Shown in pieces: positions 1-41,923 of a stretch of DNA of 41,923 bases. Numbering within the stretch: position 1 is the stretch's first letter; every line of letters begins with the position of its first letter. This DNA comes from Acidobacteriota bacterium (GTDB taxonomy: Bacteria > Actinomycetota > Acidimicrobiia > Acidimicrobiales > RAAP-2): positions 1-41,923 of the forward strand of contig JAGWWX010000007.1 of the NCBI GenBank assembly GCA_018970215.1, in the 5' to 3' direction. The notes beneath the pieces were generated by a model. That model was not told the DNA's origin, searched no databases, and saw only the letters and a program-made list of their open reading frames with translations. The position numbers and the translations under genes are program-made.

Positions 1-174
1 CGCTATCTGTTCGACGCGGAACTCGCGAGCAATGGCAATTAACTCGTCGACTCGTTGGCCGCCGGCGAGACCAACCAGTTGAAACGCCTCTCGTTCACGT
101 CGCACAACATCCAACGTCTGTTGGCCGATGGACCCGGTCGCCCCGAGCAGCGCAACGGTTCTCGTCGATGACAC
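1..174 (-). CDS. dxr: 1-deoxy-D-xylulose 5-phosphate reductoisomerase, N-terminal part
   Basis: This is the first 58 codons of DXR, which turns DXP into MEP in the non-mevalonate isoprenoid pathway using NADPH. The N-terminus shows the Rossmann dinucleotide motif GATGSIGQQTLDVV at about residues 10-23, typical of DXR. The start is GTG at 174, two bases after the cdsA stop codon, so it is the next gene of the rpsB-tsf-pyrH-frr-cdsA operon. The remainder lies beyond the left edge of the window, so the catalytic domain cannot be checked. Confidence 0.9.
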   Translation of the reverse strand, partial: MSSTRTVALLGATGSIGQQTLDVVRREREAFQLVGLAGGQRVDELIAIAREFRVEQIA

Positions 175-176
175 GA

Positions 177-1469
177 CTAGCCGATGTTCAAGATGTGGGC
201 GAGGTAGTACGTCGCGGGTAGCACGAACAAAATGCCGTCCACTCGATCGACAAGTCCCCCGTGTCCCGGCAGAATCGCCCCCATGTCTTTAATACCGAGC
301 GAACGCTTCACGAGGGACTCAAACAGGTCACCGAGCGGTCCCACGATGGAGGTCACGATGGCGAGCACCACGGCGCCGCCCACCGACCACGGGTGGAGGA
401 AGGGCAAGAAAATCGCACACACCAGCAACGTCACTATCGATCCGCCGATAAGTCCCTCGACGGTCTTGTTGTGCGACACCGTCGGCGCCAACTTGCGCCG
501 CCCCAGAGACTTCCCAACGAACAGAGCTCCCGTGTCATTCGCGACCGCGGCGACAAGTGCACCAAACAAGATGCCGAGTCCGTGCCCGTCCTTAAAGTTC
601 ACGGGCGAGATTGTCAACATCGCAAAGCTGCCGAGGACGCCGATCCACAAAAAGCCCATCAAGGTGAGGGACGCGCCATCGAGCATGTCGATGCGTGCGG
701 GGGTCGCCAAGAACCATAAGAAGGTGGCCGTGACGACGATAACTATCACCAATCCAAGAGCCGTCTCACCCCGGTTATACGCCGCAATGGCGAGAATGAC
801 CGTTCCCGCAACACCCACCAAGGTCGCGGGTCGAGTGCCCGCCATGCGGTAGGCCGCAAAGAGCTCAGCAACGGCGGCGGCGAGGGCGGCCGTGACGAGA
901 ACGGCCACGGCAATCGCTCCCATTTGGAAAATTGCCACGAGGGCCAGTGCCGCGATGACCCCGGTCACCGTTGCTTTCCTGACATCTTTCTCCGGCGCGG
1001 GACGGGTCGAGCGATGGCGCAGCAACTTTTGGTCGGCGTGGCGCAGACGTTCGGCCCTCGTCATGGCTCGCGTGGGGACAACCACCGGCGGCTCCTCGAC
1101 ATCGACCGCTTCGACGGCCGGGACCTCCGACGTATCGGGTGGCGCAATGACTTGCGTGAACGTCTCGTCGTGCACGGTGTAGTCCACTTCGCCCTCGCGC
1201 CATACCGGCGCCGGTATCTGTTCGAGCGGATCGTCGCTGGCGGCGACATCATCGCGCTGAAGTACGGAGGGAATCTGACCTGTTGGCTCTTCGGTCCAGT
1301 GAGGTAGCTGCGTATCAGGATTCACCACGGGTGGTGGGGTGGGAACCGGAATACCCGCCGCCTCCGCCGCAACTTCCGCACCGTTAATTGTCACACGAGG
1401 GTCGGCGGGCCGAACGACGGGGATCTCCCCCGTCGGGAGATCGTCGGACGTTGGTTCGTCAAACTTCAA
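177..1469 (-). CDS. cdsA: Phosphatidate cytidylyltransferase with long N-terminal extension
   Basis: CdsA makes CDP-diacylglycerol from phosphatidate and CTP at the inner membrane, the branch point for phospholipid synthesis. The C-terminal half (from about residue 165) is a multi-pass membrane domain and ends with the full family signature SLVKR..KDMGAILPGHGG..DRVD at about residues 385-411. At 430 residues it is much longer than the usual 270-300. The extra 160 residues are Pro/Glu/Val-rich, probably disordered and cytoplasmic, and contain PTGEIP and PTGQIP repeats, then a basic Arg/Lys segment before the first membrane helix. The start appears to be TTG at 1469, overlapping the end of frr by 11 bases. 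A later start near residue 136 (MTRAERLRH) cannot be excluded. Confidence 0.93.
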   Translation of the reverse strand: MKFDEPTSDDLPTGEIPVVRPADPRVTINGAEVAAEAAGIPVPTPPPVVNPDTQLPHWTEEPTGQIPSVLQRDDVAASDDPLEQIPAPVWREGEVDYTVHDETFTQVIAPPDTSEVPAVEAVDVEEPPVVVPTRAMTRAERLRHADQKLLRHRSTRPAPEKDVRKATVTGVIAALALVAIFQMGAIAVAVLVTAALAAAVAELFAAYRMAGTRPATLVGVAGTVILAIAAYNRGETALGLVIVIVVTATFLWFLATPARIDMLDGASLTLMGFLWIGVLGSFAMLTISPVNFKDGHGLGILFGALVAAVANDTGALFVGKSLGRRKLAPTVSHNKTVEGLIGGSIVTLLVCAIFLPFLHPWSVGGAVVLAIVTSIVGPLGDLFESLVKRSLGIKDMGAILPGHGGLVDRVDGILFVLPATYYLAHILNIG

Positions 1470-2034
1470 GGAGTTCCTGTTCTTTGTGAGCCAGCAAACT
1501 GTCGATCACCGCGACTTCGTCCTGGGTCATCTTGTCGAGAATTGCCTCGACTCGCTTGACGTCGTCCGTCGAGATTCCGTTCTCTTTTTCCTTTTCCAGT
1601 CCGTCGAGTTCCTGGCGCGCGTGTCGGCGAACGCCACGCACCGCCACTTTTCCTTCTTCGGCTTTGGTCCGCACAATCTTGACAAAATCCTTACGGCGTT
1701 CCTCGGTGAGCGCGGGGAATGACAGGCGAATCACCACTCCGTCGTTGGAGGGGTTGAGCCCCAGGTCGGCCGTCGTAATTGCCTTCTCAATCGCGGCCAT
1801 CGCCCCCTTGTCGTAGGGCGATACCACGAGGAGGCGCGGTTCGGGGACCGAGAAGTTGGCGAGCTGCTTGAGCGGGGTCAACGTCCCGTAGTAGTCAACA
1901 TCGAGGTTTTCCACGAGGGCGGAGTTCGCCCGTCCGGTGCGCACTGCCGAGAACTCGCCCTTCACGTGGTCGATGGCTTTCGCCATTCGCTCGCGGGTAT
2001 CCGCGAGCACGAGTTCAATGAGTTCGTGCTCCAT
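1459..2034 (-). CDS. frr: Ribosome recycling factor
   Basis: RRF splits post-termination ribosomes together with EF-G. The 191-residue protein matches the family length (about 185) and has the conserved segments VRTGRANSALVE near the N-terminus and PALTEERRKDFVK in the centre, followed by the long charged helix ending at KEQELLEV. The ATG at 2034 overlaps the pyrH stop in TAATG, so translation is probably coupled. pyrH-frr-cdsA is the standard bacterial order. No oddities seen. Confidence 0.98.
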   Translation of the reverse strand: MEHELIELVLADTRERMAKAIDHVKGEFSAVRTGRANSALVENLDVDYYGTLTPLKQLANFSVPEPRLLVVSPYDKGAMAAIEKAITTADLGLNPSNDGVVIRLSFPALTEERRKDFVKIVRTKAEEGKVAVRGVRRHARQELDGLEKEKENGISTDDVKRVEAILDKMTQDEVAVIDSLLAHKEQELLEV

Positions 2035-2747
2035 TACCGAACCAGCGTACCCACGGCCTCCCCCGCGAGGGCGCGACGCAAATTACCCGGCGCCATCAGG
2101 TCAAATACCCGAATAGGCAGGCCGTTGTCCTTGCAGAAGGTGATGGCGGTTAAGTCCATTACCCGAAGTTCTTTTTGAATTGCTTCGTCGAAGGACACCA
2201 CGTCGTATTTGGTGGCATTCGGATCCTTCTTCGGGTCAGCGGTATAGACCCCATCTACCCCGCCGTGCGTACCCTTGAGCACGAGTTCGGCCTCGACCTC
2301 CGCCGCTCGTTGGGCGGCCGGCGTGTCCGTCGTGAAGTACGGGTTACCCATACCTGCCGCGAAGATGACGACCCGGCCCTTTTCGAGGTGTCGAACGGCT
2401 CGGCGACGAATGTAGGGTTCGGCGACTTGATCCATGTTGAGAGCGGACATCACGCGACACTGTCGTCCGTGATTTTCGATGGCGTCCTGAAGAGCCAGCG
2501 AATTGATGACCGTTCCGAGCATTCCCATGATGTCGGAGTTGGCGCGGTCCATGCCGGCGAGCTCACCGGTGGCCCCTCGCCAGATGTTGCCGCCGCCGAC
2601 CACCATGGCGAGCTGTAACTCGCCCGATTCGGTGGCAGCGGCGATCTCCGACGCCAAAAAGTCAACGACCGTCGCATCGATGGTCTGATCACTCGCCGAC
2701 GATGCCAGGGCCTCACCGGAGATTTTGAGAACCACCCGACGAGCCAT
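2034..2747 (-). CDS. pyrH: UMP kinase
   Basis: PyrH phosphorylates UMP to UDP in pyrimidine nucleotide synthesis and belongs to the amino acid kinase fold. The 237-residue protein has the N-terminal VLKISGEAL phosphate-binding segment, the GGGNIWRG loop at about residues 51-58, and the ADPKKDP and DLTAI segments near the C-terminus. The ATG at 2747 lies four bases after the tsf stop and the stop overlaps frr. It is clearly in the same operon as tsf and frr. Confidence 0.98.
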   Translation of the reverse strand: MARRVVLKISGEALASSASDQTIDATVVDFLASEIAAATESGELQLAMVVGGGNIWRGATGELAGMDRANSDIMGMLGTVINSLALQDAIENHGRQCRVMSALNMDQVAEPYIRRRAVRHLEKGRVVIFAAGMGNPYFTTDTPAAQRAAEVEAELVLKGTHGGVDGVYTADPKKDPNATKYDVVSFDEAIQKELRVMDLTAITFCKDNGLPIRVFDLMAPGNLRRALAGEAVGTLVR

Positions 2748-2751
2748 TGAA

Positions 2752-3543
2752 CTACGCCCCGATGACTACCTGGACGAACTCGACGAGGGTGGCCCCGCCC
2801 AGCAACTGCTCAATCGTCTGCTTTTCGTCCTTCACGTAGCTCTGCTCGAGGAGGACGCGCTCCTTGAACCACCCGTTCAGTCGGCCTTCGATGATCTTGG
2901 GCAGCGCGGCTTCGGGCTTCCCCTCGTTGCGGCTGATCTCTTCGAACGTGGTGCGCTCGGCGTCCACGTCGGCGGCGGGCACCTGATCGCGCGTCAGGTA
3001 CGCCGGCTTGGCGAAGGCACAGTGCACCGCAATGTCGTGCGCGAGTTCGCTCGATCCGCCACGTACTTTCACTATGACGGCGTTCACGCCGCGTCCGGCC
3101 TGTTGGTGAAGGTAGGTCTCGATGACCTCATCGGCACCGGCGGTGATGCGCTTCACGGTTCCGACTTCAATATTTTCCTTCAAAGTCGTTAGCAACGTTT
3201 CAATGCGCGCGGTGAACTGCCCAACCGCACCCTCGCCCTCAGCGGCGACCGCGGCGGCCATTTCGTCGGCGAGGGTCACAAACTCTTCAGACTTCGCACC
3301 AAAGTCGGTCTCGCACTTCAGTTCAACGACGGCAGCGCTGTCGCCATCTTTCACGACGGCCACGCAGCCTTCAGTGTTTTCGCGATCGGCACGCTTCGCC
3401 GCGGAGGCGAGGCCTTGCACCCGGAGCCACTGCACCGAAGCATCGAAGTCGCCGTTGTTCTCCTCGAGGGCACGCTTTGCGTCCATCATTCCCACGCCCG
3501 TTGCTTGGCGGAGGGCTTGCACATCCTTAGCGGTGATAGCCAC
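2752..3543 (-). CDS. tsf: Elongation factor Ts
   Basis: EF-Ts is the nucleotide exchange factor of EF-Tu. The N-terminal UBA-like domain (residues 1-50, ALRQATGVGMMDAKRAL) is canonical and the core follows, for 263 residues in all. The EF-Tu contact motif usually written TDFV reads T79-D80-F81-G82 here: the functional Asp and Phe are kept but the Val is Gly. The start is GTG at 3543 with a strong AAGGAG Shine-Dalgarno site about nine bases upstream. It lies 40 bases after rpsB, as in most bacteria. Confidence 0.97.
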   Translation of the reverse strand: MAITAKDVQALRQATGVGMMDAKRALEENNGDFDASVQWLRVQGLASAAKRADRENTEGCVAVVKDGDSAAVVELKCETDFGAKSEEFVTLADEMAAAVAAEGEGAVGQFTARIETLLTTLKENIEVGTVKRITAGADEVIETYLHQQAGRGVNAVIVKVRGGSSELAHDIAVHCAFAKPAYLTRDQVPAADVDAERTTFEEISRNEGKPEAALPKIIEGRLNGWFKERVLLEQSYVKDEKQTIEQLLGGATLVEFVQVVIGA

Positions 3544-3583
3544 CGTGATTCTCCTTCGTTCCTACCGGTACTGGTTCGTCGAT

Positions 3584-4297
3584 TTAGGCCGAGACGACGC
3601 GCGGACGGTTCGCCGCAATGAAGCGACCCTCCACGACAGCGTCAGCGATAACACGGCTCAACAGAGCGCCCGATCGAATGGCGTCATCGTTTCCGGGGAT
3701 GACGTAGTCGATGAGGTCGGGGTCACAGTTCGTGTCGACCACGGCGACCACCGGAATACCCAGCTTGCGAGCTTCGGTAACCGCAATGTGTTCTTTCTTC
3801 GTGTCGAGCACGAAGATGGCGTCGGGGGTGCGATCGAGACCCGCGATGCCGCCCAAGTTGCGCTCAAGCTTTTCGAGTTCGCGACGGTGGCGCAGTGCCT
3901 CACGCTTGGGCATGTTGTCGAAGTCGCCGGCATTGCTCATCGTGCGGAGCTCGACCATGCGCTTTACGCGGCCAGCCACAGTCGAAAAGTTAGTGAGCAT
4001 GCCGCCCAGCCAGCGCTGGTTGACGTAGGGCATGCCGCACGCGGTGGCGTAGTCGGCGATAGGTCCCTGCGTCTGCTTTTTGGTGCCAACAAACAAGATG
4101 ATGCCACCGTGAGATACGAGGTCACGCACATAGGCGTAGCCCTCTTCAATGCCCACGAGAGTCTTGCGAAGATCAATCAGGTAGATGCCGTTGCGCTCAC
4201 CCAGGATGTATCGACGCATCTTGGGGTTCCAACGGCGAGTCTGGTGACCGAAGTGCACTCCGGCGTCCAGCAGTTCTTTCAGTGTGACCAGCGCCAC
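3584..4297 (-). CDS. rpsB: 30S ribosomal protein S2
   Basis: S2 is a small-subunit ribosomal protein. The start is GTG at 4297, giving [19 protein letters not shown] at the N-terminus, the family signature, preceded by AAAGGA seven bases upstream. The open frame extends upstream to 4426, but those codons do not resemble S2 and are leader. The 237-residue protein has the usual [15 protein letters not shown] and [10 protein letters not shown] segments and ends after ANRPRVVSA. It is the first gene of the rpsB-tsf-pyrH-frr-cdsA-dxr run. Confidence 0.97.
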
Positions 4298-4426
4298 GTT
4301 GATTCCTTTCGTTCGGTTATCCACCCCGACCGAACGCCGAATTTCTCGGCGACCGTACGAATAGTCGGGTGAGACGTTGTTGCCCGCCACCGTGGAGGGC
4401 TTCAACATCTTAGTGGGTGGGGTCAC
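4298..4426 (-). promoter_or_regulatory. rpsB leader with two adjacent hairpins
   Basis: This is the 129-base gap between xerC and rpsB. Read on the minus strand it holds two perfect inverted repeats side by side: CGCCGA-5 nt-TCGGCG (4335-4351), then TTCGGT-11 nt-ACCGAA (4312-4334), ending 15 bases before the GTG and just before the Shine-Dalgarno site. A TACGGT box lies just upstream of the first hairpin and could be a -10 element (weak). S2 operons are autoregulated by leader binding in some bacteria. A similar role here is inference only. Confidence 0.4.
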
Positions 4427-5320
4427 CTACCCCCGAGGGTGCGTCGAACGATGCACGTTTTGAAGCCGGGACTTGCTGACGTGGGTATAGATCTGGGTGG
4501 TCGTCAGGCTTTCGTGCCCCAAAAGTTCTTGTACAACCCGAAGGTCGGCGCCACCTTCGAGAAGATGAGTGGCGTACGTATGGCGCAGGGCGTGGGGATG
4601 GATGTGACCCTTCCCCACCCGCTGAGCCAGGACTCGACGGACGTCCCGAGGTGTCAGTCGTTTTCCCCGTCGATTGAAGAACACGGCCGACCCCGGCGAC
4701 TCGGACGTCACAAAGGACTCCCGTCCCGCGTCGCGCCAACTCTGCAGTGAACGAAACGCCGTGCGGTGAAGGGGCACCATACGCTCCTTCGCGCCTTTCC
4801 CGATCACCGAGATGACACCCGCGTCATCATCTAAATCGTCGAGGTCGAGTCCACAGAGTTCCGACACTCGTAGTCCGGCCCCGTAAAGAAGTTCACAGAT
4901 AGCGCGATCGCGGAGTGCCACGGGATCATCTCCCCAGTCGGCATCGAGAAGTTCATCGAGCTGCTCTCGGATCACCAGCTCGGGCAGTTTTTTGTGTGGT
5001 TTCGGTGCGCTCAGACCGGCGAGTGGATTTGACTCCACGGCGCCATGCCGGGTGAGAAAGGTGAAGTAACTCCGCACGCTGGCCGTTCGCCGCGCCACGC
5101 TGGAGCGCTCGTCACCACGGCGAACCTGAACCGCGACAAAGTCTTGGCCGTCGCGCCGAGTGACCGATGTCGGGCCAGAGTGACCCCGCGACTCCAGGAA
5201 CTCCACGAACGACTGCACGTCGGCCCGATAGGCCCGACTCGTGGCCGGCGAGCGATTTGCGGCGCGGAGATTGGTCGCAAACTCCTCACGGAGCCACGGA
5301 TCGGAGGAAGTGCGCGCCAC
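4427..5320 (-). CDS. xerC: Tyrosine recombinase XerC
   Basis: XerC resolves chromosome dimers at dif during division. It is a 297-residue tyrosine recombinase with an N-terminal SAM-like core-binding domain (residues 8-95) and a catalytic domain. All catalytic residues are visible: R151 (GAGLRVSEL), K175, H243 and R246 (HPHALRHTYATHLLEGG), H269 (LLGHESLTTTQIYTHVS) and Tyr278. The start is GTG at 5320. No Shine-Dalgarno site is seen; instead a TAGCCT box lies six bases upstream, suggesting a leaderless mRNA. It is divergent from the response regulator, and its position upstream of rpsB is common in Actinomycetota. It is a housekeeping gene here, with no mobile-element context. Confidence 0.95.
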   Translation of the reverse strand: MARTSSDPWLREEFATNLRAANRSPATSRAYRADVQSFVEFLESRGHSGPTSVTRRDGQDFVAVQVRRGDERSSVARRTASVRSYFTFLTRHGAVESNPLAGLSAPKPHKKLPELVIREQLDELLDADWGDDPVALRDRAICELLYGAGLRVSELCGLDLDDLDDDAGVISVIGKGAKERMVPLHRTAFRSLQSWRDAGRESFVTSESPGSAVFFNRRGKRLTPRDVRRVLAQRVGKGHIHPHALRHTYATHLLEGGADLRVVQELLGHESLTTTQIYTHVSKSRLQNVHRSTHPRG

Positions 5321-5326
5321 GCCACA

Positions 5327-5332
5327 AGGCTA
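5327..5332 (-). promoter_or_regulatory. Putative -10 box of xerC (leaderless layout)
   Basis: On the minus strand TAGCCT is followed by exactly six bases (TGTGGC) and then the xerC GTG. With a TANNNT -10 element and normal spacing, transcription would begin at or next to the start codon. No convincing -35 was seen. Confidence 0.5.
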
Positions 5333-5363
5333 ATGACGAGTCGCTCTAATTCCACGGCGTTAC

Positions 5364-5369
5364 TAGCAT
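5364..5369 (+). promoter_or_regulatory. Putative -10 box of the response regulator (leaderless layout)
   Basis: TAGCAT is followed by six bases (TTTGCC) and the GTG at 5376. There is no Shine-Dalgarno site. It lies back to back with the xerC box within a 55-base divergent promoter region. Confidence 0.5.
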
Positions 5370-5375
5370 TTTGCC

Positions 5376-6047
5376 GTGGAGCGGATTTTGATTATCGAAG
5401 ATGACGATCGCATTCGCCACGCACTGCGCTTGATGTTTGAGGGCGAGGGCTTTGACGTCGTTTCGGCGTCGAGTGCCGAACAGGGCCTTGCGGAGTTCGA
5501 ACAACAGACGCCATCACTCGCCATCATCGATCTCATGCTGCCCGGGGCGACGGGCTTCGAGGCCTGCGCCGCCATTCGGTCACGCTCAGATATTCCCGTC
5601 ATCATCGTGAGCGCGCGTGACGACACAGCCGATGTGGTGCAGGGCTTAGAGTCGGGCGCCGACGACTACGTCACCAAACCCTTCATACCTCGTGAACTCC
5701 TCGCGCGAGTGCGCGCCCACCTGCGACGGCGTCCCAATACCAACGCATCGTTTACTGTCGGAGCCGTACGGGTGTCCCCCGACGAGGGCACCGTCACCGC
5801 CGCCGACGGCACACCGATTCACCTCACCGCCACCGAGTTTCGACTGATCGTCGAACTACACAATGCGCGCGGGCGGGTCCTGTCGCGCGAACACCTCCTC
5901 GAACACGTCTGGGGCTACGACTACTTCGGTGACGGACGACTCGTCGACGTGCACGTACGACGACTCCGCACCAAGGTGGAACCCGACCCCGCCGAGCCCG
6001 TGCACGTGATCACGGTTCGTGGCACCGGGTACAAGTTGATTCTCTGA
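5376..6047 (+). CDS. OmpR-family response regulator, MtrA-like
   Basis: This is a 223-residue two-component DNA-binding regulator. The receiver domain (1-115) has the acidic pocket IIEDDD (D9, D10), the phosphoacceptor D52 in IIDLMLPG, S79 and K101 in YVTKPF. A winged-helix Trans_Reg_C domain covers about residues 125-223, with LTATEFRLI, VLSREHLLEHVWGYDY and VRGTGYKL. The regulator-kinase-lipoprotein order resembles the actinobacterial mtrA-mtrB-lpqB operon, which coordinates cell wall and division genes. Assignment to that group is from context and overall similarity. The GTG start at 5376 is supported by a TANNNT box six bases upstream. The stop overlaps the kinase ATG by one base (TGATG). 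Confidence 0.93.
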   Translation: MERILIIEDDDRIRHALRLMFEGEGFDVVSASSAEQGLAEFEQQTPSLAIIDLMLPGATGFEACAAIRSRSDIPVIIVSARDDTADVVQGLESGADDYVTKPFIPRELLARVRAHLRRRPNTNASFTVGAVRVSPDEGTVTAADGTPIHLTATEFRLIVELHNARGRVLSREHLLEHVWGYDYFGDGRLVDVHVRRLRTKVEPDPAEPVHVITVRGTGYKLIL

Positions 6048-7435
6048 TGTCCGGCGTCAGCCTTCGCCGTCGCTTTACTCGAAACTTTGCGGTACTCGCC
6101 TTGGTCGTGGCCTCACTCTTCGCGGCACTGACCTATATCGGCGTGCGCCACATTGTGGTGACGTCGCGTCAGTCGTCCGACCTACGGCAGGCCTACGTCA
6201 ATGCCGCCCTGGTGCGACAGTCCATTCGCGATGGCGTATCAAGCGTTCCCGCCGTCCTGTCATCACTCGATACCGCCACGTTGTCCACGTCCTTCGTACG
6301 TATTGGATCAACTTGGTTCGCGGGCAACGGTGACGCCTCGCCCGAATCGCTCCCCGAGTCGCTCAAGCAGTCACCGTTGCGACACGTAGCTCGACAAGTG
6401 GTCATTACGAACGGTCAGCCCGTTCTCGTCATCGCCGTACCCCTTTCTTCGGTGGGCGCCACGTACTTTCAGCGACGCGTCCTCACGGACGTGAACGGCA
6501 CGTTGTTCCGACTCGTCGAAGTACTGGCGTTAGGAGCCATTGTCACTACCGCCGTGGGGGCTATCGGTGGACGACGGGCCACGCGGCGCGCAGTGGCACC
6601 TTTAGAAGAGACTGCGGCGGCGGCCCGTCGGGTAGCGAGTGGCGACCTCGCCGCGCGACTACCGCTCGGGGGACGAGATGATGAAGTCGCGATGCTGTCG
6701 CGGGCCTTTAATGAAATGATCGACCTTCTCGTGCAGCGCCTCGAGCGTGACGCCCGTTTCGCCGGTGACGTCAGCCACGAACTTCGTAGCCCTCTCACAA
6801 CCTTGGCAATGACGACCGAACTTCTCACCGCCCATCGCGACGAGCTCAGCCCGGAGGCGCGCGAAGCCCTCGATCTCCTCTCGGGCGATGTGCACACATT
6901 CCAATCCCTCGTGGAGGATCTCCTCGAAATGGCCCGAGCCGACGCCGGTTCCGATGGACTCGTGATCGAATCGTTGGGTGTTCACGAGCTCGTGCACCAG
7001 TGCGTGTTGGCCGCCACGCGACGACACCAACTGCCCAGCACCACTGTGATTGTGACACCCTCGGCGCTCGAGACGAAGGTTGACGTTGACCGTCGCCGCT
7101 TTGAACGAGTGATTACCAACTTGTTAGAAAACGGCTACCGATATGGCGGAGGCACCGTCATCATTCACGTCGATCAAGTGGGCGACGACGTCATCATTGA
7201 CGTCGACGATGACGGCCCCGGCATCCGGGAGAGTGATCGTGAACGTGTGTTTGAACGCTTCTACCGTGGCGCGAGCGCCGGTGCTCGTGGCGACCAGCGC
7301 GGCACGGGACTCGGACTCGCGCTCGTCGCCGAGCACATTGGACGCTTCGGCGGGACAGTGGAGATTCTCGATGCGGCGCTCGGAGGTTGCCGCGTACGTC
7401 TGACACTCCCCGTCGCCGCCGAGGAGGCACCGTGA
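6047..7435 (+). CDS. Sensor histidine kinase, MtrB-like
   Basis: This is a 462-residue membrane kinase that should phosphorylate the preceding regulator. It has a TM helix at about 13-33, an extracytoplasmic sensor loop of about 120 residues, a second TM at about 153-173, a HAMP linker at about 175-228, and the H-box DVSHELRSPLTTL with phospho-His H244. The ATP-binding domain follows with an N-box (NLLENGYRYGGG), G1 (DVDDDGPGI) and G2 (GTGLGLALV). The N-box has ENG where ENA is more usual. The start overlaps the regulator stop and the stop lies inside the start of the lipoprotein gene, so all three are translationally coupled. The signal it senses cannot be told from sequence. Confidence 0.93.
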   Translation: MSGVSLRRRFTRNFAVLALVVASLFAALTYIGVRHIVVTSRQSSDLRQAYVNAALVRQSIRDGVSSVPAVLSSLDTATLSTSFVRIGSTWFAGNGDASPESLPESLKQSPLRHVARQVVITNGQPVLVIAVPLSSVGATYFQRRVLTDVNGTLFRLVEVLALGAIVTTAVGAIGGRRATRRAVAPLEETAAAARRVASGDLAARLPLGGRDDEVAMLSRAFNEMIDLLVQRLERDARFAGDVSHELRSPLTTLAMTTELLTAHRDELSPEAREALDLLSGDVHTFQSLVEDLLEMARADAGSDGLVIESLGVHELVHQCVLAATRRHQLPSTTVIVTPSALETKVDVDRRRFERVITNLLENGYRYGGGTVIIHVDQVGDDVIIDVDDDGPGIRESDRERVFERFYRGASAGARGDQRGTGLGLALVAEHIGRFGGTVEILDAALGGCRVRLTLPVAAEEAP

Positions 7436-7923
7436 GGCTGCGCGCCGCCCTCGCGGTAGTCCTCGGTGGAGTGCTCCTGGGAGGGTGCACCCTGGTACCC
7501 ACAGACGCCACGCCACAGACGGTGCCGGCTCGCGACGTACCGTCCGGACTTCTCAGCGGCCAACCGGTCGCCCGAACGGCGGAGGCGGCCCTCTACTTCT
7601 GGTCCCCCAGCGGAGAACTCGTTGTCCGCACCACCACACTCGATGCGCCAATAGGGCTTCGCATCGTCCTGGCCGCCTTGGCCGAGCCTCCCGAAGAACT
7701 GACGACCAACGTGCCGGCGAATCTGACCGTACTTCGGGGCATTATCCACGGCGCCACCACTGAAATCACCGTGTCAGACGACCTATCGCCGGCCACCGTG
7801 CAACGAGGTCTCGAGCAGATTCGCCGCACCTGTGCTGATCTCTACGGAACTTCGGTGCTGCGAGTGACGAGTGCCACGTCGTTACGCACCTACGTGGCGG
7901 ACGCCACTCCCTCGGGGCGATAA
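7432..7923 (+). CDS. GerMN-domain lipoprotein (LpqB-like, short)
   Basis: This is a 163-residue secreted lipoprotein. The GTG at 7432 overlaps the kinase stop (GTGA) and gives a signal peptide with lipobox LGGC, acylated Cys19. After a short linker, residues 45-150 resemble a GerMN domain (YFWSPSGELVVRTTTL..., then LSPATVQRGLEQIRRT). In actinobacterial mtrAB operons the third gene, lpqB, encodes a lipoprotein with a GerMN region plus a C-terminal beta-propeller and modulates the kinase. Here only the GerMN part is present. The function is inferred from position. The end overlaps the convergent rsfS by 34 bases. Confidence 0.8.
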   Translation: MRLRAALAVVLGGVLLGGCTLVPTDATPQTVPARDVPSGLLSGQPVARTAEAALYFWSPSGELVVRTTTLDAPIGLRIVLAALAEPPEELTTNVPANLTVLRGIIHGATTEITVSDDLSPATVQRGLEQIRRTCADLYGTSVLRVTSATSLRTYVADATPSGR

Positions 7924-8297
7924 GCGGGAGCCGCATTCCAGAGGTGCTCGAGGTCGTAGTAGTCCCGTCGTTCACTATCGAAGACGTGAACGATGACGTC
8001 GCCGTAGTCGAGTGCCACCCACTCACCTTCCGTCCAGCCCTCTTCACGCAGTGGCGTACGCCCCTGCGTCGCGGCGTAGCGCTCCACCTCCTCCGCGATG
8101 GCCTTCACCTGACGGTCGTTACGTCCCGACACCACGACCAGCAGATCGAAGGCGTCAATGAGTTCACCGCAGTGCAGAACGACGGGATTTTCAGCCAGCT
8201 TCTCCGCGGCCGCCTCGATCGCCCACAGCGCTAAATCGGCAGTCTCGGACGGAATGTCCCACGGCGGTAGTTCGGCGTGGTGCGGGGAAGGGGTCAG
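7890..8297 (-). CDS. rsfS: Ribosomal silencing factor RsfS, probable CTG start
   Basis: RsfS binds L14 and blocks subunit joining when nutrients are scarce. The conserved domain runs from ALWAIEAAAEKL to DYYDLEHLWN and includes LIDAFDLLVVVSGRNDRQV and DYGDVIVHVF. There is no ATG, GTG or TTG in frame between an upstream non-coding context and the domain start. The first GTG lies inside the domain at 8135 and would remove about 50 conserved residues. A CTG at 8297 overlaps the upstream gene's stop (CTGA) and has GGAG seven bases before it, giving 135 residues. An ATT further in is an alternative start. The gene is tail-to-tail with the GerMN lipoprotein, overlapping by 34 bases. Confidence 0.88.
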   Translation of the reverse strand: MTPSPHHAELPPWDIPSETADLALWAIEAAAEKLAENPVVLHCGELIDAFDLLVVVSGRNDRQVKAIAEEVERYAATQGRTPLREEGWTEGEWVALDYGDVIVHVFDSERRDYYDLEHLWNAAPAYRPEGVASAT

Positions 8298-8470
8298 CGG
8301 ACCACTCCGAGGGTCACGAGCGCACCCACAAAGGGCAGAACCAGACTCATCACGCCGAGAGTACCCCAGCGTTGGCGAAGACGGCGTCGCTCGAAGCGAG
8401 CCTGGACCGGTTCTACGAGGCGGAGTTCCCGCGTTTCGTGCTCGGTGACGTCAATCACACGGATAGCCAT
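8294..8470 (-). CDS. Small single-pass membrane protein, unknown function
   Basis: This is a 58-residue protein encoded between nadD and rsfS. The ATG at 8470 lies 11 bases after the nadD stop, and the TGA at 8294-8296 overlaps the putative CTG start of rsfS. The N-terminal half is charged (MAIRVIDVTEHETRELRLVE, then an Arg-rich FERRRLRQRW). Residues 38-57 form one hydrophobic helix (LGVMSLVLPFVGALVTLGVV). The tight spacing on both sides and the sensible basic-then-hydrophobic layout argue for a real gene. I do not recognise a family. It may tether something near the membrane, but no function can be stated. Confidence 0.65.
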   Translation of the reverse strand: MAIRVIDVTEHETRELRLVEPVQARFERRRLRQRWGTLGVMSLVLPFVGALVTLGVVR

Positions 8471-8481
8471 CGGGAAAGAGG

Positions 8482-9048
8482 CTAGCCGTCACCCTCCGTT
8501 AACCAGGGGACTACCGACGCGGGCACCAAATCTGCCGGATTTTCCCCATTTTCAAGGCGTCGGCGGACTTCGGTAGAAGAAACGTCAACGGGGTCCATGT
8601 CGATCACCGACCCCCGCCAGCCCGGTGGCAGCGTTGTTGGCGAACCATCTCGGGGCAGCACCACGACATCGACCAGCTCCGCCAATCGCGCGGCCTCCCG
8701 CCATCGAGGCAGTTGACCGACGACGTCAGCGCCGACGATGAGAGAAATCGTGGTGCCCTCAGCACTGAGGGCCTCCACGGTATCGATCGTGTAGGTCGGC
8801 CCCTCACGACGCACCTCGAGATCACTGACCTCCACGCCCGGAAGTCCGTCGAATGCGGCGTGCGCCATGGCGAGGCGAACCTCCGCTGAGGCCACGGTCG
8901 TGGTACCGGACTTGAGATAGGGATCGCCCGCGACCGTCACGAGGATGTGGTCGACGAGGTGAGTGGCCCACACGGCGCGCAACGCCGCGAGATGACCGAG
9001 GTGGGGCGGGTCAAAGGTGCCGCCAAAGAGTCCGAGGCGACGATTCAC
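8482..9048 (-). CDS. nadD: Nicotinate-nucleotide adenylyltransferase
   Basis: NadD adenylates nicotinate mononucleotide to deamido-NAD in NAD synthesis. This 188-residue protein has the nucleotidyltransferase signature GLFGGTFDPPHLGHL (residues 6-20) and the C-terminal DVSSTEVRRRL motif (SSTxxR). The start is GTG at 9048, with no Shine-Dalgarno site and TAGGCT six bases upstream, so probably leaderless. nadD followed by rsfS is a common actinobacterial pair, here with a small membrane protein gene between them. It is divergent from the DAHP synthase gene. Confidence 0.96.
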   Translation of the reverse strand: MNRRLGLFGGTFDPPHLGHLAALRAVWATHLVDHILVTVAGDPYLKSGTTTVASAEVRLAMAHAAFDGLPGVEVSDLEVRREGPTYTIDTVEALSAEGTTISLIVGADVVGQLPRWREAARLAELVDVVVLPRDGSPTTLPPGWRGSVIDMDPVDVSSTEVRRRLENGENPADLVPASVVPWLTEGDG

Positions 9049-9054
9049 GCTCGT

Positions 9055-9060
9055 AGCCTA
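9055..9060 (-). promoter_or_regulatory. Putative -10 box of nadD (leaderless layout)
   Basis: TAGGCT on the minus strand, six bases (ACGAGC) before the nadD GTG. The same hexamer at the same distance precedes obgE. Confidence 0.5.
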
Positions 9061-9116
9061 AATCGAGTAGCGGTCAGTGTTCGCATCCGCCCTTTTCACG
9101 CCACGCGTCCCTCATT

Positions 9117-9122
9117 TAGACT
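9117..9122 (+). promoter_or_regulatory. Putative -10 box of the DAHP synthase gene (leaderless layout)
   Basis: TAGACT is followed by six bases (GAGTTA) and the ATG at 9129. It supports the first ATG over the one at 9144, although that one has GGAGAG seven bases upstream. Confidence 0.45.
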
Positions 9123-9128
9123 GAGTTA

Positions 9129-10490
9129 ATGGAGAGCCCCCGCATGTGGTCCCCCGACTCGTGGCGTGGTCGCGAGGCGTGTCAGCAACCCCGCTGGCCG
9201 GACGCCGAGGAACTCAAGAGCTCCGAATCGGCACTCGCCGCGCAGCCGCCACTGGTATTTGCCGGCGAAGCTCGTCGACTGACGGCCGAACTCGCCGACG
9301 TGGCCGCCGGGCGGGCCTTCTTGCTGCAAGCCGGAGACTGCGCCGAATCGTTCCACGTGACCGGAGCCGACGCCATCCGCGACAAATTAAAGGTGATCTT
9401 GCAGATGGCCGTTGCGTTGACCTACGCCTCGGGAGTGCCCGTCGTCAAGGTCGGTCGCATCGCGGGCCAGTTCGCCAAGCCCCGTAGCCGTGAGATCGAA
9501 ACCGTGGGAGATGTTTCCTTAGAAGCATTCCGTGGCCACATCGTGAACGACGAACCGTTTACCCCCGCGGCCCGTCGGCCCGACGCCGCCCGCATGTTGA
9601 CGGCGTATCACCAAAGTGCCTCCACACTCAATCTGCTGCGCGCCTTTACCAAGGGTGGCTTCGCCGATCTCTCGAGAGTCCACGCCTGGAACCAAGAGTT
9701 CGTTGAAGACTCCGCCATGGGTCAGCGCTACGCCATCATCGCGGACGAGATTGAACGCGCCATGGCGTTCATGCGGGCGTGCGGAATCGACCTCTCGAAG
9801 GAAGCGAGTCTGCACGAAGTTGACTTTTACGTCTCACACGAGGCTCTCATCTTGAACTACGAAGAGGCGTTGACTCGTCAAGACTCCCTGACGGGCGATT
9901 GGTACGACTGTTCGGCCCACATGCTCTGGATCGGGAATCGCACTCGGCAGCTCGACGGCGCTCACGTGGAGTTTCTCCGGGGAGTGCAAAATCCCCTGGG
10001 CATGAAGGTGGGCGTCGACCTCGCACCGCACGAGACGGCGGCGCTCTGCGAACGACTCAATCCGGACAATACGCCCGGTCGCATCACGCTTATCAGCCGC
10101 ATGGGTCGCGATGTCATCACCGACCTCCTGCCCGGCCATATCGAAGAACTACGACGCCGAGGAATCAACGTGGTGTGGACGTGCGATCCCATGCACGGCA
10201 ATACCTTCACGACCAACGGCGACGTGAAGACGCGACGTTTCGACGACATCATCGCCGAGGTTCGATCGTTTTTCGCCGTCCACCGCGACCTTGGAACCTG
10301 GGCCGGCGGAGTTCACCTCGAACTCACGGGAGACGACGTCACGGAGTGCCTCGGTGGCGGACGGGCCCTGTCAGAGTCTGACCTCGCTCTTAACTACACC
10401 ACCATGTGCGACCCACGGCTCAACGCCAGCCAGAGTTTGGATCTCGCGTTCCAAATTGCGGAGCTCTTGGGCGACCGTTACGGCGCGTAA
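9129..10490 (+). CDS. aroG: Class II 3-deoxy-7-phosphoheptulonate (DAHP) synthase
   Basis: This enzyme condenses phosphoenolpyruvate and erythrose 4-phosphate, the first step of the shikimate pathway to aromatic amino acids. The 453-residue protein is of the plant/actinobacterial class II type, with all signature segments: QAGDCAESF, KVGRIAGQFAKPRS, HMLWIGNRTRQLDGAHVEF, NPLGMKVG, LISRMGR, CDPMHGNT, HLELTGDDVTECLGG and CDPRLN. The metal-binding Cys, His, Glu and Asp lie in these segments. Two starts are possible: ATG 9129 (TANNNT box, no Shine-Dalgarno site) or ATG 9144 (GGAGAG upstream). The end overlaps the convergent phosphatase gene by 13 bases. It is a single-gene transcription unit, and no attached chorismate mutase was seen. 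Confidence 0.96.
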   Translation: MESPRMWSPDSWRGREACQQPRWPDAEELKSSESALAAQPPLVFAGEARRLTAELADVAAGRAFLLQAGDCAESFHVTGADAIRDKLKVILQMAVALTYASGVPVVKVGRIAGQFAKPRSREIETVGDVSLEAFRGHIVNDEPFTPAARRPDAARMLTAYHQSASTLNLLRAFTKGGFADLSRVHAWNQEFVEDSAMGQRYAIIADEIERAMAFMRACGIDLSKEASLHEVDFYVSHEALILNYEEALTRQDSLTGDWYDCSAHMLWIGNRTRQLDGAHVEFLRGVQNPLGMKVGVDLAPHETAALCERLNPDNTPGRITLISRMGRDVITDLLPGHIEELRRRGINVVWTCDPMHGNTFTTNGDVKTRRFDDIIAEVRSFFAVHRDLGTWAGGVHLELTGDDVTECLGGGRALSESDLALNYTTMCDPRLNASQSLDLAFQIAELLGDRYGA

Positions 10491-11158
10491 GCGCCCGAGA
10501 GGTCGTTGTAGCGGAGCAGTCGAGTTCTCGCTGGTCCGTACTCCACCTCCGTGAGGGAGCAGTGCTCAATTCGCTGACCGAGACGCCGAGCGGGGTCGAG
10601 GTCGAGTGCGTACTTCACCATCTGCTCAATGACACCGCCGTGACAGACGACCGCGACCAACTCCCCAGGATGCTGTCCGGCGATAGCTCGTAACGCCGTC
10701 GTCGAGCGCGTAAAGAACTCGAGAAGGCTCTCCCCGCCGGGTGCGTTCGGCAACGACGGATCGACGTCCCAGTCCACGCCCCCAAATCGCTGATCAAACT
10801 CGGCCCACGTCAGACCGTCGCCGTCACCTACTCGCAGTTCATCGATGTCGGCGTGCGTGCGCAACGCAAGATGGGGTGCTGCGCTGCGCAGGATGAGGGC
10901 CGTCTCGTGTGCTCGTGGCAGAGGCGACGCGTAGAGAGCCACCGCGTTCGACAGCTCGTTCGTGACAACGAGCCGTTGCGCCAGAGCAATGGCCTGGCGT
11001 CGACCGAGGGCGGTTAACCCACGGTCTCCCTTCACTCCTCCGGCGACGCCCTCGGCGTTTGCCGTGCTTTCGGCGTGTCGAATGAGGAGTAGACGCGTCT
11101 CAGTCGGGGCGGGACCACGTTGGCGAATCCCGAGTGGTGGCAGGGCCGGCTCGCTCAC
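10478..11158 (-). CDS. Histidine phosphatase family protein
   Basis: This 226-residue protein belongs to the phosphoglycerate-mutase-like branch. The catalytic motif is IRHAEST (R27, H28; RHA instead of the usual RHG). Other active-site residues are R82 in SPLPRAHET, E107, and H173 in VCHGGVIE. The first 20 residues are a Pro-rich tail. The start is GTG at 11158, overlapping the VWA gene stop (GTGA), so it is the last gene of the obgE-proB-proA-MoxR-VWA operon. The substrate cannot be told from sequence; small phosphate esters or phosphoproteins are both possible. Confidence 0.88.
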   Translation of the reverse strand: MSEPALPPLGIRQRGPAPTETRLLLIRHAESTANAEGVAGGVKGDRGLTALGRRQAIALAQRLVVTNELSNAVALYASPLPRAHETALILRSAAPHLALRTHADIDELRVGDGDGLTWAEFDQRFGGVDWDVDPSLPNAPGGESLLEFFTRSTTALRAIAGQHPGELVAVVCHGGVIEQMVKYALDLDPARRLGQRIEHCSLTEVEYGPARTRLLRYNDLSGAYAP

Positions 11159-12609
11159 GCCAACTCGCCCACGAATTCCTCAAGCTGACGAAGACTGCGA
11201 CATTCAACGACGCGATCACAGTGTGGTGCGTATTCACGGATAACTGAATCTCCCGAATTCCAATAGTTTGTCGGCTCTGGGTTCAGCCAGAACACGCTAC
11301 GGGACCGAAATCTGATGTCGGCCAGAATCTCGGGATAGGCCTGGTGGTAGTTGTTTCGGGCGTCACCAAGGATGAGCACGACTGATCGCTTCGTGAGCGT
11401 GTCGGCGAAGCGTTCGTGGAAACTCATCAACGCGCGTCCGTAGTCGGAGTGGCCATCAAACGCGATGACGTCTGCTTCGGCGTTGATGCGCGCAACCGCT
11501 TCAGCGGGATCGTCGGATTCTTCGAAGAGATGAGTGACCTCATCGAGGCCGTCAACGAATACAAAGGATCGAACCTTGGTGAACTGAGAGCTAATCGCGT
11601 GGACGAGGTGCAGGGTAAATCGAGCAAATGACGCCACCGAACCGGAGATGTCGGCAATGACCACAATCTCCGGCTTGGCGGGGTGCGGGGGCTTGAATCG
11701 TAAATCGAGAGGCACTCCACCGGTAGAGAGACTGCGCCGGACCGTGTGACGCAGATCCACCGGTCCGCGACGACGCCGCCGTCGGCGGCGAGCGAGTCGC
11801 GTTGCGAGTTTTCGCGACAGTGGACGAAGGGCGCGTTCGAGCTGCGCCATCTCATCGCGATTGGCGTGCATGACGTCGATGTCTTCTGGGAGGGGCTTGC
11901 GCACCGACTTTCCGAGCGCTTGAGCCCCCCGGTCATCGACCAGGCGCTCTCGGATTTCGGCTTCGATCTCCGCCTTGAGGGCCTCCACACGCGCGCGCGC
12001 TTCGTCGCGCGCGAGTCGCTCGCCGAGGGCGTCGTCACTTTGCCCATCGGCGCGCCCCAGGTCGATCAGTTTTTCGATCATGCCCTCTAGGTCCAGGTTG
12101 CGCAGCGTGCGATAGAGGTAGTACGTTCCGCCCACGGGCCGACCTGGCTCCATGCCCGCGTATCGCTCCACGGCCTCACGGGCACCCTGACGCATCATGG
12201 TGGCGTTGTTCTGCATGAGGGCGCTCAGCAGCATTTCGGCGAGCTCCTCGGCGGACATCGTGGTTCCCCCGCCGCCCCCGCGACCTCGAGACTGGCCACG
12301 ACCCCGTTGGCCCGGGGCCGAAGGATCATCGCCACTGAGTTCACTGGTGTCGTCCGTAGCGTCGTCGGTCTCGCTGAGGTCCGCGCTACTCATCGAACGA
12401 TGAGCGAAGTACACATCGAAGGCCGTCGAGAAGACCGGTAAGTGATCGCTGTTTTTCACGAGCGTGGCCGCGAGCGACGCCTTCACCATGGCGCGGTCAC
12501 CAATGTCAATGGCGGTTAACGCACGGGCGGCATCAACGTGTTCCGTCATCGACACCGGCAGGCCGGCCGCACGCAGTTCGGCGATGAAGTCGCCGAGAAG
12601 GCTACGCAA
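11155..12609 (-). CDS. VWA domain protein, CoxE/ViaA-like
   Basis: This is a 484-residue cytoplasmic protein of the CoxE-like VWA family, which works with MoxR-type AAA+ ATPases in metal-centre insertion or complex remodelling. An N-terminal helical region (1-70) is followed by a low-complexity Asp/Ser and Gly/Arg linker (75-116), a helical middle (118-270), a run of eight arginines (274-281), and the VWA domain from about 314. The MIDAS motif is D320-I-S-G-S324 and a later Asp lies in ILGDARNNY. The start is TTG at 12609, eight bases inside the MoxR gene end. There are no CO dehydrogenase structural genes nearby, so the client is unknown. Confidence 0.85.
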   Translation of the reverse strand: MRSLLGDFIAELRAAGLPVSMTEHVDAARALTAIDIGDRAMVKASLAATLVKNSDHLPVFSTAFDVYFAHRSMSSADLSETDDATDDTSELSGDDPSAPGQRGRGQSRGRGGGGGTTMSAEELAEMLLSALMQNNATMMRQGAREAVERYAGMEPGRPVGGTYYLYRTLRNLDLEGMIEKLIDLGRADGQSDDALGERLARDEARARVEALKAEIEAEIRERLVDDRGAQALGKSVRKPLPEDIDVMHANRDEMAQLERALRPLSRKLATRLARRRRRRRRGPVDLRHTVRRSLSTGGVPLDLRFKPPHPAKPEIVVIADISGSVASFARFTLHLVHAISSQFTKVRSFVFVDGLDEVTHLFEESDDPAEAVARINAEADVIAFDGHSDYGRALMSFHERFADTLTKRSVVLILGDARNNYHQAYPEILADIRFRSRSVFWLNPEPTNYWNSGDSVIREYAPHCDRVVECRSLRQLEEFVGELA

Positions 12610-13546
12610 GGCCCTTGCTGCGACCGGCGAGCTCTTTCGTCGCCTTGTCGATGTCCGACTGGTACTTCAGCAAAATATGCAGCGTCGCAACGGCGTCGGC
12701 TTCACCGATTTCGTCCTTGCCCAGGAGCACCAACGTGCGGGCCCAGTCGAGAGTTTCCGATACCGACGGCGCTTTCTTCAAGTCGAGCGACCGCAGTGAA
12801 CGCACGACTCGCGCAATCTGCTCGGCGAGCGCTGAAGAAATCCCCGGAACGCGCGACAAAATAATGTCGCGCTCTCGCTCGACATCGGGATATCCCACGA
12901 AGAGGTAGAGGCAGCGACGCTTGAGAGCTTCGGACAGCTCACGGGTGCCGTTCGATGTCAAAAACACCATCGGGATTTGGGTTGCCGTTACCGTTCCCAA
13001 CTCGGGGATCGAGACTTGGTACTCCGAGAGGATTTCGAGGAGCAGGGCTTCAGTCTCGAGTTCGACTCGATCGATCTCATCGATCAAGAGCACCACCGGC
13101 TCATTCGCCCGAATTGCTTCGAGCAGTGGGCGGGTTAAGAGAAACTCCTCGGCGAAGATGTCCTCTTCGAGAGCGTCCCAGTCTTCCGTGGATCCTTCGG
13201 CTCGACCGGCTTGGATACGGAGAAGTTGCTTGCGGTAGTTCCACTCGTAGAGCGCCTTGGATTCGTCGAGACCTTCGTAACACTGAAGGCGAATCAAGCG
13301 CGAACCCGTCGCCTTCGCTACCGCCTGGGCCAAGGCCGTCTTGCCGGTACCGGCGGGACCTTCGACCAACACGGGTTTTGCAAGTCGGTCGGCCAGAAAC
13401 GTCACTGAAGCGATCGACTCGTTGGAGAGATAGTCGTTCTCGCGTAAACGATGAGCGACGTCGGTCACGTCACCGAAGCGAGCTGGTGGCACCTCGGCGA
13501 GGCCGAGGCGTGTCGCCAGTTCTTGTCGCGGATCAATCGAGCTCAT
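12602..13546 (-). CDS. MoxR-family AAA+ ATPase (CoxD-like)
   Basis: This is a 314-residue AAA+ ATPase of the MoxR class. It has Walker A GPAGTGKT (residues 63-70), Walker B LLIDEID (153-159), sensor 1 in FLTSNGTRELSEALKRR, and a C-terminal lid (DLKKAPSVSETLDWARTL) typical of the CoxD/APE2220 branch. The ATG at 13546 overlaps the proA stop in ATGA; longer upstream reading has no MoxR-like content. Its partner is almost certainly the VWA protein encoded next. MoxR-VWA pairs act as chaperones. What this pair matures is not visible in the sequence. Confidence 0.92.
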   Translation of the reverse strand: MSSIDPRQELATRLGLAEVPPARFGDVTDVAHRLRENDYLSNESIASVTFLADRLAKPVLVEGPAGTGKTALAQAVAKATGSRLIRLQCYEGLDESKALYEWNYRKQLLRIQAGRAEGSTEDWDALEEDIFAEEFLLTRPLLEAIRANEPVVLLIDEIDRVELETEALLLEILSEYQVSIPELGTVTATQIPMVFLTSNGTRELSEALKRRCLYLFVGYPDVERERDIILSRVPGISSALAEQIARVVRSLRSLDLKKAPSVSETLDWARTLVLLGKDEIGEADAVATLHILLKYQSDIDKATKELAGRSKGLA

Positions 13547-14775
13547 CGGACATGTCCCTTTCCCTGTACGACCCACTTGACGCAGGTCAACTCTTTGATA
13601 CCCATCGGACCTCGCGCGTGCAACTTCTGCGTTGAGATACCCACTTCGGCACCAAGACCTAATTCTCCCCCATCGACGAAGCGCGTCGAGGCATTCACAA
13701 CGACCGCCGCCGCATCCACGTCGGTTATCCACCGCTTCGCGGTGTTTTCGTTATCCGTCACGATCGCCTCCGAGTGACCCGTGCCATAGGTCGCGACGTG
13801 TTCGATGGCGGCGTCGATGCTTGATACCACCGCAACGGAGATGATGGGTCCGAGAAACTCTTTGGCGAAGTCCTCTTCCGTAGCGGGCACCGCTGTCGAA
13901 ATCGCAGCGCACACACGAGCGTCGCCACGTATCTCCACGCCAGGAAGTGCGTCGGTCAGGCGTGGGAGAAACTCTGTCGCAATCTCCTCGTGCACGAGGA
14001 GGGACTCGGCGGCGTTGCACACACCGGGCCGAGAGATTTTGGCGTTGCTCACAATGTCGGCTGCCATATCGAGATTCGCATCCACGTCCACGTAGACGTG
14101 GCAGTTGCCGTCTCCGTCAATCACGTAGGGCACCGTTGCGTGCTCTCGCATCGCCGCAATCAAGCTCGGTCCCCCGCGGGGTATGAGGCAGTCAATACAT
14201 GAGTTCAACTTCATGAACTCAACGGCCACGGCGTGCGAGGAGTCCTCAACGAGTGAGACTGACGCCGTCGGAAGACCGGCGGCGGCCAGAGCATCGTGCC
14301 ACAGAGCGACCAGGGCGAGATTGCTTCTCTGGGCCGACGACGATCCGCGAAGAAACGCCGCGTTGCCACTTCGCACGCAGAGTGCCGCGACGTCCATGGT
14401 CACGTTCGGGCGATTCTCGTAGATAACGCCAACAACACCCAGCGGTACGCGTACTCGCTGCACGATGAGACCATTCGGGCGAACCTCGCGGCTGACCACT
14501 TCGCCGAGGGGATCGGGAAGTTCGGCGACGTGCCGCAGACCTTCCACGACACTGATCAGTCGCTCAGGCGTAAGACGGAGACGGTCACGACCCGTCTCGT
14601 CCCCGTCGTAGTCGGCGAGGTCGGCAGCGTTCGCGCGAAGCACAACGTCACTCGCCGCCGCGAGACGTTCCGCGACATTGAGAATGAGTTCGCGACGCAC
14701 CGCGTCGGACGCCCGCGCAAGGACGCGAGACGCGTTCTGTACGTCACGGGCTTGACGAACGAGGGGCGACGTCAC
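13543..14775 (-). CDS. proA: Glutamate-5-semialdehyde dehydrogenase (gamma-glutamyl phosphate reductase)
   Basis: ProA reduces gamma-glutamyl phosphate to glutamate semialdehyde with NADPH, the second step of proline synthesis. The 410-residue protein has the family segments GVVGVIYENRPNVT, LRGSSSAQRSN, LIPRGGPSLI and the active-site Cys253 in ISRPGVCNAAESLLVH. The start is GTG at 14775, 28 bases after proB. The stop overlaps the MoxR gene start. The obg-proB-proA order is common in bacteria, with nadD usually next; here the MoxR module takes that place. Confidence 0.97.
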   Translation of the reverse strand: MTSPLVRQARDVQNASRVLARASDAVRRELILNVAERLAAASDVVLRANAADLADYDGDETGRDRLRLTPERLISVVEGLRHVAELPDPLGEVVSREVRPNGLIVQRVRVPLGVVGVIYENRPNVTMDVAALCVRSGNAAFLRGSSSAQRSNLALVALWHDALAAAGLPTASVSLVEDSSHAVAVEFMKLNSCIDCLIPRGGPSLIAAMREHATVPYVIDGDGNCHVYVDVDANLDMAADIVSNAKISRPGVCNAAESLLVHEEIATEFLPRLTDALPGVEIRGDARVCAAISTAVPATEEDFAKEFLGPIISVAVVSSIDAAIEHVATYGTGHSEAIVTDNENTAKRWITDVDAAAVVVNASTRFVDGGELGLGAEVGISTQKLHARGPMGIKELTCVKWVVQGKGHVR

Positions 14776-14803
14776 CGTCTTAGCGTAGCGAGAGGGTCGG
14801 GGT

Positions 14804-15862
14804 TTACTTCAAGACAACGAGTTCATCGCGGTGAACGACGACGTCACTCTCACCGCACGCGTCGCTGGACACGCGCGCGACACCCTTCGCGACACGTTCG
14901 CCCCGCACATCGACCACATCGATGGCTTGGCCCGCGAGAAATGGGACCGTGCACTCGAGCACGCCGATGCCCAAAAGGCTGCTCCCCCGTGTGGTCAGTG
15001 CGGTCGCCGCCCCCTCGTTGATGACGAGTCGACCGACCGTCGGCACCGCGAAGGCGATCCACGCTTTGCGGGCCGAGAGGCGATCTCGCCGCGGGGCAAT
15101 CGTGGTACCGAGGCCACTTTCGCCGCTCACGAGGCGGAGCACGACGTTTGTCTCGCGGGCGGGCGCAATGACTGTTGTCACCCCCGACCACTGCGCGATT
15201 CGCGCAGCCGACAGTTTCGAGGTCATGCCACCCGAACCGACTCCCGACGAGCTTCCCGAGGCGAGCGCCATGATTTCGTCGTCGAGAGTTTCAATCTCCG
15301 CGATCAAGGTCGCAGCCGGGTCGAACCGAGGATCGGCCGTCAAGAGTCCAGCGGTATCGGTTAAAAGAATCAACGTCGACGCGCCGACAAGACTCGCGAC
15401 GAGCGCGGCCAGGCGGTCGTTATCACCAAAACGAATCTCTTCATCGGCAATGGCGTCATTTTCGTTCACGACGGGCACCACGCCTAAAGACCACAGCGAT
15501 TCGATAGTGCCCCGTGCGTGAAGATACTGAGCTCGGTCGGCAAAGTCGTGAGGGGCGAGCAGCACTTGGCCCACGGGGCGACCGTGATCGGCAAATGCGT
15601 GACGCCACGCATCCATGAGCAGGGGCTGACCCACCGCCGACACCGCCTGCAGAGTTTGCGCGTCGTTCGGGCGAGGCGCTCCGCGCCCTACCGCCGACCA
15701 ACCCGCAGTGATGGCCCCGCTCGTGACGACCACTACGCGTTGTCCCGCACCAAGGAGTGCGGCGACCTGGCGTGCGAGGGAGTTCAGGGTCTCGACATCG
15801 ACGTCGCCCCCACTCGTCGTGACCGACGAGGTCCCCACTTTGACGACGACCACGTCACTCAT
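14804..15862 (-). CDS. proB: Glutamate 5-kinase
   Basis: ProB phosphorylates glutamate to start proline synthesis and is usually feedback-inhibited by proline. The ATG at 15862 gives MSDVVVVKVGTSSVT, with GGAGGA about eight bases upstream inside obgE, and overlaps the obgE stop by eight bases. The 352-residue protein has an amino acid kinase domain (VVVVTSGAITAG, VVPVVNENDAIADEEIRFGDND, GSGGMTSKLSAARIA) and a C-terminal PUA domain from about residue 265. Frames extending further upstream overlap obgE and are not part of the protein. Confidence 0.97.
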   Translation of the reverse strand: MSDVVVVKVGTSSVTTSGGDVDVETLNSLARQVAALLGAGQRVVVVTSGAITAGWSAVGRGAPRPNDAQTLQAVSAVGQPLLMDAWRHAFADHGRPVGQVLLAPHDFADRAQYLHARGTIESLWSLGVVPVVNENDAIADEEIRFGDNDRLAALVASLVGASTLILLTDTAGLLTADPRFDPAATLIAEIETLDDEIMALASGSSSGVGSGGMTSKLSAARIAQWSGVTTVIAPARETNVVLRLVSGESGLGTTIAPRRDRLSARKAWIAFAVPTVGRLVINEGAATALTTRGSSLLGIGVLECTVPFLAGQAIDVVDVRGERVAKGVARVSSDACGESDVVVHRDELVVLK

Positions 15863-17219
15863 CGTCAAATTCCTCCAGTCGACCCTGGCGAGCGAGTCGC
15901 TCACGGCGGGTCGCACGGTGATGTCCGGCGCGATCAAGTCCGGCCGTCGTTGCATCGCGGTACCACTCAAAGGTGAGTTGTCCGATGGTGACGACATCAC
16001 CATCGAGAGCGCCGGCCCGTGTGAGTAGTCGATCCACGCCGATTTCTTTCAATCGACGAGTGACCTCTTCGAGGGCTTCGTCGTTCGTGAGATCTTGAAA
16101 CCGCACCGCACGAAGTGCCGCTCGACCCAAGACCTGCCACTCGCCATTCGGGCGCCGCTCGACGCGCACAGTATCGACAACAGGCCGATGGACGACAATC
16201 TCGCGACTGTGATGAATCACCTCTTCACGTCGCGCCGTGTCAACGTACTGCGCCATGGTCGCGACGAGTTCGTTCAGTCCCTCACGGGTAAAAGATGAGA
16301 CGGGAGTCACACCGTCGGGCAGCGCCACCTCCGCCGCCATGTCGGCGCGAGAGCCAATCACGATGCGTGGCCGTTCTACGAGGGCCGGTTGATAGTCCCC
16401 GAGTTCTCTCAGCAAAATTTCGAGCTGCTCCTCCGGCGTCTGCGTCGCCGTTGGTGCCATGTCAAGAAGCACACATAAGACGCGTGCGTACTCCACGTGC
16501 TTTAGGAATGAGTGTCCCAGTCCGCGACCTTCGGCCGCCCCTTCAATAAGCCCCGGGATATCGGCGACGACGAACTCCGTGCCGGCATCGTCTCGTCCCG
16601 GTCGGTTGGAGTAGCGCACGACACCGAGATTGGGAACAAGCGTCGTAAAGGGATAGTCGGCGATTTTCGGTCGCGCCTTCGAAATCTGCGAGATCAACGT
16701 TGACTTCCCGACGTTCGGGAATCCAATCAGCGCGACATCAGCGCGGAGTTTGAGCTCGAGATTGAACCACCGCTCTTCTCCGTGTTCGCCCTGTTCAGCG
16801 AAGGCCGGTGCTCGTCGTCGATTCGACAAGAAGCGATTGTTGCCAAAGCCCCCGAGTCCACCTTCCGCCGCTCGCCAACGATCACCAGCGTGCGCCAGGT
16901 CGACGAGGACGTCCCCGTCGAGAGTCGTGACGACCGTTCCGACGGGAACTGGAACCTCAAGGTCGCGCCCTCGAGATCCGTGCTGCCTCTTTGACGTGCC
17001 GTGTTCGCCGTCCGTGGCGCGACGAAACGGGTGATCACGAAATCCCAGCAGCGATGCCTGGTTATGGTCGGCCACGAGCCACACGTCGCCGCCTTTGCCA
17101 CCGTCGCCGCCATCGGGTCCGCCTTTGGCGACATGCGCCTCACGGCGAAAGGACACGCAGCCGGCACCACCGTCGCCGCCCTTGGCGTGCAACTGAGCGG
17201 AATCGACGAAGCCCGACAT
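15855..17219 (-). CDS. obgE: GTPase Obg/CgtA
   Basis: Obg is an essential ribosome-assembly and stress GTPase. The 454-residue protein has the Gly-rich Obg fold (1-158), the G domain with G1 GFPNVGKST (166-174), G2 around DYPFTTL and G3 DIPG (220-223), and a C-terminal OCT domain (about 345-425). The guanine-specificity loop, normally NKxD, reads S290-R-A-D293 in VIGSRADM; Asp is kept but Asn and Lys are not. G5 is SSFTREGL. The ATG at 17219 has no Shine-Dalgarno site and a TAGGCT box six bases upstream. It leads the obgE-proB-proA-MoxR-VWA-phosphatase operon. Confidence 0.96.
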   Translation of the reverse strand: MSGFVDSAQLHAKGGDGGAGCVSFRREAHVAKGGPDGGDGGKGGDVWLVADHNQASLLGFRDHPFRRATDGEHGTSKRQHGSRGRDLEVPVPVGTVVTTLDGDVLVDLAHAGDRWRAAEGGLGGFGNNRFLSNRRRAPAFAEQGEHGEERWFNLELKLRADVALIGFPNVGKSTLISQISKARPKIADYPFTTLVPNLGVVRYSNRPGRDDAGTEFVVADIPGLIEGAAEGRGLGHSFLKHVEYARVLCVLLDMAPTATQTPEEQLEILLRELGDYQPALVERPRIVIGSRADMAAEVALPDGVTPVSSFTREGLNELVATMAQYVDTARREEVIHHSREIVVHRPVVDTVRVERRPNGEWQVLGRAALRAVRFQDLTNDEALEEVTRRLKEIGVDRLLTRAGALDGDVVTIGQLTFEWYRDATTAGLDRAGHHRATRRERLARQGRLEEFDDE

Positions 17220-17225
17220 ACCAAC

Positions 17226-17231
17226 AGCCTA
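17226..17231 (-). promoter_or_regulatory. Putative -10 box of obgE (leaderless layout)
   Basis: TAGGCT on the minus strand, six bases (GTTGGT) before the obgE ATG. The hexamer and spacing are the same as at nadD. It faces the MFS gene across a 76-base divergent region. Confidence 0.5.
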
Positions 17232-17295
17232 GTTAGATGCCCTTTGAATTCCCCGTGGCTCACTAACATCGCACAGTTATCGAAAGGCTGTATTT

Positions 17296-18543
17296 GTGAA
17301 CAACGTGTCGTCGCCGCGCCGCGCCGCCGCTGACTTTCGTCTTCTTTGGTTTGGACAGACGGTCTCCGAATTGGGCAGTGGGATCTCGGCCTTGGCCATC
17401 CCCCTCCTCGCCATCGACGTTCTCCACGCCTCCGCCGCGAGCGTGAGTCTCGTCACGGCGTGCGAGACCTTGCCGTATCTCCTCTTCACATTGCCCGCCG
17501 GCGCCTGGATTGACCGCGTCGCCAAACGCTCCGTGCTCATTACGACCGACGTTCTGCGAGCTCTCGCAATCGCCTCGATTCCCCTCGCCCTCGCGCTCGG
17601 TGGTCTCACCATGCCCCAACTCTGGGTGGTGGGATTTCTCGTGGGAACACTCTCGGTGTTTTTTAATGTCACCTATCAGGCCTACGTTCCATTTTTGGTC
17701 GAAGGTCGCGACCTCATCAAAGGAAATTCTCGACTCGAGATCACTCGCTCGGGCGCCAATCTGGCCAGCCCCGCCCTCACGGGAATCTTGATTGATGTCC
17801 TCGGGGCGGCGTGGACGATTTTCTTGGACGCGGTGAGTTTCGTGGTATCGGTGTTGTCCCTCGGTGCCATCGCCACGCGTGAACCCGAACGTTCCCCCTC
17901 CGTTGACACCACCCGCATTCGCAGTGACATCAAGGAAGGGCTGATGTTCGTCTGGAACGAACAACGAATTCGTCAAGTTGCTTTTTGCACGTCAACGTTC
18001 AACTTCTTTGGCGCCATGGCCGGAGCAATATTTCTCGTCTTTGCTCGACGCACGCTGGAGCTACCGGCGTCGCGTATCGGTATCTACATGGCCTTGGGCA
18101 GCATTGGCGGTATCGCGGGGGCGGCGATTGCGAATCGTTTCAGTGGGCGCTTCGGAGTGGGGCACGCCATCATTGCGGGGGCGGTCCTCAGCGGAATTGG
18201 TGAACTGGCAAATCCCTTGCTCACGCCCGCCAATGCCCCGATCCTCATCGTCCTCGGGGGTGGGTTCGTGAGTGCGGGAGCGACTCTGTACAACGTCAGT
18301 CAGGTCTCAATGCGTCAGGCGATATGTCCGCCACGACTCCAGGCACGAATGAACGCATCGGTTCGATTCATGGTCTGGGGTACCCAGCCCCTCGGGGCCG
18401 TCGCGGGCGGGCTCATCGCCACGGTCGTCGGTCTCCGCGCGACGCTCGTGGTCGCGGCCATCGGTACGTTCCTCGCGATTGGCTTCGTTCTTACACCGCG
18501 AATACGAGGAATCAAAGAGATTCCCGAACAAGTTCAGGACTAA
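17296..18543 (+). CDS. MFS transporter, EntS/MFS_3-like exporter
   Basis: This is a 415-residue inner-membrane major facilitator with about 12 predicted helices. It begins VNNVSSPRRAAADFRLLWFGQ, a typical start of the MFS_3 (enterobactin/macrolide exporter-like) group. The TM2-TM3 loop DRVAKRSVLITTDVLRA is the usual DR-x-G/RR-like motif. The start is GTG at 17296 with AAAGG about eight bases upstream, so it has a leader; a TAACAT box at 17264-17269 may be its -10. The substrate is unknown. The last four bases overlap the convergent aminotransferase gene. Confidence 0.88.
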   Translation: MNNVSSPRRAAADFRLLWFGQTVSELGSGISALAIPLLAIDVLHASAASVSLVTACETLPYLLFTLPAGAWIDRVAKRSVLITTDVLRALAIASIPLALALGGLTMPQLWVVGFLVGTLSVFFNVTYQAYVPFLVEGRDLIKGNSRLEITRSGANLASPALTGILIDVLGAAWTIFLDAVSFVVSVLSLGAIATREPERSPSVDTTRIRSDIKEGLMFVWNEQRIRQVAFCTSTFNFFGAMAGAIFLVFARRTLELPASRIGIYMALGSIGGIAGAAIANRFSGRFGVGHAIIAGAVLSGIGELANPLLTPANAPILIVLGGGFVSAGATLYNVSQVSMRQAICPPRLQARMNASVRFMVWGTQPLGAVAGGLIATVVGLRATLVVAAIGTFLAIGFVLTPRIRGIKEIPEQVQD

Positions 18544-19904
18544 TCGACGAGTCGTTCAATGGCACTCCGAAAGGCTCGGTGGTGCGTCGCGACATCCTCT
18601 TGCGTGGTTGCGGGACACATCAGCGCCATGTTGTGAAATGGGGTGAGTAGAACACCTCGGTTGATGCAGGCCAAGTGTAAGTAGTCCTCGAGCTCGCCGT
18701 CGTAGCTCGCCGCGGACTCACCGCCGTTGCGCGGCGCCGGGTGAGCGAAGCGATACTCGCAGCGTGCACCGAGCTGTGTGACCGACCAGGGAAGATCGAA
18801 GTCTCGAATAACGCTCTCGACGTCCTCGCGAAACATCGTGGCGAGCGCAATCATCTTCGGGAACACCTCATCGGTGAGGACTTCGCCCAAGACCGCCCTC
18901 ATCGCGGCGAGGCTGAGGGCGTTGCCCGCCAAGGTGCCGCCGACTCCCCCGACATCCACAATGTCGTGACCTTCGGCAACTTTTCCCTGCACCCGTGCGG
19001 CCAACTCGTCGGAGAGGCCGTAAGCCCCGCAGGGAACGCCGCCACCGAGAGACTTGCCAATGGTGATCGCGTCCGGTCGAAGATTCATCGTCCGCGTCGC
19101 GCCACCGGGTCCGGCCGAAAAGGTGTGCGTCTCGTCGATAATCAACAAAGTGCCGGTCGCGTCACACGCCGCCCGGAGTCCGTCGAGGAATCCCGGCTCC
19201 GGAAGAACAATGCCGATGTTCGTGAGGGCCGGTTCAGTGAGGACGGCGGCGACGTCGCCGTTGGCCAGCTCGCGGTGCACGGCGTCAAGGTCGTTGAACT
19301 CCACGACGCGAGAGGTCGTCGCGGGATCAACGGCGGGGGCGACGTTGCCAGGTCGTGATGCCGCACGACCATCCGGCCCGACCACGACGAAACTTTCGTC
19401 AACGGTTCCGTGGTAGCCGTAAGAGAAGAAGAGAATTTTCGGCCGACCGGTGGCGAGGCGAACGAGGCGTAGCAGCCATCGGTTGGCGTCGGTCGCTGAC
19501 AGAGTGAAGGACCACTGGGTGAGGCCGAATCGTCGAGCGAGTTCGGCCGCGACCCACTCGGCGTCAGGGGTCGGCATCATCGTGGTCACTCCGCCGTCCG
19601 CGCCGATCCGTTGCGTCACCGCCCGCACCAGTGGCTCGGGTGAGTGCCCGGCCATCGCGCCGGTGTCGCCCAGTGCAAAGTCGACGAGCTCGTGGCCGTC
19701 GAGCGACGTGATATGTGCGCCACGTGCAGCCGAGAAGCCCAAGGGGAACCCACCGGCCCACTTATTCATCCACGTCATCGGGACTCGCGCAAAAAGATGG
19801 TCGCTCGACGCGAACAGTTCGGCACTGCGCGGGTTGTTCGCTCGATACTGGGCCTCCTCCTCCGTGAGCAGTTGACGAAGGCGGGAACGGTCAGGAGTTG
19901 GCAC
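18540..19904 (-). CDS. Class III PLP-dependent aminotransferase
   Basis: This is a 454-residue fold-type I aminotransferase related to glutamate-1-semialdehyde mutase. The PLP lysine is K284 (TIGKSLGGGVPCGAYG), the pyridine-N Asp is D257 (LLIIDETHTF), and the ring-stacking segment is SYGYHGT (161-167). The segment normally SGTEA in HemL is SATDANRWLLRLVR, a hallmark of a separate subfamily often just called aspartate aminotransferase family. I therefore do not call it hemL. The start is GTG at 19904, with TACGCT seven bases upstream and no clear Shine-Dalgarno site. The substrate is unknown. Confidence 0.85.
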   Translation of the reverse strand: MPTPDRSRLRQLLTEEEAQYRANNPRSAELFASSDHLFARVPMTWMNKWAGGFPLGFSAARGAHITSLDGHELVDFALGDTGAMAGHSPEPLVRAVTQRIGADGGVTTMMPTPDAEWVAAELARRFGLTQWSFTLSATDANRWLLRLVRLATGRPKILFFSYGYHGTVDESFVVVGPDGRAASRPGNVAPAVDPATTSRVVEFNDLDAVHRELANGDVAAVLTEPALTNIGIVLPEPGFLDGLRAACDATGTLLIIDETHTFSAGPGGATRTMNLRPDAITIGKSLGGGVPCGAYGLSDELAARVQGKVAEGHDIVDVGGVGGTLAGNALSLAAMRAVLGEVLTDEVFPKMIALATMFREDVESVIRDFDLPWSVTQLGARCEYRFAHPAPRNGGESAASYDGELEDYLHLACINRGVLLTPFHNMALMCPATTQEDVATHHRAFRSAIERLVD

Positions 19905-19911
19905 GTTTTCC

Positions 19912-19917
19912 AGCGTA
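19912..19917 (-). promoter_or_regulatory. Possible -10 box of the aminotransferase gene
   Basis: TACGCT lies seven bases before the GTG at 19904 on the minus strand. This is the leaderless layout with one extra base, so it is weaker than the six-base cases. Confidence 0.3.
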
Positions 19918-20102
19918 GGTCTGGCCTTTCGTCTATTCGTTGACTACGCAGACCCCCTCTGACGTGGGAAAACGCTCAATGTTGCCTAAATATGGGAATT
20001 TTTATGAGAAATCCACCAAATTCGGCAAAAAGGGGGTAAGGATAACCACTGGTGACTGGGATCCTCCCGGTCGAATACCACGGGAAACATAAGGAGATTT
20101 CG
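19918..20102 (+). promoter_or_regulatory. HU upstream region: AT-rich promoter area and 5' leader
   Basis: No gene was found here. The stretch 19975-20035 is markedly AT-richer than its surroundings and likely holds the HU promoter; TTGCCT at 19982-19987 is a possible -35. The leader contains a small inverted repeat TCCCG-11 nt-CGGGA (20065-20085) and the strong Shine-Dalgarno site AAGGAG at 20091-20096. Confidence 0.4.
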
Positions 20103-20390
20103 GTGGCTGGATCCATGAACAAGACCGAATTCATCGACGAATTGGCAAACGCCACGGGTCTGTCGAAGGCAGACGCGGGTCGTTTCCTCGGAGCTTTCGA
20201 GGACATCGTCACGGCTCAGGTGAAGAAGGGCAACAAGGTCACAATTACGGGCTTCATCTCATTTGAGAAGCGGGAGCGCGCCGCTCGTTCGGCACGCAAC
20301 CCCCAGACCGGCGAGACCATCCAGGTCAAGGCGGCTTCGGTGCCGAAGGTGTCGGTTGGTGCTGCCTTCAAGAAGGCCATCAAGGGCTAA
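20103..20390 (+). CDS. hup: HU-family DNA-binding protein
   Basis: This is a 95-residue nucleoid protein. It has the typical HU fold: helices (MNKTEFIDELANATGLSKAD), beta strands with GFISFEKRERAARSARNPQTG (the arm with the RNPQTG DNA-intercalating tip), and a basic C-terminus AAFKKAIKG. The start is GTG at 20103 because AAGGAG lies six bases upstream; an ATG four codons in (MNKTEF) is less well placed. It lacks the long Lys/Ala tail of mycobacterial HupB. It is monocistronic, followed by a strong terminator. Confidence 0.95.
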   Translation: MAGSMNKTEFIDELANATGLSKADAGRFLGAFEDIVTAQVKKGNKVTITGFISFEKRERAARSARNPQTGETIQVKAASVPKVSVGAAFKKAIKG

Positions 20391-20411
20391 GCCCGTACGA
20401 GTTCGTACAAG

Positions 20412-20446
20412 CCAAAACCCCCGGGGCGTCGCCCCGGGGGTTTTGG
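20412..20446. terminator. Bidirectional intrinsic terminator between hup and rpmA
   Basis: A perfect 16-bp stem (CCAAAACCCCCGGGGC and its complement) encloses a three-base GTC loop. Each strand ends in GGGGGTTTT, so it can stop both the plus-strand hup transcript and the minus-strand rne-rplU-rpmA transcript. Confidence 0.92.
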
Positions 20447-20463
20447 ATTACCTGAGGAGGTAG

Positions 20464-20715
20464 TTATTCGACTACCACGTCGACGAGCTTGCGTCCACCG
20501 CGATAACCGAACTTGACCTTGCCCTTCGCGAGCGCGAAAAGAGTGTCGTCCTTACCCTTGCCGACATTGCGGCCCGGGTGGAAAGAGGTGCCGCGCTGAC
20601 GAACGAGAATGCTGCCCACCGTGACCTTCGTACCATCAAACGCCTTCACGCCGAGACGCTGGGCATTCGAATCGCGACCGTTCCGAGTTGAACCGCCACC
20701 TTTGGTCTTTGACAT
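20464..20715 (-). CDS. rpmA: 50S ribosomal protein L27
   Basis: L27 sits near the peptidyl transferase centre. The 83-residue protein begins [20 protein letters not shown], close to the classic [16 protein letters not shown], and keeps [10 protein letters not shown] and HPG. There is no cleavable Firmicutes-type N-terminal extension. The ATG at 20715 has AAGGGGA upstream and lies 12 bases after rplU. It is the last gene before the bidirectional terminator. Confidence 0.98.
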
Positions 20716-20727
20716 ATCGCTGTCCCC

Positions 20728-21036
20728 TTACTTCGTGGAAATCTTGTTGATCGTGACCGTCGTGTACTTCTGACGGTGACCCCAGCGCTTGCGCTGGTTG
20801 GCCTTGGCCTTATACGTCAGGGCATTGATCTTCTTGCCCTTTTCTTGGCCCGTGATGGTCGCGGTCACCGTGGCTCCCTGAAGAGCCGGTCCGGCCAGCA
20901 CCTTGTCCCCGTCGACGACGAGGACGGGCTGCAGTTCAATAGATGAGCCTTCGGCCTCGGGGCGAAGGTCGACGCGGACGACTTGACCCTCGGCGACCCT
21001 CTCCTGGCCTGCTCCAATGCGAATTACGGCGTACAT
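20728..21036 (-). CDS. rplU: 50S ribosomal protein L21
   Basis: This is a 102-residue large-subunit protein. It begins MYAVIRIGAGQERVAEGQ, whereas most L21 proteins read MYAVIxTGGKQYxVxxGD, so the GGKQY stretch is GAGQE here. The basic C-terminal part (KKINALTYKAKANQRKRWGHRQKYT) is canonical. The ATG at 21036 has no Shine-Dalgarno site and sits in the 3' arm of a small inverted repeat. It lies between rne and rpmA, a common actinobacterial arrangement. Confidence 0.96.
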   Translation of the reverse strand: MYAVIRIGAGQERVAEGQVVRVDLRPEAEGSSIELQPVLVVDGDKVLAGPALQGATVTATITGQEKGKKINALTYKAKANQRKRWGHRQKYTTVTINKISTK

Positions 21037-21049
21037 AGTTTTTCTATGT
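21033..21049 (-). repeat. Inverted repeat covering the rplU start codon
   Basis: In the mRNA sense it reads ACATAG-AAAAA-CTATGT, a perfect 6-bp stem with a five-base loop. The ATG of rplU lies in the 3' arm. It could sequester the start or reflect chance in a short AT-rich spacer. Confidence 0.55.
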
Positions 21050-21062
21050 TAGCGGATTTCAG

Positions 21063-22661
21063 CTAGGCCCGAGGAGTCCAAGAAAGACCGGCTTCGAGCA
21101 CGAAACCCCGTCCGTCACAGGTCTCGCAGTTCGACGACACGGACTCCAAGAGGCCCTCGTTCACCCGCTTACGCGTCATCTCCACCAGACCCAGTTCGGA
21201 GATATCAAAAACCTGCGTCCGGGTCTTATCGCGCTGGAGGGCCTGGCGCAGAGCCGACGCCACCGCATCACGGTTGGACTTTGACTCCATATCGATGAAG
21301 TCAATCACGATGATGCCGCCAATGTCCCGGAGACGGAGTTGGCGGGCGACCTCCTCGGCCGCTTCGAGATTGTTCCGAAAGACGGTCTCTTCGAGGTTGG
21401 TCGAGCCCACGTTCTTGCCCGTATTCACGTCAATAACCGTCAGAGCCTCGGTTCGCTCGATGATGAGCGAACCACCCGAGGGGAGCCACACCTTGCGGTC
21501 GAGGGCTCGCTGGAGCTGTTCTTGGACGAAGTACCGCTCAAACAAGGGCAGTCCCTCGGTCGACGCGTCGTAGTACTCAACTCGATCGGCAAGTTCGGGG
21601 TTAACGGCCAGAACGTATTCACGAACTTTGTCAAAGAGCACTTTGTCGTCGATCAACACGGAGCGGTAGTCGTCGTTCAACTCTTCTCGCAGCATTCGTA
21701 CCGCCAGATCAAGGTCGCGGTAGATGAGGCGCGGTTGCGGTGACTTCGCGACTTCCGCCTCGATGGCCGCCCACTTGTCGGCCAAACTCCGCACGTCTCG
21801 CGCCAGGTCGTCGGCGGACACACCTTCGGCGGCGGTCCGCACGATGATGCCGTGTTGCGGTGGTCGAACTTCATCGATGACTTTCTTCAACCGCTTGCGC
21901 TCACCGTCACCGAGTCGCTTGGAGATTCCAATGGTCTGCGAATTTGGTACCAAGACGGCGAAGCGACCGGGGAGCGACACGTCCTGAGTGAGACGAGCGC
22001 CCTTTGCGCCAATGGCGTTCTTCGTCACCTGACAGACAATCGTCTGCCCACCCTTCAACATCTCTTCGATCCGCTTGTCGTTCTTCGGCGAACTTTCGAC
22101 CTCGTCGGAATCGAAGGCTACGTCGCTGCGGTACAAGACGGCGTTCTTAGGAATGCCAATGTCGACGAATGCGAGTTCCATGCCGGGGAGAACATTTTGG
22201 ACTCGCCCCACGTAGATATTTCCGTCAATCTGGTTCGTTTCATCGGCGGCGCGGGCGACGCGAAACTCCACGAGCGATCGGCCTTCCATCGTGGCGATGT
22301 GCGTCGAGCCGTGACTTCCGTGCACGTACATGGCGTAACGCCCCTGAGCTTTGGAACGACGATCGCCACCGCGACTACGGCGCCGATTGCGCTTTGACCC
22401 GCCTTCGCCAGCCTCGGGTGCCGACGCTTCGACGGGCGCATCGGTCGATCGAGCGGTGTTCGGTGCGCTCGTACCGCTTTGACCGTTACCGGGCCCACGC
22501 TTCTTCCGACGACGATTGCGATTGGCATTCGATGAGGGATTTGACCCTCCGTTCGACGGGGCGGGACGGGTGTCGCCTACCTGTGGTGCAGGGCGAGTGT
22601 CACCAATCTGCGGTGCGGGACGGGTGTCGCCAATCTGTGGGCGAGGTGTTTCTTCGGACAC
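21063..22661 (-). CDS. rne: Ribonuclease E/G family endoribonuclease
   Basis: This is a 532-residue endoribonuclease for mRNA decay and rRNA/tRNA processing. The start is GTG at 22661 with AAGGAG six bases upstream; upstream codons overlap the previous gene and are not included. The N-terminal 110 residues are low-complexity: three 9-residue repeats with the core QIGDTRPAP (residues 8-34), then Asn/Arg/Ser-rich basic sequence. The S1 domain follows, then the RNase H-like and DNase I-like catalytic region with VIDVNTGKNVG and VIDFIDM, and the zinc-link CETC. It ends soon after, so the C-terminal scaffold of enterobacterial RNase E is absent. Next genes are rplU and rpmA. Confidence 0.95.
   Translation of the reverse strand: MSEETPRPQIGDTRPAPQIGDTRPAPQVGDTRPAPSNGGSNPSSNANRNRRRKKRGPGNGQSGTSAPNTARSTDAPVEASAPEAGEGGSKRNRRRSRGGDRRSKAQGRYAMYVHGSHGSTHIATMEGRSLVEFRVARAADETNQIDGNIYVGRVQNVLPGMELAFVDIGIPKNAVLYRSDVAFDSDEVESSPKNDKRIEEMLKGGQTIVCQVTKNAIGAKGARLTQDVSLPGRFAVLVPNSQTIGISKRLGDGERKRLKKVIDEVRPPQHGIIVRTAAEGVSADDLARDVRSLADKWAAIEAEVAKSPQPRLIYRDLDLAVRMLREELNDDYRSVLIDDKVLFDKVREYVLAVNPELADRVEYYDASTEGLPLFERYFVQEQLQRALDRKVWLPSGGSLIIERTEALTVIDVNTGKNVGSTNLEETVFRNNLEAAEEVARQLRLRDIGGIIVIDFIDMESKSNRDAVASALRQALQRDKTRTQVFDISELGLVEMTRKRVNEGLLESVSSNCETCDGRGFVLEAGLSWTPRA
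22560..22640 (-). repeat. Three tandem 27-bp coding repeats in rne
   Basis: Three in-frame 27-bp units encode near-identical PQ(I/V)GDTRPA blocks at the RNase E N-terminus. The units differ at several third positions, so they have been kept at protein level rather than arising very recently. Confidence 0.9.
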
Positions 22662-22689
22662 GAGGTGCTCCTTACGTTCATTTCGCGGC

Positions 22690-23445
22690 TCATGTAGCCG
22701 CCCAGCGTGACGTGACCGCAAACTCTCCCGCCTCCAGCGGTTCAGCGCGGCCCGTCGGGCCATCAATCCATTGGTGGGTCCGAACCGCACGGATGAGTGC
22801 GAGGCTCGGATCGAGTACTCGAAGTAGTTCCATCGGGCGAATACCACGTGGCTGCGTGAGCAGTTCGGCCTCAATGGCGCCGTCACCGTTCACCTGGAGC
22901 GACTGGATGTTCGACCTGATGTCGTCCGTCACGATTTTGCCTTTGCGTTCGCGTTCCACGCTCAGAACCGGGGCTCCGAGCGCGCGATGAATTCGATCTT
23001 CGAGTTCGAGGCGGGTGAGTCCACTCACCACGATCTCCCAACGGACACAGGCTACCGCTTCTTGGAGCGAACTTTCGGAACCATCCAACACCCCCATAGC
23101 GGTGGCGGAAAGTCCCGGGGGCGTACGTCGGTTGAGCTTCTCGGCGAATCGACGTAGATCGTCGCTCGTGGTGGTTGGGGCAACGGAGAAGTCGCTACCC
23201 GGAAGGACTTCATTGTCGTCCAATCGAATATCGACGTACTCCGCGAGTGAGGCGGCTCCTGTCGGCAGGGCGTTACCGAACGCCAAGAGGGCGTGCGGTG
23301 AAAATCCTTCGGAGTAGCGGAGAGGCACTCGCGCTTGGCGTAACACGCGCTCCCACACGCGAGCGATGTCTCGTTGCGATGTGAATCGGAGGCGGTCGAC
23401 CTTCTGATACCGAACGCGGAGACGCGGCGGAAGAACGATACTCAC
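22690..23445 (-). CDS. TIGR03936 family (DUF2344) protein
   Basis: This is a 251-residue cytoplasmic protein of the DUF2344/TIGR03936 family, recognisable from RVRYQKVDRLRFTSQRDIARVWERVLRQARVPLRYSEGFSP at the N-terminus (shown here as its key feature: a long basic helix and the YSEGFSPH motif). In Actinomycetota it is paired with, or fused to, the radical SAM protein TIGR03960. Here the two are separate genes overlapping by four bases (GTGA). The biochemical role is not established; a link to RNA or ribosome modification is only suggested by position next to rne-rplU-rpmA. Confidence 0.9.
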   Translation of the reverse strand: MSIVLPPRLRVRYQKVDRLRFTSQRDIARVWERVLRQARVPLRYSEGFSPHALLAFGNALPTGAASLAEYVDIRLDDNEVLPGSDFSVAPTTTSDDLRRFAEKLNRRTPPGLSATAMGVLDGSESSLQEAVACVRWEIVVSGLTRLELEDRIHRALGAPVLSVERERKGKIVTDDIRSNIQSLQVNGDGAIEAELLTQPRGIRPMELLRVLDPSLALIRAVRTHQWIDGPTGRAEPLEAGEFAVTSRWAAT

Positions 23446-25385
23446 GTGGTCGACGATTTTGCTCGTACGGCCACGGGTGTGACGAGGTCAATTCCTTGCC
23501 CCGTTCCCTGCGAGCCACCGGCGGGGGGCACCGGTGATGCGACGACGTGCTCGAGACCTAATCCCGTACAGGCGCCGCAGTCGTAGCAGGGAGTCCATCG
23601 ACAGTCTTCGAGGCCGACCTCAGCGATTGCCGACGCGTACTCGTCCCATAGAAAATCCTCGTGAAGTCCCGCGGAGAGATGCGCCCACGGCAGACACTCG
23701 TCGCGATCGCGCTCTCGTTCGTTGATGTCCTCGAGCGACAGCCCTTCGGCTTCGAGAGCTCGCAGCCACCGGCCGAGCGAAAAGTGCTCGCCCCACTCTT
23801 GGAATACTCCACCATCACGCCAGACGCGTTCGATGACGGCACCCATTCGCCGGTCGCCCTTGCTGGCGAGTCCTTCGGCAGCTGACGCCTCAGGGTCGTG
23901 CCACCGGACCGAGAGACCTTTGGTCACCTTCGCGGCCTCACGGAGCATGGTCACCTTACGCTGGAGCTCTGCGGGCGAATCCATCCCAAACCACTGGAAG
24001 GGCGTGTTCGGTTTGGGGACGAAACCACCCACCGACACCGTCACCGTCACGTGTCGGTGATATCTCTTCCCAATTTCCACGACTCTCGCGCCGAGATCGG
24101 CAATCGCCACGACATCGTCGTCGGTTTCGGTCGGGAGGCCGATGAGAAAGTACAGCTTGACGCGCTGCCAACCGTTCGCGAACGCCGACTCAGTCGCCGC
24201 AAAGAGGTCTTCCTCGCTGATCAGTTTGTTGATCACCCTCCGCATGCGCCACGTGCCGCCCTCGGGCGCAAAGGTCAATCCCCCGCGGCGACCTTGCTGG
24301 AGAGCCGTGGCGGTACCGACCGTGAACGCATCCACTCGAAGACTCGGCAGAGACACCGACACCCGACCACAGCCCGCGGCGGGGTCCATAACTTCGCGAA
24401 CCACCTCTTCAATATCCGAGAAGTCAGCCGTCGAGAGTGAGGTCAAGGCGACTTCGTCATAGCCCGTGCGTTCGATGCCGCGGCGCACCATGTCAATCAC
24501 TTGCTGTCGGGGGCGTTCGCGGACTGGTCGCGTGATCATCCCGGCTTGACAGAAACGACATCCTCGCGTGCAACCCCGGAACACTTCGACGTTGAGTCGG
24601 TCGTGCACGACGTCGGTCAAGGGAACCAACCCCTGACGGGGATAGGGCCATTCACCGAGATCCGCAATCGTCCGCTTTTCGACTTTCGCGGGAGCGGCAG
24701 GGTCGATCGGCCGCACGGCCACGAGACGACCCTCGTCGTACGTGGGTTCGTAGAGAGAGGGGACGTAGACGCCTTCGATACCCGCCAGTTGGCGCCACAG
24801 ATCACGCCGGTCCCGCTCCGGATTGGCCTTCCACCGCCCGACGACCTCCGTGATCTCACCCACCACTTCCTCACCGTCACCGAGCACGGCGGCGTCGACA
24901 AAGTCGGCCAGTGGCTCGGGGTTATAGGCGCAGTGTCCACCGATCAACACGATGGGGTCTGTCGCACTGCGATCTCGTGAGCGCAGCGGCACCTGCGCGA
25001 GGTCGATGATGTTCACCACATTGGTGTATGTCAATTCGGCCGCCAGATTAAAGGCGAGCAGATCGAACTCTCTCGCCGGCCGCAGCTCGTCAACCGAAAA
25101 GAAAGGAACGCCGTGCTGACGCATCAGTCGTTCAAAGTCACTCCAGGGGGCGTATCCACGTTCGGCGGTGGCGTCCGGTCGTTCATTCAAGATCTCGTAG
25201 AGAATCTGCAAGCCCTGGTTCGGGAGTCCGATCTCATAGGTGTCGGGGTACACCAAGAGCCAGTTCACGCTCTCGCCGGTGCGCTGAATCGTCTGCGCTC
25301 CAAACTCCCCGCCGATGTAACGAGCGGGCTTTTCGACGTGCCACAACAGTGGCTCAATTGCAGACCACACGGATGTCACTCCCAA
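23442..25385 (-). CDS. TIGR03960 family B12-binding-like radical SAM protein
   Basis: This is a 647-residue radical SAM enzyme. The [4Fe-4S] motif is C272-x3-C276-x2-C279 in RGCTRGCRFCQAG. It is preceded by a Rossmann-like N-terminal region resembling B12-binding domains (NWLLVYPDTYEIGLPNQGLQ, IGGHCAYNPEPL) and followed by a SAM barrel. A Cys cluster near the C-terminus (CYDCGACTGLG) may bind a second metal site. The start is TTG at 25385 or GTG at 25379; neither has a convincing Shine-Dalgarno site. It lies 13 bases after mrdA. The substrate is unknown. Confidence 0.92.
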   Translation of the reverse strand: MGVTSVWSAIEPLLWHVEKPARYIGGEFGAQTIQRTGESVNWLLVYPDTYEIGLPNQGLQILYEILNERPDATAERGYAPWSDFERLMRQHGVPFFSVDELRPAREFDLLAFNLAAELTYTNVVNIIDLAQVPLRSRDRSATDPIVLIGGHCAYNPEPLADFVDAAVLGDGEEVVGEITEVVGRWKANPERDRRDLWRQLAGIEGVYVPSLYEPTYDEGRLVAVRPIDPAAPAKVEKRTIADLGEWPYPRQGLVPLTDVVHDRLNVEVFRGCTRGCRFCQAGMITRPVRERPRQQVIDMVRRGIERTGYDEVALTSLSTADFSDIEEVVREVMDPAAGCGRVSVSLPSLRVDAFTVGTATALQQGRRGGLTFAPEGGTWRMRRVINKLISEEDLFAATESAFANGWQRVKLYFLIGLPTETDDDVVAIADLGARVVEIGKRYHRHVTVTVSVGGFVPKPNTPFQWFGMDSPAELQRKVTMLREAAKVTKGLSVRWHDPEASAAEGLASKGDRRMGAVIERVWRDGGVFQEWGEHFSLGRWLRALEAEGLSLEDINERERDRDECLPWAHLSAGLHEDFLWDEYASAIAEVGLEDCRWTPCYDCGACTGLGLEHVVASPVPPAGGSQGTGQGIDLVTPVAVRAKSSTT

Positions 25386-25398
25386 ACTCTAGGAGTGC

Positions 25399-27486
25399 TT
25401 AGCGATTCGGCGCGATACGCACACCAAATCGAACGGACTTGATGGGATGCGCAACGAGATAGTTAAAGGTCTGGGCAACGACCGGCGCGGCGGCGGCGGC
25501 CCCGTACCCACCCTTTCCAATCACGCAGAGAACCACGTACTTCGGGTGCGGCACCGGACCAAAGGCCACAAACCACGCGTTGGGTTCTTGACCCGGAGCG
25601 TTCGAAGCGGTACCCGTTTTCCCGGCAATGGGAAATGAGTTGAGATTAAACCGAGCGTACTGACGAAACGCACCGTACGCGGTGCCGTGCGGAGAGTTCA
25701 CCACGCCGAGAAGTCCTTGGAGTATCGGACCGTGAATTCGTTCAGGGAGATCCACGTGCCCCAGAACTTTTGGTCCGTACTGCTGCGTTACCTTGCCCGC
25801 GGCGTTCACGACGCCGGCAACTACTTCAGGGGCGTAGCGAGTGCCACCATTCGCGAACGTGGCGTAGGCCACGGCCATCTCCATAGGGGTCACCGCTGTG
25901 GAGCCCTGCCCGAACGACATCTGCAGATTGTCCCCGGTGTACCACTCCACATTGGGAAATGCCTTCGGCGCTTCGGCGTGCAGGGCCTTGCGAACGGTCG
26001 GTGAGTCGACACGTCCCACGTTCTCATCGGGCAGGTCAATTTGCGTCGGCTGGTCGAGGCCGTACTTGGTGGCTACGTCTTGAATCGGGGTGAGTCCGTA
26101 CTTTCGAGTGTGCGCCCAAAAGAGGTAACCAAGGTTGTAAAAGTAGTAGTCACTCGAACCAGCGAGGGCGGTCACGAGGTTGATACGCCCCATTCCGCCC
26201 ACTTCATCGTTGTAGAAAACACAGCCGTGATAGCCCTGCATACAACCGGGAACCTTGTAGCTTCCCGTGTCATTCACGACGGCATTCGCCGACAGAATGC
26301 CGGTTTGCAACTGAGCCGTGGCGGAGATCATCTTGAAGGTTGAGCCCGGTGTGTAGAGACCTTGAATGGCGTAGTTGTTAAACGCGCCGTTCGACATCAG
26401 CGCCTGAAATGTCGAATTTGAGAGACCCGAAACGAACTGGCGTAGGTCGTAGTTGGGGTAACTCGACGAGGCCAGTACGTGCCCGTTCGTCGGATCTAGC
26501 ACCACGGCTGCTCCGTTGGGAGCCGGTGGGTACTTGCCCGACCGAGCGTCCGGCGTGCGTCGGACGCGCAAAATCGCGGCCGCGAGGTACTCGTCGAGTG
26601 CCTTTTGGAGACCGGCGTCGATATTTAAGACCACCGACTGGCCAACTTTCGGCTGCGTAGAACGCACGGTGCCCAAAATGTTGCCGAGTCGATCAACGCG
26701 CAAGATTCGCTTACCGTCCACACCGCGAAGGAAATATTCGTAGAACGACTCGACCCCGGTTTTGCCGATTTTGGAGTCCATCTGATACCCCTGGTTTGGA
26801 TGGCTCTCCAACTCGTATCCATTAATCGGACCGACGTACCCAATGAGGTGAGGGGCCACGTATCCGCCGAGTGGGTACACGCGGTGTGAGACACGAATAA
26901 GTGAGACGCCGGGAAATTCGTCCTGGTGCAGCGACAGGTACTCGATCAAGTTCGGCGGTGTATCCAACAAGAGTGGTACGGGTTGGTAGCTGGTGTAGCG
27001 AACATCATTTAACTTGGCAGTGATTTCGGCAACGGACTGATTCGTCAGTTCCGCGAGAGCACCTTTCGTCTCGGGGTGTAGTTCCGCTTCGGCACGCGAC
27101 AGTCGAAGCTCTGTCGTCGTGAGATTCCCTACGAGCACGACACCGCGTCGGTCCAAAATTTCGCCCCGCGACGCCGGCAAGACCGACGTCCGTAGAGCGT
27201 TGGCCCGTACGGCGTCAACTGACGACTGATGGTCCACCACTTGCAAGAAAAACAGCCGAATGACGAGAACGCTCAACGCGGCGGCGAAGAGATATCCCAC
27301 CACTTGCCAACGAACCTCGGGGCGGTGACGTACTTCGTCGGGTGACGCGACAAGGTCGCGCAGTCCCACACCCCGACGTTCATTGATTCGACCTCCCCAC
27401 GATCGAAAGGGATTCACCGAATACCACGGACGCCACCATCGCGAGAAGCGCGGACCCGTTTTCCTATCGCGCCAGGAACGACTCAT
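25399..27486 (-). CDS. mrdA: Penicillin-binding protein 2 (peptidoglycan transpeptidase)
   Basis: PBP2 cross-links lateral-wall peptidoglycan in the elongasome with MreBCD and RodA. The 695-residue protein has an unusual 60-residue cytoplasmic tail rich in Trp and Arg, a single TM helix at about 62-83, a dimerisation domain, and the transpeptidase domain with S382-T-F-K385, S444-S-D446 and a KTGTAS motif near residue 625. Two Cys at 415 and 422 may form a disulfide. The ATG at 27486 overlaps mreD by four bases. No rodA follows, so RodA must be elsewhere in the genome. Confidence 0.95.
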   Translation of the reverse strand: MSRSWRDRKTGPRFSRWWRPWYSVNPFRSWGGRINERRGVGLRDLVASPDEVRHRPEVRWQVVGYLFAAALSVLVIRLFFLQVVDHQSSVDAVRANALRTSVLPASRGEILDRRGVVLVGNLTTTELRLSRAEAELHPETKGALAELTNQSVAEITAKLNDVRYTSYQPVPLLLDTPPNLIEYLSLHQDEFPGVSLIRVSHRVYPLGGYVAPHLIGYVGPINGYELESHPNQGYQMDSKIGKTGVESFYEYFLRGVDGKRILRVDRLGNILGTVRSTQPKVGQSVVLNIDAGLQKALDEYLAAAILRVRRTPDARSGKYPPAPNGAAVVLDPTNGHVLASSSYPNYDLRQFVSGLSNSTFQALMSNGAFNNYAIQGLYTPGSTFKMISATAQLQTGILSANAVVNDTGSYKVPGCMQGYHGCVFYNDEVGGMGRINLVTALAGSSDYYFYNLGYLFWAHTRKYGLTPIQDVATKYGLDQPTQIDLPDENVGRVDSPTVRKALHAEAPKAFPNVEWYTGDNLQMSFGQGSTAVTPMEMAVAYATFANGGTRYAPEVVAGVVNAAGKVTQQYGPKVLGHVDLPERIHGPILQGLLGVVNSPHGTAYGAFRQYARFNLNSFPIAGKTGTASNAPGQEPNAWFVAFGPVPHPKYVVLCVIGKGGYGAAAAAPVVAQTFNYLVAHPIKSVRFGVRIAPNR

Positions 27487-27995
27487 CGCCGAACGTCCAT
27501 CGACTCACCGACTGCGATACGCACCATACGTACCGCGGGGCGCAGCAGTAGGCCGAACGCGAAGGCGTTGACGACCATCGTGGCGCCGACGTCACCGCGC
27601 CAAAGCTGGATATCTCCAAAACAGAATCCGAGAATGACAAAAACGAGAGGGGTGATCAGCCCACAGCTACCACCAATCAGCAGTGGCATCCACCACGCCG
27701 CCCCTCGGAGATCACCAAGATCCTCGCGCCCGAGAAGTCCCGCGGCATATCCGATCAGAGCACCGGTGACGGTGAAGAGCCCAAAGGGCGTGGCAACGTG
27801 CGTATCAAACAGCAAGCCACTCGTCGCACCGGCCACAATTCCCGACGGAGTGTTACCCACGAGTCCGACACACAGCGGCCACAGCCAGACAATCATGACG
27901 GCAATTCCCGCGATGCGGTACGACGAAACAATCGCCGTTTGGAGAGCCACCACGAAAACACTCGCGAGCATCACTCGCGGAACCCACGTTCTCAC
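27483..27995 (-). CDS. mreD: Rod shape-determining protein MreD
   Basis: This is a 170-residue integral membrane protein with five or six hydrophobic helices, including FGLFTVTGALIGYAAGLLG. MreD is poorly conserved in sequence; its position between mreC and mrdA and its length fit well. The GTG at 27995 overlaps the mreC stop (GTGA) and the stop overlaps mrdA (ATGA), so all are coupled. Confidence 0.9.
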   Translation of the reverse strand: MRTWVPRVMLASVFVVALQTAIVSSYRIAGIAVMIVWLWPLCVGLVGNTPSGIVAGATSGLLFDTHVATPFGLFTVTGALIGYAAGLLGREDLGDLRGAAWWMPLLIGGSCGLITPLVFVILGFCFGDIQLWRGDVGATMVVNAFAFGLLLRPAVRMVRIAVGESMDVRR

Positions 27996-28810
27996 GTGGC
28001 GGGCTCCCAGACCACAACGTCAACGTAATGGACGTTTTTGACGTCGGCGACCGGCTGAAGCCGTAGGTCGTACGTCGTGGCGCCGGGCGTGAGCTTGACA
28101 CTCGTCACCGTTGCCACGGGTAGTCCCGCGGGATACAGACCGCCGTCGAGACCGTTCGTGGCAAAGATCGTGCCGGGGGCCAGCGTTCCCTTGAGTGGTA
28201 TGGCCGTCACCGACAGAGCGTGATTCAAACCGCGACCCGACACAATGGCGTTGGTCGTACCATCACCGTACGTACACCCGATGGCGGTCGATGCGTCGGT
28301 CACGAGCTGCACCGTCGCGCCGTGTAGTGACACCGACACCACGCGACCAATCAATCCACCACTGGCCACCACGGGCATGCCCACCATCACTCCGTCGTCA
28401 CGGCCTTTGCCGATACCGATGGACGCCACGAAGTTGGTCGGTGATAGTTCCGTGACGGGTGCTGCGATAGTGGGAAGTGAGCCGACAAACGGTACGTTCA
28501 ACTCGTCTGTTAACTGTCGCAGTTGACGTTCGAAAGCGTCAATTTGATTGGCTTTCGTTTGGGCGATGCCGACCTGGTAGCGAAGTTGTCGATTCTGTTC
28601 GAGAACGTCGGAGTAGTTCAATGCCCCGCTAAAGAAATGCCCGATAGGACGAGCGAAGAGATTGAGTGCCCATGACACGGGCGAGGTCACGATGTTGCCC
28701 GCGCCGCGGATACTGGCGACGACGCCGCCGGAGAGCTGCACGACCAGCACGACGGCAACCGCGCCGGATGCTCCGAAGAACAGGCGGCGACGGCGGCGTG
28801 ACGTCGCCAC
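27992..28810 (-). CDS. mreC: Cell shape-determining protein MreC
   Basis: MreC is the bitopic elongasome scaffold. The 272-residue protein has a basic N-terminus, a TM helix at about 12-32, a coiled-coil-prone stretch at about 65-105 (LEQNRQLRYQVGIAQTKAN), and a two-barrel extracytoplasmic domain with IGIGKGRDDGVMVGMPVVA, as in the family. The start is GTG at 28810, two bases after the mreB stop. Confidence 0.95.
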   Translation of the reverse strand: MATSRRRRRLFFGASGAVAVVLVVQLSGGVVASIRGAGNIVTSPVSWALNLFARPIGHFFSGALNYSDVLEQNRQLRYQVGIAQTKANQIDAFERQLRQLTDELNVPFVGSLPTIAAPVTELSPTNFVASIGIGKGRDDGVMVGMPVVASGGLIGRVVSVSLHGATVQLVTDASTAIGCTYGDGTTNAIVSGRGLNHALSVTAIPLKGTLAPGTIFATNGLDGGLYPAGLPVATVTSVKLTPGATTYDLRLQPVADVKNVHYVDVVVWEPAT

Positions 28811-28812
28811 GT

Positions 28813-29841
28813 CTACCTCGACTGCGTCGTCTTGAGGAGCTCGAAGTAGCCCGGTTCCTCGAGGCAGCGACCTGAACCGATAGCGACACAGTTCAGCGGA
28901 TCGGGCGCAATCACGATGGGCATATTGGTTTCCGCCTGCAGGCGTGCGTCTAACCCGTGGAGCAACGCTCCCCCGCCGGTGAGCACGATGCCTCGCTCCA
29001 TGATGTCCGCCGCCAGCTCGGGTGGCGTCCGATCCAACGTGACCTTGACGGCATCCACGATGGCCGATACGGGTTCGTTGATGGCCTCACGAATCTGATT
29101 GGTGGTAATGACCACGGTCTTGGGAAGTCCCGTCACGAGGTCTCGGCCGCGAATTTCGGCGGTGAGTTCTTCTTGCAGCGGGTACGCCGAACCGAGACGC
29201 ATCTTGAGTTCTTCTGCAGTCCGTTCACCAAGTGCGAGTCGAAAGTTCTTCTTGACGTAGTCAACGATGGCTTCATCTAGCTCGTCGCCACCGATACGGA
29301 CCGACTGACTCGTCACCATGCCACCGAGCGACACCACCGCAACTTCCGTGGTCCCTCCACCGATGTCGACGACCATGTTGCCAATCGGTTCACTGATCGG
29401 AAGTCCCGCACCAATCGCTGCCGCCATCGGCTCTTCAATGATGTACGCGCGTCGAGCACCGGCGTATTCGGCTGCTTCAATTACGGCGCGCCGCTCCACA
29501 CCGGTGATACCCGACGGCACACAGATCACCATGCGCGGTTTCGCAAACCGACGTTGATGCACACGCAAAATGAAGTAGCGCAGCATCGACTCACAGACAT
29601 CGAAGTCGGCAATAACACCGTCTTTGAGCGGTCGGATCGCTTGAATGTTGTTAGGAGTACGTCCAATCATCCGCTTGGCTTCAGAGCCGACCGCCAACGG
29701 CTTTCCGTCATTGACATTGACGGCGACCACGGAGGGTTCGTTGAGAACAATGCCTCGACCCTTGACGTAGACCAGAGTGTTGGCCGTGCCCAAGTCAACG
29801 GCCATGTCCCGGCCTAAGAGATTGAACCGACTATCAACCAT
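28813..29841 (-). CDS. mreB: Rod shape-determining protein MreB
   Basis: This actin-like filament protein positions wall synthesis. The 342-residue protein has phosphate-1 VDLGTANT, phosphate-2 [16 protein letters not shown] and the adenosine motif [14 protein letters not shown]. The start is ATG at 29841 ([16 protein letters not shown]) because GAGGG lies five bases upstream; a TTG four codons earlier is less likely. A TAGCCT box at 29883-29888 is a candidate -10 giving a leader of about 35 bases. It is the first gene of mreB-mreC-mreD-mrdA, consistent with a rod-shaped cell. Confidence 0.97.
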
Positions 29842-29912
29842 ACGAACCCTCAACTCGTCGCCACTGCGCCGTTAGTCCTTACAGGCTAGGCGGTGACGGG
29901 CGGTGGTTGAAA

Positions 29913-30323
29913 TCAGCGAAGAGTGGGGAAGAATAAGGCGATTTCGCGCGCGGCCGACTCTGGTGAATCAGATCCGTGAATGAGATTTTCCGTCATCTCG
30001 ATGGCGAGGTCTCCCCGAATCGTTCCAGGGGCGGCATCCTTGGGATTCGTCACACCCATCATTTGACGGACGACTCTGAAGGTCTCGCCAGGTCCTTCAA
30101 CGACGAGAAGCAGAGCGGGTGAACGTGTAATGAAATCAACCAAGTCCCCGAAGAACGGCTTGCCCGCGTGTTCGGCGTAGTGCTGCTCAGCAGTTCCGCG
30201 GTCGATGTGGCGGAGTTCGGCCGCCACAATGCGGAGCTGTTTGCGCTCTAGACGGCCCACAATTTCACCGATAAGACGGCGCTCTACTCCGTCGGGCTTC
30301 ACGATGACAAGTGTGCGATCCAT
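29913..30323 (-). CDS. ndk: Nucleoside diphosphate kinase
   Basis: Ndk balances NTP and dNTP pools. The 136-residue protein has the N-terminal [18 protein letters not shown] and the active-site His in [12 protein letters not shown]. The ATG at 30323 lies ten bases after the folC stop and has no Shine-Dalgarno site. A TAGATT box sits six bases upstream and begins with the folC stop codon itself, so ndk may have its own leaderless promoter. Confidence 0.97.
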
Positions 30324-30329
30324 AACGTC

Positions 30330-30335
30330 AATCTA
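30330..30335 (-). promoter_or_regulatory. Putative -10 box of ndk overlapping the folC stop codon
   Basis: On the minus strand TAGATT is followed by six bases (GACGTT) and ATG. Its first three bases are the folC stop codon TAG. Confidence 0.45.
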
Positions 30336-31670
30336 CCGCGGGGTCGGTCGATGTTGATACGGGAGGGAGAGTAAGCCGGCGCGAACGTCACCGACTAGAT
30401 AGAGACTTCCCGCGATGATGATGTGGTCGTCGGGCTGACTCTGGGTTCGCGCGTAACGCACGGCGTCACGGGGGTCGATCACCACCGTCACCTCCCCACC
30501 GCGCTGAGCGATGTAGGCGGCGACGGCTTCCGCTGACTGCGCTCGCGGGGACAGAGGTTCGCAGACGACAAACTCATTCACACCGAGCGCGAGGAAGGGG
30601 TCAATCATGTCGGCGATTTCGCGACCGGTCAGCATTCCGACAACAACTCGCCGCTCGCCGATCAGATGAAACGCTTCGTCAAGCGTTGCCACGAGGGCGC
30701 GCACTCCCGCGGGATTGTGAGCCCCGTCAATCAACGTCAGCGGGTACGGCTCGAGGACTTCGAGGCGGCCCGGCATGGTGACCGATCCGAAGGCACTCAC
30801 CACCACATCTTCACTTAGTGGTCGGTCAAGGAACTCCTCGACGGCCACGAGCGCGATGAGTGCATTGGCCCCTTGGTGGATGCCGTGCAGCGGTAGATGA
30901 ACGTCCTCGTATCGGGTGCGAGGTGTCGAGAACGTGAGAAGCCGACCGCCGAGGGCCAAGTTGTTGGACTCCAGGCGAAAGTCGCGGTCCCACATAATCA
31001 AGGGGCAACCCAACTCCTCACTGCGACGCCGGGCAATCTCCACGACCGTGGGATCGTCGGTGCCAAGCACGGCGACACCTTCAGCACGAAAAATTCCCAC
31101 TTTGTCGCGCGCAATGTCCCCAATGGTGGGCCCCAGAACCGCGGTGTGATCGAGATCCACGTTCGTGAGAACCGATACGGTCGCATCGATCACATTCGTA
31201 GAGTCCCACGTACCGCCGAGACCGACTTCAATAACGCCCACTTCGACGCCCATGTCCGAAAAGTGGAGAAAGGCGGCAACGGTGAGGAGTTCGAATCGCG
31301 TCAGACGGATTCCAATGGCGTCCTCGACGTCCGCGAGCCGTCCTAATAGTCGCGTCAGATGTCCATCGGATATGGGCTCACCGTGAACCACGATGCGTTC
31401 GTTAATACGTTGGAGGTCGGGTGACACAAAGGTTCCAACGGACAGGCCTTGCTCGCGCAGCAGGGCCGAAATGATGGTGGTCGTTGTCCCTTTCCCGTTC
31501 GTTCCCGTGATGTGAAGTGTCGGGTAGTCGCGGTGGGGGTCGGCGAGCGCGGCAAGGGTAGCTATCACGGGTTGCAACGTCGGAACGTCCGCGCGATTGG
31601 GCGCGACCTTCTCAAAATCGACGTGTGACTCCAACCACGTGAGAGCCTGCGTGAGATTCGCGAACTGCAC
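30333..31670 (-). CDS. folC: Folylpolyglutamate synthase / dihydrofolate synthase
   Basis: FolC adds glutamate to (dihydro)pteroate and folates. The 445-residue Mur-ligase-family protein has the P-loop ITGTNGKGTTTT (about residues 54-65), the VGLGGTWDSTNVID and LDHTAVLG segments, and DGAHNPAG in the C-terminal domain. The GTG at 31670 overlaps the clpX stop by one base (TAGTG). The clpX-folC-ndk run resembles the clpX-valS-folC-ndk order of other bacteria, without valS. Confidence 0.96.
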   Translation of the reverse strand: MQFANLTQALTWLESHVDFEKVAPNRADVPTLQPVIATLAALADPHRDYPTLHITGTNGKGTTTTIISALLREQGLSVGTFVSPDLQRINERIVVHGEPISDGHLTRLLGRLADVEDAIGIRLTRFELLTVAAFLHFSDMGVEVGVIEVGLGGTWDSTNVIDATVSVLTNVDLDHTAVLGPTIGDIARDKVGIFRAEGVAVLGTDDPTVVEIARRRSEELGCPLIMWDRDFRLESNNLALGGRLLTFSTPRTRYEDVHLPLHGIHQGANALIALVAVEEFLDRPLSEDVVVSAFGSVTMPGRLEVLEPYPLTLIDGAHNPAGVRALVATLDEAFHLIGERRVVVGMLTGREIADMIDPFLALGVNEFVVCEPLSPRAQSAEAVAAYIAQRGGEVTVVIDPRDAVRYARTQSQPDDHIIIAGSLYLVGDVRAGLLSLPYQHRPTPR

Positions 31671-32929
31671 TAGCTCGCGCGACGTTGGCGCGGCTTCGGC
31701 TTCTTCACTTCGAGAAGTGGCTCTGCCTCCTTGCGCACTGCCGTCGCGGTGATGACGCAGCGCTTTACGTCCTTGCGACCCGGTAGGTCAAACATCGTGT
31801 CGAGGAGAACGTCTTCGAGAATGGAGCGCAGTCCGCGGGCTCCGGTCGATCGAGCGATGGCGAGTCGAGCAATCTCTCGCACCGCTTCGGGTTCAAAGAC
31901 CAGCTCCACACCGTCGATGGCAAAGATTCGTTGGTACTGCTTCAACAACGAGTTCTTCGGTTCCGAGAGCACGGCGACCAGCATGTCTTCATCCAACTGC
32001 TCCACTGCTCCCACGACGGGCAACCGCCCAATGAACTCTGGAATCAGACCAAACTTCACGAGATCCTCGGGAAGGACGTGGCGGAAAATATTGTCGCCCC
32101 CGACCGCCTGGCGTTCCACGGGCTGTCCGAAGCCAATGCTCTTTTGTCCGAGTCGACGTTCGATAATTTTTTCTAATCCCGCAAACGCTCCACCGACGAT
32201 GAACAAAATATTGGTCGTGTCAATGGTGATGAACTCTTGGTGCGGGTGCTTTCGGCCGCCCTGTGGCGGAACTGACGCCACCGTGCCTTCGAGAATCTTC
32301 AGCAGAGCTTGTTGGACTCCCTCGCCGGACACATCTCGCGTGATGGACACGTTTTCCGACTTCCGCGCAATCTTGTCGATCTCGTCGATGTAGATAATGC
32401 CCCGTTCGGCTCGTTTCACATCAAAGTCGGCCGCATTGAGAAGCTTCAGCAAAATATTCTCGACGTCTTCACCGACGTATCCCGCTTCCGTGAGGGCCGT
32501 CGCGTCAGCGATGGCGAACGGCACGTTCAGCATCTTGGCCAATGTCTGAGCGAGGTACGTCTTCCCACAACCCGTGGGCCCGAGCATCAAAATATTGGAC
32601 TTGGCCACTTCCACGTCGGTGTCTCGTGTGGGCCCCGCCTGGACTCTCTTGTAGTGGTTATACACCGCAACGGAAAGAATCTTCTTCGCCGATTCTTGGC
32701 CGATGACGAACTCGTCCAGATAGGCCGCTATCTCACGGGGCTTAGGGAGTTCGTCCAGGGCGAGGAGCGGGCGTTCCCCGAGTTCCTCCGCGAGGATGTC
32801 CGTACAGAGATCCACACACTCATTGCAGATGTAGACGCCACTGCCAGCGATCAACTTGCGTACCTGTCGCTGACCCTTGGAGCAGAAGTTGCACTTGAGG
32901 GAGTCGACCGACTCTCCGATTTTTGCCAC
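31670..32929 (-). CDS. clpX: ATP-dependent Clp protease, ATP-binding subunit ClpX
   Basis: ClpX is the AAA+ unfoldase that feeds ClpP. The 419-residue protein has an N-terminal zinc finger (C13, C16, C35, C38), Walker A GPTGCGKT, pore loop GYVG, Walker [10 protein letters not shown], the RKH loop (RKHPHQEF), the ClpP-docking IGF loop in [10 protein letters not shown], and sensor 2 GARGLRS. The start is GTG at 32929 with GGAGGG eight bases upstream. It is separated from clpP by a large secreted-protein gene and may have its own promoter. Confidence 0.98.
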
Positions 32930-32967
32930 GGTTTTTAACCCTCCGACACGGTCTCCACCCGCTCCTT

Positions 32968-32973
32968 AGTGTA
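32968..32973 (-). promoter_or_regulatory. Possible -10 box for clpX
   Basis: TACACT on the minus strand, 38 bases upstream of the clpX GTG, in the 76-base gap after the large secreted-protein gene. A start about seven bases on would give a leader that includes the GGAGGG Shine-Dalgarno site. No good -35 was found. Confidence 0.3.
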
Positions 32974-33005
32974 CGAGGAACCTCTAACAAAAAGGGGGAC
33001 GGGCG

Positions 33006-36000
33006 CTATTCGGTGCGTCGACGGGCAATCCACAGGGCGAAGAGGCCCGCGAGCACGCTCGCCGCCCCGACGGCCATCAAATTCACGATGTTAGAACCCG
33101 TGACGGCCATGGTCGGTGCGTCGCTCACCAGTGAGATCTCCGCCGCGTCACTCGGTGACGACGTGACCGACACCTCATCACCAGGATTCACCTCGTAGGT
33201 CACGGTCTGACTCCAGCTGTAGCAACCGGCACGCGAGGTAGTGACCGGACCAACGCGCACCGTGTCATCGCTCGCCACTGAGGTGGTGCCGGATTTGACG
33301 ATGGTGGCCCCCGTGAAACTGACGCCGCTGCACGATCCGTGGCGGGGTGTTACGGGACCAACAAAGCTCCACGCCAGTGTTCCGGGAGCAGTGAGGCCCG
33401 TGATCGTCACGTCATCGGCGATCCCTTCACCGACCGTCGCACGCGCCGCACTGGCGTGGGTAGACAGCGTGGCGACGGCGAGCGACTTCAGTCCCACCTT
33501 TGGTGGTTCGGCCGGCAGCGGATGCGTGGAGGGTGAGGTCACATCGGTGGCATTCGTGGCGGCCGAATTCCACGCAATCTCCGCTCCGGTGGTGACCGGC
33601 ATGCGAACGGTGATCGATGCGGTAAATCCGGCACCCTTTACAAACTGACCCGTCGCGACGAACTTCAACGCCTTCACCGAACTCGCCGGACTCGGGATGG
33701 ACGCCGACCACGAGTCGACACAACTGGGGTTTGACGCGTTGGCGTAGACCTCGGGACGACACGGATTACTCGACGTCGAGTAGTACACCGTCACGCCACT
33801 CGAGTTCGTCACTGAAACAAAACTCGCCGCGACATCACTGTCACGGGCGATGGCGCTCTGTCCGGAGCTCACTCCCATGTCGCCGACGAAGGGCAACACG
33901 TCATAGACCACGGGATTCGACAGGGTGTCGGAGCCGACGTTATTCCAATGTAAAGAGAAGACGCCGGTACCTTTCGGCCCGGTTTCGCCCACGCCCAGTG
34001 CTCCCTTCGCCACCGCATCGAGATCGCCCCGTACGGTGCTGATCAACGAAAAGGCTGCGCCCGCCGTGGTGATGGCGAGTGAGGATCGCGCTCGGCAGAA
34101 CTGCTCCGAGAGCTTGCCGTCACCGGCGAGATCTTCGCGATTATCGGACAGCAGTTCCGTCGTGGACACGCCTCCCGTGTCTTGGCCGGGGGTGGCGCAC
34201 GCTGCGTGTAACTGACTGGGCGCTACCCCGAACTGGAAGATCTCCGCGGTGTTGGCGTAGACCCCGTAGTCCGTCGGCGTGGTCACCTTGATCATGCCGG
34301 CCGGTAGTGCGATCGTCCACTGTCCCGCGCTATCGAAACTCCAACGTGACACGGTGATGCGTAGCAAGTCACGACCGGAATGTCGATAGTCCGTCGTTCG
34401 ACTCACGGTCGCCGTCACTGTCTTTCCGACTCCCGTGCCACCGGGGGTGAGTGTGACGTTGACAGAGGTCACGGGATTGGACCACGACATTCCGAGTGGT
34501 AAGAGATCGGTCAACACGATGTCGTGAGGCGTCGGTACGGCCGGAATCGCGGCCGAGCCCGTCATGTTCACGGCGGTCGTCCCGCCACCCGCTGCGCCCG
34601 TCGGCCCGAATTCCGTCGCGATACCCAATTGAACTCGAGGCGGAACGACGAACAGACTCGCGAAGCCCGTCTTCGGAGTCAAGTCTGTTCCGAGCGTGAG
34701 CTGTGGATACAGCGTGACGGTGTTCTTTAGTTCGTTCAACCCCCCATGCAGTTCCGACAGAGCCTGAACAGCGTGACCAAAGAACTGAAGGTTGAGAGTT
34801 CGTACGCGGAGATTCGCGTTCGCGGGAAAGTTCAACTTCGCAATCGTGGCACCCGAGGGCACCGCAAAGTACACGACCGTCATGTTGCTGGTCACCGTGC
34901 CAATGGGAGCCAGCGTGATAGCGGACCCATCGCTGAGCGTGGCGGTCGGTCGCCACCCGCCCGTGACGGCCCGACCGACTCCCAGGATGTCCGTCGGAGC
35001 TCCGTCGGTGCGTACCGCCACGACCGATGTGACGAATGCGGGATGGGCGCAGACCGGTGCGGAAACGGCCGGTGAGGAGTAGACATTTCCCACCAGATTG
35101 TCGAGACACGGCAGTGCGTCAACAATGTGGGCGTAGTACGTGCTGACCATTCCCGACCACACCATGACCCGGAAGTTTGCGGGGGCCGAGTTCGGGGCGA
35201 AGGTGGGTTTTTCGGCGGTGGGTAGCCAGTTACCGGCGTAGGTCGCGATGTACTGATTACCGGTGGACACCCCCGCTTGCGCGAGCGGACCCATGGCGTA
35301 CTTGTAGACCTGCATGTAACTTCCCGGATCGAGCGGCGGGAAGAGAACAAAGTTGATGTCCGTCGACGCCGACGTGCTGGACGTGACGCCCGCCGGAACA
35401 GTGGCATCGGGACCGACGCCACTAAAGGTCACGCGGTTAGTTGAGGGTTGAATGGCGGGCACCGTGGACGGTCCGCGCACCGTGACGAGGTACGTCGTCG
35501 GTCCGGCGGCCGTTGGGGCGCACCCCGTCGGTAGATCGGTCTCATGTCCCGCACCGACGCTCCACGTCACGGTACGAGTGCCGGCGTTGTAGGTCCCGGC
35601 GGGAGTGGACGACACATACGTCGTGTTGTTCGGAATGGTGTCAACAATCGACGAACTGACGAGCTGTAGTGATCCCGATGCGGTCTGAGAACACTTGACA
35701 CCCACGCTGAAGGTGATGTCGTGATTGATCTGGTACACCTGTCCACCGTCGCGGGTCGCGCTCGTCACCGAAAGTGTCGGCGCTGCCGTGACTGTGGCGG
35801 CGGCCGATGACGGAGCGGTCACCGTCGTTATGGTGTCGCCACTCACGCTGGGGGTCACCGTCCACGACGTGTGATTGGGCGTCACGATATTCGGCGGAGT
35901 AACTCTCAGGGTCACGGTACCGGAGTAGCCAGCGATAAAGATGGCGTCGCTCAAACCGATAACAAAGTCATTACCGGACACCGCGGGTGTGCCCGTGATT

Positions 36001-36335
36001 AAGCCCACGCTGCCACTGGTAACGGAGTATGTCCACTGACCCGATGTCATCGACGGTGTCGTCGACGTGGAGAGAGGTATACGCACCTCTGCGTTTGGTC
36101 CGCACTGCGCACCGGCGGTGCCTTGACATGACACGGCGATGGAGTAGGTAAAAACCGTTCCCGACGCATGCGTTTGCGTCGACGGCGACACCGTCACGAG
36201 TGCACTTTGGCCGGCTCCCGCTTGTGCGCCCTCGGGCCAGACGGCTCCCAGAGTCGCCGAGATCGCAATGAACAGTGTCAATGCCACGGCGACTCGCACA
36301 ATGAGTGCAATAGGAGAAAGACGTTCCGAAACCAA
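33006..36335 (-). CDS. Large secreted DUF11-like surface protein with sorting-like C-terminus
   Basis: This is a 1109-residue Ser/Thr/Val-rich protein. It has a signal peptide at about 1-39 (hydrophobic AVALTLFIAISATLGAV, then AQA-GAG). Beta-sandwich-like segments follow, the clearest at about 205-290 (VDTIPNNTTYVSSTPAG, TVTWSVG), a DUF11/TIGR01451-type consensus, and VVYDVLPFVGDMG at 809, a motif of Gram-positive surface proteins. The C-terminus has MAVTG (1076-1080), a hydrophobic helix and ARRRTE, the layout of a sortase substrate. It lies 40 bases after clpP and 76 before clpX, on the same strand. The start is TTG at 36335 or GTG at 36299; neither has a clear Shine-Dalgarno site. The function is probably adhesion or cell-surface structure (inference). 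Confidence 0.85.
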   Translation of the reverse strand: MVSERLSPIALIVRVAVALTLFIAISATLGAVWPEGAQAGAGQSALVTVSPSTQTHASGTVFTYSIAVSCQGTAGAQCGPNAEVRIPLSTSTTPSMTSGQWTYSVTSGSVGLITGTPAVSGNDFVIGLSDAIFIAGYSGTVTLRVTPPNIVTPNHTSWTVTPSVSGDTITTVTAPSSAAATVTAAPTLSVTSATRDGGQVYQINHDITFSVGVKCSQTASGSLQLVSSSIVDTIPNNTTYVSSTPAGTYNAGTRTVTWSVGAGHETDLPTGCAPTAAGPTTYLVTVRGPSTVPAIQPSTNRVTFSGVGPDATVPAGVTSSTSASTDINFVLFPPLDPGSYMQVYKYAMGPLAQAGVSTGNQYIATYAGNWLPTAEKPTFAPNSAPANFRVMVWSGMVSTYYAHIVDALPCLDNLVGNVYSSPAVSAPVCAHPAFVTSVVAVRTDGAPTDILGVGRAVTGGWRPTATLSDGSAITLAPIGTVTSNMTVVYFAVPSGATIAKLNFPANANLRVRTLNLQFFGHAVQALSELHGGLNELKNTVTLYPQLTLGTDLTPKTGFASLFVVPPRVQLGIATEFGPTGAAGGGTTAVNMTGSAAIPAVPTPHDIVLTDLLPLGMSWSNPVTSVNVTLTPGGTGVGKTVTATVSRTTDYRHSGRDLLRITVSRWSFDSAGQWTIALPAGMIKVTTPTDYGVYANTAEIFQFGVAPSQLHAACATPGQDTGGVSTTELLSDNREDLAGDGKLSEQFCRARSSLAITTAGAAFSLISTVRGDLDAVAKGALGVGETGPKGTGVFSLHWNNVGSDTLSNPVVYDVLPFVGDMGVSSGQSAIARDSDVAASFVSVTNSSGVTVYYSTSSNPCRPEVYANASNPSCVDSWSASIPSPASSVKALKFVATGQFVKGAGFTASITVRMPVTTGAEIAWNSAATNATDVTSPSTHPLPAEPPKVGLKSLAVATLSTHASAARATVGEGIADDVTITGLTAPGTLAWSFVGPVTPRHGSCSGVSFTGATIVKSGTTSVASDDTVRVGPVTTSRAGCYSWSQTVTYEVNPGDEVSVTSSPSDAAEISLVSDAPTMAVTGSNIVNLMAVGAASVLAGLFALWIARRRTE

Positions 36336-36375
36336 CGAATTCAGAGCGTAGACCGAAAGTCGGTCGATTTAGTGG

Positions 36376-36984
36376 TTATACGCGACGGCTGATGACTTCG
36401 TCGATAACCCCGTAGGTGACGGATTCATCGGCCGTCATAATGAAGTCGCGATCGGTGTCCTTCGTAATCCGCGCCACGTCTTGACCCGTATCGGCCGCGA
36501 GCATCTCATTCAACAGGTCGCGAATACGCAAGATTTCCTTCGCCTGGAGTTCGATGTCGGATGCCTGACCACCGACACCACCCCACGGTTGGTGGAGCAG
36601 AACTCGAGCGTGCGGGAGGGCGTAGCGCTTCCCCTTCGTACCGGCCGCCAAGAGCACCGCAGCGGCCGACGCGGCTTGACCGAAGCAGAACGTAGAGACA
36701 TCAGGTTTGATGTACTTCATCGTGTCGTAAATAGCTAGCAGTCCCGTGACGTCGCCGCCCGGCGAATTGATGTACAGGTGAATGTCCTTGTCCGGGTCTT
36801 CTGACTCCAAAAAGAGCATCTGCGCACAGATCAGGTTCGACACCGTGTCATCGACGGGAGTGCCCAAGAAAATGATGCGCTCACGCAACAGGCGCGAGTA
36901 CAAGTCGTAGGCTCGCTCGCCGCGGGCCGACGACTCCACCACGGTGGGGACGAGGTAGTTGTTAAAACGGTAGGAACTGTTCAT
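36376..36984 (-). CDS. clpP: ATP-dependent Clp protease proteolytic subunit
   Basis: ClpP is the barrel serine protease that works with ClpX. The 202-residue protein has the catalytic triad S106 ([10 protein letters not shown]), H131 (LLHQPWGG) and D180 (TDRDFIM), and the oxyanion segment INSPGGDV. The ATG at 36984 lies 20 bases after the tig stop. A TAGGGT box seven bases upstream might give an extra, nearly leaderless promoter. Only one clpP copy is in this window. Confidence 0.98.
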
Positions 36985-36991
36985 TGGTCTT

Positions 36992-36997
36992 ACCCTA
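36992..36997 (-). promoter_or_regulatory. Possible -10 box of clpP
   Basis: TAGGGT lies seven bases (AAGACCA) before the clpP ATG in the short tig-clpP gap. The spacing is one base longer than in the clearer leaderless cases, and AGGG could equally be a weak ribosome binding site. Confidence 0.25.
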
Positions 36998-37004
36998 CCG
37001 ACCC

Positions 37005-38339
37005 CTAGTTACCGAACACGTCAGATTGATTGGACTCGAAGAGAGACTTTTCGATCTCCGCGCCATTGGGGTCCACGTACGTCACATTCTCGTAGAGCCA
37101 ACGCGACGCCTTGAGTTTCGTTACTTCCGCGCGGAATGCGACGACGCGACCACTGTCACGCAGATTCTCACGCAATATCTCCACATCGGCGCCCATCGAC
37201 TCCGCCGTGGTCACCAACTCATCATTCACTTCGTCATCGGTCGCTTCGAGTCCCTCGGCGCGCGCCACGGCACGCAGAGCCAGATCGATGCGAACCGCGC
37301 GCTGGGCGTCGTCCGTAAAGAGCTTGCTGAGTTCTTCAATTGTTTGATTCGTCACCCGCAAGAAGGTCTGAACATCGAGACCTTGGTTCGAAAGTCGGTG
37401 TTCAAGGTCATGCAGGCGATACTCCGCCTCGGTTGCGACGAGCGTCGCGGGAAGGAGTGACTCGTCCAAGAGCTCGCCGAGCGCCTGCAGCGTCGCGTCG
37501 CGACGTGACATCTGCGCCTCCACAATTTTGCGCTTCGTAATCTCCTCGGCGATGCCCTCACGCAGTGCCGCCACGGTGGCGTACTCCGAATTCGCCTCCA
37601 CCCACTCATCAGTGAGGTCGGGAAGGATTTGTTCGCTGACCTCGTGGATGGTGAACTTCCATGTCATCGGCACACCACCGGGGCCGCGCCCGATGTTCTC
37701 GAGGGTCTCGCCGGCCTTGAGTCCAATCATCAGTTCATCGACACCGTCGGTGAGTCGGTCGGTACCCACTTCGTAGGTGTAGTCATCGATGTCGATGTTG
37801 TTCTCTTCGTCGGCGGGATCGACGCCAATGACGTGAAGTCGCACGAAGTCCCCCGTCGCCACTCCCCGATCAACGGTCCGCAGTTCCGCGTCTGCGGTCA
37901 ACAGATTCTTTACCCGCGCGTCAATGTCGTCATCGGTGGCGTAGGGCGCCGGAATCGTCACCGTCAAGTTTCGGTGACCGCCGATAGATAGCTCCGGACG
38001 AACTTCGACTTCCGCCTCGAACACCACGCCACCCTCGACTTCACCGGACACGATGTGAATCTGTGGTTGGCCGATGGGATCAATCAACGTGTCAGCTACC
38101 GCGCGAGCGTAAAAGTCGGGGAGAGCGGCGTTTAACGCTTCGGCCCGTAGAACACGAGGTCCACCAATACGGGACTCAATGAGTGCACGGGGTGCTTTAC
38201 CTTTACGAAAACCCTTCACCGAGATGTCGTTGGCGAAGGCCTTGGCGGTCGCGTCCACGGCAAGGTCAATCGCTGATTCTTCAACTTCAACGGTGAGCTT
38301 GACGCGATTGTTGTCCAGGGTGGTAGCGGATGCTTGCAT
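37005..38339 (-). CDS. tig: Trigger factor
   Basis: Trigger factor is the ribosome-bound folding chaperone and prolyl isomerase. The start is ATG at 38339 ([19 protein letters not shown]), with GAGGG about four bases upstream; earlier in-frame codons do not look like protein. The 444-residue protein has the ribosome-docking loop [17 protein letters not shown], a PPIase domain at about 145-235, and a helical C-terminal chaperone domain. It is followed by clpP in the usual tig-clpP order. Confidence 0.96.
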
Positions 38340-38412
38340 AAGACCCTCAAGGTTAGACCCTGCGACCGACTGGCCCACCCGGGGCGACAGCGCCCACGAG
38401 GTCGCCGACTGA

Positions 38413-39222
38413 CTAAATCATGATGGCGAGACCTTCGGCGATTCGCCCGGCCAAATCTCTGTCCCCCCGCACATCCGTTGCCGACGCCTCAAGAAACGCC
38501 CGCGCGGTGATCCGCCCGGCCGCGCGGCGCCAAAAGAGAGCGGCGGGCGTCGAGATCTCAAGTGTGGGTTCGCCCGACGTCGATGCGGCGGTGGCACGCC
38601 CATCGACCACCACGATGTCCGTTGTGCGCGCCAATCGACCGGAGATGTTGACGCGGACTCGCGAACCGTCCGGTGCCGCGGCCCGCTTTCCAATCACGTA
38701 GGGAAGAGCGGCCTCGAACCGATTGAGCACCACTTCCTCCCCCACGCCGTGATCGTCGCTCGGCATCGCCAACCCATCACGGATGTCTTGAAGGTGAATC
38801 CACGAATCGAGAAGTCGTGTCTCCATAAAGCGGTGGTACGGAGCTTCCCCTTCGGGGCTCCAGCCGAGAACCGACCATTCGTCATCCCCCAGGGCCTCTA
38901 ACCGGCTCAGCGCTCGCGTGGTGACGCGCCGGAACTCTTCGACGACTTCGTCACGAGACTTCGAACGTCGCTCGTGAACGAAGGCTTCGTTGAGGGCGCC
39001 GATGTCATTGCGCACGTAGTCCGGCCGCTCTTCGGGGCCCGAGGGCATCGGCTCCCCGAGCAACATGAGTTCGAAGCCGACGAGATGGCTGACGACATCG
39101 CGAACCGACCAGCCGGGACACGGCGTCGGCGCCAGAAGCTCACTCTCGGAAAGTGACGAAATCAGTCGGTCGGTCTCGCCCCACGTATCACGGAGTGCCG
39201 CCACGAGCCACTCGTACGCCAT
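38413..39222 (-). CDS. DinB/maleylpyruvate isomerase family protein (TIGR03083-like)
   Basis: This is a 269-residue protein with an N-terminal DinB-type four-helix domain and an SCP2-like C-terminal domain. The likely metal triad is H46 (CPGWSVRDVVSHLVGFE), D139 and H143 (RLLDSWIHLQDIRDG), matching the H...E/DxxxH pattern of mycothiol-dependent maleylpyruvate isomerase. The family implies a mycothiol-using actinobacterium. The real substrate is unknown. The ATG at 39222 has a near-perfect AAGGAGGA site seven bases upstream. It stands alone, upstream of tig but 73 bases away. Confidence 0.85.
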   Translation of the reverse strand: MAYEWLVAALRDTWGETDRLISSLSESELLAPTPCPGWSVRDVVSHLVGFELMLLGEPMPSGPEERPDYVRNDIGALNEAFVHERRSKSRDEVVEEFRRVTTRALSRLEALGDDEWSVLGWSPEGEAPYHRFMETRLLDSWIHLQDIRDGLAMPSDDHGVGEEVVLNRFEAALPYVIGKRAAAPDGSRVRVNISGRLARTTDIVVVDGRATAASTSGEPTLEISTPAALFWRRAAGRITARAFLEASATDVRGDRDLAGRIAEGLAIMI

Positions 39223-39268
39223 CGCGAATCCTCCTTCGTCCGATTTCGTTTAGGGTTAGTAGACCACA

Positions 39269-39346
39269 CGGGAAGTAGCGCAGCTTGGTTAGCGCGCCTG
39301 CTTTGGGAGCAGGAGGCCGCGGGTTCGAATCCCGCCTTCCCGACCA
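39269..39346 (+). tRNA. tRNA-Pro(TGG)
   Basis: A full cloverleaf can be drawn: acceptor CGGGAAG/CTTCCCG, anticodon arm CCTGC-TTTGGGA-GCAGG with anticodon TGG, T-arm GCGGG-TTCGAAT-CCCGC, and an encoded CCA at 39344-39346. It lies on the opposite strand between the DinB and EthD genes. Confidence 0.97.
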
Positions 39347-39353
39347 GATCGAA

Positions 39354-39638
39354 CTAGACGATTTCGCTGATCTGCATCACCGGGTTAATCGTCGTGAAGT
39401 TGGCGACGTCGGCGATGACGGCGGCAGAGTCGGGCGAACCCATTGCCGCACCGAGTGCATCCATCGATTCAAACGTGACGTGAACAGCGGCCACGTACGG
39501 TCCGTTGACGCCCTTTTCAATCACGGCGTCGCTCAAGCCCCAGGCGGCCTTTGCCATGGGGACGTGCGTTGCGGCGTAGTAGTCGTGGTCGAAGGTCGCA
39601 CCCTCGGTGACGGGATACATAACAGAAACTCGAATCAT
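39354..39638 (-). CDS. EthD-domain protein (dimeric alpha-beta barrel)
   Basis: This is a 94-residue protein with the EthD/TIGR02118 pattern MIRVSVMYPVTEGATFDHDYY..THVPMAK. The conserved core is Tyr24-Tyr25-x-x-Thr-His29, given here as residue positions near the N-terminus. Such proteins form dimeric ferredoxin-like barrels; their functions vary and are mostly unknown. The ATG at 39638 is preceded by TATGGT at six bases with no Shine-Dalgarno site. It ends eight bases from tRNA-Pro, which runs the other way. Confidence 0.88.
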   Translation of the reverse strand: MIRVSVMYPVTEGATFDHDYYAATHVPMAKAAWGLSDAVIEKGVNGPYVAAVHVTFESMDALGAAMGSPDSAAVIADVANFTTINPVMQISEIV

Positions 39639-39644
39639 GGTGTC

Positions 39645-39650
39645 ACCATA
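39645..39650 (-). promoter_or_regulatory. Putative -10 box of the EthD gene (leaderless layout)
   Basis: TATGGT on the minus strand, six bases (GACACC) before the ATG at 39638. Confidence 0.45.
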
Positions 39651-39717
39651 CCCCCCCACCACCCATCCAGCGGGACCTTCGATTCCGCTACTTCATTTCC
39701 GACGGTTCGTATGGTCG

Positions 39718-40920
39718 CTAATCAAGTAGCCAGAAGTACGTGGAAAACGTTCCGGGCCACGCGGTCGTCTTCAGTACCGTACGAGCCGTTGTCGCGGGAG
39801 GCGTCCACCGCGATACCGTCCACTCACCAAAGCACTCCGAATTCGGCTGTTGGTTATAGATCGAATCTCCCGCCTGACCCAACGTCGTGCCGTAGGCCAC
39901 TGACGGAGGAATCCCCTTCGTCGTGGTGCGGTCGCCGACCACCCGCTCGAGACCACCGGGACCGCAGGTGGCGTCCCAGTGCACATAGGAATTTCCCGCC
40001 GCGATCCATCGTCCAGAAAAGCCATATTCAATACCGCCCGACGCCGTGAGGAATCCCGGAATGGGCGTCACGGGAGTGGCGGTGTTGCGCGCCGTATCAA
40101 ACGAATAAAGACGCGTGTTGTACTCCGCACTAATAACACACTGGGCGAGAATCGTCGACGACGACTCCCACTTAATCGGATTGCAGTTCTCATGTTGCGG
40201 CGCGACCAGCGTCTCGGTCTCCCCACGGGAGAGATCGGTCACGCGAACTCCCCGAGCCGGACAGGCCACCGATCGCCCATCTTTGGCGTACTTCGCTACG
40301 TCCCATGTACACCCAAGTCCGTGAAGGTTGTAGGGCCGCCCGCCGTCGAGTGGCACTACGCGACCGGCCGAGTTTTTCCATCCCCCCTCTCGTGATGTCA
40401 CGACGACTGCCGATCCATCGGAGGTAAAGAAGTGAACGAATCGAGCAACATCTATTTCGTCCTGGGACCTGCCGTACCGCGAAGGGAATGCGAACACTGT
40501 GCGCACGGCCATCGATTGAATGTCAATACGAACGACCGCATGGCGTGTCGCTGCGAGTAGGTATCGACCGTTGTGACTCCACTCCAGGAGGTTCGTCAAC
40601 GGCAGCGGGCCGAGATCAAACAACTGCCCTTCTGGGCTCGCCAGAGTGAGGTGGTAGTCGCGGTCAATATTGCGATACCTCGCCTCACCGTGTACGGAGT
40701 ATTCGTTTGACACGGGCGAATACAGACCCACACCCCATCCGATACCCACGCTCACCCAGGGAACATGGGTGGCATTCTGCATGCCGGCAATCGGTGCGGG
40801 AGCTCGAAAGAATCGAGGCTGCGAGGCGATGGAGGTTGCAGCCGCCCATCCTGCGCCACACGTCAACGCAACGAGAGCGAAGATGGGGATTCCGCGCCGT
40901 AGCGTCCGCTTGCTTAACAC
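39718..40920 (-). CDS. Secreted protein, beta-propeller-like, unknown function
   Basis: This is a 400-residue protein with an N-terminal signal or anchor (basic SKRTLRRG, then IPIFALVALTCGAGWAA). The rest has repeated short beta motifs such as LEWSHNGRYLLAATRHAVVRIDI and VHFFTSDGSAVVVTS, and YGFSGRWIAAGN, as in TolB/WD40-like propellers. There are several Cys, suggesting disulfides outside the cell. No catalytic motif was recognised. The GTG at 40920 has GAGGAG about seven bases upstream. It lies just downstream of tRNA-Arg on the same strand. I do not recognise a named family. Confidence 0.75.
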   Translation of the reverse strand: MLSKRTLRRGIPIFALVALTCGAGWAAATSIASQPRFFRAPAPIAGMQNATHVPWVSVGIGWGVGLYSPVSNEYSVHGEARYRNIDRDYHLTLASPEGQLFDLGPLPLTNLLEWSHNGRYLLAATRHAVVRIDIQSMAVRTVFAFPSRYGRSQDEIDVARFVHFFTSDGSAVVVTSREGGWKNSAGRVVPLDGGRPYNLHGLGCTWDVAKYAKDGRSVACPARGVRVTDLSRGETETLVAPQHENCNPIKWESSSTILAQCVISAEYNTRLYSFDTARNTATPVTPIPGFLTASGGIEYGFSGRWIAAGNSYVHWDATCGPGGLERVVGDRTTTKGIPPSVAYGTTLGQAGDSIYNQQPNSECFGEWTVSRWTPPATTARTVLKTTAWPGTFSTYFWLLD

Positions 40921-40938
40921 AGCATTCTCCTCTCAGCG

Positions 40939-41012
40939 TGCCTCCGGCAGGAGTCGAACCCGCAACCTGATGGGTAGAAACCATCTGCTCTATCCAGTTG
41001 AGCTACAGAGGC
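40939..41012 (-). tRNA. tRNA-Arg(TCT)
   Basis: The minus strand gives acceptor GCCTCTG/CGGAGGC (one G-T pair), D-arm with AGCTCAACTGGATAGAGCA, anticodon arm GATGG-TTTCTAC-CCATC with anticodon TCT, and T-arm with GTTCGACTCC. No CCA is encoded; CGC follows the discriminator A. It reads AGA codons. Confidence 0.96.
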
Positions 41013-41114
41013 GTGCTCTCAGCGTAGTAAGGCGCCTCACGAAGGGTCGAGGTTGCCATGACGAGTTCCGCCGTGAAACCCCGAATCCCTTCATATGTAA
41101 TAATGAGGGGGCTT

Positions 41115-41192
41115 GGTGGGCGTAGCTCAGCTGGTTAGAGCGCCGCGCTGTGGCCGCGGAGGTCACGGGTTCGAGCCCCGCCGTCCACCCCA
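41115..41192 (+). tRNA. tRNA-His(GTG)
   Basis: Acceptor GTGGGCG/CGTCCAC with the extra G at -1 (41115) opposite C73, anticodon arm CCGCG-CTGTGGC-CGCGG with anticodon GTG, T-arm with GGTTCGAGCCCC, and an encoded CCA at 41190-41192. A TAATAAT stretch at 41098-41104 is a plausible -10. It is divergent from tRNA-Arg. Confidence 0.97.
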
Positions 41193-41198
41193 CGCACA

Positions 41199-41236
41199 CC
41201 AGAACCGGTCGCCTCGCGACCGGTTCTGGTCTTTTT
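41199..41236 (+). terminator. Intrinsic terminator after tRNA-His
   Basis: A perfect 14-bp stem (CCAGAACCGGTCGC with its complement) encloses a CTC loop and is followed by TCTTTTT. It isolates tRNA-His from the aldehyde dehydrogenase gene. Confidence 0.93.
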
Positions 41237-41314
41237 CACCGCAATGAATCGTTTCTGCGGGGAGTAGATTCACTTTCAGCGCCACCGAGGCGCGAGTTAA
41301 GCAAGGGGGCTTCC

Positions 41315-41923
41315 GTGACCATCGTCAAGGACTCGTTCTACATCAATGGCCAATGGATCAAGGCCACGTCATCCGAAACTATCGCGGTCACCACCTCGGG
41401 CACCGGTGAGATTTACGCCACCATTCCGGTGGGCACCGTCGATGAGGCCAACCGTGCCGTCGAAGCGGCTGCGGCGGCATTTACAGCGTGGACCAATACG
41501 AGTCCGAAGGAGCGCGGCGAATTTCTCACTCGCATCTCCGAAAAACTGTCGGAGCGTTCCGACGAAATCGCTCTGTGCATCGCGAACGAAGTGGGTATGC
41601 CTCTCGCTCTCGCCAAGGGAATCCAGGCCGGAATCCCAACGGCGACCTTCGCGGACATGGGTCAGCGCGCAAAGGACTTTGAGTGGGAAGAGGAGATTGG
41701 GAATTCAACAATCGTGCGCGAAGCTGCCGGTGTCGTGGCCGCGATTACACCGTGGAACTACCCCCTACACCAGATCGCGAACAAAGTCGCCGCAGCTCTC
41801 GCGGCCGGATGCACGGTTGTTCTGAAGCCCAGCGAAGTCGCCCCAATTAACGCATTCATTCTCGCCGAAATCATCGACGAAGTGGGTCTGCCCAAGGGAG
41901 TCTTTAACCTCATCACGGGCACC
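41315..41923 (+). CDS. Aldehyde dehydrogenase family protein, N-terminal part
   Basis: The first 203 codons of an NAD(P)-dependent aldehyde dehydrogenase are present; the frame is open to the window edge. It has the N-terminal strand FYINGQWI, the oxyanion Asn148 in TPWNYPLHQI, and the cofactor-binding K171 in VLKPSEVAP. The catalytic Cys lies beyond the edge. The start is GTG at 41315 with an AGGGGG site six bases upstream. The substrate class cannot be told from this half. Confidence 0.93.
   Translation, partial: MTIVKDSFYINGQWIKATSSETIAVTTSGTGEIYATIPVGTVDEANRAVEAAAAAFTAWTNTSPKERGEFLTRISEKLSERSDEIALCIANEVGMPLALAKGIQAGIPTATFADMGQRAKDFEWEEEIGNSTIVREAAGVVAAITPWNYPLHQIANKVAAALAAGCTVVLKPSEVAPINAFILAEIIDEVGLPKGVFNLITGT

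Follow-up and report, generated by a model that had tools for sequence, protein, structure and literature searches.

The window, a 41,923-nucleotide stretch of DNA that forms contig C20 of genome G000 (1.54 Mb, 97.8% complete, 119 contigs), carries tig, clpP, a surface-protein gene (here called surf), clpX and then a folC-like Mur ligase gene, in this order and on one strand. The features of the locus are listed below.

31670 to 32929, minus strand: clpX (TIGR00382, E value 1.1e-192)
32930 to 33005, minus strand: clpX-side gap of 76 nt, whose 3' part is left over from the clpP-clpX spacer and contains a TACACT box and, for clpX, the GTGTCGGAGG ribosome-binding site
33006 to 36335, minus strand: surf, 1109 amino acids, TTG start, signal-peptide-like N terminus, and C-terminal MAVTG followed by a hydrophobic segment and an RRR tail
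36336 to 36375, minus strand: clpP-side gap of 40 nt, with a TACGCT box 9 nt before the surf TTG and a small hairpin of doubtful weight
36376 to 36984, minus strand: clpP (PF00574, E value 1.5e-82), with a TAGGGT box of its own, 7 nt ahead of the ATG
37005 to 38378, minus strand: tig, trigger factor (TIGR00115, E value 4.6e-76)

The surf reading frame is intact, with 1109 open codons on the minus strand, and is co-directional with tig, clpP and clpX. The open reading frame and the profile matches of its neighbors thus confirm the first-pass annotation, which had placed a gene on the same strand between clpP and clpX with gaps of 40 and 76 nt. The description of the product as Ser/Thr-rich also holds, as Ser and Thr make up 23.9% of its residues versus 8.1 to 12.6% in five neighboring proteins. 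The annotation had seen no transposase, repeats or scars, and no transposase was found among the seven neighboring proteins scanned, while the repeats around surf are only short and chance-like. One inverted 12-of-13 match (I14) is one of 19 inverted pairs of similar quality. No integrase or transposase, terminal or target-site repeats, or mobile-element homologs that would assign surf to a transposon, phage or plasmid were detected. Homologs are absent from plasmid and phage collections (E value of 1e-5) and from viral contigs, and no PHROG match was obtained. Composition was to be compared with that of the neighbors, and surf lies within the range of the 31 other window genes in GC (0.620 versus 0.572 to 0.649), GC3 (0.720 versus 0.601 to 0.769) and codon fit (0.159 versus 0.027 to 0.257, with the 31 genes serving as their own reference, which favors them). 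GC and codon use therefore give surf no foreign mark.

The proximity of tig and the ClpXP genes has been described as conserved (PMC7804408). The window keeps the order tig, clpP, clpX, folC and differs from the usual cluster by the 3.33-kb surf gene between clpP and clpX. ClpP relatives were compared at the best 80 of at least 523 confirmed candidate loci, taken from contigs of one genome per species and overlapping with the genomes of the genus; the nearest come from genomes that carry the labels Acidimicrobiales, Acidimicrobiaceae or actinobacteria and, in three cases, Acidobacteria. At all of these best 80 loci clpX follows clpP, at a spacing of 0 to 239 nt (69 and 68 nt at L017 and L045), and three larger spacings among them represent partial clpX matches. 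Within the genus, 61 genomes including that of the window were sampled; this clpP was found in 57 (the exceptions are G002, G015, G066 and G084), and in 54 of these the contig also includes the clpX start, leaving out G075, G022 and G031 (the contigs of the last two end 349 and 303 nt after clpP). Measured from match to match, the clpP-clpX distance is 3449 nt in the window's genome versus 63 to 318 nt in 53 of 53 other genus genomes. Both surveys agree with the earlier statement of contiguity as regards clpP and clpX, and neither shows the window's arrangement at the other sites measured; its presence across the whole class had been named as contradicting an insertion. Titles and abstract openings in the literature yielded nothing on this surface protein or on an insertion between clpP and clpX, which is a weak negative result. 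In the 215-nt clpP-clpX spacer of another locus (L027, positions 6325 to 6542), a stretch that by eye seems to encode something like the zinc-finger start of ClpX lies ahead of a full clpX.

Homologs of surf occur in 4 of 99 genus genomes: that of the window, G075, G063 and G121. The G075 homolog (1105 amino acids, 47 to 48% identical to the window protein) starts 51 nt behind the clpP stop. Its contig ends 14 nt after the homolog, with the clpX side lying beyond, and clpX was not found in G075 at an E value of 1e-60. The G063 and G121 homologs are 43 to 45% identical to the window protein and are flanked by a beta-propeller gene on one side and ppk2 on the other; clpP and clpX are direct neighbors in G063 and at locus L040, whose genome has the same matches as G121. 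Elsewhere, the propeller-ppk2 interval contains an esterase-type gene (G075 and G015) or an esterase-type and an aquaporin-type gene (the window's genome), with the G075 esterase and the G000 aquaporin analyzed by Pfam and the other two esterases named by likeness. This interval is variable too. The aquaporin-type gene (L159, contig C77 of G000, 5299 to 6015) lies between the esterase-type gene and ppk2 and is absent from that position in G075 and G015.

Outside the genus, a sample of 61 genomes from 25 genera of the order gave one further partial match (G040, 32% identity over residues 735 to 951). When 395 genomes of the class were searched with a profile, 14 gave matches, 7 of them over nearly the full profile and 7 partial; G075 is not among the 14, as it was presumably not drawn into the 395. 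The near-full matches are G000, G063 and G121, together with G171, G410, G220 and G231, which represent three further genera of the family. The proteins make up an unnamed family that spans four genera within a single actinobacterial family. Genes for prfB and ftsE are commonly near each other. In G220 and G231, surf lies between prfB and an ABC-transporter gene, taken as ftsE-like, that is followed by ftsX, all on one strand (Pfam was run on the G220 genes). In G171, the upstream neighbor is a gene for a FUSC-type protein on the opposite strand. The sole sign of a mobile element encountered is a transposase fragment (L183, 79 to 537), located at the contig end some 850 nt away from the G410 copy.

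A species tree based on Tig, ClpP, ClpX and FolC, in which G075 is represented by Tig and ClpP only, joins L005 (the same genome as G123) with G075 (support of 1.00), then the window's species (1.00), then G063 plus G121 (0.88). The surface-protein tree groups the window protein with that of G075 (0.997) and these with G063 plus G121 (0.993), separately from the copies in other genera. As the two trees agree, the simplest interpretation is that surf was inherited and changed its position. Two close pairs are under purifying selection, with a dN of 0.051 and a dS of 1.04 for G063/G121 and a dN of 0.039 and a dS of 0.42 for G220/G231. The genome of L005/G123, sister of G075, has no surf copy, and its 116-nt clpP-clpX spacer contains no recognizable surf remnant, as 79 to 448 of 500 shuffles scored as high against six targets. 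Because this sister species is without surf, the history requires either one loss or two independent insertions. The simplest history would be one insertion before the split of the window's species, G075 and L005, followed by loss in L005; two insertions at the same point are a possible alternative history for the clpP site.

The point of insertion was located by comparing the gaps with clpP-clpX spacers of relatives. The 76-nt clpX-side gap clearly resembles the spacers of 47 relatives (z of 9.6, 0 of 200 shuffles as high), while the 40-nt clpP-side gap does not (z of 0.1, 93 of 200 shuffles as high). Since only the 76-nt piece resembles relatives' spacers, the insert lies downstream of the clpP stop and upstream of the part of the old spacer that carries the box. 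Within the 76 nt, the first 40 show a weak likeness (z of 2.1, 6 of 200 shuffles as high), and the first 30 behave like shuffles (z of 0.9, 41 of 200). The clpX-side border of the insert can thus be placed only approximately, as the likeness is carried by the 3' part of the gap. These sequence comparisons lend good support to an insertion confined to a small lineage.

In actinobacteria, boxes of the TANNNT type mark leaderless genes and lie about 12 bp upstream if the distance is taken from the first T (PMC3160421). Such a box is found 5 to 9 nt before the start of 10 of 32 other window genes versus 33 of 3806 occurrences of any ATG, GTG or TTG; the 32 genes were hand-picked from open reading frames, some of their starts may be wrong, and the background includes real starts. 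This pattern suggests that many transcripts in this lineage may be leaderless. Boxed gene starts in the window include those at 5320, 9048, 14775, 17219 and 19904. Upstream of clpX, a GTCGGAGG-type ribosome-binding site is present in 34 of the 80 relatives (again the best 80 of at least 523). All 34 have a TAGGAT-like hexamer versus 0.97 expected from shuffles, although the hexamers counted (TAGGAT, TACACT, TAAGAT and TAGAAT) were chosen after inspection of the spacers. A TANNNT sequence lies 10 to 40 nt before the ribosome-binding site in 32 of the 34, and when any TANNNT is accepted, a box is present in 37 of the 42 relatives whose spacers measure 55 to 120 nt. For clpP, the box is found 5 to 9 nt before the start in the window and in all 30 relatives checked, which are among the 34.

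The surf copies have boxes of the same type: TACGCT at 9 nt in the window, TACGAT at 7 nt in G075 and TAGGCT at 6 nt in G410. By eye, TAGGCT was also seen 14 and 20 nt before the listed starts in G220 and G231 and, in G063 and G121, about 40 nt before the ATG that follows AGGAG. Three of the seven boxes seen at the eight surf copies thus fall within 5 to 9 nt of the listed start; the G171 copy has no clearly assignable start. The window surf box lies 9 nt from the TTG, and 9 of the 10 other boxes in the window lie at 6 to 7 nt. A sigma-70 scan of positions 30000 to 39800 found no site; the consensus used may not fit this organism. The hairpin in the clpP-side gap was set aside, as its z of -2.46 for a 45-nt piece becomes 0.08 for 81 nt and is 0.11 in G075. 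No terminator-like site was found on the coding strand of either gap, so that read-through from clpP could occur between clpP, surf and clpX.

Judged from these predicted elements, transcription of surf most likely starts at its own box and does not depend on that of the protease, and an expression tie to clpP is not supported. The first-pass annotation had offered two readings, an insertion now read with a protease operon or a lineage-specific arrangement that ties surface-protein expression to clpP, and each survives in part. The insertion is borne out by the empty sites elsewhere, the same clpP-side joint in G075 and the kept part of the spacer, but not its reading with the operon. Similarly, the arrangement is lineage specific, but the tie to clpP is not upheld, given the gene's own box and the homologs located elsewhere. 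Isolation of the gene by a separate promoter and terminator, which had been named as speaking against these readings, applies to the promoter-like box and not to a terminator.

The protein itself gave little by similarity: no Pfam family matched the window protein above the cut-off, structure prediction of this protein alone reached a mean pLDDT of 33.4, and a profile search of solved structures returned one hit at an E value of 0.42. Its sequence has few charged residues, hydrophobic windows at residues 5 to 16 and 1081 to 1087 (with borderline ones at 1 and 423) and, by eye, a cleavage-like AQA near the N terminus. The C termini of the homologs carry LPxTG in six cases and LAMTG in one (G410), with a hydrophobic stretch and then an Arg-rich tail behind the motif, and the window protein has the same layout with MAVTG. 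In its signal-peptide-like start, xxTG motif, hydrophobic segment and positive tail, it is like the sortase-anchored wall proteins of Gram-positive bacteria (LPXTG or class E LAXTG), and its homologs carry sorting motifs. Class E sortases use LAXTG signals (PMC5148588). A sortase was found in 12 of 15 genomes searched, including G075, G063 and G121, and that of G075 passes the class E model (165.2 bits, cut-off of 160). The window protein differs in its MAVTG motif, in scoring below the cut-offs of sorting-signal models (10.7 bits versus 15.9 for TIGR01167) and in that no sortase was found in its assembly, which is without the expected locus. In G075, G123, G015 and G063, a single gene separates the sortase gene from a gene recognized by eye as dinB-like; in G000, contig C27 begins inside the dinB-like gene (positions 1 to 956). 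The gene on the other side of the sortase was not found in G000, an empty answer that shows nothing by itself. As the expected locus is missing from the assembly, absence of a sortase from the window's species cannot be concluded. The idea that the sortase was lost and that the motif decayed to MAVTG was considered and dropped, given the missing locus and the similar LAMTG of G410.

Similarity to DUF11/B_ant_repeat surface proteins is confined to homologs. PF01345 matched two of four scanned homologs (best E value of 2.3e-06) and TIGR01451 is above the cut-off in the G063 homolog (25.6 versus 24), while the window protein has no PF01345 match and falls under the TIGR01451 cut-off of 24 with 14.7 bits. 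Taken together, surf most likely encodes a sortase-type surface protein of an unnamed family, with a likely role as an anchored ectodomain for adhesion or surface cover.

On balance, we consider it probable that surf encodes an exported surface protein of this unnamed family that has been inherited within lineages, was repositioned, landed behind clpP and is expressed from its own box independently of the protease. The product would be a large exported protein with a signal-peptide-like N terminus, a long Ser/Thr-rich ectodomain and a C-terminal sorting-type signal for a sortase. The gene would have been passed on within lineages, patchily present, its chromosomal position changing from whatever cause. 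It would have settled, in the common ancestor of G075 and the window's species, directly behind the clpP stop and upstream of the promoter-like box of clpX, so that clpX kept its control region, and surf would since have been transcribed from its own box and not with the protease. Co-expression with the protease for a functional reason, as part of the clpP transcript, seems unlikely. The shared strand, the 40-nt gap with no terminator-like site on the coding strand and a clpP-side joint common to G000 and G075 speak for it; however, a promoter-like box directly precedes surf, clpX keeps a box of its own, the homologs adjoin ppk2 or an ftsE-like gene rather than clpP, and the sister species L005 is without surf. 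The evidence favors the spot between clpP and clpX as a lineage-specific landing site over a functional tie to the Clp protease, as relatives carry surf elsewhere and the gene probably has its own promoter.

Horizontal acquisition of the gene by separate lineages, with different landing sites, partly overlaps with the preferred reading in that both include an insertion at clpP, and it is a less likely possibility. It would explain the patchy distribution (3 of 98 other genomes of the genus), the different sites of the homologs and the transposase fragment near the G410 copy, but the surf tree agrees with the genus grouping and, inside the genus, with the species tree, base composition and codon use are unremarkable among the window genes, and the plasmid, phage and viral-contig collections searched hold no match. 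A bolder and rather doubtful extension of inheritance with repositioning is that surf is a roaming single-gene surface-protein cassette, which would bring its own promoter but no transposase of its own, would have been repeatedly repositioned in one family into spacers that separate co-directional housekeeping genes, namely clpP|clpX, prfB|ftsE and propeller|ppk2, and would leave the downstream promoter in place. An assembly chimera, which the division of G000 into many contigs might invite, is extremely improbable: surf matches its surroundings in composition, the clpX-side spacer is retained, and G075, a separate genome, has the same clpP-surf joint, which makes an assembly accident unlikely.

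The preferred reading, inheritance with a change of position, carries a caution, as a new neighbor in a conserved gene cluster need not mean a functional link; here, the downstream promoter-like box was left in place and relatives of the insert occur elsewhere. It also points to a large unnamed surface-protein family, under strong purifying selection in the tested pairs, that changes position among related actinobacteria. The surf family may thus be a tractable case of how single genes move without visible mobile elements.

Two further observations concern other parts of these genomes. A second clpP gene, 55% identical to the first, is located on contig C69 of G000 (positions 61793 to 62338), and two or three ClpP matches were obtained in 54 of the 61 genus genomes. 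In the window, three genes for tRNAs (Pro, Arg and His) lie at 39269 to 41192 around a gene (39718 to 40920) for a 400-amino-acid protein that matched no family over the cut-off.
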